Origin: Lachnospiraceae bacterium
Lineage (GTDB): Bacteria; Bacillota; Clostridia; Lachnospirales; Lachnospiraceae
Assembly: GCA_016285575.1 (NCBI GenBank)
Contig: JAEEQX010000004.1
Coordinates: forward strand, 1 to 62,190
DNA: 62,190 nucleotides
Direction: 5' to 3'
Shown here: piece after piece, positions 1 to 62,190 of the stretch
Position numbering within the stretch: position 1 is the first letter of the stretch
Layout of the letters: every line of letters begins with the position of its first letter
Program-made: the position numbers and the translations under genes
Notes under the pieces: generated by a model
Databases searched by the model: none
What the model was told of the DNA's origin: nothing
Seen by the model: the letters and a program-made list of their open reading frames with translations, nothing else

Positions 1-255
1 TGACTCTCAGGAAAGTGCAACAGAAAATAACCGCCGCGCAAGCGGTAAGGGTGAAAAGGCGGTGTAAGAGACCACCGCTTATCCGGTAACGGGTAAGGCT
101 GTGTAAACCCCATCCGAAGCAAGACCAGACAGAGCCTATAAGTTTGCCCGACTTGGCTCAGGTAGGTTGCTTGAAATTCATGGTAACATGGATTCTAGAC
201 AGATGATCGTTCAAGACAGAACCCGGCTTACAGTTCCACTCGCTCATACAGTTTT
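1..255 (+). ncRNA. rnpB: RNase P RNA, type A, 3' part (5' end outside window)
   Basis: Catalytic RNA of RNase P, which removes 5' leaders from tRNA precursors. Conserved blocks recognisable by comparison with the E. coli RNA are AGTGCAACAGA (15-25), AAGGGTGAAAAGGCGGTGTAAG (about 47-68), the GTAAACCCC...GAAGCAAGACCA block (about 103-127), GGTAGGTTGCTTGA (161-174), and the near-universal GACAGAACCCGGCTTA (215-230). The 5' portion lies upstream of the window. The mature 3' end is estimated from the P1 strand and could lie 5-10 bases either way. An intrinsic terminator follows at 276-307. A 60-codon reading frame across 167-349 is not a gene; it is a shadow of this RNA. Confidence 0.93.
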
Positions 256-275
256 CAATATGAAGACGATAATCC

Positions 276-307
276 AATGTCGGACAACTTTTGTTCGGCA
301 TTTTTTA
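276..307 (+). terminator. Intrinsic terminator of rnpB
   Basis: Twelve-base arms at 276-287 and 291-302 pair with two wobbles around a three-base loop and run straight into a T-rich tail (301-307). It lies just after the RNase P RNA. Confidence 0.85.
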
Positions 308-341
308 TTGAAAAAGCGTGATTTTATGCATATTGCTTGTA

Positions 342-370
342 TTGTGTAAATTAGACATAAGGTGTATAAT
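342..370 (+). promoter_or_regulatory. Sigma-A promoter for iorA operon
   Basis: TTGTGT (342-347), 17-base spacer, TATAAT (365-370). It sits 60 bases upstream of the iorA start and after the rnpB terminator, so the iorA-iorB-paaK-ACT unit probably starts here. Confidence 0.65.
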
Positions 371-432
371 TGTTTACTGTGTGATTTTGTGATTATTATC
401 ATATATCCAGTATTACGGCGGAGGAAATATTA

Positions 433-2169
433 ATGGAAAAAAAGATTATGCTCGGAAACGAGGCTATTGCCCGCGGTGCATATGAAGCAGGTGTAAAAGT
501 GTCTTCTGCTTATCCCGGAACACCCAGTACCGAAATAAGCGAAAACATTGTTAAGTATCCTGAGATTTATGCAGAATGGGCACCCAATGAAAAGGTTGCT
601 ATGGAAGTTGCTATAGGTGCTTCCATGAGTGGTGTAAGAGCACTGGCATCTATGAAGATGGTTGGTGTCAATGTAGCTTCGGATCCTTTATATACTGTTT
701 CTTATATTGGAGTTAACGGCGGTTTGGTTTTAGTAGCAGCTGACGATCCCGGTCTTTATTCTTCACAGAATGAGCAGGATTCTAGATGTGTAGCAAGAGT
801 TGCACAGGTTCCTGTTTTAGAGCCTTCAGACTCAGCTGAAGCAAAAGAATTCACTAAGCTTGCTTTTGAATTATCAGAAAAATATGACTGTCCCATCATG
901 ATAAGAACAACTACACGTCTTGCTCACAGCCAGGGCGTAGTTGAACTTTGTGACAGAGAAGAAGTTGCAGACAAGCCTTATGAGAGAAGCGTTCCCAAGA
1001 ACGTTATGATGCCTGCAATGGCTAAGGGCAGACACGTATTTGTTGAAAAGCGTCTCAAGGATATGGCAGAAGATGCATGTACTCTTCCTATCAACAAGGT
1101 TGAGATGAACGATACAAAGATTGGTGTTATCACATCAGGTATTCCTTATCAGTACGTTAAGGAAGCACTTCCTAATGCAAGCGTATTAAAGCTTGGTTTG
1201 GTTCATCCTCTTCCCAAGAAATTAATCGAAGATTTCGCTAAGAAAGTAGATACATTATATGTTATCGAGGAACTTGAGCCTCTTATCGAGGAGCAGGTTA
1301 AGTCATGGGGTATTGCTTGCCATGGTAAAGACATTCTTACCATTCAGGGTGAGTACTCAGCTAACATGCTTAGAGAAGCAATCTTAAAAGAAAAAGTCGA
1401 GACAGAAGAACCTGCTAAGGTACCTGCTCGTCCTCCCATTCTTTGCCCCGGTTGCCCTCATAGAAGCACATTTACAGTTCTTAACGAACTCAAGATGCAT
1501 GCAGCAGGAGATATCGGATGCTACACACTTGGTGCAGTGGCTCCTCTTAATGTTATCGATACTACGGTTTGCATGGGTTCATCCATTTCCACACTTCATG
1601 GTATGGAAAAGGCAAAAGGAAAAGATTATATCAAGAATTGGGTTGCTGTAATCGGAGATTCAACATTCCTTCATACAGGTATCAATTCACTTCTTAATAT
1701 GGTATACAACAAATCTACAGGTACAGTTATCATCATGGATAACTCTACAACAGGTATGACAGGTCATCAGGATCATGCTGCAACAGGTAAGACATTAAGT
1801 GGCGAGGCAACATATGCAGTTGATTTGATTGATCTTTGCCATGCACTCGGCGTTGAGTATGTTACTGTAGTTAATGCATTTGATACTGAAAAGTTAAAAG
1901 CTACAATCAAAGAAGAAGTTGCAAGAGATGCTGTTTCAGTTATTATTTCTCAGGCTCCTTGCGCACTTCTTAAGAGCAATGTTTCTCATAAGAAATGCTA
2001 TGCTTTATCTGATAAGTGCAAGAAGTGCGGCGCTTGCTTGAAGCCCGGCTGTCCTGCAATGAGCAAGAATCCTGATGGAACTATTGCAATTGACGATACT
2101 ATGTGTAACGGTTGCGGATTATGTGCATCAAGATGTAAGTTCGATGCAATCGAGACAAGAGAGGTGTAA
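433..2169 (+). CDS. iorA: Indolepyruvate ferredoxin oxidoreductase, alpha subunit
   Basis: Large subunit of the TPP- and Fe-S-dependent enzyme that oxidatively decarboxylates arylpyruvates (indole-, phenyl-, hydroxyphenylpyruvate) to aryl-acetyl-CoA, reducing ferredoxin; the reaction is reversible in anaerobes. The 578 residues match the family: an N-terminal pyrimidine-binding domain containing YPGTPSTEI, a TPP-binding domain with GDIGCYTLG and VIGDSTF-HTG, and a C-terminal double ferredoxin domain with Cys 529, 532, 535, 540 and 558, 561, 564, 568. A GAGG ribosome site (421-424) precedes the ATG. iorB follows two bases after the stop, then a CoA ligase and an ACT protein, which places this in aromatic amino acid breakdown or resynthesis. 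Confidence 0.96.
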   Translation: MEKKIMLGNEAIARGAYEAGVKVSSAYPGTPSTEISENIVKYPEIYAEWAPNEKVAMEVAIGASMSGVRALASMKMVGVNVASDPLYTVSYIGVNGGLVLVAADDPGLYSSQNEQDSRCVARVAQVPVLEPSDSAEAKEFTKLAFELSEKYDCPIMIRTTTRLAHSQGVVELCDREEVADKPYERSVPKNVMMPAMAKGRHVFVEKRLKDMAEDACTLPINKVEMNDTKIGVITSGIPYQYVKEALPNASVLKLGLVHPLPKKLIEDFAKKVDTLYVIEELEPLIEEQVKSWGIACHGKDILTIQGEYSANMLREAILKEKVETEEPAKVPARPPILCPGCPHRSTFTVLNELKMHAAGDIGCYTLGAVAPLNVIDTTVCMGSSISTLHGMEKAKGKDYIKNWVAVIGDSTFLHTGINSLLNMVYNKSTGTVIIMDNSTTGMTGHQDHAATGKTLSGEATYAVDLIDLCHALGVEYVTVVNAFDTEKLKATIKEEVARDAVSVIISQAPCALLKSNVSHKKCYALSDKCKKCGACLKPGCPAMSKNPDGTIAIDDTMCNGCGLCASRCKFDAIETREV

Positions 2170-2171
2170 GC

Positions 2172-2768
2172 ATGGAAACAAAGAGTATTATGATAGTTGG
2201 TGTAGGCGGTCAGGGTACTTTGCTTACAAGTAGAATATTAGGTGGTGTTATCACCGAAGCAGGTTACGATGTTAAGCTTTCTGAAGTTCATGGTATGGCG
2301 CAACGTGGTGGTAGCGTAGTTACTTTTGTTCGTTATGGTGAAAAAGTATACGAGCCCATCGTTGAAGAAGGATGCGCAGATGTACTTATCGCTTTCGAGA
2401 GACTTGAAGCTTTAAGATATGCACACTTCCTTAAAAAAGATGGCGTGCTTATCGTTAACGATCAGAGAATTGATCCTATGACAGTTCTCACAGGTGTTGC
2501 GGAATATCCTGAAAACATCATTGAGAATCTTAAGAATAAATACAAAGTCATTGACATCGATGCTATGGCAGAAGCAAAAAAGATTGGCAATGCAAGAGTA
2601 TTTAATACAATCATCGTAGGTATTGCTGCTAAACATATGGATTTTGACAAGGACGCTTGGATTAAGGTTATTGAGAAGACGGTTCCGGCCAAAACAATCG
2701 ATATCAACAAGGCAGCTTTTGAAGCCGGTTATAATTTTAATTATAATATACAGGGTTTTAAGGATTAA
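2172..2768 (+). CDS. iorB: Indolepyruvate ferredoxin oxidoreductase, beta subunit
   Basis: Gamma-type domain subunit (198 aa) that pairs with IorA to form the arylpyruvate:ferredoxin oxidoreductase. The N-terminal GVGGQGTLL motif (about residues 10-18) and the following EVHGMAQRGGSV block are diagnostic of the pyruvate ferredoxin/flavodoxin oxidoreductase gamma family. It starts two bases after iorA, indicating a shared mRNA and probable translational coupling. Length is typical for the family. An 80-base gap with no terminator separates it from paaK. Confidence 0.95.
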   Translation: METKSIMIVGVGGQGTLLTSRILGGVITEAGYDVKLSEVHGMAQRGGSVVTFVRYGEKVYEPIVEEGCADVLIAFERLEALRYAHFLKKDGVLIVNDQRIDPMTVLTGVAEYPENIIENLKNKYKVIDIDAMAEAKKIGNARVFNTIIVGIAAKHMDFDKDAWIKVIEKTVPAKTIDINKAAFEAGYNFNYNIQGFKD

Positions 2769-2848
2769 AGTTTATATGTTTTTTGTGCGCAACTGTTACA
2801 AAAAGACAACGTTAACAATCAGTTTCCAAGAAAAAGAGGTTACCCGTT

Positions 2849-4150
2849 ATGATTTGGAATGAAGCAAGAGAATGCATGAGCCGCGATGAAATGGCCAACA
2901 TGCAGGGGGCGAGGCTAAAAAAAGTCGTAGCCAATGTGTACCACAATGTTGAGTTTTACCGTAAAAAGATGCAGGAGATCGGCCTTGAACCGGGAGATAT
3001 CAACGGTATTGAAGATATTACCAAACTTCCTTTTACAACAAAGAGTGACTTAAGAGACAATTATCCTTTCGGTCTTCTTGCAGTCCCCAGGTCACAGATT
3101 GTCAGAGTACATGCATCAAGCGGTACAACAGGCAAGGCAACAGTAGTTGCTTACACAAGAAGAGATATTGAAGCCTGGCAGGAGTGCGTTGCAAGAGATC
3201 TTGTAATGTGCGGTATCACCAAGGAAGACATGATTCAGGTTGCATACGGATATGGTCTGTTTACAGGCGGTCTGGGCCTTCATTATGGCGCTGAAAACCT
3301 GGGATGTATGACAGTACCAATGTCCACAGGCAATACCAAGAGACTTGTTACAATGATGGAAGACTTCGGTGCCACAGCCATAGCATGTACACCTTCTTAT
3401 CTTCTTCACATTGCAGAAGTAATTGAAGAGATGGGTGTTAAGGATAAACTTAAGTTAAAGACAGCTATCTGTGGTGCAGAGCCTTGGACAGAAAAGATGA
3501 GACTGCAGATAGAAGAAAAGCTTGGTATTAATGCTCATGATATATATGGTCTTTCAGAAGTATGCGGACCCGGTGTTGCATGCGACTGCCAGTTCCACAA
3601 GGGACTTCATGTTCAGGAAGATCATTTCTTTGCAGAGATTGTTGATAAAGAAACACTCAATCCTCTTCCTGACGGAGAGGTAGGTGAGTTGGTATTTACA
3701 ACTCTTACAAAAGAGGGATTACCTTTACTTCGTTACAGAACCAAGGATCTTACAAGTATTGATCATTCCACTTGTGAGTGTGGACGTACAACTCCCAGAA
3801 TCTCCAAGTTTAAGGGTAGAAGTGATGATATGCTTATCATTCGTGGTGTTAATGTATTCCCTTCACAGGTTGAGACAGCACTTCTTGAAATTGATGGTGT
3901 ATCACCTCATTACATGATGATAGTAGACAGAGTTAACAATCTTGATACTCTTGAAGTACAGGTTGAAGTTGACGAAAATGTATTCTCTGATGAGATTAGA
4001 GAGATGGAGAATCTTACCAAGAAGATATCAGCAGCTTTACAGAGTGCACTTCTTATTGCTGTTAAGGTTAAGCTCGTTGAGCCCAGAACTCTTGAGAGAT
4101 TTGAAGGCAAATCAAAGCACGTAATAGATAAGAGAGTATTAGTAGACTAG
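2849..4150 (+). CDS. paaK: Phenylacetate--CoA ligase family protein
   Basis: Adenylate-forming enzyme of the PaaK family (433 aa), ATP + arylacetate + CoA giving aryl-acetyl-CoA, or the reverse to conserve energy. The P-loop-like SSGTTGK lies near residues 89-96, the YGLSE motif near 232-236, and a C-terminal AMP-binding domain carries GRSDDMLIIRGVNVFP. Cys/His residues (CDCQFH and CECGRT) around the hinge could bind a metal, as in other clostridial homologues. Next to IorAB it would interconvert arylacetates and aryl-CoA. In rumen-type anaerobes this pair can also run in reverse to build aromatic amino acids from arylacetates. Exact substrate (phenyl-, indole-, hydroxyphenylacetate) cannot be read from sequence. 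Confidence 0.93.
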   Translation: MIWNEARECMSRDEMANMQGARLKKVVANVYHNVEFYRKKMQEIGLEPGDINGIEDITKLPFTTKSDLRDNYPFGLLAVPRSQIVRVHASSGTTGKATVVAYTRRDIEAWQECVARDLVMCGITKEDMIQVAYGYGLFTGGLGLHYGAENLGCMTVPMSTGNTKRLVTMMEDFGATAIACTPSYLLHIAEVIEEMGVKDKLKLKTAICGAEPWTEKMRLQIEEKLGINAHDIYGLSEVCGPGVACDCQFHKGLHVQEDHFFAEIVDKETLNPLPDGEVGELVFTTLTKEGLPLLRYRTKDLTSIDHSTCECGRTTPRISKFKGRSDDMLIIRGVNVFPSQVETALLEIDGVSPHYMMIVDRVNNLDTLEVQVEVDENVFSDEIREMENLTKKISAALQSALLIAVKVKLVEPRTLERFEGKSKHVIDKRVLVD

Positions 4151-4161
4151 GGGGTGTGGGT

Positions 4162-4590
4162 ATGTATTTAAAGCAGTTAACGGTATTTCTTGAAAACAGA
4201 GAAGGAAGACTTGATTCCGTAACAGATATTTTGGCTAAGAATGACATTAATATTGTTTGTCTTACACTTGCTGATACCAGTGAATACGGTGTTATCAGAA
4301 TGATAGTATCCGATCCCGATAAGGCTAAAAGTGTATTAAAGGCAGAAGGATGTCTTGCCAGACTTACAGATGTTCTTGCTGTAGAGATGGAGCAAAAAGC
4401 AGGATCACTCAATAAGATTACCAAGATTTTCTCTGATGAGAACATCAATATTGAGTATATGTATACACTTAATTCTGCAAAAGAAGCAGGCTCCATGATC
4501 CTTAAGTGTTCAGATATTGAAAAAGGATTTGAGGCTGTAAAAAAAGCAGGATTCAAGCTTGTAGATCCTAACGTAGCATACGCTCTTTAA
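4162..4590 (+). CDS. Tandem ACT-domain protein
   Basis: A 142-residue protein made of two ACT domains (about residues 1-70 and 71-140), a ligand-binding fold for amino acids, without a catalytic domain. The first repeat begins YLKQLTVFLENREGRL and the second AVEMEQKAGSLNKI. The ATG at 4162 is preferred over a GTG two codons upstream because a GGGGGTG ribosome site (4151-4156) is correctly spaced for it. It lies eleven bases after paaK and is last in the iorA operon, before a clear terminator. It probably senses an aromatic amino acid and modulates the operon's enzymes; that role is inferred from context. Confidence 0.88.
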   Translation: MYLKQLTVFLENREGRLDSVTDILAKNDINIVCLTLADTSEYGVIRMIVSDPDKAKSVLKAEGCLARLTDVLAVEMEQKAGSLNKITKIFSDENINIEYMYTLNSAKEAGSMILKCSDIEKGFEAVKKAGFKLVDPNVAYAL

Positions 4591-4610
4591 TCAAAAATAT
4601 TTTAAAGATA

Positions 4611-4637
4611 AGAGGCAGGTCTTCCTGCCTCTTTTTG
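4611..4637 (+). terminator. Intrinsic terminator of the iorA-iorB-paaK-ACT operon
   Basis: AGAGGCAGG (4611-4619) and CCTGCCTCT (4624-4632) form a perfect nine-base stem with a four-base loop, followed by a T run. Confidence 0.92.
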
Positions 4638-4649
4638 TATGCGAAAAAA

Positions 4650-4688
4650 CTTCCCTACTCGATGTTACACTCCTGCGAGAGAAATTTT
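4650..4688. repeat. Degenerate dispersed sequence, related to 14783-14864
   Basis: CTTCCCTACTCGAT (4650-4663) is identical to 14851-14864, and CACTCCTGCGAGAGAAATTT (4668-4687) closely resembles 14783-14803. The two modules are in opposite order at the two sites. Here the palindromic partners are missing, so this looks like a decayed copy of an intergenic element. Confidence 0.5.
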
Positions 4689-4701
4689 ATAAATAAAAAT
4701 A

Positions 4702-4730
4702 GTGAATGTATGTTCGAATTATGATATAAT
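4702..4730 (+). promoter_or_regulatory. Probable sigma-A promoter for pcrA
   Basis: TATAAT (4725-4730) with a weak -35 GTGAAT (4702-4707) at 17 bases. The pcrA start is about 50 bases downstream. Confidence 0.55.
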
Positions 4731-4780
4731 ATCGGCAGTGTCGCAAAAGCGAAACTATTAAGAATTATAAGAGGAAAAAT

Positions 4781-7156
4781 ATGAATCTTGAGAGATATCT
4801 TAATCCTGAACAGCTGGATGCGGCTTCACATATTGAAGGCCCTGTATTGATACTTGCAGGCGCCGGTTCGGGTAAGACAAGAGTTATTACATATAGAATT
4901 GCATACATGATAGATCAGGGTATATCTCCTTATAATATCCTGGCAATCACCTTTACCAATAAAGCTGCAGAAGAAATGAGACAGAGAATCGATGATTTGG
5001 TTGAACTCGAATCTGATTCAATATGGGTATCAACTTTCCACTCAACGTGTGCTCGAATTCTTAGAAGGCATATAGACAGGATTGGATATGATACCAACTT
5101 CTCGATATATGATACGGATGATACCAAAAAGCTTATAACCAATCTCTTAAAAAAGAACAACATTAATCCCAAGGAATATCCTGCCAAGAGTATTTTAGCT
5201 GTCATAAGCTCTAACAAGAATGAAATGATTGGCTGGGAAGAATATGAGTCAATGGCAAAAGGGGAATATGAAAAAGTAATTGCCCTTTTGTATAGAGATT
5301 ATCAAAAAGCGTTGTTTGACAATAACGCTCTTGATTTTGATGATTTGTTACTTCTTACTGTTGAACTTTTCAAAAAAGTTCCCGAGGTATTGGAGAATTA
5401 CAGAAATCGTTTTAAATATATTCTGGTGGATGAGTATCAGGATACCAACAGTGTGCAGTTTGCATTCATCAATATGCTTGCTGCCAAGAGCAGAAATCTA
5501 TGCGTAGTAGGTGATGACGATCAGTCCATATACAGATTCAGAGGAGCCAATATACGCAATATTCTTGATTTCGAAAAGAATTTCAAAGATGCATATGTGG
5601 TTAAGCTTGAGCAAAACTACAGATCTACTGAAAATATCCTCAATGCTGCCAATGCGGTTATAGCTAATAATAAGGGCAGAAAAGAAAAGAGTCTTTGGTC
5701 AGAAAATGGTGATGGTACCAAGATACATTTCAGAAGATTGGATTCGACAAGGGAAGAGGCTTCTTTTGTCGTTGATGACATATATACTAAGGTTAGAAGA
5801 AGGGACTGCTTAAGAAAAGAATGCGCTGTTCTCTATAGAACCAATCAGCAATCGCGTGAACTTGAAGAAGCAATGCTTAGAGAGAATATACCTTATACGA
5901 TTGTTGGCGGTACTAATTTCTATGCAAGACGTGAAGTTAAGGATATACTCGCATATCTTAAAACCATAGCTAACGGAAGCGATAATCTTAATGTCGAAAG
6001 AATAGTCAATGTTCCCAAGCGAGGCATCGGTGATACATCTCTTGGAAAAGCAACTGCATTTGCTGAGAACAATGATATTTCTTTATTCGAGGCGTTACTC
6101 CATGCTGATAGAATTCCTTCAATTGGAAAAGCAGCATCCAAGATGATGGATTTTGCTACGGATATATGCATATTCAGAGAGAGGATAAAAGAAGATGAAT
6201 TTGATGATCTCTCCGAACTAATCGGAGCTCTCGTTGAAAAGATTGATTATAATGCATATCTTTACGAGACAGAGGAGAAAGAAGACGCGGATGACAGAAT
6301 AGCCAATATAGATGAATTAATCTCCAAGGCAGCGTATTTTGAGGAGAAATTCATAGCAGAACAGGGCGATGTGGAAGAGGCTAAGAAACCTACACTTCAG
6401 GACTTTTTAAATGATGTATCTTTGGTTGCAGATATAGACAATGCTGATACATCAGCTGACAGAGTGCTGATGATGACGATTCATTCAGCCAAGGGTTTGG
6501 AATTCTCCCATGTGTATATCGTCGGTATGGAAGATGGCTTATTCCCCGGAGACAGAGCAGTTAACGCTTATGATCCTGAGGATATGGAAGAGGAAAGACG
6601 TCTTGCATATGTAGGCATCACCAGAGCGAAGGAAGATCTTACATTAACATCAGCAGCTAGCCGTATGTATAGGGGGCAGTGGGTTAATTTTCCTATCAGC
6701 AGATTTGTAAAAGAGATTCCTCTTAATCTCATGGAATCCAATATGTCTCTTGAAAAAAAGACGGCCGACACGATACCTTTATATGAGAAAAAGGATAAGT
6801 CTGTTAAGTTATATTCAGGATATATTAACCAGAGTATGAAGAGTAGTACTACTTCGAACGTTAATAAGCCTTATTCCGGAACCAATATACTATCGTCAGC
6901 CAAGCCTGTTGCCAAGCCTAAGATTAGTGTTAAGCCTGTTCAGACTGCAAAACCTGTTTCATTTACCAAGGGTAGCGAGATTCAGAGTGAAATCAATTAC
7001 AAGGTGGGCGATAGGGTAAGCCATATCAAGTTTGGTGAAGGTATGGTTAAGGATATCGATAATTCCGGAGTCAACACTTATGTAACCATTGAATTCGATA
7101 CTTACGGACAGAGAGTTTTGGACTCCAGATTCGCTAAATTAAACGTGATTGGATAG
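4781..7156 (+). CDS. pcrA: ATP-dependent DNA helicase PcrA/UvrD
   Basis: Superfamily 1A 3'-5' DNA helicase (791 aa) used in nucleotide excision repair, plasmid replication and removal of recombinase filaments. Visible motifs in order: Walker A AGAGSGKT (residues 26-33), motif Ia AITFTNKAA, Walker B DEYQDTN (about 216), GDDDQSIYRFRGA, motif IV QNYRST, motif V TIHSAKGLEF, and motif VI RRLAYVGITRA. A low-complexity linker (about 650-735) rich in Lys, Pro and Ser precedes a C-terminal KVGDRVSHIKFGEG domain, the Tudor-like RNA polymerase-binding module of PcrA. It is monocistronic, with its own promoter, and is followed by a weakly linked small gene. Confidence 0.97.
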   Translation: MNLERYLNPEQLDAASHIEGPVLILAGAGSGKTRVITYRIAYMIDQGISPYNILAITFTNKAAEEMRQRIDDLVELESDSIWVSTFHSTCARILRRHIDRIGYDTNFSIYDTDDTKKLITNLLKKNNINPKEYPAKSILAVISSNKNEMIGWEEYESMAKGEYEKVIALLYRDYQKALFDNNALDFDDLLLLTVELFKKVPEVLENYRNRFKYILVDEYQDTNSVQFAFINMLAAKSRNLCVVGDDDQSIYRFRGANIRNILDFEKNFKDAYVVKLEQNYRSTENILNAANAVIANNKGRKEKSLWSENGDGTKIHFRRLDSTREEASFVVDDIYTKVRRRDCLRKECAVLYRTNQQSRELEEAMLRENIPYTIVGGTNFYARREVKDILAYLKTIANGSDNLNVERIVNVPKRGIGDTSLGKATAFAENNDISLFEALLHADRIPSIGKAASKMMDFATDICIFRERIKEDEFDDLSELIGALVEKIDYNAYLYETEEKEDADDRIANIDELISKAAYFEEKFIAEQGDVEEAKKPTLQDFLNDVSLVADIDNADTSADRVLMMTIHSAKGLEFSHVYIVGMEDGLFPGDRAVNAYDPEDMEEERRLAYVGITRAKEDLTLTSAASRMYRGQWVNFPISRFVKEIPLNLMESNMSLEKKTADTIPLYEKKDKSVKLYSGYINQSMKSSTTSNVNKPYSGTNILSSAKPVAKPKISVKPVQTAKPVSFTKGSEIQSEINYKVGDRVSHIKFGEGMVKDIDNSGVNTYVTIEFDTYGQRVLDSRFAKLNVIG

Positions 7157-7273
7157 AAAAAATATATTCAAAACTGATTTACATAAAATTTTAAAATAAA
7201 CTATCTTTTTTTATTTACTAGTGATATAATAACAATGAAATATCTTTTAATAATCATAAGGGGGATATGTCCT

Positions 7274-7591
7274 ATGGCAAATATTTTGAGACTTTTTAAG
7301 AAAGTAAAGGATTTTGATGATTTTCTTGAAATGACTAAATTAGACGGTATTTTAAACAGAAAGAAGAGAGAACAGGAAGAGGCAGAAGCTGCTAAGAGAC
7401 GTAATATTATTATTACAATTCTTGCTATCGTAGGCGCTATTGCAGCAGTAGCAGGTATCGCTTATCTTGTATATCGTTATCTCACACCCGATTATCTTGA
7501 AGATTTCGATGATGATTTTGATGACGATTTCGATGACGATTTCTTTGATGACGAAGACGCTATCGAAGACAAAGAAGATAAGGAAGAATAA
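7274..7591 (+). CDS. Small single-pass membrane protein with Asp-rich tail
   Basis: Unknown 105-residue protein. A charged N-terminal half (about 1-40, Lys/Arg/Glu-rich, likely helical) is followed by one hydrophobic segment (about residues 43-66) and then a strongly acidic tail with three consecutive DDFD-type repeats and a closing Glu/Asp/Lys run. The start is set at 7274 because AAGGGGG (7258-7264) is ideally spaced for it. The -10 box TATAAT (7225-7230) would put the transcript start near 7237, so an in-frame ATG at 7235 cannot be used. A terminator follows at 7635. No function can be assigned. Confidence 0.8.
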   Translation: MANILRLFKKVKDFDDFLEMTKLDGILNRKKREQEEAEAAKRRNIIITILAIVGAIAAVAGIAYLVYRYLTPDYLEDFDDDFDDDFDDDFFDDEDAIEDKEDKEE

Positions 7592-7634
7592 TTAAGCCTT
7601 CTTAAATTTATTTTGTTGTTATAAATGATGTGGA

Positions 7635-7666
7635 AAGGAATAACTCGGAAGGGTTGTTCCTTTTTT
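7635..7666 (+). terminator. Intrinsic terminator after small membrane protein gene
   Basis: AAGGAATAAC (7635-7644) pairs with GTTGTTCCTT (7653-7662), one wobble, followed by six T. It lies 23 bases before the glycosyltransferase start. Confidence 0.85.
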
Positions 7667-7688
7667 CGATTAATGTAAGTGAGGGAAA

Positions 7689-8606
7689 ATGGTAACTGTA
7701 TCAGTTTGTATGATTGTTAAAAATGAAGAGAAGGTTTTAAGAAGGTGTCTTGATTCACTAAAGGGTCTATATGAAGAATTGGTTATAGTAGATACCGGTT
7801 CGACGGATTCTACCAAGAGCATCGCAATGGAATATACGAATAAAGTATATGATTTTGAATGGATTAATGATTTTTCGGCAGCTAGAAATTATGCTTTTTC
7901 CAAGTGCAATATGGAGTATATTTATTCGGTAGATGCGGATGAAGTGCTCGATGAAGAAAACAGATTTCAGTTTAAGATATTAAAAGATAATCTTATTACT
8001 GATATTGAGATAGTGCAGATGCTCTATGTTACACCGCTTGAACATAATACTACCGAAAACTTTGAGAAAGAGTATCGACCTAAACTCTTTAAGCGATTAA
8101 GAACTTTTACATGGATAGATCCGATTCATGAGACTCTAAGACTTGATCCTGTTGTGTTTGATTCTGATATAGAGATACTTCATTTACCAATCAATAATCA
8201 TTCTAAGAGAGATTTTGGAATATTTGAGAGATTGACTGCAAATGGTGATATTCTTTCCGAGAGACTCCACAATATGTATTCAAGAGAACTCATGATATCC
8301 GGTAAGGATGATGATTTTATAAAAGCAAAAGAGTACTTTTTGAATTCTCTTCATATGACCGATAATCCGGACATGCTCACAGAATCGTATTGTGTTATCT
8401 GCCATACATTCAGAATTGAAAAGAATGAAGGAGAGTTTCTTAAGTATTTTGGAATAGCCAATAGTGAATACGAATGCAGCGAATTATGCAAGGAAGCAGA
8501 ACTTTTCTATAGGGCTAAAAATGACGATGAGAGAGCGACTCTCTGGAAAAAGAAAGCACTTGAAACATATCCCGTTCTTAACAGTGAATGGGATAAAATG
8601 GAATAA
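7689..8606 (+). CDS. Family 2 glycosyltransferase
   Basis: A 305-residue cytoplasmic GT-A fold transferase. The N-terminus SVCMIVKNEEKVLRRCLDSL is the typical start of the family. It is followed by VDTGSTDST and, near residues 80-85, the metal/nucleotide-binding VDADEVL (DXD-type). The C-terminal third is helical and resembles the TPR-like tails of SunS-like glycosyltransferases. Substrate is unknown. Its stop codon abuts the stop of the convergent gene (8607) with no intergenic base and no obvious terminator. The ribosome site GTGAGGGA lies just upstream of the ATG. Confidence 0.88.
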   Translation: MVTVSVCMIVKNEEKVLRRCLDSLKGLYEELVIVDTGSTDSTKSIAMEYTNKVYDFEWINDFSAARNYAFSKCNMEYIYSVDADEVLDEENRFQFKILKDNLITDIEIVQMLYVTPLEHNTTENFEKEYRPKLFKRLRTFTWIDPIHETLRLDPVVFDSDIEILHLPINNHSKRDFGIFERLTANGDILSERLHNMYSRELMISGKDDDFIKAKEYFLNSLHMTDNPDMLTESYCVICHTFRIEKNEGEFLKYFGIANSEYECSELCKEAELFYRAKNDDERATLWKKKALETYPVLNSEWDKME

Positions 8607-9950
8607 CTAATAGATTACTGCGCAGACGCGCCACTGACCGTTTTCTTTTGTGTAATAGAATCTGGTGTCTGTAACAACATCACGAGGTCTTACGCCGTAT
8701 ACAAGCATATGCTGAGTATGTTCCATCTCACAATAGAATGCATTCTCGTTGTAAGGCTTAAAATCTATTATTTTATCTTCGGTTTCTTTGGTGATATGGT
8801 TAGGGAAATACATTAGATTTCCACTGTTGGTTTTGATGTCGTGAACGATGGGATTACCTTTTGTGAATATCCTATCGAGATTGCTGTCGTTAATCTCACG
8901 ACATACAACGGAGGAGTAAGTTGCTACAGCGTCCTTTGCGAATGCAATCATTTCATCCTCCATATCTTTCGGAGCACTCAATGGAGTCTCGTAAAAGCCT
9001 GTGGTTTCATTAACAGAAGGAACCAATTCCTGATCAAACGCATTGACAATTTTGATATCAGGTCTCTGATATAATCCATCAATCTTATAATAATTGACAT
9101 CAGCTAATTCGGCGAAATCTTCAAAATGGGTTTCGTCGTTTTTTTCGCTTTTTTCAAGATAATCTTTAGTCAATTCTTTTCCGTTAACATATACTTTGCA
9201 ATCATCGTATGTCTTTATTGTTGCATCCCATTCGGGTTCTGAAAACAGTGAAAAAGAATCGATACGATATATGGGTAAATCGTGCTTACGCTTTTCTGCT
9301 GACTGAGTCAATACCAATTCGCCGATGATATAGTCATCAGCTATTATATGATAAACAGGCTTCTTATCTGTGGAATCATTGCTTTCAGCATAGCTTAACT
9401 GCTTGTCCTTTGTCATAGCATCTATATAGCCTACGACATTATCTTTTGTTTCATATTCGCTGAGTACGGGCTTATTGGTTAACGATGAATATATTTCCTC
9501 AGCATTATTACCAGATATCGTCTGGATAAAAGAATCCGCGTTGTGATAAGGGAGTGATAGTTCGTATGTTTTTTCGTAGTCTTTCAGATAGAAAAAGAAT
9601 CTGATAAGAAAAAGAGTTATAAGAAGAACAAGTACGCCCGAATAGATAGCTAGGGACAAGAGGAACTTCTTAGAGAAGAACTTAGTAGTTCCCTCGTTTG
9701 CAGTCTCAGATTTATCGGATGCGCTACTTGTTTTATCTGATTTTTCTTTTTTGGAGAATAGACTTAAGAAAGTATCAATAGGATTCTTATCGTCGGCTGA
9801 TAAGGGACGAAGCGCTTCTCTTAATTCCCTGTGATCCTGCTTAATCTTATCTTCGATAGATTGAACGGATACATCATTAGCCCAGTTCGGATCATTCTCT
9901 AATTCAGTGTTGCCTGCTTTTTTGTTTTTGTTAAAAAGATCGCGATTCAT
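8607..9950 (-). CDS. Uncharacterised single-pass membrane protein with large ectodomain
   Basis: Not recognised. The 447-residue protein has a polar cytoplasmic region (about 1-98), one hydrophobic helix (about 101-122) and a long extracytoplasmic domain rich in Asp, Tyr and Thr. The ectodomain contains VYVNGKELTKDYL, reminiscent of small beta domains in clostridial membrane proteins, and ends with FYYTKENGQWRVCAVIY, an NTF2-like or DUF-type closing strand. The start at 9950 is preferred over one nine codons upstream because AGAGGTAG lies just before it and the upstream gene stops at 9952. It forms a two-gene operon with the phosphodiester glycosidase, suggesting a cell-envelope role. Confidence 0.75.
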   Translation of the reverse strand: MNRDLFNKNKKAGNTELENDPNWANDVSVQSIEDKIKQDHRELREALRPLSADDKNPIDTFLSLFSKKEKSDKTSSASDKSETANEGTTKFFSKKFLLSLAIYSGVLVLLITLFLIRFFFYLKDYEKTYELSLPYHNADSFIQTISGNNAEEIYSSLTNKPVLSEYETKDNVVGYIDAMTKDKQLSYAESNDSTDKKPVYHIIADDYIIGELVLTQSAEKRKHDLPIYRIDSFSLFSEPEWDATIKTYDDCKVYVNGKELTKDYLEKSEKNDETHFEDFAELADVNYYKIDGLYQRPDIKIVNAFDQELVPSVNETTGFYETPLSAPKDMEDEMIAFAKDAVATYSSVVCREINDSNLDRIFTKGNPIVHDIKTNSGNLMYFPNHITKETEDKIIDFKPYNENAFYCEMEHTQHMLVYGVRPRDVVTDTRFYYTKENGQWRVCAVIY

Positions 9951-9951
9951 A

Positions 9952-11016
9952 CTACCTCTTTTCCACAACAAAAGCACTTGGCATTTCTCTGAATCCCAAT
10001 GTACAACTGGATACTACATCTTCGCCGTTATAATACATGGATGATGACATACCGCCATCGAGATTGGCTGCGTTGACTGCACCATATTCTTCCATGATTG
10101 TAATTAGATCACCCATTGTTGCTCCAAGAGAACTGGGCTGTCTTCCTTCGATTACGAGTAAGAGCACATCGCCGTTTTCTCTCTGTCCGATTGCGGTACG
10201 GGGGTTAAGACCCGATCCTGAACCGGAATACTGAGCCGACTTACCATTGACTATTAATGAGGGACCAAAAGATACTGCGTCTCTCATTCCGATTGACTGA
10301 GCATAACCTGCAGTCATTCTTCCGACTACAAGAACATTATCATTGGTAAAACCATATATTTCGTATGATGTACTGGGATCGCCAAATCTAAGTTTGCCTT
10401 CCGAGAAGATAACGCCCTCGGGCATACCACCTGTACCCATACCAATTTCATCATCGTATTTACCACCGTTAACACCTGCTACACAGTCGTATTTTTGGAC
10501 TAACTGTGAGAGCGTAAGTCCGGGTGCGTTGTAATCATAATAATCAAGTGTAGCGACTTTAACTCTGGAAGGGTCATATACAACCATCATCTTTCCCTTG
10601 TAAGTGTCACCATGAACATCGAATATATCTATTCCGTCACCATCAGGATCGATAACAGTTCCTGACTCGGTAGCAGTCTCTTTTACGGTTTCGTTTTCAG
10701 AAGCATTGAGTTTTACTAAAGAAGTATTGGTAATTTCTTCGAATTCTGTGGTTTTGTTTTTGGATAGGATATCATCAATCTGAGCTTGAGAAAGATATAT
10801 ATCAGCCACAACGCCACCAACGCTTGATTCCTTGGCTGAGGCAACGAAGAGGTCTCTAATTCTTGGCGAAGGCCCCTTGTTAACCATAAAGAAGAAAACA
10901 TACAATCCAGCCAATAGTATTACCAAAGTTGCTGCAACCCAAATAAAGAATCGACCAACATAACGACCGATTCTTGACAAAACACTGTTGGATTTGCTGT
11001 TTTCGCGCGATTTCAT
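9952..11016 (-). CDS. Phosphodiester glycosidase family protein (NAGPA domain)
   Basis: A 354-residue membrane-anchored enzyme: short basic N-terminus, one hydrophobic helix (about 21-45), linker, then a C-terminal NAGPA/phosphodiester glycosidase domain (about 150-350). Motifs include AGVNGGKYDD, the strongly conserved GLNPRTAIGQR, and NLDGGMSSSMYYNGE near the C-terminus. Family members hydrolyse N-acetylglucosamine or related sugars linked through phosphodiesters; in Firmicutes the probable targets are wall polymers such as teichoic acids. It is anchored with the domain outside. The downstream gene begins one base after its stop. Confidence 0.9.
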   Translation of the reverse strand: MKSRENSKSNSVLSRIGRYVGRFFIWVAATLVILLAGLYVFFFMVNKGPSPRIRDLFVASAKESSVGGVVADIYLSQAQIDDILSKNKTTEFEEITNTSLVKLNASENETVKETATESGTVIDPDGDGIDIFDVHGDTYKGKMMVVYDPSRVKVATLDYYDYNAPGLTLSQLVQKYDCVAGVNGGKYDDEIGMGTGGMPEGVIFSEGKLRFGDPSTSYEIYGFTNDNVLVVGRMTAGYAQSIGMRDAVSFGPSLIVNGKSAQYSGSGSGLNPRTAIGQRENGDVLLLVIEGRQPSSLGATMGDLITIMEEYGAVNAANLDGGMSSSMYYNGEDVVSSCTLGFREMPSAFVVEKR

Positions 11017-11120
11017 ACCTTTTTTATACCATATTTTGTTGAGTCAGACAAGGAGAATATACTATTTATAGTGGTTTTTGCATTTTTAGATGCGAATTTT
11101 TTATATCGCATAATAATTCA

Positions 11121-11149
11121 TTGGGAAATATGTTGAAAAATGGTATAAT
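11121..11149 (+). promoter_or_regulatory. Sigma-A promoter for the 57-residue ORF
   Basis: TTGGGA (11121-11126), 17-base spacer, TATAAT (11144-11149) in the divergent region between 11016 and 11201. Confidence 0.65.
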
Positions 11150-11200
11150 ACATATAGGGTAATGCTATATTGAATAGCGATTATAAAAGGAGGGATAGTT

Positions 11201-11374
11201 ATGGTAGGTCTTATCGGTTTTAATTGGTTTAATCAAAATAATACTGTTGGAAGAGATTTATGGGCCATGACGCTTGCTAATGGTGGCGGAAATCCTTCTA
11301 TGAAGGTTAACCCTATATACGTTAAGGAACAAGAAGAGAAAAAAGCTGATTCAGTCGAGAATACTGAAGAATAA
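11201..11374 (+). CDS. Small unknown protein, 57 residues
   Basis: A complete small reading frame with a strong AAAGGAGGGA ribosome site (11187-11196) four bases upstream and a clear promoter (11121-11149). The product starts MVGLIGFNWFNQNN, is hydrophobic and aromatic at the N-terminus, has a Gly/Asn-rich centre, and ends in an acidic Glu/Lys tail. No signal peptide or known motif is visible. A hairpin at 11387-11414 follows. The unusually good expression signals argue that it is real; the function is unknown. Confidence 0.75.
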   Translation: MVGLIGFNWFNQNNTVGRDLWAMTLANGGGNPSMKVNPIYVKEQEEKKADSVENTEE

Positions 11375-11386
11375 TATTTATTCAAG

Positions 11387-11420
11387 TGCCGACGATGCGT
11401 ATGTACCGTCGGCATTACTT
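11387..11420 (+). terminator. Possible terminator after small ORF
   Basis: TGCCGACG (11387-11394) pairs perfectly with CGTCGGCA (11407-11414), with a 12-base loop; the tail TTACTTTGCTT is only moderately T-rich, so termination may be partial and allow read-through into the methyltransferase gene. Confidence 0.5.
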
Positions 11421-11441
11421 TGCTTAGATGAGTAGGAAGAA

Positions 11442-12863
11442 ATGAAAAAAGGCGAGAGTTTCATTGGAGAAGTAATTGAATATGATTTCCCGAATATCGG
11501 TGTAGTCAGTGTGGACGATAATGGGGAAACAAGAAAAGTAAAAGTCAAGAATGCTATTATCGGACAGACTGTAGAAGCAACTGTTAATAAAAAGAAAGCG
11601 GGACTTTTAGAAGCCAGACTTGAAAGAGTTGTAAAAAGAAGCGACGTAGAAGTTGAATCCGATTGCCCTCATTTTGGAGATTGCGGTGGCTGCTTATACA
11701 GGACTTTTCCATATGAGGCGCAGTTATCAATAAAAGAAAAACAGATTCTTAAGCTTATTAAGAATGCTATTGGTGATAAGGCGGAAGATATAGACAAGGC
11801 GTATGAAGGAATAAGTGGCAGCCCCGATATAGAAGGCTACAGAAACAAGATGGAGTTTTCCTTCGGTAATGAATATAAGGATGGCCCGATAGCACTTGGT
11901 ATGCATAAGAGGGCTTCTACATACGATGTGGTAAATACATTCAATTGTAAGATAGTCGATGTGGATTTCAGACGTATACTCAAGGCTACATATGATTATT
12001 TTGCAGCTCTTAATATTCCTTATTATCACAAGATGAGACATGATGGAGTACTTAGACATCTTTGCGTGAGAAAGGGTAAAAAATCTCAGGAGATTTTAGT
12101 CTTTTTAGTCACATCTTCTTTGTGGAAAGAAGATTACTCTGAAGAAGAATGGAAAGAAATACTTGATAAATGGGTTGAGATTTTAAAAGGAATCGAACTT
12201 GTAGGAACTTACGCAGGAATACTTCATGTCAATAATGATTCTTTTGCGGATGCAGTTAAGGATGAAGGTACAACTCTTTTATACGGAAGAGATTATTTTA
12301 CCGAAGAATTGTTAGGACTTGAATTCAAGGTATCACCTTTTTCATTTTTCCAAAACAACAGTCGTGGTGCAGAGATTCTGTATTCAAAAGTAATCGAATT
12401 CCTTCGCATTAAGGAAGGCACCAAGCCTGTAGTTTATGATCTGTATACCGGCACCGGTACTATAGCTCAACTTATCTCCAAGGCTACGAGCAAGACAATA
12501 GGTGTGGAAATAGTTGAAGAGGCAGTAGAAGCCGCAAAAGAGAGTGCTAAAAGAAACGGAATAGATAACTGTGAATTCATCGCAGGCGATGTATTAAAAT
12601 GCCTGGATGATATAGATACACTTCCGGATTATATTATTCTTGATCCGCCCAGAGATGGCATTAATCCCAAGGCACTTACCAAGATTCTTTCATATCAGGT
12701 GGAGAGGATTGTATATGTATCATGTAAGCCGACAAGTCTGGCTAGAGATATCATGTCTTTTTATGATCAGGGATACAAGGTTGAGAGAATGTGTATGGTA
12801 GATTTATTCCCATACACCTATCATTTGGAAGTCGCAACTTTATTTATAAAAGATAAAAACTAA
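11442..12863 (+). CDS. rlmD: 23S rRNA (uracil-C5)-methyltransferase, RlmD/RlmCD type
   Basis: SAM-dependent m5U methyltransferase of the TrmA/RumA family (473 aa). Domains: N-terminal TRAM RNA-binding domain (about 1-60), an Fe-S cluster motif CPHFGDCGGC (about 74-83) with a further Cys, and a C-terminal Rossmann methyltransferase with YDLYTGTGTIAQ (SAM loop), DPPRDGINPK and the catalytic-Cys motif IVYVSCKP. Family members modify U747 and/or U1939 of 23S rRNA; Firmicutes RlmCD does both. Which site this one modifies is not readable. It begins with AGGAAG five bases upstream. Confidence 0.92.
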   Translation: MKKGESFIGEVIEYDFPNIGVVSVDDNGETRKVKVKNAIIGQTVEATVNKKKAGLLEARLERVVKRSDVEVESDCPHFGDCGGCLYRTFPYEAQLSIKEKQILKLIKNAIGDKAEDIDKAYEGISGSPDIEGYRNKMEFSFGNEYKDGPIALGMHKRASTYDVVNTFNCKIVDVDFRRILKATYDYFAALNIPYYHKMRHDGVLRHLCVRKGKKSQEILVFLVTSSLWKEDYSEEEWKEILDKWVEILKGIELVGTYAGILHVNNDSFADAVKDEGTTLLYGRDYFTEELLGLEFKVSPFSFFQNNSRGAEILYSKVIEFLRIKEGTKPVVYDLYTGTGTIAQLISKATSKTIGVEIVEEAVEAAKESAKRNGIDNCEFIAGDVLKCLDDIDTLPDYIILDPPRDGINPKALTKILSYQVERIVYVSCKPTSLARDIMSFYDQGYKVERMCMVDLFPYTYHLEVATLFIKDKN

Positions 12864-12884
12864 TAGGCTAAAGAGAGAGGCATA

Positions 12885-14498
12885 ATGGAAGAAAGACCAA
12901 TACTTAAAAACAGAATTTTTTTGTATCTTACCGAGTTCTTTGCAGGAATGTCGGTAATGGCAGTTGAACTTGGCGCAAGCAGATTGCTGGCACCGTATTT
13001 TAGTTCTTCGCAGATTGTGTGGACCATCATTATCGGAACGATTATGATAGCGATGGCACTTGGCAATATATATGGCGGAAGAGCAGCGGATAAGAATCCC
13101 AATCCTGATAAACTCTATGCACGTATCATTATTGCATCAGTATGGATTGCGCTTATACCCGTGCTTGGAAAATATATAATTATTTTCATATCTGGAATTT
13201 TGATATTTACGGTTAATTCCAACTTTTTAATCATTGCAGGATTCGTTGCATGCATGGTTATATTTGTATTTCCTTTGTTCCTTCTTGGAACCGTAACGCC
13301 TTCACTAGTAAAATACACAGTTGATAATCTTGATAATAACGGTAAGCTTGTGGGCAATCTTAATGCGGCTAACACGATAGGAAGTATTATCGGTACTTTT
13401 ATTCCGACTTTCATAAGTATTCCTGCAGTAGGAACGAGCATTACGTTCTTAATCTTTGCGGCGATTCTTTTGATACTTTGTGCAATATATTTTATATCTT
13501 CAAAGATAAGTATTAAAAAGATAAAAAGACTTCCGGTAGCGATGTTTATTTTTGTTCTTTGCATTATCTTTGGACATAAGAGCAATTTTGCTTTTTGGCA
13601 AAACGATCTTCTCTACGAAGGAGAGTCCATATACAATTATCTTCAGGTTTATGAGGATGACAGAGCACTTTATTTTTCAACAAATGTTTTGTTTGGTATT
13701 CAGTCTATATATCTTAAGGAAAAGGGCTTAACCGGATATTATTATGATTTCGCAATGGCTGCTCCTTATATGAGTGATATAAAAGAAAAAGAATCAATGG
13801 ATATTCTTATTCTTGGAAATGGCACAGGAACGTATGCTACTCAGTGCAAAAGATATTTTGATACGGATTTGAATATAACGGGTGTTGAGATTGATGATAA
13901 GATTACAAAGCTCGCGAAGAAGTATTTTGATTTACCTGACGACGTAGAAGTTATTACTTATGACGGCAGAGCATTTCTTAATGCTACTGATAAAAAGTAT
14001 GATGTGATAATGGTTGATGCATATCAGGATATAACAATTCCTTTTCAGATGTCATCCGTTGAATTCTTCACTGAAGTTAAAGACCATTTAAAAGAAGATG
14101 GCGTTATGGTTGTTAACATGAATATGAAAAGTTCAGGAAAGGATAGCATAAACGATTATCTTAGTGATACGATATGCGAGGTATTTCCTTACGCATATAC
14201 ATGTGATACTTTTGGAGTAAGCAACAGAGAACTTTTCGCATCCGACAATCCTGAGATGATTGAAGTATTTAGAGAAAATGTTGCTAAAGAAGAAAATTCT
14301 CAGCTTATCTGGATGATGGGTGAAGTCGATAAGAAGCTTGTTAAATATGAGAAGGGCGAACATGTTATGACTGATGACAAGGCACCGGTTGAACTTCTTG
14401 GAATGAAAGTTATCGATGAATTAATCCAGGATGAAGTAGCTTATTACAAAGAGATATTTAAAACCCAGGGAATTAAGGGTGTAATTGATAATCTATAA
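12885..14498 (+). CDS. Membrane-bound spermidine-synthase-like methyltransferase-fold protein
   Basis: A 537-residue protein with an N-terminal polytopic membrane region (roughly seven hydrophobic helices, about residues 8-240) fused to a C-terminal aminopropyltransferase/Rossmann domain (about 290-480). The latter shows LILGNGTGTYATQ, ITGVEIDD and DVIMVDAYQD, corresponding to the SAM/dcSAM site and the aspartate loop of spermidine synthases. Such fused 'MFS/spermidine synthase' proteins are widespread, but their reaction is mostly untested, so polyamine synthesis is only a possibility. It starts 21 bases after rlmD and may share its mRNA. No terminator is visible before the pheL promoter. 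Confidence 0.82.
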   Translation: MEERPILKNRIFLYLTEFFAGMSVMAVELGASRLLAPYFSSSQIVWTIIIGTIMIAMALGNIYGGRAADKNPNPDKLYARIIIASVWIALIPVLGKYIIIFISGILIFTVNSNFLIIAGFVACMVIFVFPLFLLGTVTPSLVKYTVDNLDNNGKLVGNLNAANTIGSIIGTFIPTFISIPAVGTSITFLIFAAILLILCAIYFISSKISIKKIKRLPVAMFIFVLCIIFGHKSNFAFWQNDLLYEGESIYNYLQVYEDDRALYFSTNVLFGIQSIYLKEKGLTGYYYDFAMAAPYMSDIKEKESMDILILGNGTGTYATQCKRYFDTDLNITGVEIDDKITKLAKKYFDLPDDVEVITYDGRAFLNATDKKYDVIMVDAYQDITIPFQMSSVEFFTEVKDHLKEDGVMVVNMNMKSSGKDSINDYLSDTICEVFPYAYTCDTFGVSNRELFASDNPEMIEVFRENVAKEENSQLIWMMGEVDKKLVKYEKGEHVMTDDKAPVELLGMKVIDELIQDEVAYYKEIFKTQGIKGVIDNL

Positions 14499-14529
14499 TA
14501 ATAAAATTGTGAATTCTTTATTTTACTCG

Positions 14530-14558
14530 TTGACGGATGGTTTTTATTGTGATATTTT
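14530..14558 (+). promoter_or_regulatory. Sigma-A promoter of the phe leader/pheA/aroF operon
   Basis: TTGACG (14530-14535), 17-base spacer, TATTTT (14553-14558), preceded by a TGTG extension. The predicted transcript start near 14565 gives a leader with a 24-base 5' UTR before the Phe-rich ORF at 14589. Confidence 0.7.
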
Positions 14559-14588
14559 TACAACAGTTGTTGATTAGAGGTTAATGGT

Positions 14589-14717
14589 ATGAGCAAGAGA
14601 ACACTTGCACAATCCAATATGGCTTTATTCTTTGCCTTTTTCCAGGCTTGCGAATTTTTTGCAAGCTTTTTTGAGTTTGTCTTTTACAAAGCAAATGATA
14701 AGTGTGGACGAAGGTAA
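14589..14717 (+). CDS. pheL: Phe-rich leader peptide of the pheA-aroF operon (candidate)
   Basis: A 42-codon frame preceded by AGAGG (14576-14580) at eight bases. The peptide contains 10 Phe, at positions 14, 15, 17, 18, 23, 24, 27, 28, 30 and 32, followed by Tyr33; its core LFFAFFQ resembles the FFFAFF core of enterobacterial PheL. All Phe codons fall at 14628-14684. The stop (14715-14717) is followed 27 bases later by a strong terminator, and the next gene is prephenate dehydratase. Stalling at Phe codons when tRNA-Phe is uncharged would leave 14707-14714 free to pair with 14754-14761 and block the terminator; completion of translation to the stop would mask it. The architecture is seen directly, the mechanism is inferred. 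The ORF is not a known family. Confidence 0.78.
   Translation: MSKRTLAQSNMALFFAFFQACEFFASFFEFVFYKANDKCGRR
14646..14672 (+). promoter_or_regulatory. Hairpin plus T tract inside the leader-peptide coding region
   Basis: GCTTGCGAA (14646-14654) and TTTGCAAGC (14658-14666) form a nine-base stem with one G-U pair and a TTT loop, followed immediately by six T (14667-14672). It overlaps Phe codons 23-28. It could be the 1:2 pause hairpin of an attenuator, or a second terminator active when the leader is untranslated. Confidence 0.55.
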
Positions 14718-14761
14718 GGTGTGAATAGAAAGAATGGTTATTTCAAGCCCTGTCCTTTGTC
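14707..14761 (+). promoter_or_regulatory. Candidate antiterminator pairing
   Basis: GACGAAGG (14707-14714), which overlaps the last leader codons up to the base before the stop, is complementary to CCTTTGTC (14754-14761) with one G-U wobble. The second segment occupies the end of the 5' arm and the loop of the terminator, so the two structures are mutually exclusive. An alternative eight-pair helix between 14643-14650 and 14744-14752 is also possible. Confidence 0.5.
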
Positions 14762-14775
14762 GGACAGGGCTTTTT
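14745..14775 (+). terminator. Attenuator terminator upstream of pheA
   Basis: AAGCCCTGTCC (14745-14755) and GGACAGGGCTT (14762-14772) form a perfect 11-base stem with a six-base loop and a TTTTT tail. It lies between the Phe-rich leader ORF and pheA, in the transcribed leader rather than after a gene. Confidence 0.92.
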
Positions 14776-14779
14776 ATAT

Positions 14780-14862
14780 GCGCACTCCCGCACGAGGAAA
14801 TTTGCTGCTACGCAGCATGCGGGAGGCGCGGCGAGTAGGGCAAGATAAATCTTCCCTACTCG
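14780..14862. repeat. Two-hairpin palindromic intergenic element
   Basis: A structured GC-rich block. The first hairpin pairs GCGC (14780-14783) and CTCCCGCA (14785-14792) with TGCGGGAG and GCGC (14818-14829), and encloses a six-base TGCTGC/GCAGCA hairpin (14803-14817). The second pairs CGAGTAGGG (14832-14840) with CCCTACTCG (14854-14862), with an inner AAGA/TCTT extension across one bulge. Pieces recur at 4650-4688. It lies between the attenuator and the pheA ribosome site, so it is transcribed when the attenuator is read through. It resembles REP/BIME-like intergenic elements; copy number in the genome is unknown. Confidence 0.65.
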
Positions 14863-14890
14863 ATTAAAAATGCTCAAGGAGAATAAAAAC

Positions 14891-15730
14891 ATGGACAAGA
14901 AGAATCGAAGACACGTTGCTTACAGCGGAGTTAAAGGAGCATATGCACACATAGCTGCTTCCAAGATATTTACAGATGAAGAATATATCTCCAAGCCTTC
15001 GTTTAAGAGTGTATACGATGCAGTAGAAAACGAAGAATGCGAATACGGCGTTCTGCCAATCGAGAACAGTTTCGCAGGAGACGTTGCACAGGTTATGGAT
15101 CTTCTTTATTTTGGAAACCTTTATATCATCGGTATATATGAGATGCCTATTAAACATTGTTTACTCGGAATTCCTTCTTCAAACATCGAAGATATAAAAG
15201 AAGTATTGAGTCATCCTCAAGCACTTGATCAGTGTGCTGAATTCATACAAAAGAATAATTTATCTCAAAACATTGCGGTCAATACAGCGGTTGCAGCAAA
15301 AAGTATCTCAGAGAAAAACGATCCTTCTTTTGCAGCTATAGCAAGTAGAGAAACAGCAAAAATATATGGCCTTAAGATATTGGCCTCGGACATTCATACT
15401 AGTAACGATAACATGACGAGGTTCGTAGTAATATCTAAAAAGAATGAGCCTCTTATCGATGAAAAGAATGCATTCTCGCTGATTCTTACAGTTAAGAACG
15501 AAGCAGGTGCTTTTACAAAAGCGGTTGCAGCGATTGGTGATAACGGATTCAACATGAGGGCAATACGAAGCAGACCGGCAAAATCTCTCGCTTGGAAATA
15601 TTATTTTTACATTGAGGGTGAAGGTAATATCGAGAGTGAGATGGGAAGACGAATGAAAGAAGAATTGTCGAAAAACTGTGAGACAGTTAGAGTGCTTGGA
15701 AATTACGCCGAGGATATTGTTCTTGATTAA
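14891..15730 (+). CDS. pheA: Prephenate dehydratase
   Basis: Converts prephenate to phenylpyruvate, the committed step of phenylalanine synthesis. The 279 residues comprise a PDT domain (about 8-185), beginning VAYSGVKGAYAHIAA and containing the TRFVVI motif that carries the catalytic Thr, and a C-terminal ACT domain (about 195-275). The ACT domain has the feedback sites GAFTKAVA (GALV-like) and IRSRP (ESRP-like). It is monofunctional, with no chorismate mutase domain. The ATG at 14891 is chosen over one seven codons upstream because AAGGAGAA (14876-14883) is properly spaced. Expression appears controlled by the upstream leader; DAHP synthase follows in the same direction without a terminator. 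Confidence 0.94.
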   Translation: MDKKNRRHVAYSGVKGAYAHIAASKIFTDEEYISKPSFKSVYDAVENEECEYGVLPIENSFAGDVAQVMDLLYFGNLYIIGIYEMPIKHCLLGIPSSNIEDIKEVLSHPQALDQCAEFIQKNNLSQNIAVNTAVAAKSISEKNDPSFAAIASRETAKIYGLKILASDIHTSNDNMTRFVVISKKNEPLIDEKNAFSLILTVKNEAGAFTKAVAAIGDNGFNMRAIRSRPAKSLAWKYYFYIEGEGNIESEMGRRMKEELSKNCETVRVLGNYAEDIVLD

Positions 15731-15838
15731 TTAAATTCGTTAATCAAAAAGATTTTATGAATATAAAAAGTAGAAATACTTATAGATAAAAAACAAAAAA
15801 GATTATTGAAAAAGATAAAAATAAGGATGGTGACAGAC

Positions 15839-16873
15839 ATGAGTATGGAATTTGGACGTAAGCTTGCATTACCTGCTGAGGTTAAGGAGATGTATCCCCT
15901 CAAGCTTAAAATGAATGAGATTATTGAAAAAAGAAACGCACAGATTAAGCGTATCTTTTCAGGCGAAGATAAGAGAATACTTCTTATTATCGGACCCTGT
16001 AGTGCTGATAATGAAGACAGCGTTATTGATTATGTGTTAAGACTACGAGATATTCAGGAAAAGGTAGAAGATAGAATTTTAATAGTTCCGAGAATCTATA
16101 CCAATAAGCCCAGAACAACAGGTGCAGGATATAAGGGTATGCTTCATCAGCCCAATCCTAATGAGAAGCCGGATATGTTCAAGGGTATTATTGCAACAAG
16201 ACATATTCACTTAAGAGCTGTTGAAGAAACAGGTTTCTCATGTGCCGATGAGATGTTATATCCTGAGAATTATCAGTACTTGGAGGATGTGCTTGGATAT
16301 GTTGCGGTAGGCGCAAGAAGTGTTGAAGATCAACAGCATAGATTGGTAGCAAGTGGAATCAGTGTTCCTGTAGGAATGAAGAATCCAACATCCGGTGATT
16401 ATTCCATTATGATGAACGCCATACTTGCAGCGCAGAATCCTCATACATTTATATACAGAGGCTGGGAAGTTCATTCATCAGGTAACCCTTATGCGCATAC
16501 TATATTAAGAGGTTATACCAACAAGCATGGTCAATCACTTCCTAACTATCATTACGAAGATTTAATCAGATTATGTGAAGATTATAAAAAAGCTGACTAT
16601 AATAATCCTTCAGTCATCATTGATACTAACCATGGCAACTCCGGAAAGAATCCTTTTGAACAGCCCAGAATCATCAAGGAAGTTTTGCACGCATGCAGAC
16701 ATAATGAAGAGATAGGAAAACTTGTTAAGGGATTCATGGTTGAGAGTTATATCGAAGATGGCAATCAAAAGATTGGTGAAGGCGTGTATGGTAAGTCCAT
16801 TACCGATGCATGTCTTGGATGGGAAAAGAGTGAAAAACTCATCCTCGAGATGGCAGATTTAATCAACGTATAA
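15839..16873 (+). CDS. aroF: 3-deoxy-7-phosphoheptulonate (DAHP) synthase, class I
   Basis: Condenses phosphoenolpyruvate and erythrose 4-phosphate to DAHP, the first step of the shikimate pathway. The 344 residues show the class I AroF/G/H signatures: IIGPCSADNE near residue 54, PRTTGAGYKG, GARSVEDQQHR, DTNHGNSGKNP and the C-terminal GVYGKSITDACLGWE. Start codons at 15806 (TTG), 15827 and 15839 are in frame; 15839 is preferred because AAGGATGGTG (15823-15832) is well spaced for it. The short N-terminal extension is the usual feedback-site region; which aromatic amino acid inhibits it cannot be told. It follows pheA by 108 A/T-rich bases and is probably under the same attenuator. Confidence 0.93.
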   Translation: MSMEFGRKLALPAEVKEMYPLKLKMNEIIEKRNAQIKRIFSGEDKRILLIIGPCSADNEDSVIDYVLRLRDIQEKVEDRILIVPRIYTNKPRTTGAGYKGMLHQPNPNEKPDMFKGIIATRHIHLRAVEETGFSCADEMLYPENYQYLEDVLGYVAVGARSVEDQQHRLVASGISVPVGMKNPTSGDYSIMMNAILAAQNPHTFIYRGWEVHSSGNPYAHTILRGYTNKHGQSLPNYHYEDLIRLCEDYKKADYNNPSVIIDTNHGNSGKNPFEQPRIIKEVLHACRHNEEIGKLVKGFMVESYIEDGNQKIGEGVYGKSITDACLGWEKSEKLILEMADLINV

Positions 16874-16904
16874 TGTCTTGTAAAATTGAACCAAAAAAAG
16901 AAAC

Positions 16905-16932
16905 TTGCATTCGACGTGAAATAATGTATAAT
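16905..16932 (+). promoter_or_regulatory. Sigma-A promoter for rho
   Basis: TTGCAT (16905-16910), 16-base spacer, TATAAT (16927-16932); about 93 bases of leader precede the rho start, with no obvious hairpin terminator. Confidence 0.7.
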
Positions 16933-17031
16933 ATCAAGTAGCGGTTTAAAAATTTCTATTTACAGTCTTAATATAGGTTTTCACGATATCAGATTTTTTT
17001 CCCTTACTTGATTAATGAATATGGAGGTTGT

Positions 17032-18453
17032 ATGCGAGAAAAATATGAGACTTTGACATTAGCTGTCTTAAAAGATCTTTGCAAGGATATTGGCATTAAG
17101 GGTTATTATTCTATGTCAAAAGATCAGATAATTGATATCCTTGTTGAAAAAGAAAAAGAAGAGAAGGAGCAAAAAGCTAATAATACTAATAATGCTGCTC
17201 CCGTAGAATATACTGAGAAAAAAGTTGTAGAGAAAGCCGAGCTTCCTGAAGAGCCCGCTCAGAATGCGCGTTCCAAAGCAGTTGTCGGAAGCGGTGGATT
17301 CGAGCAGGAATATGATCCTAATCTTGATTCTCATAAGAGCGCCCATGGCATTGTAGAGATAATGTCAGACGGATTCGGCTTTATTAGAAGCAATAATTAT
17401 CTCTCCGGCGATAATGATGTATATATTTCTCCCGGACAGATAAAAAGATTCGGATTAAGAACAGGTGATATAGTAACCGGTAACATCAAGGTTAAGGGAG
17501 AGAAAGAAAAGTTCTCAGCTCTTCTGTATATAACCAAGATTAACGGAATGGCTCCCGAAGTTGTAGCCAAGAGAGCTAAGTTCGAAGAGATGACACCGAT
17601 TTTCCCTGACAAGAAGATCAAGTTAGAGATTCCCGGTGCTCCCGTATCCATGAGAATCATGGATCTTATCTGTCCTGTAGGTAAGGGCCAGAGAGGTATG
17701 ATAGTATCCCAGCCTAAGGCAGGTAAGACAACTCTATTAAAAGATATTGCTCACAGTATTTTATATTCCAATAAAGAGATGTGCATGATCATCCTTTTGA
17801 TTGATGAGCGTCCTGAGGAAGTTACAGATATTAAGAGTGCTATCAAAGGTGAAAATGTTGAGGTAATCTATTCAACATTTGATGAGACTCCCGAACATCA
17901 TAAGAAAGTTGCAGAGATGACAGTTGAACGTGCAAGAAGACTTGTTGAGTCCAAGAAGGATGTAATCATCTTACTCGACTCCATCACAAGACTTACACGT
18001 GCTTACAACCAGGTTATTCCTCCTTCAGGAAGAACATTATCAGGTGGTCTTGATCCTGCAGCGCTTCATATGCCCAAGAAGTTCTTTGGCGCAGCCAGAA
18101 ATATGAAAGAGGGCGGCAGCTTGACAATCCTTGCTACTGCTTTGGTTGATACAGGTTCCAAGATGGACGACGTTGTATACGAGGAGTTCAAGGGAACAGG
18201 TAACATGGAACTTGTTCTTGACAGAAAGCTTTCAGAGAAGAGAGTATTCCCTGCTATCGATATTCCCAAGTCCGGTACAAGAAATGAGCATCTCTTGCTT
18301 ACTTCTGAAGAACTTGCGGCTATCACTTCATTAAGAAGAGGCTTCAATGGTCTTAAGCCCGAAGAGGCAGTAGATGAGGTTATAGACTTATTCTCCAAGA
18401 CCAAGAATAACGACGAATTCGTTAATACAATTAATAAAATGAAGCGTTTTTAA
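17032..18453 (+). CDS. rho: Transcription termination factor Rho
   Basis: Hexameric RNA-dependent ATPase that terminates transcription. The 473-residue protein has a Rho N-terminal helical domain (about 1-40), a short Lys/Glu/Asn-rich insert (about 40-75), a cold-shock-type RNA-binding domain starting HGIVEIMSDGFGFIRS, and the RecA-like ATPase with Walker A QPKAGKTT, Walker B VIILLDSITRL and the Q/R-loop region GGSLTILATALV. ATG 17032 is preceded by GGAGG at four to five bases; an upstream in-frame TTG lacks a site. The order rho-rpmE-DUF1385-prmC-prfA is typical of Clostridia. Confidence 0.96.
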   Translation: MREKYETLTLAVLKDLCKDIGIKGYYSMSKDQIIDILVEKEKEEKEQKANNTNNAAPVEYTEKKVVEKAELPEEPAQNARSKAVVGSGGFEQEYDPNLDSHKSAHGIVEIMSDGFGFIRSNNYLSGDNDVYISPGQIKRFGLRTGDIVTGNIKVKGEKEKFSALLYITKINGMAPEVVAKRAKFEEMTPIFPDKKIKLEIPGAPVSMRIMDLICPVGKGQRGMIVSQPKAGKTTLLKDIAHSILYSNKEMCMIILLIDERPEEVTDIKSAIKGENVEVIYSTFDETPEHHKKVAEMTVERARRLVESKKDVIILLDSITRLTRAYNQVIPPSGRTLSGGLDPAALHMPKKFFGAARNMKEGGSLTILATALVDTGSKMDDVVYEEFKGTGNMELVLDRKLSEKRVFPAIDIPKSGTRNEHLLLTSEELAAITSLRRGFNGLKPEEAVDEVIDLFSKTKNNDEFVNTINKMKRF

Positions 18454-18460
18454 AAAAAAC

Positions 18461-18489
18461 TTGCACAGATAATATTCACGTGATATAAT
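18461..18489 (+). promoter_or_regulatory. Sigma-A promoter for rpmE
   Basis: TTGCAC (18461-18466), 17-base spacer, TATAAT (18484-18489), immediately after the rho stop codon. Confidence 0.75.
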
Positions 18490-18542
18490 AAGCAAGCATT
18501 TTTGAAAAATGATGGATTACAATATATAGAGAGGTGAAAATA

Positions 18543-18749
18543 ATGAGAGAAGGAATTCATCCTGAGTACTATCAGGCTACAGTAACCTGCAACTGTGGAA
18601 ACACATTCGTAACAGGTTCTACTAAGAAAGACATACACGTAGAAGTTTGTTCGAAGTGCCACTCTTTCTACACAGGACAGCAGAAAGCAACACAGGCACG
18701 CGGCCGTATCGATAAGTTCAACAAGAAGTACGGTGTTGAAAGCAAATAA
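18543..18749 (+). CDS. rpmE: 50S ribosomal protein L31
   Basis: A 68-residue large-subunit protein at the central protuberance. It starts [11 protein letters not shown] and carries the two zinc-ligand pairs CNCG and CSKC of the zinc-binding (C+) form, with the usual closing [11 protein letters not shown]. The start at 18543 is preferred over a GTG three codons upstream because GAGAGGTGA (18529-18537) is correctly placed. It is monocistronic between its own promoter and a strong terminator. Confidence 0.97.
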
Positions 18750-18759
18750 TTTCGGACAT

Positions 18760-18793
18760 AAGGTTGAGATAGTTTTATCTCAACCTTCTTTAT
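18760..18793 (+). terminator. Intrinsic terminator of rpmE
   Basis: AAGGTTGAGATA (18760-18771) pairs perfectly with TATCTCAACCTT (18776-18787), followed by CTTTATT. Confidence 0.88.
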
Positions 18794-18830
18794 TGATAGG
18801 CGCTTTTGCCTACTTATGATATTTATGGTT

Positions 18831-18859
18831 TTGCCAGATGGGTATAATTGTGGTATTAT
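18831..18859 (+). promoter_or_regulatory. Promoter for the DUF1385 gene
   Basis: TTGCCA (18831-18836), 17-base spacer, TATTAT (18854-18859). A second possible -10, TATAAT (18843-18848), lacks a good -35. A six-pair CGGACA/TGTCCG hairpin lies at 18910-18929 in the leader. Confidence 0.55.
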
Positions 18860-18953
18860 ATCTATAGTTTTATATTTTTTATTTGATTCGACTTAACAAT
18901 GACAATAAGCGGACATCCCATTTTGTCCGATTACCTATAGAGCATACAGTTTT

Positions 18954-21029
18954 ATGAGCAAGAAAAAAAGAGCACATGTCAGTGGACTCGGCGGTAAGCC
19001 CATGATAGAGGGAGTTCTGACTCGTAATCAGAACAAGTACGCCGTTGTAGTCAGAAGATCTGATGGTGTATTACAAACAGTTGTAAAAGATGTTGAAGCG
19101 AATCCCGACAAAGTTATCAAGAAGATACCTTTTGTTAGGGGTGTTTTTGAATTGTTTGAAAGTATTAGACTTGCTTTTGAATCATTGGAGTATTCAGCTG
19201 AGTTTTACGGTAAGGATACAGAGCCTGAGACCGGCTTCGACAAGATATTAAGTAAGCTCTTTGGCAAGCATGCAGATGCAATTATTTCTATTATCGTAGG
19301 TATTATCTCATTTGTCTTATGTCTTGCGATTATTGTAGCATTCCCTGTTTTATTCTCGAAATTACTCGAAAGATATATTATCAATATGTCTTTGATTCAT
19401 ATTCTTGAATGCCTGGCGGCAGTGTTGATATTGATACTTTATATGTTTATATTCATGTCCTTAAAAGTTGTTAAGAGGATGATGGGATTTCATTCAGCGT
19501 TGCATCAATGTATCAACTGCGTGGAAAGAGGCAGAAAGCTTAACTATAAAAATGTTGCTGCTTCATCAAGAATAATGAGAAGTTGCGAATCCAATTTCTT
19601 GTATTTAATTGTAATTCTATCCGCAATTCTCTTTATGTTCATTAGAATCGATTATGTACCTCTTAGACTTTTAGTCAGACTTTTATATATTCCCGTTGCA
19701 TCCGCTGTATTCTATGAAGTGTATCTTTTTGTAAGAAAATTCGATAATACTTTTACAAGAATTCTTGCAGCACCCGGAATGGCATTACAGTATATTACTA
19801 CCAGAAAGAGCGACGACGATATGATTACCGTTGCCATCGCTTCTCTTGAGGCAGTATTTGATTGGAAGCAATTTTTAGTTGAAAGCTTCCCCGACAAGTA
19901 CAGTGCTGATGACTTCCATATTGTTGTTAAGCATCATATAGAAGGTATGGATGAGGATCTCGATGATGATAATTACTTCCCTGACAGCTCTGAATTCATC
20001 GAGAAGTTAAAAGCAGAGGGAATAGTAGAGGAAGACTTTACTCTTGAGGCGGAAGAACAGATTGAAGAAACCGTAGATGAAGAATACGTAGAAGGTTACG
20101 TTGAGCCTGAATACGTTGAAGAAGAGGAAGAATACTACGTTGACGAGAATGGTGAATTCTTTGTCGACGAGCATGGCGAATATTATATCGATAAGAATGG
20201 CGAGCATTACTACGTAGAGCCCGAATATGTCGAAGAAGAGGAAGAAGAATACTACGAAGAAGAGTACACCGATGAGGAGTACGTTGAAGAAGTAGTTGAA
20301 GATTCAGAAGAAGAAATCGAAGAAGACGTAGAAGAAATAGTAGAAGAAGTCGACGAAGAGGAAGTAACAGAAGAATCTGAGGAAAAGGTTGAAGCGACAG
20401 AAGAAACGGTAGAAGATACTAAGGAAACTGAGGACGCTGAGAACACAGAAGAAAAAGAAGAGACTAAAGAAGAAAGTCCCGAAGAAGAGATAGAAGAAAA
20501 AGAAGAAGTAGAAGAAAAAGTTGATGAAGAAAATGAAGTAATAGAGGAAACAGAGGAATCTGAGGATATGGAACGAACACAGCCTATTAAGGTAGATATT
20601 ACGGATGATTTTGGATTCTCACCTGAAGATGAAGAAGTGGATGAGAATACGATGCAGTTTGAACCCGTTGATGAGAGTATCGCGGGTGGCATCGAGATAG
20701 AAGGTAACGATTCAGAAGATTACGATGACGAAGATGATGAGGACTTTGGAAGACCTAAGTTCTCTAAAGATATTGTCAGCATTCCCATGCCTGACAAACT
20801 CGACAATATCGTTGAGTACATTCCCGAGGGCGGCATAACTTCGAGAATCTACAACTACGATGAAGAAGAACCTATCGATGATGACGACGATGAGGATATC
20901 GACTTTGATAATATCATTGATGAGAATGGTCAGCTTACATTAAAGGATACAGATGCTTTCGAGAGAAAGCTTGATGAAGAATTCGACGAGATGTTTAAGA
21001 GACTCGGACTTGATCAGGATGACTTATAA
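18954..21029 (+). CDS. DUF1385 membrane protein with long acidic C-terminal extension
   Basis: The first about 330 residues are a DUF1385 (YqhQ-like) membrane protein: GGKPMIEGVLTR at the N-terminus, then several hydrophobic segments (about 112-135, 145-170, 215-260) and a conserved DDDMITVAIASLEAVF block. Homologues usually end near 300-330 residues. Here about 360 more residues follow, extremely rich in Glu and Asp, including three tandem imperfect nine-residue units (YYVDENGEF, FVDEHGEY, YIDKNGEH) and long Glu runs, ending with a helical FERKLDEEFDEMF segment. The role of DUF1385 proteins is not settled. The gene overlaps prmC by 11 bases, implying coupling. Only a weak ribosome site precedes it. 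Confidence 0.88.
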   Translation: MSKKKRAHVSGLGGKPMIEGVLTRNQNKYAVVVRRSDGVLQTVVKDVEANPDKVIKKIPFVRGVFELFESIRLAFESLEYSAEFYGKDTEPETGFDKILSKLFGKHADAIISIIVGIISFVLCLAIIVAFPVLFSKLLERYIINMSLIHILECLAAVLILILYMFIFMSLKVVKRMMGFHSALHQCINCVERGRKLNYKNVAASSRIMRSCESNFLYLIVILSAILFMFIRIDYVPLRLLVRLLYIPVASAVFYEVYLFVRKFDNTFTRILAAPGMALQYITTRKSDDDMITVAIASLEAVFDWKQFLVESFPDKYSADDFHIVVKHHIEGMDEDLDDDNYFPDSSEFIEKLKAEGIVEEDFTLEAEEQIEETVDEEYVEGYVEPEYVEEEEEYYVDENGEFFVDEHGEYYIDKNGEHYYVEPEYVEEEEEEYYEEEYTDEEYVEEVVEDSEEEIEEDVEEIVEEVDEEEVTEESEEKVEATEETVEDTKETEDAENTEEKEETKEESPEEEIEEKEEVEEKVDEENEVIEETEESEDMERTQPIKVDITDDFGFSPEDEEVDENTMQFEPVDESIAGGIEIEGNDSEDYDDEDDEDFGRPKFSKDIVSIPMPDKLDNIVEYIPEGGITSRIYNYDEEEPIDDDDDEDIDFDNIIDENGQLTLKDTDAFERKLDEEFDEMFKRLGLDQDDL

Positions 21030-21843
21030 GACGCTTATCGATGAAGGAAAAAGAATTATAGATTCGAATGAGGGAGCGATAGAAGCAACGCTTCTTCTTG
21101 AACATGTTCTACATACTGATAAGAATGAGTTTTTACTTCATCCGGATAGAGAAGTAAGCGAAGAAGATGTTAAGACTTTTTTGGAACTTGCGACTCGACG
21201 TTCTCAGGGAGAACCGGTTCAGTATATTATCGGATTCGCTCCTTTTTACGGATTGGAATTCAAGGTTACTCCTTCGGTTCTTATTCCCAGATTTGATACA
21301 GAAGTTTTAGTAGAAGAAGCACTTGGTGCCATAAAAGACGGTGACAAAGTTTTAGACCTGTGTACAGGAAGCGGATGCATTGCAGTAACTGTTAAAAAGT
21401 ATAAACCCAATGCAGACGTATATGCTTCAGATATCAGCTTGGATGCGATTGAAATTGCCAAGGAAAATGCCGAGGCTAATAATACAGATATTACATTTAT
21501 TCATAGCGATCTCTTAAATGATGTAGAGAATGATTTAGATGTAATTATATCCAATCCGCCGTACATAAAAACATCGGTTATAGAAGGATTGGATGATATA
21601 GTAAAAAACCACGAACCGTATTTAGCACTTAACGGAGGAAATGATGGTCTTGATTATTACAGGAGGATTGTAGCGGATGCCACTAAGCACCTTAAAAAAG
21701 GTGGAAGATTAATGATGGAGATCGGTTACGATCAAGGAGAGGATTTACGAACACTCCTTAAAGACACAGGATACTTAAGTATCGAGATTAAAAAAGATTT
21801 AAGCGGTAATGACAGAGTTGCCATGGCCGTATTCGGAGGATAA
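21019..21843 (+). CDS. prmC: Peptide chain release factor N5-glutamine methyltransferase
   Basis: Methylates the Gln of the GGQ motif in release factors. The 274-residue protein has an N-terminal helical domain and a Rossmann SAM domain with [13 protein letters not shown] and the substrate-Gln-binding NPPY motif (ISNPPYIKT). The ATG at 21019 lies inside the end of the DUF1385 gene (11-base overlap); longer in-frame extensions upstream would overlap more and lack family similarity. No clear Shine-Dalgarno sequence, so translation is probably coupled. Its substrate gene prfA follows two bases later. Confidence 0.94.
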
Positions 21844-21845
21844 AT

Positions 21846-22928
21846 ATGTTTGACAAATTGGAAGACTTACTTGTCAGATTCGAAGAGTTGATGGGTGAAT
21901 TACAGTCACCAGGAGTAACTGACAATCAAGTTAGATTCAGAGCTCTCATGAAGGAACAGAGCGACTTGGCACCTATAGTAGATACATACAAAGAATATAA
22001 AAAAGCTAATGATACAATTAAGGATTCTCTTGAATTACTCGAAGCCGAAAACGACGAAGAAATGAGAGAGATGCTTAAGGAAGAATTAAACGAAGCAAAG
22101 AAGAATGTAGAAGAACTTGAGCAGAAGTTAAAGATTCTTCTTCTCCCTAAGGACCCTAACGATGATAAGAACGTTATCGTCGAGATACGTGCGGGTGCAG
22201 GTGGAGATGAGGCAGCACTTTTTGCAGCAGAGATGTTCAGGCTCTATGTCCATTATGCTGAAGGCCAGGGATGGAAAGTCGAGACCGTTAACGTAGATGA
22301 GATTGGAATCGGCGGTATGAAAGAAGTTGAATTCATGATTACCGGTAACGGTGCATATTCCAAGCTTAAATACGAATCCGGCGTACACAGAGTACAAAGA
22401 GTCCCTGAGACAGAATCCGGCGGAAGAATTCATACATCTACAATTACAGTAGCCGTTATGCCTGAAGTAGAAGATGTAGAAGTAGAGATTAACGAAGCTG
22501 ATATTCGTATCGACGTTATGAGAGCATCGGGTTGTGGTGGACAGTGTGTCAATACTACGGACTCTGCCGTAAGACTTACTCACTTCCCTACAGGTATAGT
22601 TATCTACTCACAGACAGAAAAATCACAGATTCAGAATAAGGCAAAAGCTTTTGCTTTACTTAGAGCTAAGTTATATGACCTTGAACAGCAAAAGGCTCAC
22701 GATGCCGAAGCAGAACTTCGTAAGAGCCAGATAGGTACCGGTGACAGATCTGAAAAGATCAGAACTTATAATTTCCCTCAGGGAAGAGTAACAGACCACA
22801 GAATCAATCTTACCTTATACAAACTCGATAAGGTAATGAACGGAGATATTAACGAGATTATTGATGCCTGCATTGCTGCTGACCAAGCAGCAAAACTTGT
22901 AAAGCTTAACGAACAGAACAATTATTAA
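21846..22928 (+). CDS. prfA: Peptide chain release factor 1
   Basis: Recognises UAA and UAG stop codons and triggers peptide release. The 360 residues match family length. The stop-codon recognition tripeptide PET is in [10 protein letters not shown], and the catalytic GGQ loop reads [15 protein letters not shown], with Cys flanking GGQ where many homologues have Ala and His. It sits directly behind prmC, whose product methylates the GGQ glutamine. Confidence 0.97.
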
Positions 22929-22948
22929 TTGAATGGACGGTGGGGGCT

Positions 22949-23890
22949 ATGGTTAGTGCGGTTGATTTAATGAACAGAATCCCGGGTGCTTTCTTCGTAT
23001 TTGACAGAAAGACATATAAGTTTGTGTTTGTATCCGACGGATTACTTAATCTTTTTGGACAGACCGAGAAGGGATTCCTTGATAAATATTTCAATTCATT
23101 TGAAATGTTTATGTACAAAGAAGATCGTAAGAGAGTTAAGGAATTGATAGAAGATCAATTGGGACTCTCTGATTACTGCGAGGCCAATTTCAGAGTTAAG
23201 AGTATTCTTGATGATGAAAAATTTATGATATTCCAGGGAAGACTCGTTGTTGAAAATGATGGCAGCGAGAATATATACGGTGTCCTTTTTGATGTGACTG
23301 AGATGGTTGTATCACAACAGGAAATCAACCGTATGAACCAGGAACTTTACAATAAGACTGCAGAGGAGAAACTTCGTCGTGCACAGTTATCAGACAAGGC
23401 GCGTATGGATCCTCTTACGGGTATTCTCAATAAGTCCGCAGTTATCGATACCATAAAAGAATATCTTTCCGAGAGTGAAGAAGATCAGATGCACGCACTT
23501 TTGGTTATCGACTCTGATAACTTTAAGAGTGTTAATGATAACTTCGGTCATGCTGTCGGAGATGAAGTCATCAAGTATCTTGGAAGCATTATCAAGAGAA
23601 CTTTCCGAGACAGTGATATTAAGGGAAGATTCGGCGGTGATGAATTCGTAGTATTTATGAAGAATACTACCAAGGAAGCTACAGCGATAAGATCATCCCA
23701 ACTTAATGAAGCCATCAGAAAGCCGTACTTAAAAAACGGCAATGAAATAAAATTGTCGTGTTCAATCGGTGTATCGTATTATCCCAAGGATGGTATGGAT
23801 TACGAAGCTTTATTCCAGGCTTCTGACGATGCACTCTACAAAGCCAAGTCCTATGGTAAGGACAGATTTGTGGAATACAAAAAAGATTAA
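22949..23890 (+). CDS. PAS-GGDEF diguanylate cyclase
   Basis: Synthesises cyclic di-GMP from two GTP. About 313 residues: an N-terminal PAS-like sensor (about 8-125), a short coiled-coil linker (about 125-145), and a GGDEF domain starting DPLTGILNK. The active-site loop is an intact GGDEF near residue 229. An inhibitory I-site RDSD lies exactly five residues upstream, so product feedback is likely. No membrane segment, so cytoplasmic. The start is uncertain (ATG 22949 or GTG 22940); GGTGGGGG precedes both poorly. Its stop codon shares a TTAA with the stop of the convergent AraC gene, and its terminator lies within that gene. Confidence 0.9.
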   Translation: MVSAVDLMNRIPGAFFVFDRKTYKFVFVSDGLLNLFGQTEKGFLDKYFNSFEMFMYKEDRKRVKELIEDQLGLSDYCEANFRVKSILDDEKFMIFQGRLVVENDGSENIYGVLFDVTEMVVSQQEINRMNQELYNKTAEEKLRRAQLSDKARMDPLTGILNKSAVIDTIKEYLSESEEDQMHALLVIDSDNFKSVNDNFGHAVGDEVIKYLGSIIKRTFRDSDIKGRFGGDEFVVFMKNTTKEATAIRSSQLNEAIRKPYLKNGNEIKLSCSIGVSYYPKDGMDYEALFQASDDALYKAKSYGKDRFVEYKKD

Positions 23891-24849
23891 ATATGTGAGA
23901 ACGACATGCCGAACGGTGAGAGCTTATCTCTACGTTCGGCTTTTGACTGTTTCTTGAACTCGCTTGGAGTACAGCCTACATATTTTTTGAAGAGTTTATT
24001 AAAATAACTTGCACTGTTAAAGCCCACGTTTAATGCCAGTTCCGATATTGATTCATCCTGTCGGCTTTTGATCATAATATCGCAAGCCTTTAAGATGCGA
24101 TATCTCATAAGGTATTCAAAAGGAGATAAGTTGATAGCCCTCTTGAATAGTCTGCAGCATTCACTTTTTGATATGTGAATACTGTCTGCAATATCTTCCA
24201 AAGAAATGTTATCAAAATAATTATCCTGAATAAATGTAATGGCAGTTTTGATACGCTCATCATCGGGAGAACTTTTTTCTTGTCGATCTTCTCTGTTGAT
24301 TATACGTTCATCGTGAGGCGTATCTTTGATAAGCAAGAGCCAAAACTGAAAGAGAGATGATTTGGTAAGCATCTCATAGCCATAGTTTTTATTAAGGTTA
24401 TAGTCAATGATGTCTTCGATGTAAGATATCAGTGCTTTGCCAATTATGTCCGTGTTATCAAAGGTACGATATTTTTTGCTCGATACTTTGAATGGCATAA
24501 AATAAGACTGATATAGAGATGAATTATTATCTGCGAATAAAACAGCAGGAGAAAAGATAACCGAGATGATGGAACAGTTACCATTCTCGGACTTGATCGA
24601 ATGCACTACGTTACCTTTAATGACAATCAAGTTATTTGCGGGTACTCTAATGATATCTTCACCGATAGTGTAGATAGCATTACCCTCACGAACAACATCA
24701 ATCTCAATCTCGTCATGCCAATGCCAAGGAATGTTATTAAGGAAATACTCATCCGGCTTAACAAAATAAACGCCAAGAGGATAGTCGTTGTTGACGTGTT
24801 CGTAGATCTCTTTGTAATTGTCTATGTTTTTTAAATTCTCAGTAGACAT
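23887..24849 (-). CDS. AraC-family transcriptional regulator with cupin sensor domain
   Basis: A 320-residue regulator: an N-terminal cupin/AraC-binding domain (about 25-150) containing HWHDEIEI and a HSIKSE strand, and a C-terminal double helix-turn-helix (about 210-305) with ISLEDIADSIHISKSECCRLF and the AraC signature ISELALNVGFNSASYFNKLFKKYVG. Family members usually sense a sugar or related small molecule. It is flanked by two diguanylate cyclases and is divergent from the second, which it might control; that is only inferred. The gene end overlaps the convergent cyclase gene by four bases. Confidence 0.92.
   Translation of the reverse strand: MSTENLKNIDNYKEIYEHVNNDYPLGVYFVKPDEYFLNNIPWHWHDEIEIDVVREGNAIYTIGEDIIRVPANNLIVIKGNVVHSIKSENGNCSIISVIFSPAVLFADNNSSLYQSYFMPFKVSSKKYRTFDNTDIIGKALISYIEDIIDYNLNKNYGYEMLTKSSLFQFWLLLIKDTPHDERIINREDRQEKSSPDDERIKTAITFIQDNYFDNISLEDIADSIHISKSECCRLFKRAINLSPFEYLMRYRILKACDIMIKSRQDESISELALNVGFNSASYFNKLFKKYVGCTPSEFKKQSKAERRDKLSPFGMSFSHI
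23908..23944 (+). terminator. Terminator of the PAS-GGDEF gene, inside the araC-type coding sequence
   Basis: GCCGAACG (23908-23915) pairs with CGTTCGGC (23933-23940), the intervening bases can also pair partly (GAGA/TCTC), and TTTT follows. It lies 17 bases past the cyclase stop but within the last 20 codons of the convergent regulator gene. Confidence 0.7.
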
Positions 24850-24895
24850 AATTTAATCTGCTCATCTTTTTCACAGAGTTTATAATTACAAAATC

Positions 24896-24925
24896 AGTAT
24901 AACAAAAAAAAAATAAAAAACACAA
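24896..24925 (-). promoter_or_regulatory. Probable promoter for the AraC-type gene
   Basis: Read on the minus strand: TTGTGT (24925-24920), 18-base A/T spacer, TATACT (24901-24896). The start codon is at 24849. Confidence 0.5.
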
Positions 24926-24987
24926 TATATAGTTATTTCTTTATAAAAATTTAATGGGACAAAAGATGCCGGATTCTCGTGAAACTA

Positions 24988-25016
24988 TTGTAAAATGGGG
25001 AAATATGTGGTATATT
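24988..25016 (+). promoter_or_regulatory. Sigma-A promoter for the membrane GGDEF gene
   Basis: TTGTAA (24988-24993), 17-base spacer, TATATT (25011-25016). An in-frame ATG at 24995 lies inside this promoter, which supports the downstream start at 25046. Confidence 0.65.
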
Positions 25017-25045
25017 TACTTCAAACGGGCCTACGGGGGACTTGT

Positions 25046-26179
25046 ATGGGAAATCTCAAACATTATATTAACTGCATAAGAAACGGAGAAGCGTTTTTTG
25101 ACGAGCAGTTCAAATTCTCTTTTATATTGCATGAAGTTGGTATTATCCATCTTATTTTCGCAATAATGTTCCTGATAATGGGTAATAAGTTTTTGGGTAT
25201 CTACAATGTCGTTGCATTTGTTATGTACCTGATACTTGATACATTCGTTAAGATGAAAAAGTTCAGGACGGTTTTATTTATTGCCAGCTTTGAAGTTTTG
25301 GCACACGGATTAATAACCGCTTTTCTTATTGGTCTTAACACCGGATTTACACTTTATTACTTTTCGATGATTCCTTGGGTATTCTATATGGTTCTTGCTT
25401 GGAATGCCTTTGAAAAAAAGATAAGAATCAGTCTTATATATACAGGCTTGTACATGATATGTATGCTTGCAGCGTATATCAGTACATTTGTTATAGAGCC
25501 TGCGATGAGACCTGAAAAGGGATGGGCACTTGCATTTACGATTGTAAATGTTGTTATATCCATAGTGGCTATGACAGAAGCGCTCATTCTTCTTGATTGG
25601 GATGTTATGCATAAGAGTGAGAAGATGCAGAACCTTAATTCAGAACTTGATGAAAAGGCTAATCTTGATCCTCTTACCAAACTCTACAACAGAAGATTCA
25701 TGAATCAGAAACTTGAAGACTTACTTGTTAATCTCTCCAAGGAAGGTAATATATTCGGACTTATCATGGGTGACATTGATAACTTCAAAAAAGTTAACGA
25801 TACCTATGGACATGATTTTGGTGATGAAGTACTCAAGGCTGTTGCAGCAGCACTTAAGAAGAGTACCAGAGATGATGATGTAGTCTGCAGATGGGGTGGC
25901 GAGGAATTCCTCATTGCTATTAACGGTAACAGAAAGATTACCATCGATGTTGCGGAAAGAATGAGAATCGCAGTATCTGAGATTAGGATTCCTGCAGGCA
26001 ATGATGTTATATCGGTAACCATGACATTCGGTGTTACGGAATCTATTCCCGGATTCAATTCAGATAAGCTTGTTGCCATCGCTGATGAGAACCTCTATAA
26101 GGGTAAGACAAGTGGTAAGAACAAGGTAGTTGCATCTCCGACATTCAATCTTGAAGTTGAAGATTTGATTAAGCCTTAA
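25046..26179 (+). CDS. Membrane-bound GGDEF diguanylate cyclase
   Basis: About 377 residues: six predicted transmembrane helices in the first about 185 residues (starting FSFILHEVGIIHLIFAIMFL), a short coiled coil, and a C-terminal GGDEF domain beginning DPLTKLYNRRFM. The active-site loop is GGEEF near residue 284, and an I-site RDDD lies five residues upstream, so the enzyme is probably active and feedback-inhibited. The start at 25046 is supported by CGGGGGA (25034-25040) and by a promoter that overlaps the alternative upstream ATG. It is divergent from the AraC regulator. Confidence 0.9.
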   Translation: MGNLKHYINCIRNGEAFFDEQFKFSFILHEVGIIHLIFAIMFLIMGNKFLGIYNVVAFVMYLILDTFVKMKKFRTVLFIASFEVLAHGLITAFLIGLNTGFTLYYFSMIPWVFYMVLAWNAFEKKIRISLIYTGLYMICMLAAYISTFVIEPAMRPEKGWALAFTIVNVVISIVAMTEALILLDWDVMHKSEKMQNLNSELDEKANLDPLTKLYNRRFMNQKLEDLLVNLSKEGNIFGLIMGDIDNFKKVNDTYGHDFGDEVLKAVAAALKKSTRDDDVVCRWGGEEFLIAINGNRKITIDVAERMRIAVSEIRIPAGNDVISVTMTFGVTESIPGFNSDKLVAIADENLYKGKTSGKNKVVASPTFNLEVEDLIKP

Positions 26180-26206
26180 AAACAGGCAATTTTGTGGCAT
26201 ATGTGC

Positions 26207-26236
26207 TTGACAAAAACAAAGGTGCGATGCTACAAT
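26207..26236 (+). promoter_or_regulatory. Sigma-A promoter of the rimP-nusA-infB operon
   Basis: Perfect -35 TTGACA (26207-26212), 18-base spacer, TACAAT (26231-26236). The predicted transcript start near 26243 gives an 84-base leader to rimP that contains an intrinsic terminator. Confidence 0.75.
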
Positions 26237-26264
26237 TATTAAGCTAGATAAGAGATTTTACGAG

Positions 26265-26295
26265 AACGTGGGTTGACAAAACCCACGTTTTTACA
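26265..26295 (+). terminator. Leader terminator (attenuator) of the rimP-nusA operon
   Basis: AACGTGGGTT (26265-26274) and AACCCACGTT (26280-26289) form a perfect ten-base stem, followed by TTTT and further T. It sits about 22 bases after the predicted transcript start and ahead of the rimP ribosome site, so it is in the operon leader. It could alternatively terminate the upstream GGDEF transcript. Confidence 0.85.
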
Positions 26296-26326
26296 TTTTT
26301 TGAACATTGCTTAAGTGAGGTTTTAT

Positions 26327-26791
26327 ATGGGCAAATATGAGGATTACGAGAATAAAACGCGTGAACTGATAGAGCCGATTCTTAAGGATAACAACGTAAG
26401 CCTATACGATATTGACTATGAAAAAGAAGGCGCTGATATGTACCTTAGAGTCTATATCGATAAGGAAGGCGGAGTATCCATAGACGACTGTGAAAAAGTA
26501 TCGCGTGCTTTTAATGAGATTCTCGACAGAGAAGATTACATCGATGAAGCGTATATCTTTGAAGTGTCTTCGCCGGGACTTGGCAGACAACTGAAAAAAG
26601 ATATTCACTTTGAAAAATCGATTGGCATGAGTGTTGATGTTAAGTTATACAAGCCGATTGATAAGTGCAAGGAATTCACAGGAATTCTAAAAGAGTTCGA
26701 TCAAAATACGGTTACGGTTACCGTTGATGATACAGATATGAAATTTACGAGAAAAGATATAGCGATTATTAGATTGTCACTTGATTTTTAA
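26327..26791 (+). CDS. rimP: Ribosome maturation factor RimP
   Basis: Needed for 30S subunit assembly. The 154-residue protein has the N-terminal alpha/beta domain with YLRVYIDKEGGVSIDDCEKVSR and the central VSSPGLGRQL signature, followed by an SH3-like C-terminal domain. ATG 26327 is preferred over an upstream GTG because AAGTGAGG (26313-26320) is well placed. It is first in the operon with nusA, as in most bacteria. Confidence 0.95.
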   Translation: MGKYEDYENKTRELIEPILKDNNVSLYDIDYEKEGADMYLRVYIDKEGGVSIDDCEKVSRAFNEILDREDYIDEAYIFEVSSPGLGRQLKKDIHFEKSIGMSVDVKLYKPIDKCKEFTGILKEFDQNTVTVTVDDTDMKFTRKDIAIIRLSLDF

Positions 26792-26806
26792 AGGAGGAGC
26801 AAAAGG

Positions 26807-28018
26807 ATGGCAAAGGAAAATAAGGTTAAAGACAGCGAGGAGTTAATGAGAGCAATTGCTGAGCTTGAGAAAGAAAAAGAAATCAGCAAGGATACACTCT
26901 TTGAAGCAATTGAGAATTCTCTTAAAAAAGCTGCCAAGGAACATTTCGGCAATGATGAGAACTGCATCGTCGAGATGGATAGAGAAACAGGTGAATATCA
27001 TTTATACCAGGAAAAGACTGTAGTTGAAACTGCAGATGATATTACAGATCCTGTTACACAGGTTGATCTTGAAGAAGCTAAGAAGGTTGCCAAGAAGGCT
27101 AAGGCAGGAGATGTAGTTAGATTCGAACTTCAGTCCAAGGAATTCGGACGTATCGCTACACAGCATGCTAAGAGCGTAATCCTTCAGAAGATTCGTGAAG
27201 AAGAAAGAAACGTTGTATTTGATCAGTATTATTCCAAGCAGAACAATATCGTTATTGGTGTAGTACAGAGATACATCGGTAAGAATATATCCATTAACCT
27301 TGGTAAGGCAGATGCAATCCTTAACGAGTCAGAACAGGTTAAGGGTGAGCACTTCCGTCCTACAGACAGAATCAAGGTATTCATTACAGAAGTTAAGAAT
27401 ACACCCAAGGGACCCAGAATTCTTGTATCACGTACACATCCCGGATTTGTTAAGAGACTTTTCGAAGCAGAAGTATCTGAAATTAGAGATGGTATCGTAG
27501 AGATTAAGAGCATTGCAAGAGAGCCCGGCAGTCGTACTAAGATGGCTGTATACTCTAAGGATGAGAACGTAGATCCCGTAGGTGCATGTGTAGGTCTTAA
27601 CGGTGCAAGAGTTAATGCAATCGTTGACGAACTTGGCGGTGAGAAGATTGATATCATCAACTGGAGCTTTGATGCCAATGAGCTTATCCAGAATGCTCTT
27701 TCACCTGCGCAGGTTATCGCTGTTGCTGTTAACGAGGAAGATCCCAAGAGCAAGGAAGCAATGGTAATCGTTCCTGACTCACAGCTTTCACTTGCCATCG
27801 GTAAGGAAGGCCAGAATGCACGTCTTGCAGCTAAGCTTACAGGATTCAAGATTGATATCAAGTCTGAGTCACAGGCTAGAGAAGCATTCGGATTCTCAAC
27901 AGAGAACGAAGAGTTCGAATATGATGACAACGCAGAATACGATGAGAACGCAGTTTACGATGAAGAATATGTAAACACGGATGAGATTGAAGAGGGCAAC
28001 GTAGAAGATGCAGAATAA
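26807..28018 (+). CDS. nusA: Transcription elongation/termination factor NusA
   Basis: Binds RNA polymerase and nascent RNA to modulate pausing, termination and antitermination. The 403 residues comprise an N-terminal polymerase-binding domain (about 1-125), an S1 domain, and two KH domains (about 200-345) with VDPVGACVGLNGARV and SLAIGKEGQNARLAAKLTG. The Firmicutes form lacks the acidic repeats of enterobacteria, but here an acidic tail of about 40 residues (Glu/Asp/Tyr/Asn) follows. A strong AAAGGAGGAGC site lies upstream of the ATG, and ylxR overlaps its end by 11 bases. A hairpin in the operon leader suggests autoregulation. Confidence 0.97.
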   Translation: MAKENKVKDSEELMRAIAELEKEKEISKDTLFEAIENSLKKAAKEHFGNDENCIVEMDRETGEYHLYQEKTVVETADDITDPVTQVDLEEAKKVAKKAKAGDVVRFELQSKEFGRIATQHAKSVILQKIREEERNVVFDQYYSKQNNIVIGVVQRYIGKNISINLGKADAILNESEQVKGEHFRPTDRIKVFITEVKNTPKGPRILVSRTHPGFVKRLFEAEVSEIRDGIVEIKSIAREPGSRTKMAVYSKDENVDPVGACVGLNGARVNAIVDELGGEKIDIINWSFDANELIQNALSPAQVIAVAVNEEDPKSKEAMVIVPDSQLSLAIGKEGQNARLAAKLTGFKIDIKSESQAREAFGFSTENEEFEYDDNAEYDENAVYDEEYVNTDEIEEGNVEDAE

Positions 28019-28274
28019 AAAGACTCCCATTCGTACCTGTATCTCTTGCAGAGAGACAAGTGAGAAAAAAGAACTTGTAAGAATAGTCAGAACTCCCGAA
28101 GGCGAGATAGTTCTTGACATGACAGGTAAGCGTAATGGCAGAGGAGCATATGTTTGCAAAAACAGAGATTGTGTTGAAAAACTTAGAAAGAACCATGCAC
28201 TTGACAGAAGTTTCAAGATGACGGTTCCCGAAGAATTTTTCGACAATGCCCTAAAGGAGTTATTTAGTGACTAA
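28008..28274 (+). CDS. ylxR: YlxR family RNA-binding protein
   Basis: An 88-residue DUF448 protein with the Cys-containing RTCISCRETSEKKELVRIVR start and the family signature GRGAYVC. Homologues are RNA-binding and some interact with RNase P or act in transcription. It overlaps nusA by 11 bases and the next gene by eight, typical of this tightly coupled operon. Confidence 0.92.
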   Translation: MQNKKTPIRTCISCRETSEKKELVRIVRTPEGEIVLDMTGKRNGRGAYVCKNRDCVEKLRKNHALDRSFKMTVPEEFFDNALKELFSD

Positions 28275-28599
28275 TGATAAAGTTTTATCTCTCATGGGAC
28301 TTGCTAAAAAAGCCGGAAAGCTAAAAAGCGGTGAGTATTGTGTGGAGAATGAGATAAAAGCAAAAAGCGCGAAGCTTGTGATAGTTGCGCTTGATGCTTC
28401 CGATAATACGAAAAAGCATTATAGCGACATGTGTTCTTTCAGACATATTCCAATGTATCAGTACTCTACAAAAGAGGAACTTGGAAAACACATTGGATGC
28501 GAAGAAAGAGCGGCTTTAGTAATACTTGATGAAGGTTTTGCATCAGGTATCAAAAAAGAAATTGAGAGAAATCAATCGAGTTCGGAGGTAATTGAATGA
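28267..28599 (+). CDS. ylxQ: L7Ae/L30e-family ribosomal protein YlxQ
   Basis: A 110-residue member of the L7Ae kink-turn-binding family, with [21 protein letters not shown] near the N-terminus and [15 protein letters not shown]. It starts with GTG at 28267, preceded by AAGGAGTT (28254-28261), and overlaps infB by four bases (ATGA). Its position between ylxR and infB is conserved in Firmicutes. Confidence 0.92.
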
Positions 28600-31397
28600 A
28601 AATAAGTGATTTAAGTAAAGAATTAGGTGTTACAAGCAAAGAGATCATTGCATTTGCCAACGATAAAGGTATAGAGTGCAAGGCTGCTACCAAGAATCTC
28701 TCTGATGAAGAGACTGAAATGGTAAAGAAAGCTTTTGCTAAAAAGAGCGCACCTAAGGAAGATAAAAGTGCTCCCAAGGCAGCAGCCAAGGAAGAAGTTA
28801 AGAAAGAAGAAAAGAAGGCAGTAGAAAAGCCTGTTGAGAAGCCTGCAGAAAAGCCCGCAGAAGCTAAGGCAGCAAGCAAGCCTGCTAAGAGCGAACCTGT
28901 TAAGAGCGAGCCTACTCCCGAAGCTAAGAAGGGACCTAAGTTCACTTTCAAGATTAACACTCAGTTCGTTAATCCTTCACAGCAGGGTAAGAGACCTAAC
29001 CAAGGCCAGCAGGGTAATATGCCTAGAAGCCAGGTAAGACCTCAGAATCAGGCTCCTACAAGACTTATCAAGCCTTCAACACCTCCTTCAGCTGCTCCCA
29101 GCGTTAACTTTGTTCCTGAGCATACACAGAAGGCAAAAGAGGTTGAGAACGAAGCACCCAAGAAAGTAGCAGCTCCCGTTAACGAGACACCTCAGGTTAC
29201 AGAGGCACCCGTTAAGCCTGTAAGCCAGGAAAGAAGACCTGCTAACGATGGATTCAAGAGAAACGACCAGAGAGCTCCTCAGGAGAATCGTCCTCAGGCT
29301 CCCAGAGATGGATTTGTAAGAAAGGGCGCTCCTGATTTCAAGAGAAATCCTGCATTTGACAAGGATGCAGAAGGAGATAACAGATTTGCAAGAAAGGGTG
29401 GTCCCAAGTTCGAGGCTCCCGCTTCAGGTGTTGCTCCTGACAACAAGAGAAAAGACGACAAGAGAAGAAATTCTCAGGAAAAGGATAAAAAGAAGAACAG
29501 CTACGACGACAGATATGAGGACGGAATGGGCCAGAAGGGCAAGGCATTAAAGCCCGGTGCATTCATTAAGCCTGAAAAGAAAGTCGAGAAGGTTGAAGAT
29601 GATATCAAGGTACTTGTATTACCTGAAGTATTAACTATCAGAGACCTTGCTGACAAGATGAAACTTCAGCCCTCTACAATCGTTAAGAAGCTCTTCCTTG
29701 CAGGTGAGATTGTTACTGTTAACACAGAGATCTCATTTGAAAAGGCAGAAGAGATAGCAATGGAATACGATATCCTCTGCGAGAAGGAAGAAAAGGTAGA
29801 CGTTATCGAAGAACTTCTTAAGGAAGATGAAGAGAATGAAGAGAACCTTGTTGAGAGACCTCCCGTTATCTGTGTAATGGGTCACGTCGATCACGGTAAA
29901 ACTTCACTCCTTGATGCTATCAGAAATACACACGTTATCGACAGAGAGGCAGGCGGTATCACACAGCATATTGGTGCTTACCAGGTTAAGATTAACGACA
30001 AGAATATTACATTCCTTGATACACCCGGTCATGAAGCATTCACAGCAATGCGTATGAGAGGTGCTACAAGTACAGATATCGCTGTACTCGTAGTTGCTGC
30101 CGATGATGGTGTTATGCCCCAGACAGTTGAGGCTATCAGCCATGCAAAAGCTGCAGGCGTACCTATCATAGTAGCGGTTAACAAGGTAGATAAGATTGGT
30201 TATGACTTTGATGACAAGGTTAAGGATATGACTTCTTATCCTCAGATATCACAGCTTATGACAGAACTTTCATCAGATCATCAGCTCAATCCCGAAGCAT
30301 GGGGCGGCGATACAATCTATGTTCCCGTATCTGCTAAGAAGGGTCTTGGTATTGATGACCTTCTTGAAAACATCCTTATCTCTGCTGAGATTCTCGAACT
30401 TAAGAGCAATCCTAACAGAAAGGCCAGAGGTCTTGTTATCGAGGCTAAGCTTGATAAGGGCAGAGGACCTGTTGCTACAGTACTTGTACAGAAGGGTACT
30501 CTTAAAGTCGGTGACTTTATCTCAGCCGGTGAGGCACATGGTAAAGTTAGAGCCATGATTAATGACAAGAAGGAAAATGTTAAGGTAGCTACTCCTTCAA
30601 CACCTGTTGAGATTTTAGGTCTTAACCAGGCACCCAGTGCAGGCGATGTATTCATCGCACATGAGAACGATAAGGAAGCTAAGCATTTTGCTGATACATT
30701 CATTGCAGAGCACAAGATTAAGAAGATTGAAGACACCAAGAGCAAGATGAGTCTTGATGATGTCTTCACCAAGATTAAGGAAGATAATCTTAAGAGTCTC
30801 AACATCATCGTTAAGGCTGATGTTCAGGGTTCAGTTGAAGCAGTTAAGCAGAGTCTTGAAAAGATCTCTAACGAAGAAGTTGTTGTTAAGGTTATTCATG
30901 GTGGTGTAGGTGCCATCAACGAATCCGATGTTACACTTGCATCTGCATCAGAAGCTATTATCATCGGTTTCAATGTACGTATTGATAATCAGGCAAAAGA
31001 TACAGCTGACAGAGAAGGTGTAGATGTAAGACTCTACAGCGTCATCTACCAGGCTATCGAAGATGTCGAAGCTGCTATGAAGGGACTTCTTGATCCTGTA
31101 TTTGAAGAAAAAGTTATCGGTCACTGCGAAGTACGTCAGATCTTTAAGGCTAACGCAATCGGTAATATCGCAGGTTCATATGTACTTGACGGTCTCGTTA
31201 AGAGAGGATGCTCCGTACGTATCTCCAGAGAAGGCGAGCAGATTTTCGAAGGTAAGCTTGCATCACTCAAGAGATTCAAGGATGATGTTAAGGAAGTTAA
31301 AGCCGGATACGAATGTGGTCTTGTATTCGAAGGATTTAACGGAATTCAGGAACTTGATATCGTTGAAGCATACGAGATGGTTGAGGTGCCCAGATAA
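28596..31397 (+). CDS. infB: Translation initiation factor IF-2
   Basis: GTPase that delivers initiator fMet-tRNA to the 30S subunit. The 933-residue protein has an N-terminal IF2_N helical domain (about 1-50), a long low-complexity Lys/Pro/Ala/Glu/Arg/Asn region (about 50-335), a second IF2_N, then the G domain with [12 protein letters not shown] (G1), DTPGHEAF (G3) and NKVDK (G4). Domains II-IV and the fMet-tRNA-binding C2 domain complete it. ATG overlaps the ylxQ stop and has GGAGG upstream. Confidence 0.97.
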
Positions 31398-31415
31398 ACA
31401 CCAAGAGGTGACAAT

Positions 31416-31820
31416 ATGAGAAAAGGCAGTATAAAAAATATAAGAATCAATTCTGAAGTTCATAAAGAGTTGTCACAGATTATATCCTATGAGGTTAAGG
31501 ATCCGCGTATCAACCCCTTTACATCAGTTACTGATGTATATGTTGCTCCGGACCTTAAGACCTGTAAGGTATATATATCCGTTATGGGCGAGCAAGATGA
31601 AAAAGAGAAGACAATGGAAGGTCTTAACAATGCCAAGGGTATGATAAGAACACTTTTGGCCAAAAGACTTAACATGCGCAATACTCCCGAACTCACATTC
31701 ATACTTGACGAGTCACTTGATTACGGACTTAAGATGAGCAAGCTTATAGATGAGGTTAATGCTCCCTTACATGAGAGAGAGGAAAACGAAGACGAAGAGT
31801 CTTCAGAAGAGAACAACTAA
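31416..31820 (+). CDS. rbfA: Ribosome-binding factor A
   Basis: Cold-adaptation and 16S rRNA maturation factor binding the 30S subunit. The 134 residues show the KH-like core with EVKDPRINPFTSVTDVYVAPDLKTCKVYIS and the conserved TPELTFILDESL near the end, plus a short acidic tail. It follows infB by 18 bases. Confidence 0.95.
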   Translation: MRKGSIKNIRINSEVHKELSQIISYEVKDPRINPFTSVTDVYVAPDLKTCKVYISVMGEQDEKEKTMEGLNNAKGMIRTLLAKRLNMRNTPELTFILDESLDYGLKMSKLIDEVNAPLHEREENEDEESSEENN

Positions 31821-31832
31821 TCCAGGGGAAAT

Positions 31833-32777
31833 ATGGATATATTAAAGATTGTAAGAGAATATAAGAGTATAGCGATATCTGCACATATAAGTCCCGATGG
31901 CGATGCGATAGGTTCATGTATATCTCTGACTTTATATCTTAGAAAAGTGTATCCCGAAAAGGACATACGTCTTTTTCTAGAGCCTATTCCTGATTGTTTT
32001 AAGACAATTGAAGGCAGTGAGATAGTTGATTCATCATTTTCAGGTTTTAATCCTGAAGTATATTTTCTTCTTGATGCGACACCTGAGAGACTTGCAGGTG
32101 GCAAGAAACTCTGGGAGAACGCAAAAGTAAGAGTAAATATCGATCATCATATCAGCAATGCGGATGGAAGCGGAGATATCAATCTCGTAGTTCCCACAGC
32201 ATCTTCAACAGCTGAATTGATATTCAATCTTATTGATGATAAATTAATCGATAAGAAAATAGCATCCTGGATATACATCGGAATTATTCATGATACAGGT
32301 ATGCTAAAATATGCAGCTACATCTCCTGAGACACTTCGCATATGCGCCCGTCTTATGGAAGAGAATATCGATACACAGTATATCGTCGACACGACATTTT
32401 ATGAAAAGACATATTCTCAGAATGTGGCATGTGCAAGAATAGTGCTTTCATCGAGACTTCTTTTTGACGGTAAAGTTATTATTGGTCAGATAACAGCCAA
32501 AGAGATGAAAGAATACGGCATAGAAAAGAAAGACTTGGATGGAGTTATCAATCAGTTACGTATCACCACAGGCGTGGAAGTAGCTATATTCATGTATCCC
32601 ATGAATGCAGATACCGTTAAGGTATCAATGAGATCCAAGGAAAAAGTTGACGTGTCCAAGATATGCCAGACATTCGGCGGTGGCGGACACATAAGAGCAT
32701 CGGGCTTTTATACAAAGGGCCAGATGGAACACGTGGAAAAGAAAATACTTGATTTGTTAGCACTCGAGGAATTCTAA
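31833..32777 (+). CDS. nrnA: DHH-family phosphoesterase, NrnA-type
   Basis: Manganese-dependent DHH/DHHA1 phosphoesterase (314 aa) that degrades short oligoribonucleotides and may dephosphorylate pAp. Metal-site motifs: SAHISPDGDAIGS (about 15-27), a DATPE segment, VNIDHHISN (about 105), and the C-terminal DHHA1 signature GGGGHIRASGF. It sits between rbfA and ribF; truB, which commonly lies between these genes, is absent. Confidence 0.93.
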   Translation: MDILKIVREYKSIAISAHISPDGDAIGSCISLTLYLRKVYPEKDIRLFLEPIPDCFKTIEGSEIVDSSFSGFNPEVYFLLDATPERLAGGKKLWENAKVRVNIDHHISNADGSGDINLVVPTASSTAELIFNLIDDKLIDKKIASWIYIGIIHDTGMLKYAATSPETLRICARLMEENIDTQYIVDTTFYEKTYSQNVACARIVLSSRLLFDGKVIIGQITAKEMKEYGIEKKDLDGVINQLRITTGVEVAIFMYPMNADTVKVSMRSKEKVDVSKICQTFGGGGHIRASGFYTKGQMEHVEKKILDLLALEEF

Positions 32778-32779
32778 TC

Positions 32780-33706
32780 ATGAAGATTTACAAGGAAATA
32801 CCTAAGTTAAAAGAAGATACAGTTATTTCCATAGGTAAGTTTGACGGAGTTCATATCGGACATGCAACTCTTTTAGAGGAACTTGTTTTAATGTCCGACC
32901 TTGAGGATGCTACTAGCGTAGCTATAACTTTTAACCCTTTTCCTGAAGAGTTCTTTCAAAAAAAGAGCCTGCCTCATCTTAACACCAGAGGAGAGATTAT
33001 CTCTGAGATGGATGAGATAGGAGTGGATATACTTGTTGAACTTCCTTTTGACGAAGAGATATCTTCTTATTCACCTGAGAAATTCGTCAAGGAAATATTG
33101 ATTAATAAACTTCATATGAAAGCTCTTGTATGCGGAAGCGATGTGTCTTTTGGCAAGGATGGCAAGGGCAATGCAAAAGAGGTTGAAAAACTCTCGGAAA
33201 AATATGGATTTAATACAGAGATAATCGATAAAGTGTTGTATAATGACAATGCAGTATCTTCTTCCAGAATCATCAAGTGTTTACAGGATGGCAAGATGGA
33301 AGATGCATCCGAGATGCTCGGATATGATTATTATCTCTATGGACCTGTTGTTAAAGGTGCCGGAGTAGCGCATAAGTTCAATATTCCGACAGTTAATATC
33401 AACGTTCCGCAAGGCAGAATTATTCCTAAAAACGGTGTATATATGACCATAGTAGAGGTGGATGATACAGACACTTACCACGCTGTCAGCAATGTAGGTG
33501 TACGTCCTACCGTATCCGATGAAGGAATGGTCAATGTGGAGAGTCATCTTATTGACTGTCCCGTAGATTCTGATTTGTACGGCAAAAGAATCAGAGTATA
33601 CTTTTTAAAATACATTAGAGAAGAAAAAAAGTTTGCTGATGTAGCAGAACTTTTTTCACAGATAGAAAACGATATAGAGGGTACTAAGGAGTTTTTTGGT
33701 ATATAA
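32780..33706 (+). CDS. ribF: Bifunctional riboflavin kinase / FAD synthetase
   Basis: Makes FMN and FAD. The 308 residues have an N-terminal nucleotidyltransferase with GKFDGVHIGHATLL and SSRIIKCL, and a C-terminal flavokinase with KFNIPTVNI and NGVYMTIVEV. It starts two bases after nrnA. Its presence in the rbfA-nrnA-ribF tail of the nusA operon is standard. Confidence 0.95.
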   Translation: MKIYKEIPKLKEDTVISIGKFDGVHIGHATLLEELVLMSDLEDATSVAITFNPFPEEFFQKKSLPHLNTRGEIISEMDEIGVDILVELPFDEEISSYSPEKFVKEILINKLHMKALVCGSDVSFGKDGKGNAKEVEKLSEKYGFNTEIIDKVLYNDNAVSSSRIIKCLQDGKMEDASEMLGYDYYLYGPVVKGAGVAHKFNIPTVNINVPQGRIIPKNGVYMTIVEVDDTDTYHAVSNVGVRPTVSDEGMVNVESHLIDCPVDSDLYGKRIRVYFLKYIREEKKFADVAELFSQIENDIEGTKEFFGI

Positions 33707-33718
33707 TCGGAGGACTGT

Positions 33719-35368
33719 ATGAGTTTTAGTGCTGTGTTGACATTGTGCGGCGGACTAGGATTATTCCTATTCGGAATGAAGCAGATGAGCGAATCCATTG
33801 AGAAGACTGCCGGTGCAAAACTGAGAAAAATACTTGAGATCTTCACAACCAACAGGTTTGCAGGTCTTGGCGTCGGTATGCTTTTTACCGCTATTGTTCA
33901 GTCATCCAGTGCGTGTACCGTCATGGTCGTATCTTTCGTTAACTCAGGTCTGATTAACCTCTATCAGGCTGCAGGTATCATAATGGGTGCCAATATCGGT
34001 ACTACCATTACCTCACAGCTCGTATCTTTTAAGTTAAGTGACTACGCACCTATCTTCTTATTAATCGGTGCAATCTTGGTCATGTTTTTCAAAAAGCCCG
34101 GCATCAACAGAGTCGGACAGATAGTAGTTGCTTTTGGCACACTTTTCCTTGGTATCTCGCTTATGAGTTCAGCTATGGGCGGACTTAAAGAATCACCTGA
34201 GATACTTGATTTCTTCGCATCATTATCCAATCCTTTCCTTGCAGTTTTAATAGGATTCTTTATTACTGGAGTTGTACAGAGTTCATCTGTTACGGTAAGT
34301 ATTGTTCTCTTGTTGGCTCAACAGGGATTACTCGATAATTTTTCAATAATTATCTTTATCATATTAGGTTGTAACATGGGTGCCTGCGTATCAGCACTTC
34401 TTGCTTCTTTATCAGGTATGAAGGATGCAAAAAGAGCCGCTATGATTCACTTCTTGTTTAACCTCGCAGGTACAGCAATCGTATTTGTTATCATGATTAT
34501 TCTTGATAATGTATCAGGTGCTTCCAATCCTATCGTCAATGTTATTATGGCACTTTCAAAACAGGATTGCGGTCGATTCGTTGCTAACAGTCACACAATC
34601 ATTAAGGTATTCCAGGTACTTATATTATTCCCGTTCTCGTCATTGCTTGTTAAGGCTACTTACCTTGTTATTCCCGGTAAGGATGAGAAAGTCGGATACA
34701 ACGACGAATTCAAACTTCAGTTCATCGGCAATAAGGTTGTATTCAATCCCGCAACCGCTGTTGTAGAAGTTACCAATGAGATTGAACGTATGGCCAATCT
34801 TTCGCTTGATAACTTAAACCGTGCTATGAACTCACTTGTTACTCTGGATGACGAAGAGATAGAAAAGGTTGCTGAGGTAGAAAAGAATATCAACTTCCTT
34901 AATAAGACCATTACCGACTATCTTGTTAAGTTGACACAGAGCAACATCCCCATCGAAGACTTACAAAACATCGGTGCATATTTCCATGTGGTTAACGATA
35001 TCGAGCGTATCGGCGACCATGCTACCAACATAGCAGAGACTGCACAGATGAGAAAAGAGAAGCATATAGAATTCTCAAAAGAAGCATTCAACGAGATGGA
35101 AAGAATGATGGATGCAATCAACTTAAATCTTCAGTATGCTATCGAGATGTTCTCTTCAAGAAAGATGGAGCATATCGAACAGGTAAGAGAGACTGAGGAT
35201 AAGATTGATAACATGGAAAAAGAATTCCAGCAGGCTCATGTTAAGAGACTTACCAAGAATGAATGTACTGCTGAAGCAGGTATGCTTTATTCCGATATTT
35301 TATCAGGTCTTGAGAGAGTCGGAGACCATGCTACCAATATCGCATTTTCTGTTCTTAACAATTCGTAA
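33719..35368 (+). CDS. Na/Pi cotransporter family protein with PhoU-like domain
   Basis: A 549-residue NptA-like transporter. Two repeated membrane domains carry the QSSSA and QSSSVT signature loops (about residues 61-66 and 189-194), within eight to ten hydrophobic helices to residue about 325. A cytoplasmic PhoU-like helical domain (about 340-545) contains two IERIGDHATNIAE/LERVGDHATNIAF repeats. It probably imports phosphate with sodium. It begins 12 bases after ribF with GGAGG in front. Confidence 0.93.
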   Translation: MSFSAVLTLCGGLGLFLFGMKQMSESIEKTAGAKLRKILEIFTTNRFAGLGVGMLFTAIVQSSSACTVMVVSFVNSGLINLYQAAGIIMGANIGTTITSQLVSFKLSDYAPIFLLIGAILVMFFKKPGINRVGQIVVAFGTLFLGISLMSSAMGGLKESPEILDFFASLSNPFLAVLIGFFITGVVQSSSVTVSIVLLLAQQGLLDNFSIIIFIILGCNMGACVSALLASLSGMKDAKRAAMIHFLFNLAGTAIVFVIMIILDNVSGASNPIVNVIMALSKQDCGRFVANSHTIIKVFQVLILFPFSSLLVKATYLVIPGKDEKVGYNDEFKLQFIGNKVVFNPATAVVEVTNEIERMANLSLDNLNRAMNSLVTLDDEEIEKVAEVEKNINFLNKTITDYLVKLTQSNIPIEDLQNIGAYFHVVNDIERIGDHATNIAETAQMRKEKHIEFSKEAFNEMERMMDAINLNLQYAIEMFSSRKMEHIEQVRETEDKIDNMEKEFQQAHVKRLTKNECTAEAGMLYSDILSGLERVGDHATNIAFSVLNNS

Positions 35369-35382
35369 AAAAGTATTATAAT
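35355..35382 (+). promoter_or_regulatory. Probable promoter for rel
   Basis: TTAACA (35355-35360), 16-base spacer, TATAAT (35377-35382). The -35 lies within the last codons of the preceding transporter gene. Confidence 0.55.
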
Positions 35383-35443
35383 ATAACAAAGATTTTTGCT
35401 TTTATAACTTGTTTATTTAGTAATAACGGAAGGAGGGATTGAT

Positions 35444-37744
35444 ATGGCTGATAAAAAAGAAGATCTTGTTCAGAATGACTTTGTCATTGACTATGGCCGC
35501 ATAGAAGATATCGGCGCCAATATTGAACCTGTCATACTCTATCATGACCTTATCAAGAGAATAAAAGATTATCACCCCTCCGAAGATTTTACTTCCATCA
35601 GAGATGCTTATGAGCTTGCATACTCTGCGCATGAGGATCAGGTTAGAAGAAGTGGTGAACCTTACATTATTCACCCTCTTTACGTAGCTATTATCCTGGC
35701 TGATCTTCAGATGGATAAGGAAACAATTATTGCCGGTATCTTACATGATGTTGTTGAAGATACCGTTATTACAACTGCCGACCTTGAGAGAAAATTTGGT
35801 TCAGATGTAGCCAAGCTTGTAGCAGGTGTTACCAAGGTTACCAAGGACTTCAAGTATTCTTCCAAGGAAGAGGAACAGGCAGTCAATCTTCGTAACATGT
35901 TCCTTGTGATGGCTCAGGATATCAGAGTTATCATCATCAAGCTTGCCGACAGACTTCACAATATGCGTACGCTCGAGCACATGCCTCCCGCCAAGCAGTA
36001 TGAGAAGGCTAAGGAGACCATGGAGATATATGCTCCGTTTGCACAGCGTCTTGGTATCGGTAAGATTAAGGTCGAACTTGAAGACTTATCTTTTAAATAT
36101 CTCGAGCCCGAAGAGTATAAGAACCTGGTTGATCAGATGGTATTGACCAAGGAAGAACGTGAGGAATACATCGCAAGCCTTGTTATGAAGGTTAAGGGCA
36201 TCATGGAAGATGCGGATATTCATGCACGTGTTGACGGTCGAGTTAAGCACCTTTTCTCCATCTATCGTAAGATGAAGAATCAGGGCAAAACTCTTGATCA
36301 GATATATGATCTCTTTGCGGTTCGTATAATCGTAGAAGATGAAGATGACATATATACCGCATTAGGATATGTACATAAGAACTTTAAGCCAATGAACAAC
36401 AGGTTTAAGGACTACATAGCCAATCCTAAGGAAAACGGATATAAGTCAATACATACAACAGTATTCGATACAACGGATGCTAAGGCACCGTTTGAGATTC
36501 AGATTAGAACCAGAGAGATGCATAAGGAAGCTGAGTACGGTATTGCATCACACTGGAAATACAAGGAAGAATCAGACGGTAAAAAAGTATCTGCCAAGGA
36601 AGTTGAAAAGAGCGACTGGTTAAGAAGTATCACAGAGTGTCTTGAGGAAGAGGATAATGAAAAGTTCTTATCCCTCATTCATAATGACCTTGATATATTC
36701 ACAGAAAATATATACTGTTCATCTCCTAAGGGAAGAACAGTTGAGTTGCCAAGCGGTTCAACACCCATCGACTTTGCATATGCCATTCATACAGATGTTG
36801 GTAACAAGATGGTCGGTGCGATGGTTAACAATGTGCTTGTTAGCAATGATTACACTCTTAAAAACGGTGATATCGTTGAGATTTTAACCAACAACTCATC
36901 CAACGGACCTTCACGTGATTGGCTCAAAAAGGTTCGTTCAACACAGGCTAAGAATAAGATTAACCAGTGGTTCAAACGTCAGCAGAAAGATGAGAATATC
37001 GTCAGAGGACGTGAAAAAGTCGCTGAGTTCTGCAAGCAGAACAATATCGATTTTAATACCATAGCCACTGAAGAATACAGAAAACGATTACTTGATAATT
37101 ATTCATTCAAAGATTGGGATGCTCTTCTTGCGGCCATCGGACACGGTGGTATCAAGGAAGGCCAGGCAATCAACAGATTGCTCGCTATGTATGAAAAAGA
37201 CCATCCCAAGACTCTGACCAATGAAGAGATTATCAGTTCCATCAAGAATAATTATTCGCGTTCAGACAAGGGCGGACAGCGTAACGGCATTATAGTTAAC
37301 GGTACCGACGATGTTGAAGTCAGATTCGGTAAGTGCTGCAATCCTATTCCGGGCGATGAGATTATCGGATTTATCACCAGAGGAAGAGGAGTTACGATTC
37401 ATAGAAGAAACTGCGTCAATATGAATCCTCAGCTTTTATCCGATGAGGATAAAGGACGTATCATAGTTGCTTCTTGGCAGGCGGCTGCACTTGAAGGATC
37501 ACTTGATAATTATCTTGCTGAGATTACGATATATGCCAATGAGAGAACAGGTCTTTTATATGATGTAACCAAGGTATTTACGGAAGCTGATCTTATGATT
37601 AATTCGCTTAATACCAATCTGTCCAAAAAGGGCGTGGCTACAATGCATCTCTCATTTAGGACGAGAAGCAAGGAAGACTTAAGTAAGCTTTGCGATAAGA
37701 TATCACAGATTAATGGCGTTATCGAAGTAGAGCGTACAAAATAA
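35444..37744 (+). CDS. rel: Bifunctional (p)ppGpp synthetase/hydrolase RelA/SpoT (Rel)
   Basis: Makes and degrades the stringent-response alarmone. The 766 residues show an HD hydrolase domain with HDVVEDT and the LADRLHNMRT motif, the synthetase domain with RFKDYIANPKENGYKSIHT, a TGS domain with STPIDFAYAIHTDVG, a zinc-finger-like region (GKCCNPIPGDEI) and a C-terminal ACT domain. Intact HD and synthetase motifs predict both activities. AAGGAGGGA precedes the ATG. It is the first gene of a run with a metallo-hydrolase and hisS, as in many Firmicutes. Confidence 0.97.
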   Translation: MADKKEDLVQNDFVIDYGRIEDIGANIEPVILYHDLIKRIKDYHPSEDFTSIRDAYELAYSAHEDQVRRSGEPYIIHPLYVAIILADLQMDKETIIAGILHDVVEDTVITTADLERKFGSDVAKLVAGVTKVTKDFKYSSKEEEQAVNLRNMFLVMAQDIRVIIIKLADRLHNMRTLEHMPPAKQYEKAKETMEIYAPFAQRLGIGKIKVELEDLSFKYLEPEEYKNLVDQMVLTKEEREEYIASLVMKVKGIMEDADIHARVDGRVKHLFSIYRKMKNQGKTLDQIYDLFAVRIIVEDEDDIYTALGYVHKNFKPMNNRFKDYIANPKENGYKSIHTTVFDTTDAKAPFEIQIRTREMHKEAEYGIASHWKYKEESDGKKVSAKEVEKSDWLRSITECLEEEDNEKFLSLIHNDLDIFTENIYCSSPKGRTVELPSGSTPIDFAYAIHTDVGNKMVGAMVNNVLVSNDYTLKNGDIVEILTNNSSNGPSRDWLKKVRSTQAKNKINQWFKRQQKDENIVRGREKVAEFCKQNNIDFNTIATEEYRKRLLDNYSFKDWDALLAAIGHGGIKEGQAINRLLAMYEKDHPKTLTNEEIISSIKNNYSRSDKGGQRNGIIVNGTDDVEVRFGKCCNPIPGDEIIGFITRGRGVTIHRRNCVNMNPQLLSDEDKGRIIVASWQAAALEGSLDNYLAEITIYANERTGLLYDVTKVFTEADLMINSLNTNLSKKGVATMHLSFRTRSKEDLSKLCDKISQINGVIEVERTK

Positions 37745-37764
37745 TACCCGAAAGGAAATCTACT

Positions 37765-38400
37765 ATGTCAATTGTTGTCGGATGCTTAACACTCGGCATG
37801 CTTGAAAATAATACATACTTTCTTCATAAGGAAGGAGAGTATGACTGTATAATTATTGATCCTGCCAAGGACGGAGAACTCTTCGTTACTAAGCTTAGAG
37901 AAAAAGGATTAACAATAAAAGCAATCTTACTTACACATGCACATTTTGATCATATACTTGGTGTAGAAGGTATCAAAAAACTCTGCGATGCCGAGATTAT
38001 CGGTGGAGAATTCGATGCTCCCGGATACTTGGATCCTGAGATTAATCAGTCAGTTAAGATTAATAAAAACATTAGCTTAAAACTCGACAGAGCAGTATCC
38101 GATGGCGATGAGATTGTAGTTGGTTCAATGAAGTGTAAGGTTATATACACGCCCGGTCATACCAAGGGTGGCGTATGCTATTACTTCGAGGAAGACGGAC
38201 TCTTATTCAGTGGCGATACTTTGTTTTGCGAGACAGTGGGACGTACTGATTTTGAGGGCGGTTCTTTAAGCGATATGAGAGAGTCTGTAGATAAGCTTTT
38301 AAAGCTTCCTCCCGAGACCAAGGTCTATCCCGGTCATAATGACTTTACCACAATCGAGCATGAGAGAGCATATAATCCTCTTTCGCAAGGCAACTACTAA
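37765..38400 (+). CDS. MBL-fold metallo-hydrolase (glyoxalase II-like)
   Basis: A 211-residue beta-lactamase-fold hydrolase with the binuclear metal motif THAHFDHILG (about 58-67), the later TPGHTKGGVCYYF and SGDTLF, and a final PGHNDFTT. It resembles YcbL/glyoxalase II-type hydrolases. Substrate unknown. It sits between rel and hisS. Confidence 0.92.
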   Translation: MSIVVGCLTLGMLENNTYFLHKEGEYDCIIIDPAKDGELFVTKLREKGLTIKAILLTHAHFDHILGVEGIKKLCDAEIIGGEFDAPGYLDPEINQSVKINKNISLKLDRAVSDGDEIVVGSMKCKVIYTPGHTKGGVCYYFEEDGLLFSGDTLFCETVGRTDFEGGSLSDMRESVDKLLKLPPETKVYPGHNDFTTIEHERAYNPLSQGNY

Positions 38401-38424
38401 AAAACTTAAGGAGACATATACATA

Positions 38425-39702
38425 ATGAGTTTGACTAAAAAGCCCGTTACGGGTATGAAGGATATATTACCTGAGGAGATGCGTATCAGAGATTATTGTA
38501 TCTCTGTTATTGAAAAGACTTACGAATCATTCGGCTTTTCACATATCGAGACTCCTTGCGTAGAGCATGTTGAAAACTTATGTTCCAACCAGGGCGGCGA
38601 GAATGAGAAGTTAATCTTTAAGGTATTAAAAAGAGGTGAGAAACTTAATCTTGAGACAGCAAATAGCGAGAATGACCTCGTAGATTCCGGATTAAGATAT
38701 GACTTAACACTTCCTCTTGCAAGATATTATTCCAATAATCAGGCAGTACTTCCTCAGCCTTTTAAGGCTCTTCAGATGGGCAATGTTTTCAGAGCTGAGA
38801 GACCTCAAAAGGGTAGATTTCGTCAGTTCATGCAGTGCGATATAGATATCCTTGGTGAGAGTGGCAACTTAGCTGAGATAGAGCTTATCCTTGCTACAAC
38901 CACTCTTTTATCTAAGCTTGGTTTTAACGGCTTTAAGGTTAAGATTAACGACAGACGTATCCTTAAAGCTATGAGTGAATATGCAGGTTTTGACAGTGAG
39001 AGAATAGACGAGGTATTCGTTATCCTTGATAAGATGGATAAGATCGGTATTGACGGCGTCAGAGAAGAACTTGTTAATGCAGGATTTGATTCTTCCATCG
39101 TTGATAAATACATGTCACTTTTTGAAGGCATGGATTCACTTAATAACGCTACATTCAAGGAGCAGCTTGATTATCTTACAGACAAGTTATCAGGATGCAT
39201 TGAAGATGGTGTTACAGAGAACTTAAAAGAGATTTTTGCATCTGTTGAAGCAGCAAAATCCGCAGACTGCAATCTTGCTTTTGATCCCACACTTGTACGT
39301 GGTATGGGGTACTATACAGGTACCATCTATGAAGTTGAGATGGCAGAACTTAACTGTTCTGTAGCCGGTGGCGGTAGATACGATAAGATGATCGGTAAGT
39401 TCACAGGTAACGATACTGCTGCATGCGGATTCTCAATCGGATTCGAGAGAATCATCACCATCATGCTTGAAAAAGGCTTCAAGATTCCCGGCGAATCAGA
39501 GAAGATTGCTTTCCTTGTAGAAAAAGGAATTACAGGCGACAGAATGGGCGAGATTATCAAGGAAGCTGATAAGCTCAGAAATGATGGCAAGGTTGTACTT
39601 GTAGCCAGAATGAATAAGAACAAGAAGTTCCAGAAAGAGACTCTTATGAAGCAGGGCTTCGAAGAGTTCAAAGACTTCTACGCAGAGGCGCTTAAGCACT
39701 AA
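38425..39702 (+). CDS. hisS: Histidine--tRNA ligase
   Basis: Class II aminoacyl-tRNA synthetase (425 aa). Motif 1 lies in the first 60 residues, motif 2 in VFRAERPQKGRFRQFMQCDIDI, the histidine loops include LVRGMGYYTGTIYEVE and GGGRYDKMIG, and motif 3 is GFSIGFERI. It ends with an anticodon-binding domain. It is followed two bases later by a phosphopantetheinyl transferase gene. Confidence 0.96.
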   Translation: MSLTKKPVTGMKDILPEEMRIRDYCISVIEKTYESFGFSHIETPCVEHVENLCSNQGGENEKLIFKVLKRGEKLNLETANSENDLVDSGLRYDLTLPLARYYSNNQAVLPQPFKALQMGNVFRAERPQKGRFRQFMQCDIDILGESGNLAEIELILATTTLLSKLGFNGFKVKINDRRILKAMSEYAGFDSERIDEVFVILDKMDKIGIDGVREELVNAGFDSSIVDKYMSLFEGMDSLNNATFKEQLDYLTDKLSGCIEDGVTENLKEIFASVEAAKSADCNLAFDPTLVRGMGYYTGTIYEVEMAELNCSVAGGGRYDKMIGKFTGNDTAACGFSIGFERIITIMLEKGFKIPGESEKIAFLVEKGITGDRMGEIIKEADKLRNDGKVVLVARMNKNKKFQKETLMKQGFEEFKDFYAEALKH

Positions 39703-39704
39703 TT

Positions 39705-40382
39705 ATGATTAAGTTATTTGTTATAAAACTTACAGAAAATGATGAGGACATCTTACTTGATAAGATGTCCCTTTTATCATTAGAGATAAGGGAGCGACTT
39801 GAAAAGTATAAGGTTAAAAGGGACAGAGCACTGTCATGCAGTGCTAAGCTCATGCTTTTTACCTTTGCTCATACTTTCAAGAACGATGAATATACGGATG
39901 TCAACTTAATAACGGATTACGATGTATTTAATGAGAATTCGATTAAGAATTTTGATATAACATATGACGAATACGGAAAGGCCTATGTGGGTGATAAGTC
40001 GGACATATACTTTAATATCTCTCATTCTGGAGAATACTGCGTATTGGCGCTTTCTGACGAGAATGTAGGTGTTGATATTCAACAGGCCAGAAAGGTCAAT
40101 CTGCGTATTGCTGAGAAATGGTTTAACGAAAAAGAGAATGAATATGTAAAGGGAGCATCTACTGAGGATGAAGCATTAACGAGATTTGCTCGTATATGGA
40201 GCGCAAAAGAAAGTTATGCGAAATATACCGGCAAGGGATTATCGGAACCTTTTACCAAATTTTATGAGGATTTTGATGCCGGTTTTGTGGTCGAAAATAC
40301 AGATAATAAAAGGGTTGCAAAATTAAGTGCATATCTCATAGATGAGGGGTACTTCTGTCACGTCTCAAGCCCTGTAAAATAG
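39705..40382 (+). CDS. 4'-phosphopantetheinyl transferase superfamily protein
   Basis: A 225-residue Sfp-type transferase that loads phosphopantetheine onto carrier proteins. Metal and CoA motifs: GVDIQ (about 125-129) and IWSAKESYAKYTGKGL (about 165-180); FNISHSGEYCVLALS precedes. No polyketide or peptide synthetase gene is in view, so the carrier protein target is unknown. It is two bases after hisS and probably cotranscribed. Confidence 0.9.
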   Translation: MIKLFVIKLTENDEDILLDKMSLLSLEIRERLEKYKVKRDRALSCSAKLMLFTFAHTFKNDEYTDVNLITDYDVFNENSIKNFDITYDEYGKAYVGDKSDIYFNISHSGEYCVLALSDENVGVDIQQARKVNLRIAEKWFNEKENEYVKGASTEDEALTRFARIWSAKESYAKYTGKGLSEPFTKFYEDFDAGFVVENTDNKRVAKLSAYLIDEGYFCHVSSPVK

Positions 40383-40442
40383 CGGTGTATGATAACTTTT
40401 TGTCAAAGTGGATAAAAAGTGGACAAATCGAACAAAAACATG

Positions 40443-40473
40443 TGTCCATATTAGTCGATATGACGTATGGACA
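40443..40473. promoter_or_regulatory. Inverted-repeat operator candidate at the EAL gene promoter
   Basis: TGTCCATA (40443-40450) and TATGGACA (40466-40473) are perfect inverted repeats 15 bases apart. The right arm contains the -35 box. A further TGGACA (40420-40425) and TGGATA (40409-40414) lie upstream. Confidence 0.55.
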
Positions 40474-40496
40474 TTATATGCGTATTAAAGTATAAT
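40468..40496 (+). promoter_or_regulatory. Sigma-A promoter for the EAL phosphodiesterase gene
   Basis: TGGACA (40468-40473), 17-base spacer, TATAAT (40491-40496). Confidence 0.7.
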
Positions 40497-40562
40497 ATTA
40501 CAGGTGGGAATTAATCGGATATTTGTTTTTAAAATCCAACACTAAAATGAGGAATAGAGAAT

Positions 40563-41852
40563 ATGGATAACAAAGACAAATTAACCGGATTGTATTTATT
40601 TGACGACTTCATAGATAGGGCTTCAGTGTTTCTTGCAAAGGCCGATCCTAATAAGTTCTATGTTTTGATTTCAACAGATTTTTCCAAGTTTAAGTACATT
40701 AACAGAGTATACGGATATGGTGCAGGCGACAGGCTCATTAAGGATCTTGCTGATGTTTTTGCGTCACAGACACAGTGCATCATGGCATGCAGACCTTATT
40801 CCGATCATGTTATTGGACTCTATCAGTTCGAGAAGGACGAATGGAAATCTCAGAAAGAAGTCTTAAAGAAACTGCAGGAAGATTTTTGCAAGCAACATAA
40901 GGCAGAGTATTCTAAGACCTCTGTTCACTTAAATACAGGCGTATGTGTAATCGATGACTTTGATGAGCAGATTACATCTATTATTGACAAAGCCAATATT
41001 GCAAGAAGAAGTGTTAAGGGTAACTATTCCATTCCTTTTGCAATGTATACCAAGAAACTCCAGGAGTTAAAAGAGGCTGAGTCAAGATTAATACCAATCT
41101 TTGAAAAGGCTCTTGAGAATGACGAGATTTTGGTTTATATGCAGCCCAAGATTTCCGTTACCAAGGGTAAGATATGTGGAGCAGAAGCTCTCACAAGATT
41201 GATAGATGATGATGGCAACATTGTTCCTCCCGATATCTTCATTCCTGTGCTTGAAAACTCAGGTAAGGTATTAGACCTCGACTGGTATGTTATGAAGCAC
41301 GTGTTCAGAAAGATTCAGGAGTGGGTTGCTGAAGGCAGAGATGTAGTTACAGTATCAATCAACCTTTCCAAGATACATTTTTATCATGATTCACTTGTTG
41401 AGGATATCATCGAGGAATTTGAGAAGTATAATATTTCTCCCGACTATGTAGAATTCGAAGTTACTGAGTCGGTGTTCTTTGAAGAGTCTGAACTCATCAT
41501 AGATAAGATTGAAAAATTAAGAGCATACGGATTTAAGATTTCAGTTGATGATTTCGGTGCAGGTTATTCATCACTTAACCTTATCGGAATTCTTCCTGTA
41601 GATATCATTAAGCTTGATAAGGGATTCATTAAGAACTCTCTTAACAACAGAAAAGGAATGGATATTATCAAGGGACTTATCAGAATTCTTAATGAGATTG
41701 AGATGGATATCGTATGTGAAGGTATTGAGACCAAGGATGAGGAAAGAGTAGTATACGAATTTGGTTGCGATTCAATGCAGGGATTCTTATATGACAAGCC
41801 CATTCCCATTGGCGATTTCGAAAGCAAGTATATCTTAAGAAAAGCTATCTAA
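40563..41852 (+). CDS. EAL-domain cyclic di-GMP phosphodiesterase with degenerate GGDEF
   Basis: Hydrolyses c-di-GMP to pGpG. The 429 residues have a GGDEF-like N-terminal domain (about 1-165), opening DKLTGLYLFDDF, in which the active-site loop is replaced by PYSDHVIG, so it is probably a regulatory GTP-binding or inert domain. The C-terminal EAL domain (about 175-425) keeps the catalytic set: EAL (AEALTR), the Asn of SINLSK, Glu of FEVTES, DDFGAGYSSL, Lys of IKLDKGF, and IVCEGIET. No membrane segments. Promoter and possible operator lie upstream; a bidirectional terminator follows. Confidence 0.93.
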   Translation: MDNKDKLTGLYLFDDFIDRASVFLAKADPNKFYVLISTDFSKFKYINRVYGYGAGDRLIKDLADVFASQTQCIMACRPYSDHVIGLYQFEKDEWKSQKEVLKKLQEDFCKQHKAEYSKTSVHLNTGVCVIDDFDEQITSIIDKANIARRSVKGNYSIPFAMYTKKLQELKEAESRLIPIFEKALENDEILVYMQPKISVTKGKICGAEALTRLIDDDGNIVPPDIFIPVLENSGKVLDLDWYVMKHVFRKIQEWVAEGRDVVTVSINLSKIHFYHDSLVEDIIEEFEKYNISPDYVEFEVTESVFFEESELIIDKIEKLRAYGFKISVDDFGAGYSSLNLIGILPVDIIKLDKGFIKNSLNNRKGMDIIKGLIRILNEIEMDIVCEGIETKDEERVVYEFGCDSMQGFLYDKPIPIGDFESKYILRKAI

Positions 41853-41888
41853 ATTCTTTTTTAGAGAAGACGGGGTAAACTATTAAAT

Positions 41889-41926
41889 AAAAAACGTTTT
41901 GGATTTTATTCCAAAACGTTTTTTAG
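41889..41926. terminator. Bidirectional terminator between the EAL and sirtuin-like genes
   Basis: AAAAACGTTTTGGA (near 41889-41903) pairs with TCCAAAACGTTTTT (near 41910-41924) around a six-base loop; A and T tracts flank both ends. The stop codon of the minus-strand gene (41906-41908) is inside the loop, and its last codons form one arm. Confidence 0.88.
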
Positions 41927-42628
41927 ATTATCTGATATATTTCCATATAATACATAGTCAGCGTATTTATCGGAGTAGTGTTCTTCGTTGGCTAAAAGGA
42001 TCAGGTTGCATCCTTTATAGTGACCTGTTACGTATTGTATCTTTCCACCACCTAAATCACATCCTAATACAACAACTGTATCTGCATTGGTACATGCAAC
42101 ACATCCCATCGTATATAAGTCGTTGTCAACTCGTTCACCAAGTAATCTTATGTTGGGACGTAATGCTTTTTTGCATGTATCACATACAGGAATTCCCGGT
42201 GATTCCAAGAGATAATTTATATCAAATTTTTTATAACATTTAGGACAGTAATTATCATATACACTACCATCAAGTTCAACTGTCCTTTTTATGCCAGCAA
42301 TTTTTTCAAGACCAAAAATATTGAATGACAATACAGCTTCAAGACGACCTTCGTCTTCAAGTTTTTTGATTAAAGAAAATGTTTCGCTAGGCTTGGGTAA
42401 ATAAGAGATAACTTCTTTTTTATAGAACTTGTAAAAACGTTCTTTTCTTGATGAATATTCTCCGGCAGAAAGTAATTCTTCGGGAGACATATGATACTCT
42501 TTTTCAAGAGCATAAAACAGCGAGGAATCCCACAGGTCACGACCACCTGATTCAGTTATGGTTCCGAGTCCCGTGATAAATACAATTCTATTCGATTCTT
42601 TAAGAATTGATTTAATCGTATCCAACAT
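41906..42628 (-). CDS. Sirtuin-like protein lacking key catalytic residues
   Basis: A 240-residue Sir2-fold protein. The NAD-loop GAGxSxxSGIPDFR is altered to GLGTITESGGRDLW (20-33), the TQNIDxLH motif is SFNIFGLE (101-108), and the catalytic His of the HG pair is Asp120 in ELDGS. The structural zinc site is intact (Cys128, 131, 149, 152), as are the VVVLGCDL and LILLANEE strands. It therefore seems to have lost classical NAD-dependent deacylase chemistry, though binding or another activity is possible. It has its own promoter on the minus strand (42651-42678). Confidence 0.85.
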   Translation of the reverse strand: MLDTIKSILKESNRIVFITGLGTITESGGRDLWDSSLFYALEKEYHMSPEELLSAGEYSSRKERFYKFYKKEVISYLPKPSETFSLIKKLEDEGRLEAVLSFNIFGLEKIAGIKRTVELDGSVYDNYCPKCYKKFDINYLLESPGIPVCDTCKKALRPNIRLLGERVDNDLYTMGCVACTNADTVVVLGCDLGGGKIQYVTGHYKGCNLILLANEEHYSDKYADYVLYGNISDNLKNVLE

Positions 42629-42650
42629 TTTATTTTTCCCCTCTATCTAT

Positions 42651-42678
42651 ATTTTAATTGATTGATAATAATTGTCAA
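42651..42678 (-). promoter_or_regulatory. Sigma-A promoter for sirtuin-like gene
   Basis: On the minus strand TTGACA (42678-42673), 16-base spacer, TAAAAT (42656-42651), then GAGGGG as ribosome site ahead of the start. Confidence 0.7.
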
Positions 42679-42762
42679 TGGTATCGATTTTTCTTGTACA
42701 TTTATCAAGAATTAAATATAATATTTTTTATATTTGTCGAATGAAATTTTTTGATGATTAAT

Positions 42763-42791
42763 TTGAATAAAATAGTTAGTTGATTTATAAA
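42763..42791 (+). promoter_or_regulatory. Sigma-A promoter for CNNM/CorC gene
   Basis: TTGAAT (42763-42768), 17-base spacer, TATAAA (42786-42791), in a very A/T-rich divergent region. Confidence 0.6.
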
Positions 42792-42854
42792 AAATAAAAT
42801 ACTTATTTATATATTTTTTGAAGTGAAAATTTTTTAATTTTTTATTGGAGTAAA

Positions 42855-44135
42855 ATGGATTTAATAATTAAAATAATTGCATTGGTTTTATTGATTGTTT
42901 TATCTGCATTTTTTTCATCAGCAGAAACTGCATTCAACTGTGCCAATGAGATAAGACTTAAGTCACTTGCTGATGAAGGTCATAAGTCTGCAAAAAGAAC
43001 ATTAAAAATTCTTGGTAATTATTCCAAGTTAATAAGCGGTATTTTGATTGGTAACAACATAGTTAATATTGCTGCATCTGCACTTACAACTACGCTTGCT
43101 GTTCAGAGTGGTTATTCATGGGCCGTATCCGTATCAACAGGAGCGCTTACTTTTATAGTATTACTTGTCGGCGAAATAATTCCCAAGCAGTGGGCAAAAA
43201 TTAACGCAGATAAAATAGTATCTTTTTATTCATGGATTTTTAGAATATATCTCTTTCTTTTTACACCGATTATTTTCCTTGTTGAAGGCATAGCAAAAAT
43301 AATCATGTTTATTCTTCGTATCAATGATAAAAAAGATTCTCCTTCGATTACTCAGGGTGAACTTAGAACTATTCTTGATACATCACATGAAGATGGTGTA
43401 ATTGAGGAAGAAGAAAAAGATATTATTAACAACATTTTTGATCTTGGAGATTCCACAGCAAGAGATATCATGATTCCTCGTATCGATATGGTGACAGTAT
43501 CTAAGAAGGCAACATATCGTGAGATAATGAATGTCTTTAGAGAGAATATGTATACAAGACTTCCTGTTTATGAAGACAGTAAGGATAATATAGTTGGAAT
43601 CATTAACATGAAGGATTTTCTTTTTGTTAAGAATCCCGATACATTTAACATCGATTCATTTTTAAGAGAACCCTACTACACGTATGAGTATAACAGCATC
43701 ACAGATTTGCTTGCGAGACTCAGACAATCATCCAACAACATCGCGATAGTTCTTAATGAGTACGGCGCTGCGGAAGGTATGATTACTCTTGAAGACTTAC
43801 TTGAAGAGATAGTCGGAGAGATAAGGGACGAGTATGATACCGATGAAGAAGAACTCATCAAGAAAATAGGAGATAACGAGTACATAGCTCACGGTAATGT
43901 CAAGCTTGATGATATCAATGATGCGCTCGAGACAGAATTCGAAAGTGAGGATTATGATTCGATAGCGGGCCTTATGATAGACCATCTGGACAGGTTGCCC
44001 AGGGAACACGAAGATGTAACGCTCGAGGATGGCAGCGTCCTGACGGCTCTCAAGGTTGCAAGAAACCGTATAATGCTTGTAAAAATAAGGCTTGCGGAGC
44101 ACGAAGAGACTGATGAAGATGAAACAGGCAATTAA
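42855..44135 (+). CDS. CNNM/CorC-type hemolysin-family membrane protein
   Basis: A 426-residue protein with a DUF21/CNNM membrane domain (about 1-180, four hydrophobic segments, the first in IIKIIALVLLIVLSAFFSSAE), a pair of CBS domains (about 200-325) and a C-terminal CorC_HlyC transporter-associated domain (about 345-420). Relatives are linked to magnesium export or ion homeostasis. Despite the name, haemolytic activity is not implied. GGAG lies six bases before the ATG. Confidence 0.92.
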   Translation: MDLIIKIIALVLLIVLSAFFSSAETAFNCANEIRLKSLADEGHKSAKRTLKILGNYSKLISGILIGNNIVNIAASALTTTLAVQSGYSWAVSVSTGALTFIVLLVGEIIPKQWAKINADKIVSFYSWIFRIYLFLFTPIIFLVEGIAKIIMFILRINDKKDSPSITQGELRTILDTSHEDGVIEEEEKDIINNIFDLGDSTARDIMIPRIDMVTVSKKATYREIMNVFRENMYTRLPVYEDSKDNIVGIINMKDFLFVKNPDTFNIDSFLREPYYTYEYNSITDLLARLRQSSNNIAIVLNEYGAAEGMITLEDLLEEIVGEIRDEYDTDEEELIKKIGDNEYIAHGNVKLDDINDALETEFESEDYDSIAGLMIDHLDRLPREHEDVTLEDGSVLTALKVARNRIMLVKIRLAEHEETDEDETGN

Positions 44136-44358
44136 TAAAGCGTATATTCAACATATATTCAATAAAATCACGCTATAAACATACCTCCAATCGTTAGATG
44201 GACTAACATTATGCGATATATCATTTTTTATATGTTCTGTGGTAAAATGATAGAGGTGTCTTTACAAAAACACAAAAGATATGTTGTTAAATAAATCTAT
44301 ACATTAATTGTTAATTATACATATAATATTTTCATACTAAATAAATGGTGGATTACAG

Positions 44359-45450
44359 ATGAAAGTTGCAGCAAACAGATTAGACAGGGGTTTTAATCAG
44401 TACCGGGATGAATTCGAAGCCGCAGCACTTGAAGTGCTTCGTTCAGGATATTATATATTAGGTCCGCATGTGGAAAAATTTGAGCAAGAATTTGCAGCGT
44501 ACACAGGCGCGAAATATGCTGTTGCTCTGGCAAGCGGATTAGATGCTCTTTGGTTGGCATTTAAAGTACTCGGAATCGGTGAAGGAGATGAAGTAATTGT
44601 CCCTGCCAATACGTATATAGCGAGCGTAATGGGTATTACAATCAACGGCGCGACTCCTGTTTTTGTGGAACCTGATGAGTACTATAATATCAATCCTAAT
44701 AAAGTGGAAGAAAAAATTACTGAAAAAACAAAAGCGGTATTGGTTGTGCATTTGTACGGACAGTCCTGCGATATGAATCGTATTTCGGCCATCTGTAAAA
44801 ATCATAGTCTCTTTCTTGTAGAAGACTGTGCGCAGTCTCACGGGGCGATGGCAGGAGACAGGATGACTGGAACATTCGGAGATATCGGCTGTTTCTCATT
44901 TTATCCTTCTAAAAATTTAGGTGCGTTTGGTGATGGCGGTTGTATAGTTACAAACAGTGATATAATTGCCGGAGATATGAAAATGTACAGAAATTACGGA
45001 AGCAGCAAAAGATATTATTTTGATGTGGTCGGAGCGAATTCGAGATTAGATGAAATTCAGGCTGCACTTTTATCCGTCAGATTAAAACATTTAGATGAAT
45101 TAAACGCTGAACGTCAAAAGCTTGCTGAAAAATATCTGGAAGGAATTGATAATGATAAGTTTATTCTTCCTGCCATCAGAAGCGGCGTTACTACGGTATG
45201 GCATCAGTTTGTGATTCGTGCTAAAAAGAGAGACGAACTTATTGAATATTTAAAAGAACGCGAAATAGGAAGTATAATACATTATCCTATTCCGCCGCAT
45301 TTGTCAAAAGCATATTCAAACTTGGGATATAAAAAAGGTGATTTTCCGATTACCGAAGAATATGCAGATACTGTTTTGTCACTTCCTTTTTATAACGGAA
45401 TGACAGAAGAAGAACAGGATTATGTTATAAATGCGCTTAATCGTTTTTAA
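44359..45450 (+). CDS. fdtB: DegT/DnrJ/EryC1/StrS aminotransferase, FdtB/QdtB-like
   Basis: PLP-dependent sugar aminotransferase (363 aa) probably converting a dTDP-3-keto-6-deoxyhexose to the 3-amino sugar. Family motifs: PANTYIASVMGI, VEDCAQSHGA, and FSFYPSKNLGAFGDGG with the PLP-binding Lys near residue 186. The FdtA-type ketoisomerase that follows supports the dTDP-Fuc3N/Qui3N pathway. The usual first steps (RmlA, RmlB) are not in the window. Ribosome site is weak. Confidence 0.88.
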   Translation: MKVAANRLDRGFNQYRDEFEAAALEVLRSGYYILGPHVEKFEQEFAAYTGAKYAVALASGLDALWLAFKVLGIGEGDEVIVPANTYIASVMGITINGATPVFVEPDEYYNINPNKVEEKITEKTKAVLVVHLYGQSCDMNRISAICKNHSLFLVEDCAQSHGAMAGDRMTGTFGDIGCFSFYPSKNLGAFGDGGCIVTNSDIIAGDMKMYRNYGSSKRYYFDVVGANSRLDEIQAALLSVRLKHLDELNAERQKLAEKYLEGIDNDKFILPAIRSGVTTVWHQFVIRAKKRDELIEYLKEREIGSIIHYPIPPHLSKAYSNLGYKKGDFPITEEYADTVLSLPFYNGMTEEEQDYVINALNRF

Positions 45451-45451
45451 G

Positions 45452-45551
45452 ATAACAAAATATAACAAAATATAAATATAACAAAATATAATTGAAAAAT
45501 CATAGGACAGTTAACAAGTAAAAATTTATAGTATAGTTAACAGGTGAAAAA
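45452..45551 (+). repeat. Short direct repeats between fdtB and fdtA
   Basis: Three A/T-rich ATAACAAAATATA units occur at 45452-45490. AGTTAACAAGTAAAAA (45509-45524) is repeated as AGTTAACAGGTGAAAAA (45535-45551), the second copy providing the AGGTG ribosome site of fdtA. Confidence 0.6.
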
Positions 45552-45974
45552 ATGAACTTAGAAGAACAGTATAAAATCATAGAGTTTGCCGATTTCGGTG
45601 ATGAAAGAGGAAACCTTGTGGTTATCGAAGGAGACGGAATGGATATTCCGTTTGATATTAAGAGAGTTTTTTATATTTACGGCTCTGATTCTGAAGTTGT
45701 GCGTGGAAGTCATGCTAATCGAGAGACGGAATTCCTCTTGGTGAATGTCAGCGGAACGAGTAAAGTACGACTTGCTGATGGTTCAAAAGAGATAATAGTC
45801 GAACTAAACAAACCCAGAATGGGGCTTTATATTTCATCGATGGTATGGAAAGATATGTACGATTTTTCCAAAGATTCGGTGCTTTTGGTATTGGCGAGCA
45901 GACATTATGATGCTAATGAATATATACGTGACTTTGACGAATATTTAAGTGAGATTCAGAAAGGTAAAAAATGA
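45552..45974 (+). CDS. fdtA: dTDP-sugar 3,4-ketoisomerase, FdtA/QdtA-type cupin
   Basis: A 140-residue WxcM-like cupin (RmlC fold) with GDERGNLVVIEG, FYIYGSDSEVVRGSHANR (metal/active-site His) and the closing LVLASRHYDANEYIRDF. It would isomerise dTDP-4-keto-6-deoxyglucose to the 3-keto form for the FdtB aminotransferase. Its end overlaps the glycosyltransferase gene by four bases. Confidence 0.9.
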   Translation: MNLEEQYKIIEFADFGDERGNLVVIEGDGMDIPFDIKRVFYIYGSDSEVVRGSHANRETEFLLVNVSGTSKVRLADGSKEIIVELNKPRMGLYISSMVWKDMYDFSKDSVLLVLASRHYDANEYIRDFDEYLSEIQKGKK

Positions 45975-46933
45975 GCAAATTATCAATAATAATACCCGTA
46001 TATTACAACGAAGATACCTTAATGGATCTATATTTGGATTTAAAGGAAAAGGTTTTTTTGCAGATACCTGATTACGAACTGGTAATGGTTGATGACGGAT
46101 CGGGTGATAAGTCCTGGGAGATTATGAATGAAATTCGTGATATGGATGAGCGAGTGAGGCTTGTGAAACTATCAAGGAATTTTGGTGAACATTCTGCTCT
46201 TCTGGCGGGATTTTCTGTTTGCACAGGAGACTGCGCGGTGACCAAACAGGCAGATTTACAGGAAGATTCGACATTAATACTTGATATGTTTGAAAGCTGG
46301 AAACAGGGTAATAAAGTTGTTCTTGCCATCAGAAAATCCAGGGACGAGAGTTTTATTAAGGTATTTTTTGCAAATCGTTATTACTCGATGGTGCGTAAGT
46401 TTGTTAACAAGGAAATGCCGAGCGGCGGATGCGATTGCTATTTGATAGACAGGAGAGTAATTGAAGTTATCGAGCGTCTTGACGAGAAAAACTCATCCCT
46501 TACACTTCAGGTAATGTGGTCAGGCTTTAAGACTGACAAAGTATTTTTTGATCGTAAAAACAGAGAAAAAGGGAAATCCCGTTGGACGCTTGCGAAAAAA
46601 ATACGTCTTGTAATGGATACTCTAATAAGTTTTTCCAATGCACCGATTAAGTTCATGATATTGGTAGGATCTCTTTTCAATATATTTGCAATCGTGATGT
46701 TTGTATCCGTGCTTATCGAGTATTTCACGAATGGTGTTCCGGTTGTGGGTTGGGCATCGCTGATGAGTGTTGTTCTGTGCTCTTCGGGTCTGACTCTTAT
46801 GATGATTGGGATTCTCGGGGAATACTTGTGGAGAGTATTGGACGCCGCCAGAAACAGACCGGTATTCATAATTGACGAACATCTTAATGTTCGTCAAGAG
46901 GATAATGTGAGTGACGCAAAGACCGGCGCTTAA
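45971..46933 (+). CDS. Family 2 glycosyltransferase, polyprenyl-phosphate sugar synthase type
   Basis: A 320-residue DPM1/GtrB-like transferase: SIIIPVYYNEDTL, VDDGSGDKSWE, KQADLQED (DXD-type site), then two C-terminal transmembrane helices (about 228-255 and 262-290). Such enzymes load a sugar onto undecaprenyl phosphate. Coupled to fdtA and followed by a GtrA flippase gene, it probably transfers the amino-deoxysugar or glucose for polymer decoration outside the membrane. Confidence 0.9.
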   Translation: MSKLSIIIPVYYNEDTLMDLYLDLKEKVFLQIPDYELVMVDDGSGDKSWEIMNEIRDMDERVRLVKLSRNFGEHSALLAGFSVCTGDCAVTKQADLQEDSTLILDMFESWKQGNKVVLAIRKSRDESFIKVFFANRYYSMVRKFVNKEMPSGGCDCYLIDRRVIEVIERLDEKNSSLTLQVMWSGFKTDKVFFDRKNREKGKSRWTLAKKIRLVMDTLISFSNAPIKFMILVGSLFNIFAIVMFVSVLIEYFTNGVPVVGWASLMSVVLCSSGLTLMMIGILGEYLWRVLDAARNRPVFIIDEHLNVRQEDNVSDAKTGA

Positions 46934-46944
46934 AGGGTTTTAGT

Positions 46945-47427
46945 ATGAAAGAGAAATTATTTCAGATTTTTAAGTTTTTATTGGTCGGCGTTTCAAACAC
47001 CGTTATAAGTGAAGTTATTTATGCGCTTCTAGTTCTTATAGGAGCGCATTATCTATTTGCAAGCTTTGTTGGTTTTACCGTAAGCATTTTTTCTGCATTT
47101 TTACTTAGCAGCAGATTTGTTTTTAAAGAGGATAAAACTAAAGAAAAAAGAGTTTGGTGGAAGGTTTTGATTAAAACCTACCTTGCATATATTGTAGGCT
47201 TTTTTTTAAATCTTGGACTTCTGACTTTGTGGATGGAAGGACTTAAACTCGAATTACATATTAATAAGATTATGAGTATTGTTTATGCTATGGGGCTTGC
47301 AGGACTGACTTCTCATGTGGTTGCAGAACTTTTGGCAGAAGCGTTTAATCTGCTTATTGTTACTCCGGTTAATTTTTTATTAAATAAATACTGGGCATAC
47401 CGCCAAAAGCCGAAAGAAAACAAATAA
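46945..47427 (+). CDS. gtrA: GtrA-family membrane protein
   Basis: A 160-residue protein with four predicted transmembrane helices (about 7-29, 33-55, 75-98 and 112-147), matching GtrA-type flippases for polyprenyl-phosphate-linked sugars. The end NFLLNKYWAYR is typical of the family. It follows the GtrB-like glycosyltransferase, so the two probably form a decorating pair. Confidence 0.88.
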   Translation: MKEKLFQIFKFLLVGVSNTVISEVIYALLVLIGAHYLFASFVGFTVSIFSAFLLSSRFVFKEDKTKEKRVWWKVLIKTYLAYIVGFFLNLGLLTLWMEGLKLELHINKIMSIVYAMGLAGLTSHVVAELLAEAFNLLIVTPVNFLLNKYWAYRQKPKENK

Positions 47428-47471
47428 TGAGAATTCTATCGGTCTGTCAGCGAGTTGATACGCAGACAATA

Positions 47472-47500
47472 TTTACTTTCGGGTTATTTTATGGCATAAT
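47472..47500 (+). promoter_or_regulatory. Probable promoter for secDF
   Basis: TTTACT (47472-47477), 17-base spacer, CATAAT (47495-47500). Confidence 0.45.
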
Positions 47501-47568
47501 AAGATATTGTGCGAAATAGTGTATAAAGGCATAAATATATATCTAAGGTTTAGGAAGGATTTTTAAAA

Positions 47569-50070
47569 ATGAAAGGCAGAACAGGCAGAATAATAGCGCT
47601 TGCGCTTATATTGATTCTTACAGCAGGCTTGGGCTATGTAGCCATCAATGGTGTAGGAACTAATAAAATAGGCAGTTACCGAGATATATCTCAGGGGCTG
47701 GACCTTGCCGGAGGACTCAGTATCACATATCAGGTAGTAGGAGAAGAAGCACCTACTGCAGAGGATATGAACGATACTATCGAAAAACTTCGTAATAAAG
47801 CAGAGACATATTCAACAGAAGCTCAGGTTTACCAGGAAGGTGGTAATAACGATCGTATCACTATCGAAATTCCCGGTGTATCCGATGCATCTACAATTCT
47901 TGAAGAACTTGGTAAGCCCGGTTCACTCTACTTCATTGCTCAGACTGATGCAATGGGTAATCCTAACTATACATATGAGCTCAGTGCAGATGGCAATCTC
48001 GTATATATCGATGAGAACTATAAGAAGTTCTACTATGTAGATGAGAACAATGCAGTATGTTATGACGAAGAGACATTAGGCGCTCTTCTTGATGAGAATG
48101 GCAACGCAGTACCTTATGACATTAATTCATCAAGTGAGCAGGATCCTTCTTATGTACTTCTTAAGACTATTGATGAGTTAGAGTCTGAAGGCTCAATTAT
48201 CCTTGAAGGTTCTGATGTTAAGGCTGCAAGAGCTTCAACTCAGGATGTTAAGAGCACAGGTAGCAAGGAATATGTTGTAGCACTTCAGTTCAATCCCGAA
48301 GGAACAGAGAAGTTCGCAGAGGGTACAAGAAAAGCTTATAACAATGGCGAGACAATCGCTATCTACTATGATGGTAACTTTATATCAGTTCCCAGAGTAT
48401 CAGTAGTTATTACTCAGGGTGAAGCAGTTATCACAGGTATGAAGGATCTTCAGGAAGCAGACAGACTTGCATCCAAGATTCGTATCGGTGCTCTTAAACT
48501 TCAGCTTGAAGAATTAAGATCCAATATCGTTGGTGCTCAGCTTGGTTCTGAAGCAGTATCAACCAGTATCAAGGCCGCAGCAATCGGTCTTGGACTTGTA
48601 GCAATCATCATGATTGCAGTATATTTCCTTCCCGGACTTGCATCTGTACTTGCTCTTGCAATGTATACAGTTTTAATAGTAGTAATCCTTTCAGTATTCA
48701 ATGATGCGATTACACTTACACTTCCCGGTATCGCAGGTATCATCCTTTCAATTGGTATGGCTGTCGATGCTAACGTTATTATCTTCGCGAGAATCAGAGA
48801 AGAACTTGCTAACGGCAAGATGCTTGAAGACTCTGTGGATATAGGTTTCAAGAAAGCTTTGAGTGCTATTATCGATGGTAACATCACAACACTTATTGCT
48901 GCTTTCGTTCTTATGTTCTTTGGTTCAGGTACAGTTAAGGGCTTCGCTCAGACACTTGCAATTGGTATTCTTCTTTCCATGTTTACCGCACTTGTAATTA
49001 CCAGAGTAATCCTTAAGGGCTTGATGGCACTTGGCCTTACCAACCTTAAACTTTTCGGTGTAGCTAAGCAGAGAAAAACAGTTAACTTCTTATCCAAGGG
49101 TCATATATTTACTATAGTATCCGTTACTGCAATCCTTGTTGGTGTAGTATTCATGGTTATTAACGGTGTTAAGACAGGTAATGCTCTTAACTATTCACTT
49201 GAGTTTAAGGGTGGTACATCAACAAGCGTTGAACTTGCTGAGAACATGACCATCGAAGAGATTGATACACAGATTACTCCTCATATCGAGAAGATTACCG
49301 GTGACGGTGATGTTCAGATTCAGAAGGTTGAGGGTGGAAACGAAATTATCATCAAGACACGTTCACTTGAAGATGCAGAAAGAGATGAACTTGATAAGCT
49401 CTTAACTGATGAGTTTAAGGCTGTAGAGGGTTCACTCGTATCAGAGACAATTTCCGCTACAATCTCAGGCGAGATGAAGAAGGAATCCATCATTGCCGTA
49501 TCAATCGCAGTATTATGTATGCTTCTTTACATCTGGATCAGATTTGCTGATTTCAGATTCGGTATTGCAAGTATCGCATGTCTTGTACATGACGTACTTA
49601 TAGTTGTTGCATTCTATGCAATCGCACGTATCGGTGTTGGTTCAACATTTATTGCATGTATGCTGACGATAGTCGGTTACTCGATTAACGCAACCATCGT
49701 TATCTTCGACCGTGTACGTGAAGAGTTAAAAGAAGAAAAACTTCGTATTGCATCAATTGGTTCAAGAAGAAAGAAGAAGAGAGCCGGTGCTGAAGAGAAC
49801 CCTGATGACTTCCTTGATGTTAAGAAGATTGTTAACGGTGCTATTACACAGACACTTTCAAGATCAATCTTTACATCACTTACAACATTCGTCATGGTAT
49901 TGCTTCTCTACATACTCGGTGTTACTTCCATTAAGGAATTTGCACTGCCGCTAATGATAGGTATACTCTGCGGTACATATTCGTCGGTATGCTTAGCAGG
50001 TACGATATGGGTATTCTTGAGAAAAGTATTTGTTCCAAGAGATGAAGAAGAGGAAGACGAATTACCTTAA
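47569..50070 (+). CDS. secDF: Protein translocase SecDF (fused)
   Basis: Proton-driven accessory of Sec protein export, fused as in many Firmicutes. The 833 residues have a SecD half: first helix (about 8-26), a large periplasm-equivalent domain with YRDISQGLDLAGGLSITYQV, and helices from about 335 with SIGMAVDANVIIFARIREE. The SecF half (about 520-825) has a helix, LEFKGGTSTSVEL and TIVGYSINATIVIFDRVREE. A Lys/Arg-rich cytoplasmic loop (about 725-740) lies in SecF. A strong terminator follows. Confidence 0.96.
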   Translation: MKGRTGRIIALALILILTAGLGYVAINGVGTNKIGSYRDISQGLDLAGGLSITYQVVGEEAPTAEDMNDTIEKLRNKAETYSTEAQVYQEGGNNDRITIEIPGVSDASTILEELGKPGSLYFIAQTDAMGNPNYTYELSADGNLVYIDENYKKFYYVDENNAVCYDEETLGALLDENGNAVPYDINSSSEQDPSYVLLKTIDELESEGSIILEGSDVKAARASTQDVKSTGSKEYVVALQFNPEGTEKFAEGTRKAYNNGETIAIYYDGNFISVPRVSVVITQGEAVITGMKDLQEADRLASKIRIGALKLQLEELRSNIVGAQLGSEAVSTSIKAAAIGLGLVAIIMIAVYFLPGLASVLALAMYTVLIVVILSVFNDAITLTLPGIAGIILSIGMAVDANVIIFARIREELANGKMLEDSVDIGFKKALSAIIDGNITTLIAAFVLMFFGSGTVKGFAQTLAIGILLSMFTALVITRVILKGLMALGLTNLKLFGVAKQRKTVNFLSKGHIFTIVSVTAILVGVVFMVINGVKTGNALNYSLEFKGGTSTSVELAENMTIEEIDTQITPHIEKITGDGDVQIQKVEGGNEIIIKTRSLEDAERDELDKLLTDEFKAVEGSLVSETISATISGEMKKESIIAVSIAVLCMLLYIWIRFADFRFGIASIACLVHDVLIVVAFYAIARIGVGSTFIACMLTIVGYSINATIVIFDRVREELKEEKLRIASIGSRRKKKRAGAEENPDDFLDVKKIVNGAITQTLSRSIFTSLTTFVMVLLLYILGVTSIKEFALPLMIGILCGTYSSVCLAGTIWVFLRKVFVPRDEEEEDELP

Positions 50071-50078
50071 AGATTATA

Positions 50079-50109
50079 ACAAACCTCGCTGACGGCGGGG
50101 TTTGTTTTT
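50079..50109 (+). terminator. Intrinsic terminator of secDF
   Basis: ACAAACCTCGC (50079-50089) pairs with GCGGGGTTTGT (50095-50105), one wobble, followed by TTTTT, nine bases past the secDF stop. Confidence 0.92.
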
Positions 50110-50124
50110 CCTTATAAAAAACTT

Positions 50125-51891
50125 ATGAAGCAATGGATTTTACTTAGAAGAAGTGCAGATTATAAGACCTTGAGCGAAAAACTTGGAGTTGATCCTGTGG
50201 TTGTTCGCATCATGGTTAACAGAGGATTCGATACTTTAGAAAAGATGGAAGACTACTTATCGGAAGGTATCGAAGATTCTTTTTCGTATAAGGGACTACC
50301 TGATCTTGATAAGGCAATCGACACTCTGAAATACGCCAAGGATAATAATCTTAAGTGCAGAATCGTAGGCGATTACGATGCTGACGGAGTATGTTCCACT
50401 GCAATTCTTTTAAAAGGTCTGACGCGTTTTGGACTATCTTGCGATTACAAGATTCCCAACCGTATAACTGATGGTTACGGAATCAACGAATCCATTGTGG
50501 ATAAGGCGATAGAGGACGGTATTGGACTAATAGTCACCTGTGATAACGGTATATCAGCAAGAGCCGCAATTGATAAAGCAGAGGACAACAATATCATAGT
50601 TGTCGTTACTGATCATCATACGATTACAGATAGCGAAGTACCTACCAAGGCGCATGCGCTTGTTAATCCTAAAAGAGACGTGAACACATATCCTTTTCCT
50701 GAGATATGCGGAGCGCAGGTATCATTTAAGTTTTTATGTGCTTTATATGATTCGATTGGCGTTAGTTTGGATGGATTATCAAGTGAGTTATTGGAACTTG
50801 CAGCCATAGCTACGGTTACGGATGTAATGCCTCTAATCGGTGAGAACAGAAGACTTGTTAAGTGGATTATAAAAAGACTCGTTAATCCTGAAAACAAGGG
50901 CCTTAATAAGATATGCAAAAGCATGGGTATATCCGAGAAGAAAGATGCCATATCGGCAGCGGATATATCATTTGGAATAGGACCTTGTATCAATGCCGCT
51001 GGCAGAATAGATGTTGCGGATTATGCGTTATCACTTCTTTGTAACGATGATGACAAGGAACTTGGTAAGATATGCGATAAGCTCTTGGAGTTTAATACCG
51101 AGCGCAAGGGCTTAACAGAAAAAGCCATTAATGATGCGGTAACGGTTATAGAAGAAAAATATGCCGATACCAAGATTCCTGACATATTGCTTGTTAATCT
51201 TCCCAAGTGCCACGTGTCCATATGTGGACTAGTAGCAAGTAAAGTAAGGGAGAGATATTATAGACCGACATTCATATTTACACCTGTTTCTGACGGAATG
51301 CTAACAGGCTCCGGCAGGTCAACGGATGAATACAATATGATAGAGGGTTTACAAAAATGTGCCGATTTACTTGAGAAGTTTGGCGGTCATTCTGCCGCAT
51401 GCGGTCTTTCTTTACAGGAAGATAACCTGGGTATTTTATCGGACAGATTAAATGCTGACAGTAATTTATCTGAAGATGATCTCACAGAGAAACTTAGAAT
51501 AGATGCTGATATGCCTCTTTCCTATGTGAGAGTTGAGACCGTTAAGGATATAAAAAAGTGCGAGCCTTTTGGTAAGAGTAATGGTAAACCGGTATTCGCA
51601 GTTAAGGATATGCTTTTAGTAAGAGCTGACAGAAAAGGAGATACAGGGGCGCATGTATTTTTATCCGTCAAGGATAGCAGAGGATATGTATATACAATCA
51701 AGTATTGGAGCGGTACTGAGATACTGACAAATCTTATCTCAGAAAAGTATGCTTATGCACCTGATGATATATATGATAAGGATATATGCAACCTGGATAT
51801 CAGGCTAAGCATATCTTATTATCCTGAGATTAATAATTTTAGAAACAACGAGAGAGTAGAGTTTAGAGCATGTGATATTAAGTTATCGTAA
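50125..51891 (+). CDS. recJ: Single-stranded-DNA-specific exonuclease RecJ
   Basis: 5'-3' ssDNA exonuclease for recombination and mismatch/base excision repair (588 aa). DHH motifs: DYDADGVCS (about 75), TCDNGISA, VTDHHT (about 162-167), then DHHA1 with GGHSAACGLSL and an OB-fold C-terminus. It begins 15 bases after a terminator and has no Shine-Dalgarno-like bases in front; TATAAA (50114-50119) ends only five bases before the ATG, so a leaderless transcript is conceivable. The start agrees with family N-termini. Confidence 0.95.
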   Translation: MKQWILLRRSADYKTLSEKLGVDPVVVRIMVNRGFDTLEKMEDYLSEGIEDSFSYKGLPDLDKAIDTLKYAKDNNLKCRIVGDYDADGVCSTAILLKGLTRFGLSCDYKIPNRITDGYGINESIVDKAIEDGIGLIVTCDNGISARAAIDKAEDNNIIVVVTDHHTITDSEVPTKAHALVNPKRDVNTYPFPEICGAQVSFKFLCALYDSIGVSLDGLSSELLELAAIATVTDVMPLIGENRRLVKWIIKRLVNPENKGLNKICKSMGISEKKDAISAADISFGIGPCINAAGRIDVADYALSLLCNDDDKELGKICDKLLEFNTERKGLTEKAINDAVTVIEEKYADTKIPDILLVNLPKCHVSICGLVASKVRERYYRPTFIFTPVSDGMLTGSGRSTDEYNMIEGLQKCADLLEKFGGHSAACGLSLQEDNLGILSDRLNADSNLSEDDLTEKLRIDADMPLSYVRVETVKDIKKCEPFGKSNGKPVFAVKDMLLVRADRKGDTGAHVFLSVKDSRGYVYTIKYWSGTEILTNLISEKYAYAPDDIYDKDICNLDIRLSISYYPEINNFRNNERVEFRACDIKLS

Positions 51892-51899
51892 GGAGATAT

Positions 51900-52889
51900 A
51901 TGATACTGTGCGTTTCACTTAATCCTGCAATAGACAAGATGCTTAAGATAGATGAGATTACTATCGGTGGCGTAAGCCGAGCAAGAATCGAGAGTGTACA
52001 TGCAGGCGGAAAAGCAATCAATGTAGCATCCAACCTATTGCTTCAGGGCGATTCTGTTAAGGTAACAGGATATGTCGGCGGAAGGGCCGGAATGCAGATT
52101 ATAGAAGAATTAAAAAAGAGACATCTGCCTTTTGATTTTATAAGGCTCGGTACTGAGACACGTACCAATATGAATTATATTGACTCTCAGGGCAGGGTAA
52201 CCGAGATTCTAGAGAGCGGTCACTTGGTAGATGCCAAGAGTGAGGAAGAATTCAAGCATTTATATCACAAGCTTGTAAAAGACGCTGATATGGTTGTGCT
52301 GTCAGGTTCTCTTCCGATAGGTCTTGGTAATGACACATACGCAGATATGTGTGTTACAGCTGCCAGAGAAGGCGTTCCAGTATGTCTTGATACATCGGGT
52401 GAAGCTTTAAAACAGGCAGTTGAATGTGCTCCGTTTTTGATTAAGCCCAATCTAAACGAGTTCGAATATTTGACCGGAAGAACTTATGATTTTTCACTTT
52501 TTGATGAGGATATTAAGGCCTTCTTTGAAAGCGATGAATTCAAAACCGGTATATTAAGAGAGTTTAGAAGACTCAGAAAAAAAGGCATCATGATTGTATG
52601 CCTGACTCTCGGAAAACGAGGTGCTCTCATCTATGTTAAGGATGAGATAATATATGTATCAGCTCCTGAAGTGGATGTAATCAATACAGTGGGAAGCGGT
52701 GACTGCATGTTGGCTTCACTTATTCACTCACTTGTTAAGAACGCAGATATCAAGGAAGCATGCAGATACGCTATAGCGGTTTCAAGCGCACATGTTACTA
52801 CGATGAATGTTGCAGAGGTTGATCCTCAAGTCGTTAACGACCTAATAAAGAAGGTCAAGATGCATGTGGTAAAAGTAATCGCGGATTAG
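51900..52889 (+). CDS. PfkB-family sugar kinase (1-phosphofructokinase/tagatose-6-phosphate kinase type)
   Basis: A 329-residue ribokinase-fold enzyme with the 1-phosphofructokinase subfamily start ILCVSLNPAIDKM, GGKAINVA, IKPNLNEFEYLTG, and the catalytic GSGD of INTVGSGDCMLA near residue 265. Likely phosphorylates a sugar phosphate at C1 or C6; substrate not determined. No transporter or repressor gene accompanies it. It lies eight bases after recJ and 25 before priA, suggesting cotranscription with repair genes, an unusual setting. Confidence 0.88.
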   Translation: MILCVSLNPAIDKMLKIDEITIGGVSRARIESVHAGGKAINVASNLLLQGDSVKVTGYVGGRAGMQIIEELKKRHLPFDFIRLGTETRTNMNYIDSQGRVTEILESGHLVDAKSEEEFKHLYHKLVKDADMVVLSGSLPIGLGNDTYADMCVTAAREGVPVCLDTSGEALKQAVECAPFLIKPNLNEFEYLTGRTYDFSLFDEDIKAFFESDEFKTGILREFRRLRKKGIMIVCLTLGKRGALIYVKDEIIYVSAPEVDVINTVGSGDCMLASLIHSLVKNADIKEACRYAIAVSSAHVTTMNVAEVDPQVVNDLIKKVKMHVVKVIAD

Positions 52890-52923
52890 ACGTAAGATAG
52901 AAAAGCAGGAAGGTGTGAAAAGA

Positions 52924-55149
52924 TTGTACGCCAAAGTTATAGTAGATATATCACACGAAAAACTTGACAGACCTTTTACATACATTGTACCGAGCAAACT
53001 TCTTGGAGTTATCGAAGAAGGTGACAGAGTACAGATACCTTTCGGTGCAGGCAATAAGATAATAAGCGGATATGTAATTGAACTTACCGATAAGTCAGAA
53101 TATGACATATCCAAATTAAAAGAAATAATTGATTTAGAACCCAAAAGTGTACGTGCTGATGCAACACTTATTAAGCTTGCATCATTCATAAGAAAGACTT
53201 ACGGTTCCACTCAGATACAGGCTCTTAAGACTGTAATGCCTGTAAAAAAGACAGTAAAAAGAGAAGTTAATAAGCGTGTTATTTCACGCCTTGATTCTCA
53301 GGGGTTATATAGCGTATTAGAGCAGGCAGAAAAGAAACATAAAAATGCTCAGGCGCGACTTATCAGAGAATTAATTTCTTATCACGATATATCTTACTCA
53401 TTCATCACAGGTAAGATGAATGTATCGGCACAGGCTATTGCTGCACTTGAGAAAAACGATGTAGTAAGCATTACCTGTGAAGAAGTATACAGAAACCCCA
53501 TCAAGATAGATCATGTTGAAGATGTTGAACTTAATCTGTCTGATGAGCAAAGAAAAATAGTTGATGATGTCAATTCAGATATAGAAAGTGGAATCAGAAA
53601 TACATATCTGATTCATGGTATTACAGGTTCAGGTAAGACGGAAGTATACATGCGTCTTATCGAGGATTGCTTAAAAAGAGATAAGCAGGCGATAATGCTT
53701 ATTCCCGAGATAGCGCTTACTTATCAGAACCTGACCAGATTTTATGCAAGATTTGGCGACAGCGTATCAGTCATACATTCCAAGATGACTCAGGGTGAGA
53801 GATACGATCAGTTCCTTAAGGTTAAGGAAGGAAAAGTAAAGATAATGATAGGGCCAAGAAGTGCTCTTTTTACTCCTTTTGAAAACCTTGGACTTATAAT
53901 CATAGATGAGGAACACGAGGGCTCTTACAAGGCAGAAAACATGCCTAAGTATCATGCCAGAGAAGTGGCAGGTAAGCTTGCTGAATTAACAGGAGCATCT
54001 TTAATACTTGGCTCAGCAACTCCGTCCATAGACAGCTATTACAGAGCAAAAAACGGTGAGTACAAGCTCTATAAGTTAACTCAGAGATTAACAGGTAATA
54101 CACTTCCTACAGTATATGTGGAAGATATGCGTGAAGAATTAAAAGAAGGCAACAAGAGCGTCTTCTCAAGACACCTTCACAAGCTCATAGAAGACCGCCT
54201 GGAAAAGCATGATCAGATTATGCTCTTTCTTAACAGGCGTGGCGTGTCGGGATTCGTATCCTGTAGAGAATGCGGTGAAGTTATTAAGTGTCCGCACTGT
54301 GACATATCACTTTCTTACCATAGGGATGGTAATCTTAAGTGCCACTATTGTGGATACGAAAGACCTTTTTCAAGTAAGTGCGATAAGTGTGGCGCTGAAA
54401 AGGTAAGAGGCTTCAGAGCAGGTACTCAGATGATAGAGGATTTTGTAAAAAAAGAATTCCCCTATGCACTGGTTCTTAGAATGGATGCCGATTCTACCAA
54501 GAAGCAGGAAGACTACGAGACAATCCTTTCGAGATTTGCCAATAGAGAAGCCGACATTCTTATCGGAACACAGATGATAGTTAAGGGCCATGATTTTAAG
54601 GGCGTAACACTTGTTGGTGTTATAGCTGCTGATATGGCACTTAATGCAGAGGATTATAGAGCAGGGGAGAGAGCATTCCAACAGCTCGTACAAGCTTCAG
54701 GCAGAGCGGGTAGAGGAGATAATCCCGGTGAAGTAGTTATACAGACTTATCAGAGTGAACATTATGCGGTTCAGTATGCTGCGTCGCAGGACTATGAAGG
54801 TTTCTATGAAGAAGAGATGAGCTTTAGAAATCTTATGATGTATCCGCCTGCAGGTAATCTTTTAGGCGTACAGATACAAGGAAGCGAAGAAGCGAGAGTT
54901 AAAAAACTCTCAACTCATCTTTCAGAACTTATAGACAATCTTAAGAGTAAGGAAGAGATTAGTAAGATCGGACCGGCTGATGCATCGCTTTCGAAGAAAT
55001 GTGATCTATACAGAAGAGTTATATATATTAAGAGTAGAGAATATAACCACTTAATAGACATCAAGGATGCTATAGAAAAAGATGTCGCAGAACTTAAATT
55101 AACAAAAGAAACAGTAATGTTTGATTTTAATCCGATGAACGGATTTTAA
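52924..55149 (+). CDS. priA: Primosomal protein N' (replication restart helicase PriA)
   Basis: Restarts stalled replication forks. About 741 residues: N-terminal DNA-binding domain opening YAKVIVDISHEKLDRPF, helicase domain with GITGSGKTEVY (Walker A) and IIDEEHEGSYK (Walker B), eight zinc-binding Cys arranged as CREC, CPHC, CHYC and CDKC, and the C-terminal helicase lobe. The TTG at 52924 is chosen over GTG 52915 because AGGAAGG (52908-52914) gives nine bases of spacing and homologues begin at this point. Confidence 0.93.
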   Translation: MYAKVIVDISHEKLDRPFTYIVPSKLLGVIEEGDRVQIPFGAGNKIISGYVIELTDKSEYDISKLKEIIDLEPKSVRADATLIKLASFIRKTYGSTQIQALKTVMPVKKTVKREVNKRVISRLDSQGLYSVLEQAEKKHKNAQARLIRELISYHDISYSFITGKMNVSAQAIAALEKNDVVSITCEEVYRNPIKIDHVEDVELNLSDEQRKIVDDVNSDIESGIRNTYLIHGITGSGKTEVYMRLIEDCLKRDKQAIMLIPEIALTYQNLTRFYARFGDSVSVIHSKMTQGERYDQFLKVKEGKVKIMIGPRSALFTPFENLGLIIIDEEHEGSYKAENMPKYHAREVAGKLAELTGASLILGSATPSIDSYYRAKNGEYKLYKLTQRLTGNTLPTVYVEDMREELKEGNKSVFSRHLHKLIEDRLEKHDQIMLFLNRRGVSGFVSCRECGEVIKCPHCDISLSYHRDGNLKCHYCGYERPFSSKCDKCGAEKVRGFRAGTQMIEDFVKKEFPYALVLRMDADSTKKQEDYETILSRFANREADILIGTQMIVKGHDFKGVTLVGVIAADMALNAEDYRAGERAFQQLVQASGRAGRGDNPGEVVIQTYQSEHYAVQYAASQDYEGFYEEEMSFRNLMMYPPAGNLLGVQIQGSEEARVKKLSTHLSELIDNLKSKEEISKIGPADASLSKKCDLYRRVIYIKSREYNHLIDIKDAIEKDVAELKLTKETVMFDFNPMNGF

Positions 55150-55159
55150 GGAGGAGAAA

Positions 55160-55630
55160 ATGGCACTTAGAAAAATCAGAGAAGAAGGCGAAGAATGCTT
55201 AAGATGCGTATGCAAGGAAGTCGTTGAGATTACTCCCCATATTAAGGATCTTATCGAAGACTTAATAGATACCATGTATGAAGCAGACGGAGTAGGTCTT
55301 GCCGCACCTCAGGTAGGTGTCAGAAAGCGCATAGCTGTTGTAGATGTCGGAGAGGGACCTATAGTGTTAATTAATCCTGTGGTTGTATCTTCAGAAGGCG
55401 AGCAGACTGGTAACGAAGGTTGCTTATCAGTACCCGGCAAATGCGGTATCGTAACAAGACCCATGAAGGTCAAGGTTAAGACCATGACTCCTGAGATGAC
55501 ATATGAAGAGATCGAAGGAGAGGGACTCTTAGCCAGAGCTATGCTTCATGAGATGGACCATCTTGACGGAATTCTCTATATAGACAAGGTTGAAGGCGAC
55601 CTTCAGGACGTAGGCGAGAGCGAGGAATAA
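55160..55630 (+). CDS. def: Peptide deformylase
   Basis: Removes the formyl group from nascent proteins. The 156-residue metalloenzyme has GVGLAAPQVG (motif I), EGCLSVPG (motif II) and HEMDHLDG (motif III, zinc/iron His ligands). AAGGAGGAG lies upstream of the ATG. Its operon partner fmt adds the formyl group. Confidence 0.97.
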   Translation: MALRKIREEGEECLRCVCKEVVEITPHIKDLIEDLIDTMYEADGVGLAAPQVGVRKRIAVVDVGEGPIVLINPVVVSSEGEQTGNEGCLSVPGKCGIVTRPMKVKVKTMTPEMTYEEIEGEGLLARAMLHEMDHLDGILYIDKVEGDLQDVGESEE

Positions 55631-55633
55631 AAT

Positions 55634-56572
55634 ATGAAGATTATATTTATGGGTACTCCTGATTTCGCTGTAGATGCTCTTAAGGCACTTCATAAGGCGG
55701 GTCACGAGATAGTATTGGTTGTTACTCAGCCCGATGCACCCAAGGGAAGAAGCAGACTTTATCTTCCTTCTCCCGTAAAAGAGGCTGCGTTGGAACTTGG
55801 ACTTGAGGTATTCCAGCCTGAAAAGATAAAAAGAAGCGAGAGCGTAGAGGTATTAAAAAAATACGACGCTGATGTTTTCGTAGTAGCAGCTTTTGGCCAG
55901 ATTCTCTCAAAAGAGATTCTTGAGATGCCCAAATACGGATGTATTAATATCCATGCATCCTTACTTCCTATGTATAGGGGTGCTGCTCCCATTCAGTGGG
56001 CTATCCTTAATGATGAGAAGATAGCGGGTGTCACAATCATGCAGATGGATGAAGGACTCGATACAGGAGATATGCTTCTTAAGGGAGAAGTTGATATTGA
56101 TATCGAGGATACAGCAGATACACTTCATGATAAGCTCAAGGTACTTGGTGCCGATCTTATAGTAGAAGCACTTTCTAAGCTTGAAAAGGGCGAATTAAAA
56201 GCCGTTCCTCAGCCTGAAGGTCCTCTTTTCTACGCCAAGATGATTAAGAAAGAAGACGGTGCACTTGATTTTAATGAGGATGCACATAAACTTGCTCTTA
56301 AGGTAAGAGCATATCAGTCCTGGCCCGGAACTTTTGCATACCTTAATGGAACATATATTAAGATATGTAAGGCAGAAGAAGTTGAAGCAACTGTAGAGAT
56401 GCCCAATACGGTTATACTTGTTGAAAAGGACAGTTTTACCATAGGATGTGCCAAGAATGCTCTTAAGGTTACAATGATTAAGCCCCAGGGCAAGAGAGAG
56501 ATGAGTGTTAAGGATTATCTTTTAGGTAAGAAGATAAACATCGGAGACGTATTAACTAAAGATGAACATTGA
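55634..56572 (+). CDS. fmt: Methionyl-tRNA formyltransferase
   Basis: Formylates Met-tRNA for initiation (312 aa). FMGTPDFAV at the N-terminus, HASLLPMYRGAAPIQWAI (catalytic Asn-His-Asp region) and a C-terminal OB-like tRNA-binding domain are visible. It starts three bases after def and overlaps rsmB by 11 bases. Confidence 0.97.
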   Translation: MKIIFMGTPDFAVDALKALHKAGHEIVLVVTQPDAPKGRSRLYLPSPVKEAALELGLEVFQPEKIKRSESVEVLKKYDADVFVVAAFGQILSKEILEMPKYGCINIHASLLPMYRGAAPIQWAILNDEKIAGVTIMQMDEGLDTGDMLLKGEVDIDIEDTADTLHDKLKVLGADLIVEALSKLEKGELKAVPQPEGPLFYAKMIKKEDGALDFNEDAHKLALKVRAYQSWPGTFAYLNGTYIKICKAEEVEATVEMPNTVILVEKDSFTIGCAKNALKVTMIKPQGKREMSVKDYLLGKKINIGDVLTKDEH

Positions 56573-57896
56573 TTTTGAGATAAGAAAAATAGCACTTGAG
56601 ACACTTCTTGAATATGAGAAGAATAATGTATTCTCCCATGTTCTTTTAAAGAAAGTGCTCGATAAATATGATTATCTCAAAGACAGAGAGAAAGCATTAA
56701 TCTCTGTTATTGTTAAGGGAGTTATAGAGAGATGCATACAGCTTGACTATATAATCGATAAGTACTCTAAGACCAAAACCAACAAGATGAAAAAGCCCAT
56801 AAGGATAATTCTTGAGATGGGTACATATCAGATTGTATATATGGATACTTTTGATACGATGTCGGTTAATTCGAGTGTTAATCTTGCTAAGAGCAAGGGC
56901 TTTTCGAGCCTCTCAGGATTCGTTAATGCGATACTGCGTAATATCTCCAAGGATAAGGACAAGATAAAAGAAGACTTATCAAAAGAGGATGAAAGTCTGC
57001 ATATCAAGTATTCCATCCCTCAGTTTTTAACTAATCTTTTATCCGAACAGTACGATAAAGATACTGTGAACTCGATTCTTCAGGCATCGCTTAATAAAGC
57101 GAGCGTAAGGTTAAGAGTAAGAGAAGATATTGATGGCAGCAGGCTTGACGAGATACTTAATGAATTAAAATCTCATGGCATATCGATTAAGCCGCTCGAT
57201 GGCGTTGATAGGATGTACTTAGCGGATAAGTTAGGTAATATCAGCGAGATAGATGCATATAAAACCGGAGAGATAACCATTCAGGATACTGCCAGTTACA
57301 TCTTTTGTAAGAATATACCTTTTGGCGAAAAGATACTTGATGCGTGTGCCGCACCCGGTGGTAAGAGTATGGTACTCGCCGAGAGATATCCCAAGGCACA
57401 GATTACATCCTGTGATATATATGAAGATAAGCTCGATAGAATGAGAGAGAACTTCGAGCGTTGTCACTTGGGAAATATAGAGACAAAACTACTTGATGCT
57501 ACGAAGCACTGCGAGGCATATGAAGGCACATTTGATGTTGTTGTATGTGATGCTCCCTGCTCAGGACTCGGTGTTATGGGTAAGAAGCAGGATATCAAGT
57601 ATAACCTGACTGAAGAAGGTATAGAGAGTATAGTGGCTCTTCAAAAGAAGATACTTGATAATCTCGATACCTATGTTAAAAAGGGTGGTTACCTGTGTTA
57701 TTCAACCTGCACTCTTAATAAGGATGAGAATGATAGACAAGTTGAGAGTTTCTTAAAAGATCACGATTATACATTGGTCGCTCCCACGTATATACCTGAG
57801 AGATACAAGGCATTTGTATCAAGAAACATGGTTCAATTCATTCAGGGAGAAGATACGGACGGATTCTTCTTTTCGATACTTAAGAAAAATGGATGA
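56562..57896 (+). CDS. rsmB: 16S rRNA (cytosine-967-C5)-methyltransferase
   Basis: A 444-residue m5C methyltransferase with an N-terminal NusB-like helical domain (about 1-130) and a C-terminal RsmB/Sun domain: DACAAPGGKSMVLAE (SAM), DAPCSGLGVMG (catalytic Cys) and YSTCTLNKDEN (second Cys). It overlaps fmt by 11 bases and rlmN by eight. Confidence 0.95.
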   Translation: MNIDFEIRKIALETLLEYEKNNVFSHVLLKKVLDKYDYLKDREKALISVIVKGVIERCIQLDYIIDKYSKTKTNKMKKPIRIILEMGTYQIVYMDTFDTMSVNSSVNLAKSKGFSSLSGFVNAILRNISKDKDKIKEDLSKEDESLHIKYSIPQFLTNLLSEQYDKDTVNSILQASLNKASVRLRVREDIDGSRLDEILNELKSHGISIKPLDGVDRMYLADKLGNISEIDAYKTGEITIQDTASYIFCKNIPFGEKILDACAAPGGKSMVLAERYPKAQITSCDIYEDKLDRMRENFERCHLGNIETKLLDATKHCEAYEGTFDVVVCDAPCSGLGVMGKKQDIKYNLTEEGIESIVALQKKILDNLDTYVKKGGYLCYSTCTLNKDENDRQVESFLKDHDYTLVAPTYIPERYKAFVSRNMVQFIQGEDTDGFFFSILKKNG

Positions 57897-58935
57897 TATT
57901 AAGAATAAATATTTAAGTGAATTAAGCGATGAGTTAAAAGAACTGGGAGAACCGGCATTTCGATCAAAACAGGTCTTCAAGTGGCTTCATGAGAAGAATG
58001 TAAAAAGTATCGACGAAATGAGCGATATTTCCAAGTCACTTAGAGAAAAACTTAAGGAAAAATACGACTTTTGCACTCTTAATGTAGTCAGAGTATCCGA
58101 GAGCAAGATAGATTCGACCAAAAAGTTCTTATTTGAGACTCATGACGGCAATTACATAGAAAGTGTCTGGATGCAGTATAAGCACGGAAACAGCGTGTGC
58201 ATTTCGAGCCAGATAGGTTGCAGAATGGGTTGCAGATTCTGTGCGTCGACCTTGGATGGGCTTGTGAGGAGCCTTACGGCAGCAGAGATGCTCGAGCAGA
58301 TATATGAGATTACAAGGATTACAGGCGAGAGAGTATCCAATGTAGTAGTCATGGGAATGGGTGAACCCATGGACAATTATGACAATCTCATTAGATTTGT
58401 TAAACTTTTAACTTGTGAAGAAGGCTTGAATATTTCCGCAAGAAATGTTACAGTATCAACTTGTGGGATTGTACCCAAGATTCGAGAGTTCGCCAACGAG
58501 GGATTACCGGTCACTTTGGCACTCTCATTACATGCTCCCAATGATGAAAAGCGCAAGGCTTTAATGCCTATTGCAAATAGCTTCACCATAAAGGAGTGCT
58601 TGGAAGCCTGCGATTATTACTTTGAAAAAACTAAAAGAAGAGTCAGCTTTGAGTATTCCCTCGTATCGGGTGTTAACGATAACGATGAGGAAGCGGAAGA
58701 ACTCTCTAAGCTCCTTAAGGGTCATAACGGTCATGTTAATCTTATCCCCGTTAATCCCATTAAGGAAAGAGACTATAAAAGAAGCGATAAATCAAGGATT
58801 TACGCGTTTCAAAACAGACTTGAAAAAAACGGCATAAATGTTACTATTAGAAGGGAAATGGGTCGCGATATAGACGGTGCTTGCGGACAGCTTAGACGTA
58901 AGCATACTGAAGAAAGCGCAGGGGTTTCGAAGTGA
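57889..58935 (+). CDS. rlmN: Dual-specificity 23S rRNA/tRNA adenine-C2 methyltransferase RlmN
   Basis: Radical SAM enzyme modifying A2503 of 23S rRNA and A37 of some tRNAs (348 aa). The 4Fe-4S motif is GCRMGCRFCAS, and the GMGEPMDNYDN motif and the C-terminal REMGRDIDGACGQL (resting Cys) are present. The ATG at 57889 within ATGGATGA overlaps the rsmB stop; longer frames upstream run inside rsmB and are not homologous. It overlaps the phosphatase gene by four bases. Confidence 0.95.
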   Translation: MDDIKNKYLSELSDELKELGEPAFRSKQVFKWLHEKNVKSIDEMSDISKSLREKLKEKYDFCTLNVVRVSESKIDSTKKFLFETHDGNYIESVWMQYKHGNSVCISSQIGCRMGCRFCASTLDGLVRSLTAAEMLEQIYEITRITGERVSNVVVMGMGEPMDNYDNLIRFVKLLTCEEGLNISARNVTVSTCGIVPKIREFANEGLPVTLALSLHAPNDEKRKALMPIANSFTIKECLEACDYYFEKTKRRVSFEYSLVSGVNDNDEEAEELSKLLKGHNGHVNLIPVNPIKERDYKRSDKSRIYAFQNRLEKNGINVTIRREMGRDIDGACGQLRRKHTEESAGVSK

Positions 58936-59666
58936 TAAAATCTGTATCTAAGACGGATATCGGAAAATTAAGACAATTGAATCAGGATTTTGTATTTACT
59001 TCCGAGTTACCTCTTGGTGCGCTTGATAACCTTTTCTTGGTAGCAGATGGAATGGGCGGACACAAAGCAGGAGACTATGCATCCAAGTGTGCAGTGGAGA
59101 CTGTCATTCAGATGTGTTCCGAGAGCAAGGGCAAGAGAATGGTTACAGCCATATCTGATGCCATTAACGAAGCCAATACGAGAATCAGAAGAAAGGCCAT
59201 GGAAGATGAGAATATGGTGGGCATGGGTACTACAATGGTGCTTGCTACCGTATCCGACGATACTCTTACCGTAGCCAATGTCGGAGATTCCAGATTATAT
59301 ATTGTATCGGATGAAAATACCATAACTCAGATTACAAGGGATCATTCACTTGTGGAAGAGATGGTGAGAATGGGTGGTATCGACAGAGTCAGTGCCAGAA
59401 ACCATCCTGATAAAAACATTATCACACGCGCCATTGGTGCTACCGGTAATGTGAATATTGATTTTTTTGAAGTTCCCTTAAAAGATGGGGACGTTATTCT
59501 TATGTGTTCGGACGGTCTCTCCAACATGATAGATGACAAGGAGATATTAAAGATTGTATCCGGCGAAGAAGATATCGAAGAGAGTGCTGCCAAATTGATT
59601 GAGACGGCTAATTCAAATGGCGGCAGTGACAATATATCTGTAGTTTTAATTAAGTACGAACGTTAG
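58932..59666 (+). CDS. prpC: PP2C-family Ser/Thr protein phosphatase (Stp/PrpC)
   Basis: Dephosphorylates targets of the adjacent PASTA kinase (244 aa). Metal-binding motifs: NQDF, VADGMGGHKAGDYAS, MGTTMV, VGDSRLY, DHSLVEEM, CSDGLSNMID and GGSDNISVV. GTG start at 58932 overlaps the rlmN stop (GTGA). Gene pair with the kinase is conserved in Firmicutes. Confidence 0.95.
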   Translation: MIKSVSKTDIGKLRQLNQDFVFTSELPLGALDNLFLVADGMGGHKAGDYASKCAVETVIQMCSESKGKRMVTAISDAINEANTRIRRKAMEDENMVGMGTTMVLATVSDDTLTVANVGDSRLYIVSDENTITQITRDHSLVEEMVRMGGIDRVSARNHPDKNIITRAIGATGNVNIDFFEVPLKDGDVILMCSDGLSNMIDDKEILKIVSGEEDIEESAAKLIETANSNGGSDNISVVLIKYER

Positions 59667-59682
59667 GAACAATGAGGTTTTT

Positions 59683-61947
59683 ATGGTAAAGATTGGTATG
59701 ATCATCGGAAGCCGATATGAGATTCAGGAATTAATCGGCACCGGCGGAATGTCAGATGTTTACAGAGCAAAAGACAATAAATTAAATAGAAACGTTGCAG
59801 TTAAGGTATTAAAGCAGGAATTTGCCGAGAACAGGGATTTTGTATCCAAGTTTAGACGTGAAGCCGAAGCTGCAGCTAATCTCATGCATCCCAATATCGT
59901 TACCGTATACGATGTAGGTGAGGATTCAGGTATCTCCTATATCGTCATGGAGCTTGTGGACGGATACACACTTAAGCAGTATATCGAGAAGAAATCGAGA
60001 CTTACCATTACAGAGTGTATCAGTATTGCCATACCCATTGCATCAGGTATTGAAGCTGCTCATAACAAGGGTATTATTCATAGAGATATTAAGCCTCAAA
60101 ACGTTATTATCTCCAAGGATGGTAAGGTTAAGGTTACAGACTTCGGTATTGCCAAGACCACTACATCCAATACCATATCAAGTAATGTTATGGGTTCAGT
60201 TCATTATACATCTCCCGAGCAGGCCAGAGGTGGATTCTCGGATGAGAAGAGTGATATCTATTCTCTTGGTATCACACTTTTTGAGATGGTTACAGGACGT
60301 GTTCCTTTTAACGGAGACACAACTGTTGCCATAGCTATCAAGCATATTCAGGAAGATATGCCTTCACCCAAGACATATGTTGAAGATCTTCCTATCAGTA
60401 TAGAGCAGATTATCTTAAAGTGTACTCAAAAGAGCCCCGATCGCAGATATCAGAAGATGAGTGAAGTAATCGAGGATCTCAAGAAAGCGTACATTTCTCC
60501 TAATGAGAATTTCGTTAAGTTAGATACATATGAGAGTAACTCTGTCACCAAGACCAATCTTGATCCCATCTATAAGAGGGAGAGAAGAGATACGGAAGGT
60601 TTTGATGAGATAGAAAAAACTGAATCACCCCGTCCCAGAGTTAAATCCAGGGATGATGGATATTCCATGCCTCCCAATGTTAAGAAGGAAAAGGCTCAAG
60701 AAAACGGCAGACGTCCTCAAAACGCTAAGCCCGGCAAGCCTCAACCCAAGCCTTCCAGTGGCAATAAGCCTTCGGCTAAGCCTCAGAATGCTAAGCCCGG
60801 TAAGCCCAATCCCAACAAGCCGCTTGCATCAGGTAAGCCTTCTTCAACAAGTAAGCCCAGACCTTCTTCACAGCTTAGACCTTCGAACAAGCCTAAGAGT
60901 CAGTCGGGTGAGAAGAGTGAGAATAAGCAGACAGAGATGATTAAGACCGTAATCATCTGTGGCGCTGCTATAGTAATAGGTATTCTTTTACTTGCACTTC
61001 TTGGAAAAGTACTTGGTGTTTTTTCTGATAAGGGCGATAAGGATGAGTTTGTAAAAGTTCCTGCTTGTACCAACAAGCTTGAGTCTGAAGTAAAGAGAGA
61101 CTTAGAGGATCTTGGACTTGAATATGAGATATCTTATGAGGTATCAGCTAATGTAGCACCCAATCGTGTAATCAGCACAGATCCCAATGCTGATACATCT
61201 ATTAAGAAGGGCTCTACTGTTAAGATAGTAGTATGTCGAAGCGAAGATTCTATTGTGGTTCCCGATGTATCAGGAATGACTGAAGCAGAAGCAACAGCCA
61301 AACTTGAGAGTGAGGGATTCACGGTAGAAAAAGTATTCGAAAAGAATGATGATTTTGAAAAGGGCAGAGTAGTCAGCCAGACTCCTGATGCCGGATCGAG
61401 CGGCAGTGATACCAAGACTGTAACTATAGTTGTATGTTCCGGTTCAGGCAAGGAAAAGGTTAAGATGCCCGACCTTACAGGTAAGACTGAAGAGGAAGCA
61501 AGAAACCTCGTTCAGAGTGTTGGAATGACAGTTAAGGAAGTAAGCGAAACATATTCCAATACAGTTGAAAACGGAAAAGTATGTTATCAGAGCTACACTG
61601 CAGGCAGTGTGGTTAAGGAAGGTGCGGAAGTTACTCTCAAGTTGAGCCTTGGACCTGAGCCCAGATACTATTCATGCAATCATGTGGTACAGGCTCCTGC
61701 TAAGTATACAGGCGGACCCGCTACAATTATACTTAAGACTCCTGATGGAACAGAGCTTCTTCACGAGACTTCACCCATATTCCCTTATAACATCTCTCTT
61801 ACACAGATTTACGGTGTTCCTAAGGGTATAGTTGAGATTACCTATCAGGTTATGATTCAGGAAGAAGTCGTTGACGGTAACGGAAACGTAACTATACAAA
61901 ATGTACCTGCACAGGATTCTGTATCCTATGAAGTGGATTTTCAATAA
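59683..61947 (+). CDS. prkC: PASTA-domain Ser/Thr protein kinase (PrkC/StkP type)
   Basis: Membrane kinase coordinating cell wall growth and division (754 aa). Kinase domain (about 8-270) with GTGGMSDVYRA, AVKVL (ATP Lys), HRDIKPQN (catalytic loop) and DFGIAK. A basic Pro/Lys/Ser/Asn-rich juxtamembrane region (about 300-415) contains repeated NAKPGKP and NKPS units. It is followed by one transmembrane helix (about 419-441) and three extracellular PASTA domains (about 450-518, 519-585 and 586-655). A C-terminal beta domain with VQAPAKYTGGP follows. Kinase key residues are intact. Confidence 0.96.
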   Translation: MVKIGMIIGSRYEIQELIGTGGMSDVYRAKDNKLNRNVAVKVLKQEFAENRDFVSKFRREAEAAANLMHPNIVTVYDVGEDSGISYIVMELVDGYTLKQYIEKKSRLTITECISIAIPIASGIEAAHNKGIIHRDIKPQNVIISKDGKVKVTDFGIAKTTTSNTISSNVMGSVHYTSPEQARGGFSDEKSDIYSLGITLFEMVTGRVPFNGDTTVAIAIKHIQEDMPSPKTYVEDLPISIEQIILKCTQKSPDRRYQKMSEVIEDLKKAYISPNENFVKLDTYESNSVTKTNLDPIYKRERRDTEGFDEIEKTESPRPRVKSRDDGYSMPPNVKKEKAQENGRRPQNAKPGKPQPKPSSGNKPSAKPQNAKPGKPNPNKPLASGKPSSTSKPRPSSQLRPSNKPKSQSGEKSENKQTEMIKTVIICGAAIVIGILLLALLGKVLGVFSDKGDKDEFVKVPACTNKLESEVKRDLEDLGLEYEISYEVSANVAPNRVISTDPNADTSIKKGSTVKIVVCRSEDSIVVPDVSGMTEAEATAKLESEGFTVEKVFEKNDDFEKGRVVSQTPDAGSSGSDTKTVTIVVCSGSGKEKVKMPDLTGKTEEEARNLVQSVGMTVKEVSETYSNTVENGKVCYQSYTAGSVVKEGAEVTLKLSLGPEPRYYSCNHVVQAPAKYTGGPATIILKTPDGTELLHETSPIFPYNISLTQIYGVPKGIVEITYQVMIQEEVVDGNGNVTIQNVPAQDSVSYEVDFQ

Positions 61948-62190
61948 TGCGTGGTAAGATAATAAAAGGTGTTTCAGGTTTCTACTATGTGTATTCTTTT
62001 GAGAATGCACATATATATACCTGTCGTGCCGTTGGAAAACTTCGAGACAAGAAGATTAAGCCTCTGGTTGGTGATAATTGCAAGTTTGATGTACTTGATG
62101 ATGACACACTGGAAGGCAGTCTTACTGATATTATCCAACGCAAGAACACACTTATCAGGCCCGCAGTAGCCAATGTTGACCAGATGCTCG
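61947..62190 (+). CDS. rsgA: Ribosome small-subunit-dependent GTPase RsgA, N-terminal part (cut by window end)
   Basis: Late 30S assembly GTPase. The first 81 codons are visible: MRGKIIKGVSGFYYVYSF, the OB-fold, KIKPLVGDNCKFDVL, and the IIQRKNTLIRPAVANVDQ motif at the start of the circularly permuted G domain. ATG shares a base with the kinase stop (TAATG). The remainder lies downstream of the window. Confidence 0.92.
   Translation, partial: MRGKIIKGVSGFYYVYSFENAHIYTCRAVGKLRDKKIKPLVGDNCKFDVLDDDTLEGSLTDIIQRKNTLIRPAVANVDQML

Follow-up and report, generated by a model that had tools for sequence, protein, structure and literature searches.

The window, by which we mean the whole stretch of DNA that was analysed (62,190 nucleotides of a Lachnospiraceae bacterium, contig JAEEQX010000004.1), contains a prephenate dehydratase gene, pheA, followed by a DAHP synthase gene, aroF, with a short phenylalanine-rich open reading frame (ORF) and a terminator ahead of them. 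A fused MFS/spermidine synthase gene lies upstream of this locus, and rho comes after aroF. The features of the locus, all on the forward strand, are as follows.

14530-14558, +, promoter-like site TTGACG-17-TATTTT, with hexamers at 14530-14535 and 14553-14558
14576-14580, +, AGAGG, resembling a ribosome-binding site, upstream of the ATG at 14589
14589-14717, +, leader ORF of 42 codons, MSKRTLAQSNMALFFAFFQACEFFASFFEFVFYKANDKCGRR, with homologous leaders in relatives
14628-14684, +, Phe-codon block, 10 Phe in 19 codons by codon count, putative stalling site
14630-14643, +, segment 1, CTTTGCCTTTTTCC, in the Phe codons, pairs with segment 2 (from the pairing comparison)
14644-14668, +, terminator-like hairpin within the leader ORF, T's after it; a pause or early stop here is a proposal
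14706-14719, +, segment 2, GGACGAAGGTAAGG, overlaps the stop codon at 14715-14717; antiterminator core 14707-14714
14754-14761, +, segment 3, CCTTTGTC, pairs with 14707-14714; last two bases of the terminator 5' arm and the whole terminator loop
14745-14775, +, intrinsic terminator, stem-loop 14745-14772 and T tail; its 3' arm is segment 4
14891-15730, +, pheA, prephenate dehydratase, from ATG 14891; Pfam PDT match above cut-off
15839-16873, +, aroF, DAHP synthase of the AroFGH type, from the in-frame ATG 15839

The original prediction, made from the letters of this DNA, had listed the promoter, ribosome site, ORF, stop codon, antiterminator candidate, terminator, pheA and aroF, and each of these was found where it had been placed. 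Three features go beyond that list: the strand in the Phe codons at 14630-14643, the hairpin inside the ORF at 14644-14668 and a repeat at 14832-14862. The promoter-like site matches the consensus at 9 of 12 positions, with a 17-nt spacer and TG ahead of the second hexamer. Six such sites were found in 14480-17100 compared with a shuffle mean of 9.0, and because they are no rarer than in shuffled sequence the match is weak on its own. TTGAC-like boxes were seen by eye at a similar distance upstream of several leaders in related genomes (clades A and B, below). When folded, the leader RNA (14565-14780) was more stable than 200 of 200 shuffles (z -4.3). The terminator, with 11 pairs, a loop of 6, a T tail and a stability of -20.6 kcal/mol, stands between the leader and the first structural gene, as expected of an attenuator. 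The repeat, a palindrome (CGAGTAGGG...CCCTACTCG) between the terminator and pheA, occurs at 6 places in the genome and is possibly a small mobile palindromic repeat; by eye, a similar sequence lies between terminator and pheA at L090, a locus from another genus.

All ten Phe codons of the leader (8 TTT and 2 TTC) fall in codons 14-32. Given a Phe background of 4.0% in the window's long ORFs, the binomial probability of at least 10 Phe in 19 codons is 7.5e-10. Dinucleotide shuffles of 14500-14890 produced an ORF with 10 Phe in 20 codons in 0 of 1000 trials and one with 8 in 3 of 1000, and on either strand of the window the leader is the sole ATG ORF of 15-80 amino acids that combines at least 8 Phe in 20 with a Shine-Dalgarno-like site. 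A small ORF that looks translated and is enriched in codons for the amino acid its operon makes is a hallmark of attenuators, and this one fits that description.

Conservation of the leader ORF within the genus

We searched 31 genomes of the same genus and found a match to the window's dehydratase in 28 of them, at 29 loci (one genome being split over two contigs). A leader with a terminator hairpin lies upstream of pheA at 20 of the 29 loci, and 22 of the 28 genomes have an aromatic leader ORF ahead of pheA or its operon. Clade A (L002-L009), to which the window belongs, has a stand-alone dehydratase followed by aroF; clade B (L010-L020 and L026) has a longer enzyme reading frame. L021/L022 (L124, L125) carry a different leader, MKKLITKANEYFYFYFDFSRFYFGGYYFGANES, in which Phe and Tyr codons alternate; it is followed by a terminator and lies ahead of tyrA-pheA-aroF. 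L023 encodes the window's enzyme type yet shows no leader within 6 kb, and the other five genus genomes, with 33-35% identity, have no leader near pheA. Alignment with the relatives revealed that the ORF and its Phe codons are conserved, as is the terminator; the lack of conservation that the original prediction had regarded as decisive against it was not found.

Seven clade A leaders (the window's left out) and 12 clade B leaders were compared as coding sequences. Third codon positions differ most, accounting for 149 of 336 pairwise differences in clade A and 618 of 1355 in clade B. At the aromatic columns, an aromatic residue is retained in 70 of 77 cells in clade A and 136 of 144 in clade B, where F and Y are exchanged in four of the columns. 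Nonsynonymous codon differences outnumber synonymous ones (161 versus 60 in clade A; 638 versus 229 in clade B), so the leader peptide as such is not under tight constraint. The second half of the clade A leaders L003-L009 contains Tyr and two Trp codons (YWRW) that are absent from the window's leader, and clade A leaders perhaps sense all three aromatic amino acids. We also considered whether a leader's residues follow the genes of its operon, Tyr going with tyrA and Trp with aroF, and rejected this as inconsistent across loci: L021/L022 fit, with F and Y before tyrA-pheA-aroF, whereas clade A leaders have two Trp codons and the window's has none, both ahead of pheA-aroF.

These comparisons bear on the possibility that the ORF encodes a small functional protein, such as a membrane peptide, in which case the terminator would merely end its transcript and pheA would be regulated separately. 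Non-aromatic parts of the peptide are indeed conserved within clades (SKRNAQLN, SKLNN), and a terminator does follow the ORF. However, the conserved FFQ/FIQA residues sit in segment 1, so pairing accounts for them at least partly; the aromatic run, the stop-region pairing and the terminator are for the most part retained even though the peptides vary widely from genus to genus; and no second copy of the leader was found in the window's genome at E values up to 10. We regard a small functional protein as very improbable, though marginally less so than the alternatives discussed below.

Alternative pairings around the stop codon

The eight bases GACGAAGG (14707-14714) directly adjoin the stop codon at 14715-14717 and form 8 of 8 possible pairs with segment 3 (14754-14761), including one G-U. 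Pairing of segment 1 with segment 2 (1:2) and of segment 2 with segment 3 (2:3) is mutually exclusive, and 2:3 in turn opposes the terminator pairing 3:4. We measured the specificity of 2:3 in one representative of each of 17 groups, setting each stop region against its own and all the others' terminator arm and loop. Cognate combinations averaged -14.6 kcal/mol compared with -10.6 kcal/mol for mismatched ones, and 0 of 20,000 permutations were as strong; scored by the longest contiguous helix among the same representatives, 8 of 20,000 were as strong, and the 1:2 pairing gave the same figure, 8 of 20,000. No special 2:3 pairing was detected in L083, L090 and L102 (ranks 17, 12 and 11 of 17), and 1:2 ranked 10th or lower in L083, L045, L047, L102, L100 and L103. 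A per-locus shuffle test gave a mean z of -2.0 over 34 loci, many rows of which are dependent because they come from clades A and B; single loci were mostly of moderate significance (0.017 for the window). L003, L008 and L097, whose terminators were missed by the scan, were left out of both the shuffle and the 17-representative tests, although the conserved hairpin is present in L003 and L008. The 17-representative test was run outside L046, L084, L088, L089, L044, L021/L022 and the class loci. Conserved and mutually exclusive 1:2, 2:3 and 3:4 pairings, a second hallmark of attenuators, are present at these loci, though not in every relative.

Base changes in the antiterminator were followed in 8 sequences of clade A with the window, 12 of clade B and 3 of Treponema. 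No pair is broken in any of the 23 sequences, the strands having been located by patterns that admit only the tabulated forms and that caught all 20 genus sequences. Pairs changed on both sides occur in the window and in Treponema. In the window and clade A, pair 3 is U-A in six sequences, U-G in L003 and C-G in the window, and pair 4 is A-U in L004 and G-U in the other seven; in clade B, one pair is split between U-A (five sequences) and U-G (seven), and one Treponema pair is C-G, but A-U in L044. The loop register differs between clades A and B. In clade A the stop codon begins with the U of pair 3 (GGA TGA AGG; TAA in L004). In the window it is replaced by C, the stop is lost, the matching loop A has become G, and the next in-frame TAA lies two codons on. 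L003 has the wobble intermediate at pair 3; in the window's line the loop may have changed first, giving a wobble, and the stop codon may then have been lost by a compensatory change. Taken across the relatives, sequence comparison establishes that the locus has the ORF with its aromatic codons, the terminator, and both the 1:2 and the 2:3 pairing.

The best local hairpin of each of 13 leaders was compared with 60 codon shuffles of that leader. At most 4 shuffles were as stable in six of the 13 (L002, L005, L082, L099, L100 and L104), and the hairpin was less unusual or ordinary in L010, L037, L038, L090, L092, L098 and L106. Some of these internal hairpins read as terminators by sequence. We propose only that the internal hairpin might pause the polymerase or cause early termination.

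Distribution beyond the genus

A search of 397 genomes of the family identified at least 27 loci in other genera with the window's enzyme type (45-53% identity, L082-L108), leaving out a partial match, G309, from another genus (51% over 180 residues). Contig edges truncate L087 and L105; with these two uncounted, 25 loci were evaluable. An aromatic leader with a scanned terminator was found at 11 of the 25 (L082, L083, L090, L092, L098, L099, L100, L102, L103, L104 and L106, of which L092 and L098 belong to one genus), and three more (L084, L089 and L097) have an aromatic leader with a terminator-like sequence recognized by eye, bringing the count to 14 of 25. Two candidates were scored as no leader, namely L088, with a 14-amino-acid aromatic ORF and no terminator, and L086, where the candidate lies 1.5 kb upstream with a reverse gene between. 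By contrast, scanning 1 kb upstream of the family's ordinary-type pheA loci, which have 34-40% identity to the window's enzyme, yielded a convincing leader in 0 of 30 (11 of 25 versus 0 of 30, Fisher P 3.7e-5). One ordinary-type locus, L051, has a 60-amino-acid ORF with 7 aromatic residues in 20, but it lacks a ribosome site and its hairpin is borderline; we took it as chance. The absence from ordinary-type loci led us to reject the notion that such leaders are general to Lachnospiraceae pheA. It also upholds, for that enzyme type, the earlier suggestion that the mechanism is uncommon in this lineage; the suggestion fails for the window's pheA type, with which the leader recurs.

Outside the family, 246 genomes of the class contained 15 loci with the enzyme type, and 4 of these (L129, L132, L139 and L140) have a leader and a terminator. 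The leaders of L132, L139 and L140, from two other families of the class, belong to a leader family of their own (for example, FSFSVVFYFGYAYFAMKKLLVS), whose terminator loop contains GTAAC. Among 13 named loci, 11 were scanned (L048 and L049, from Thermoplasma, were left out) and 7 of the 11 have a leader. The terminator was found by the scan in L037 (a Lachnospiraceae metagenome-assembled genome, MAG), L038/L039 (Spirochaetaceae and Treponema MAGs) and L045/L046/L047 (Clostridia MAGs), and by eye in L044 (a Treponema MAG). L037 shares 64% with the window in PheA and 86% in AroF, and is the nearest row to it in the tree. L038, L039 and L044 have the same pheA type, and their stop region pairs into the terminator loop TTTATC, like that of clade A; these leaders could reflect either horizontal transfer or convergence.

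We placed the leader label on a quick tree of 88 dehydratases, which leaves out L135, L087, L105, L030 and 21 of the 30 ordinary-type loci. At least 19 changes are needed, compared with a mean of 29.5 for shuffled labels, and 0 of 500 shuffles were as low. Leader presence is thus clustered but patchy, with near-copies aiding the clustering, and simple descent from a single origin was rejected given the 19 changes.

Attenuation model and its relation to known systems

We put at about 93% the probability that a ribosome-mediated transcription attenuator controls pheA-aroF. The original prediction had read the region as an attenuator governed by ribosome stalling at Phe codons, and the comparisons strengthen that reading, since relatives conserve the start, the stop, the aromatic codons, the terminator and the mutually exclusive pairings. 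The leader ORF would be translated while the leader RNA is still being made. With ample Phe-tRNA, the ribosome would reach the stop codon and cover segment 2 (14706-14719), the terminator at 14745-14772 would form and transcription would end near 14775. When Phe-tRNA is short, the ribosome would stall on a Phe codon in 14628-14684, so that segment 1 could not hold segment 2; the freed segment 2 would capture the terminator loop and the top of the 5' arm (14754-14761) before the 3' arm is made, and with this antiterminator formed transcription would continue into pheA-aroF. Stalling, read-through and a response to Phe are expected from the architecture together with what is known of the E. coli operons.

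We modelled this at equilibrium, with an assumed ribosome footprint, for the RNA made just before the terminator 3' arm, placing the ribosome at each codon of 8 loci. In this model, the antiterminator of the window has a probability of 1.00 with the ribosome at every leader Phe codon and of 0.46 with no ribosome; the seven other loci give 0.59-0.98 with no ribosome, and so thermodynamics alone does not predict termination in the absence of translation. A ribosome near the stop covers the strand or frees it of pairing in 7 of the 8 loci; at L100, the model's antiterminator remains free even with the ribosome at the stop.

A different sensor would be a T-box or another ligand-binding riboswitch that responds to uncharged tRNA-Phe or an aromatic metabolite, the Phe-rich ORF being incidental. 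T-boxes do exist in this genome, with six matches, three of them above the Rfam cut-off, and one over the cut-off lies directly upstream of pheS (L033, G000:C127:12560-12824). The matches upstream of thrS-, trpE- and TrpB-like genes fall short of the cut-off, with E from 2e-18 to 2e-15, and the remaining ones precede a 2-isopropylmalate-synthase-like gene and one AMP-binding gene (named by eye). No T-box or Rfam leader reached the gathering score, however, in the window, 20 leader-type loci or 16 further upstream stretches, and the Phe-codon run is far beyond chance. The only gathering-score match in the window is a bacterial class A RNase P RNA at 1-246, cut at the window edge, which agrees with the earlier statement that no T-box lies near pheA. 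Within 14500-14880 nothing reached the gathering score, weak listings up to E 10 were unrelated, and the enterobacterial Phe leader family gave no match at E up to 10. T-box leaders (RF00230) likewise sense a shortage of charged tRNA and act by antitermination, but their RNA binds tRNA directly. We consider such a riboswitch at pheA exceedingly unlikely. A protein-binding attenuator of the PyrR or TRAP kind, acting on the terminator with no part for translation, is just as hard to credit: the terminator-antiterminator pair resembles such leaders and PyrR was listed at 14676-14779, but at 21.4 bits, far below the cut-off of 54, and the antiterminator is positioned at the leader stop codon with aromatic codons that match the gene's product.

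Control of Phe biosynthesis by ribosome stalling on a leader peptide is best known from E. coli. The E. coli pheL-pheA region (NC_000913) shares with the window a Phe-rich leader, an antiterminator near the leader stop, an intrinsic terminator and a prephenate dehydratase gene. It differs in sequence and in the length of the leader, 15 codons in pheL compared with 42 here, and the terminator-like hairpin within the ORF is present here, unlike in pheL. The pheL antiterminator is an 8-bp helix that begins 1 nt past the stop and takes in 7 arm bases and 1 of 5 loop bases, whereas that of the window takes in 2 arm bases and 6 of 6 loop bases, the search range for E. coli being slightly different. 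Across 18 loci the loop is fully covered in 9 (L002, L005, L010, L038, L092, L098, L100, L129 and L139), partly in 3 (L104, L106 and L132) and not in 6 (L037, L082, L103, L124, L125 and L140), so this loop-centred design is common but not universal. The whole stop codon lies within the antiterminator helix in L005, L010 and L098 and, by eye, in L004 and L044.

More tentatively, and with somewhat less than even confidence, we suggest that these leaders represent a distinct and widely shared attenuator design. Its antiterminator would be built around the leader stop and capture the terminator loop, and a ribosome terminating translation would sit exactly on this antiterminator strand; its ORF-internal hairpin would pace the polymerase or end untranslated transcripts; it would accompany one pheA type through Lachnospiraceae, other Clostridia and Treponema; and in the window's line the loop wobble, as in L003, would have preceded the compensatory loss of the stop. 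An antiterminator placed at the stop and centred on the loop leads to a testable statement on how few pairs suffice to block a strong terminator, and would explain the conserved non-Phe residues of the peptide as RNA constraints.

Related elements have been described in the open-licence literature. The element uORFC-13-1 is a Phe-coding short ORF before aroF in Acholeplasma (PMC8632094). Compared by its description there, it resembles the window in that a short Phe-coding ORF and a terminator precede a gene of the aromatic pathway in a low-GC organism related to Firmicutes, but differs in being described as confined to Acholeplasma and unassigned environmental sequences, in preceding aroF only and in having at least 1 Phe (PMC8632094). 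His leader peptides were reported in bacilli by Naville and Gautheret in 2010, who state that to their knowledge no leader peptides had been shown before beyond Proteobacteria and Actinobacteria (PMC2965389). In later work, His leaders are predicted in several Firmicutes (PMC9413887) and a Leu-rich leader is supported in Staphylococcus aureus (PMC5794164); these are leader-peptide attenuators of the same phylum, but for other amino acids and operons, not pheA (PMC2965389, PMC9413887, PMC5794164). Our search of open-licence literature turned up no leader peptide ahead of pheA in either Clostridia or Treponema. The class of attenuator is known, and within that literature the lineage, the gene and the loop-centred arrangement appear to be undescribed. 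What the evidence supports well is a classical mechanism found in a lineage where it was not expected and fitted with a distinct antiterminator design; it does not point to a new kind of regulation.

On this reading, attenuation by a Phe leader peptide would also operate in Lachnospiraceae, other Clostridia and Treponema, for which one would otherwise assume T-boxes or nothing at all. Because such leaders are short ORFs without Rfam matches, annotation easily overlooks them. The window's genome would then hold two solutions side by side, a T-box at pheS and a leader peptide at pheA.
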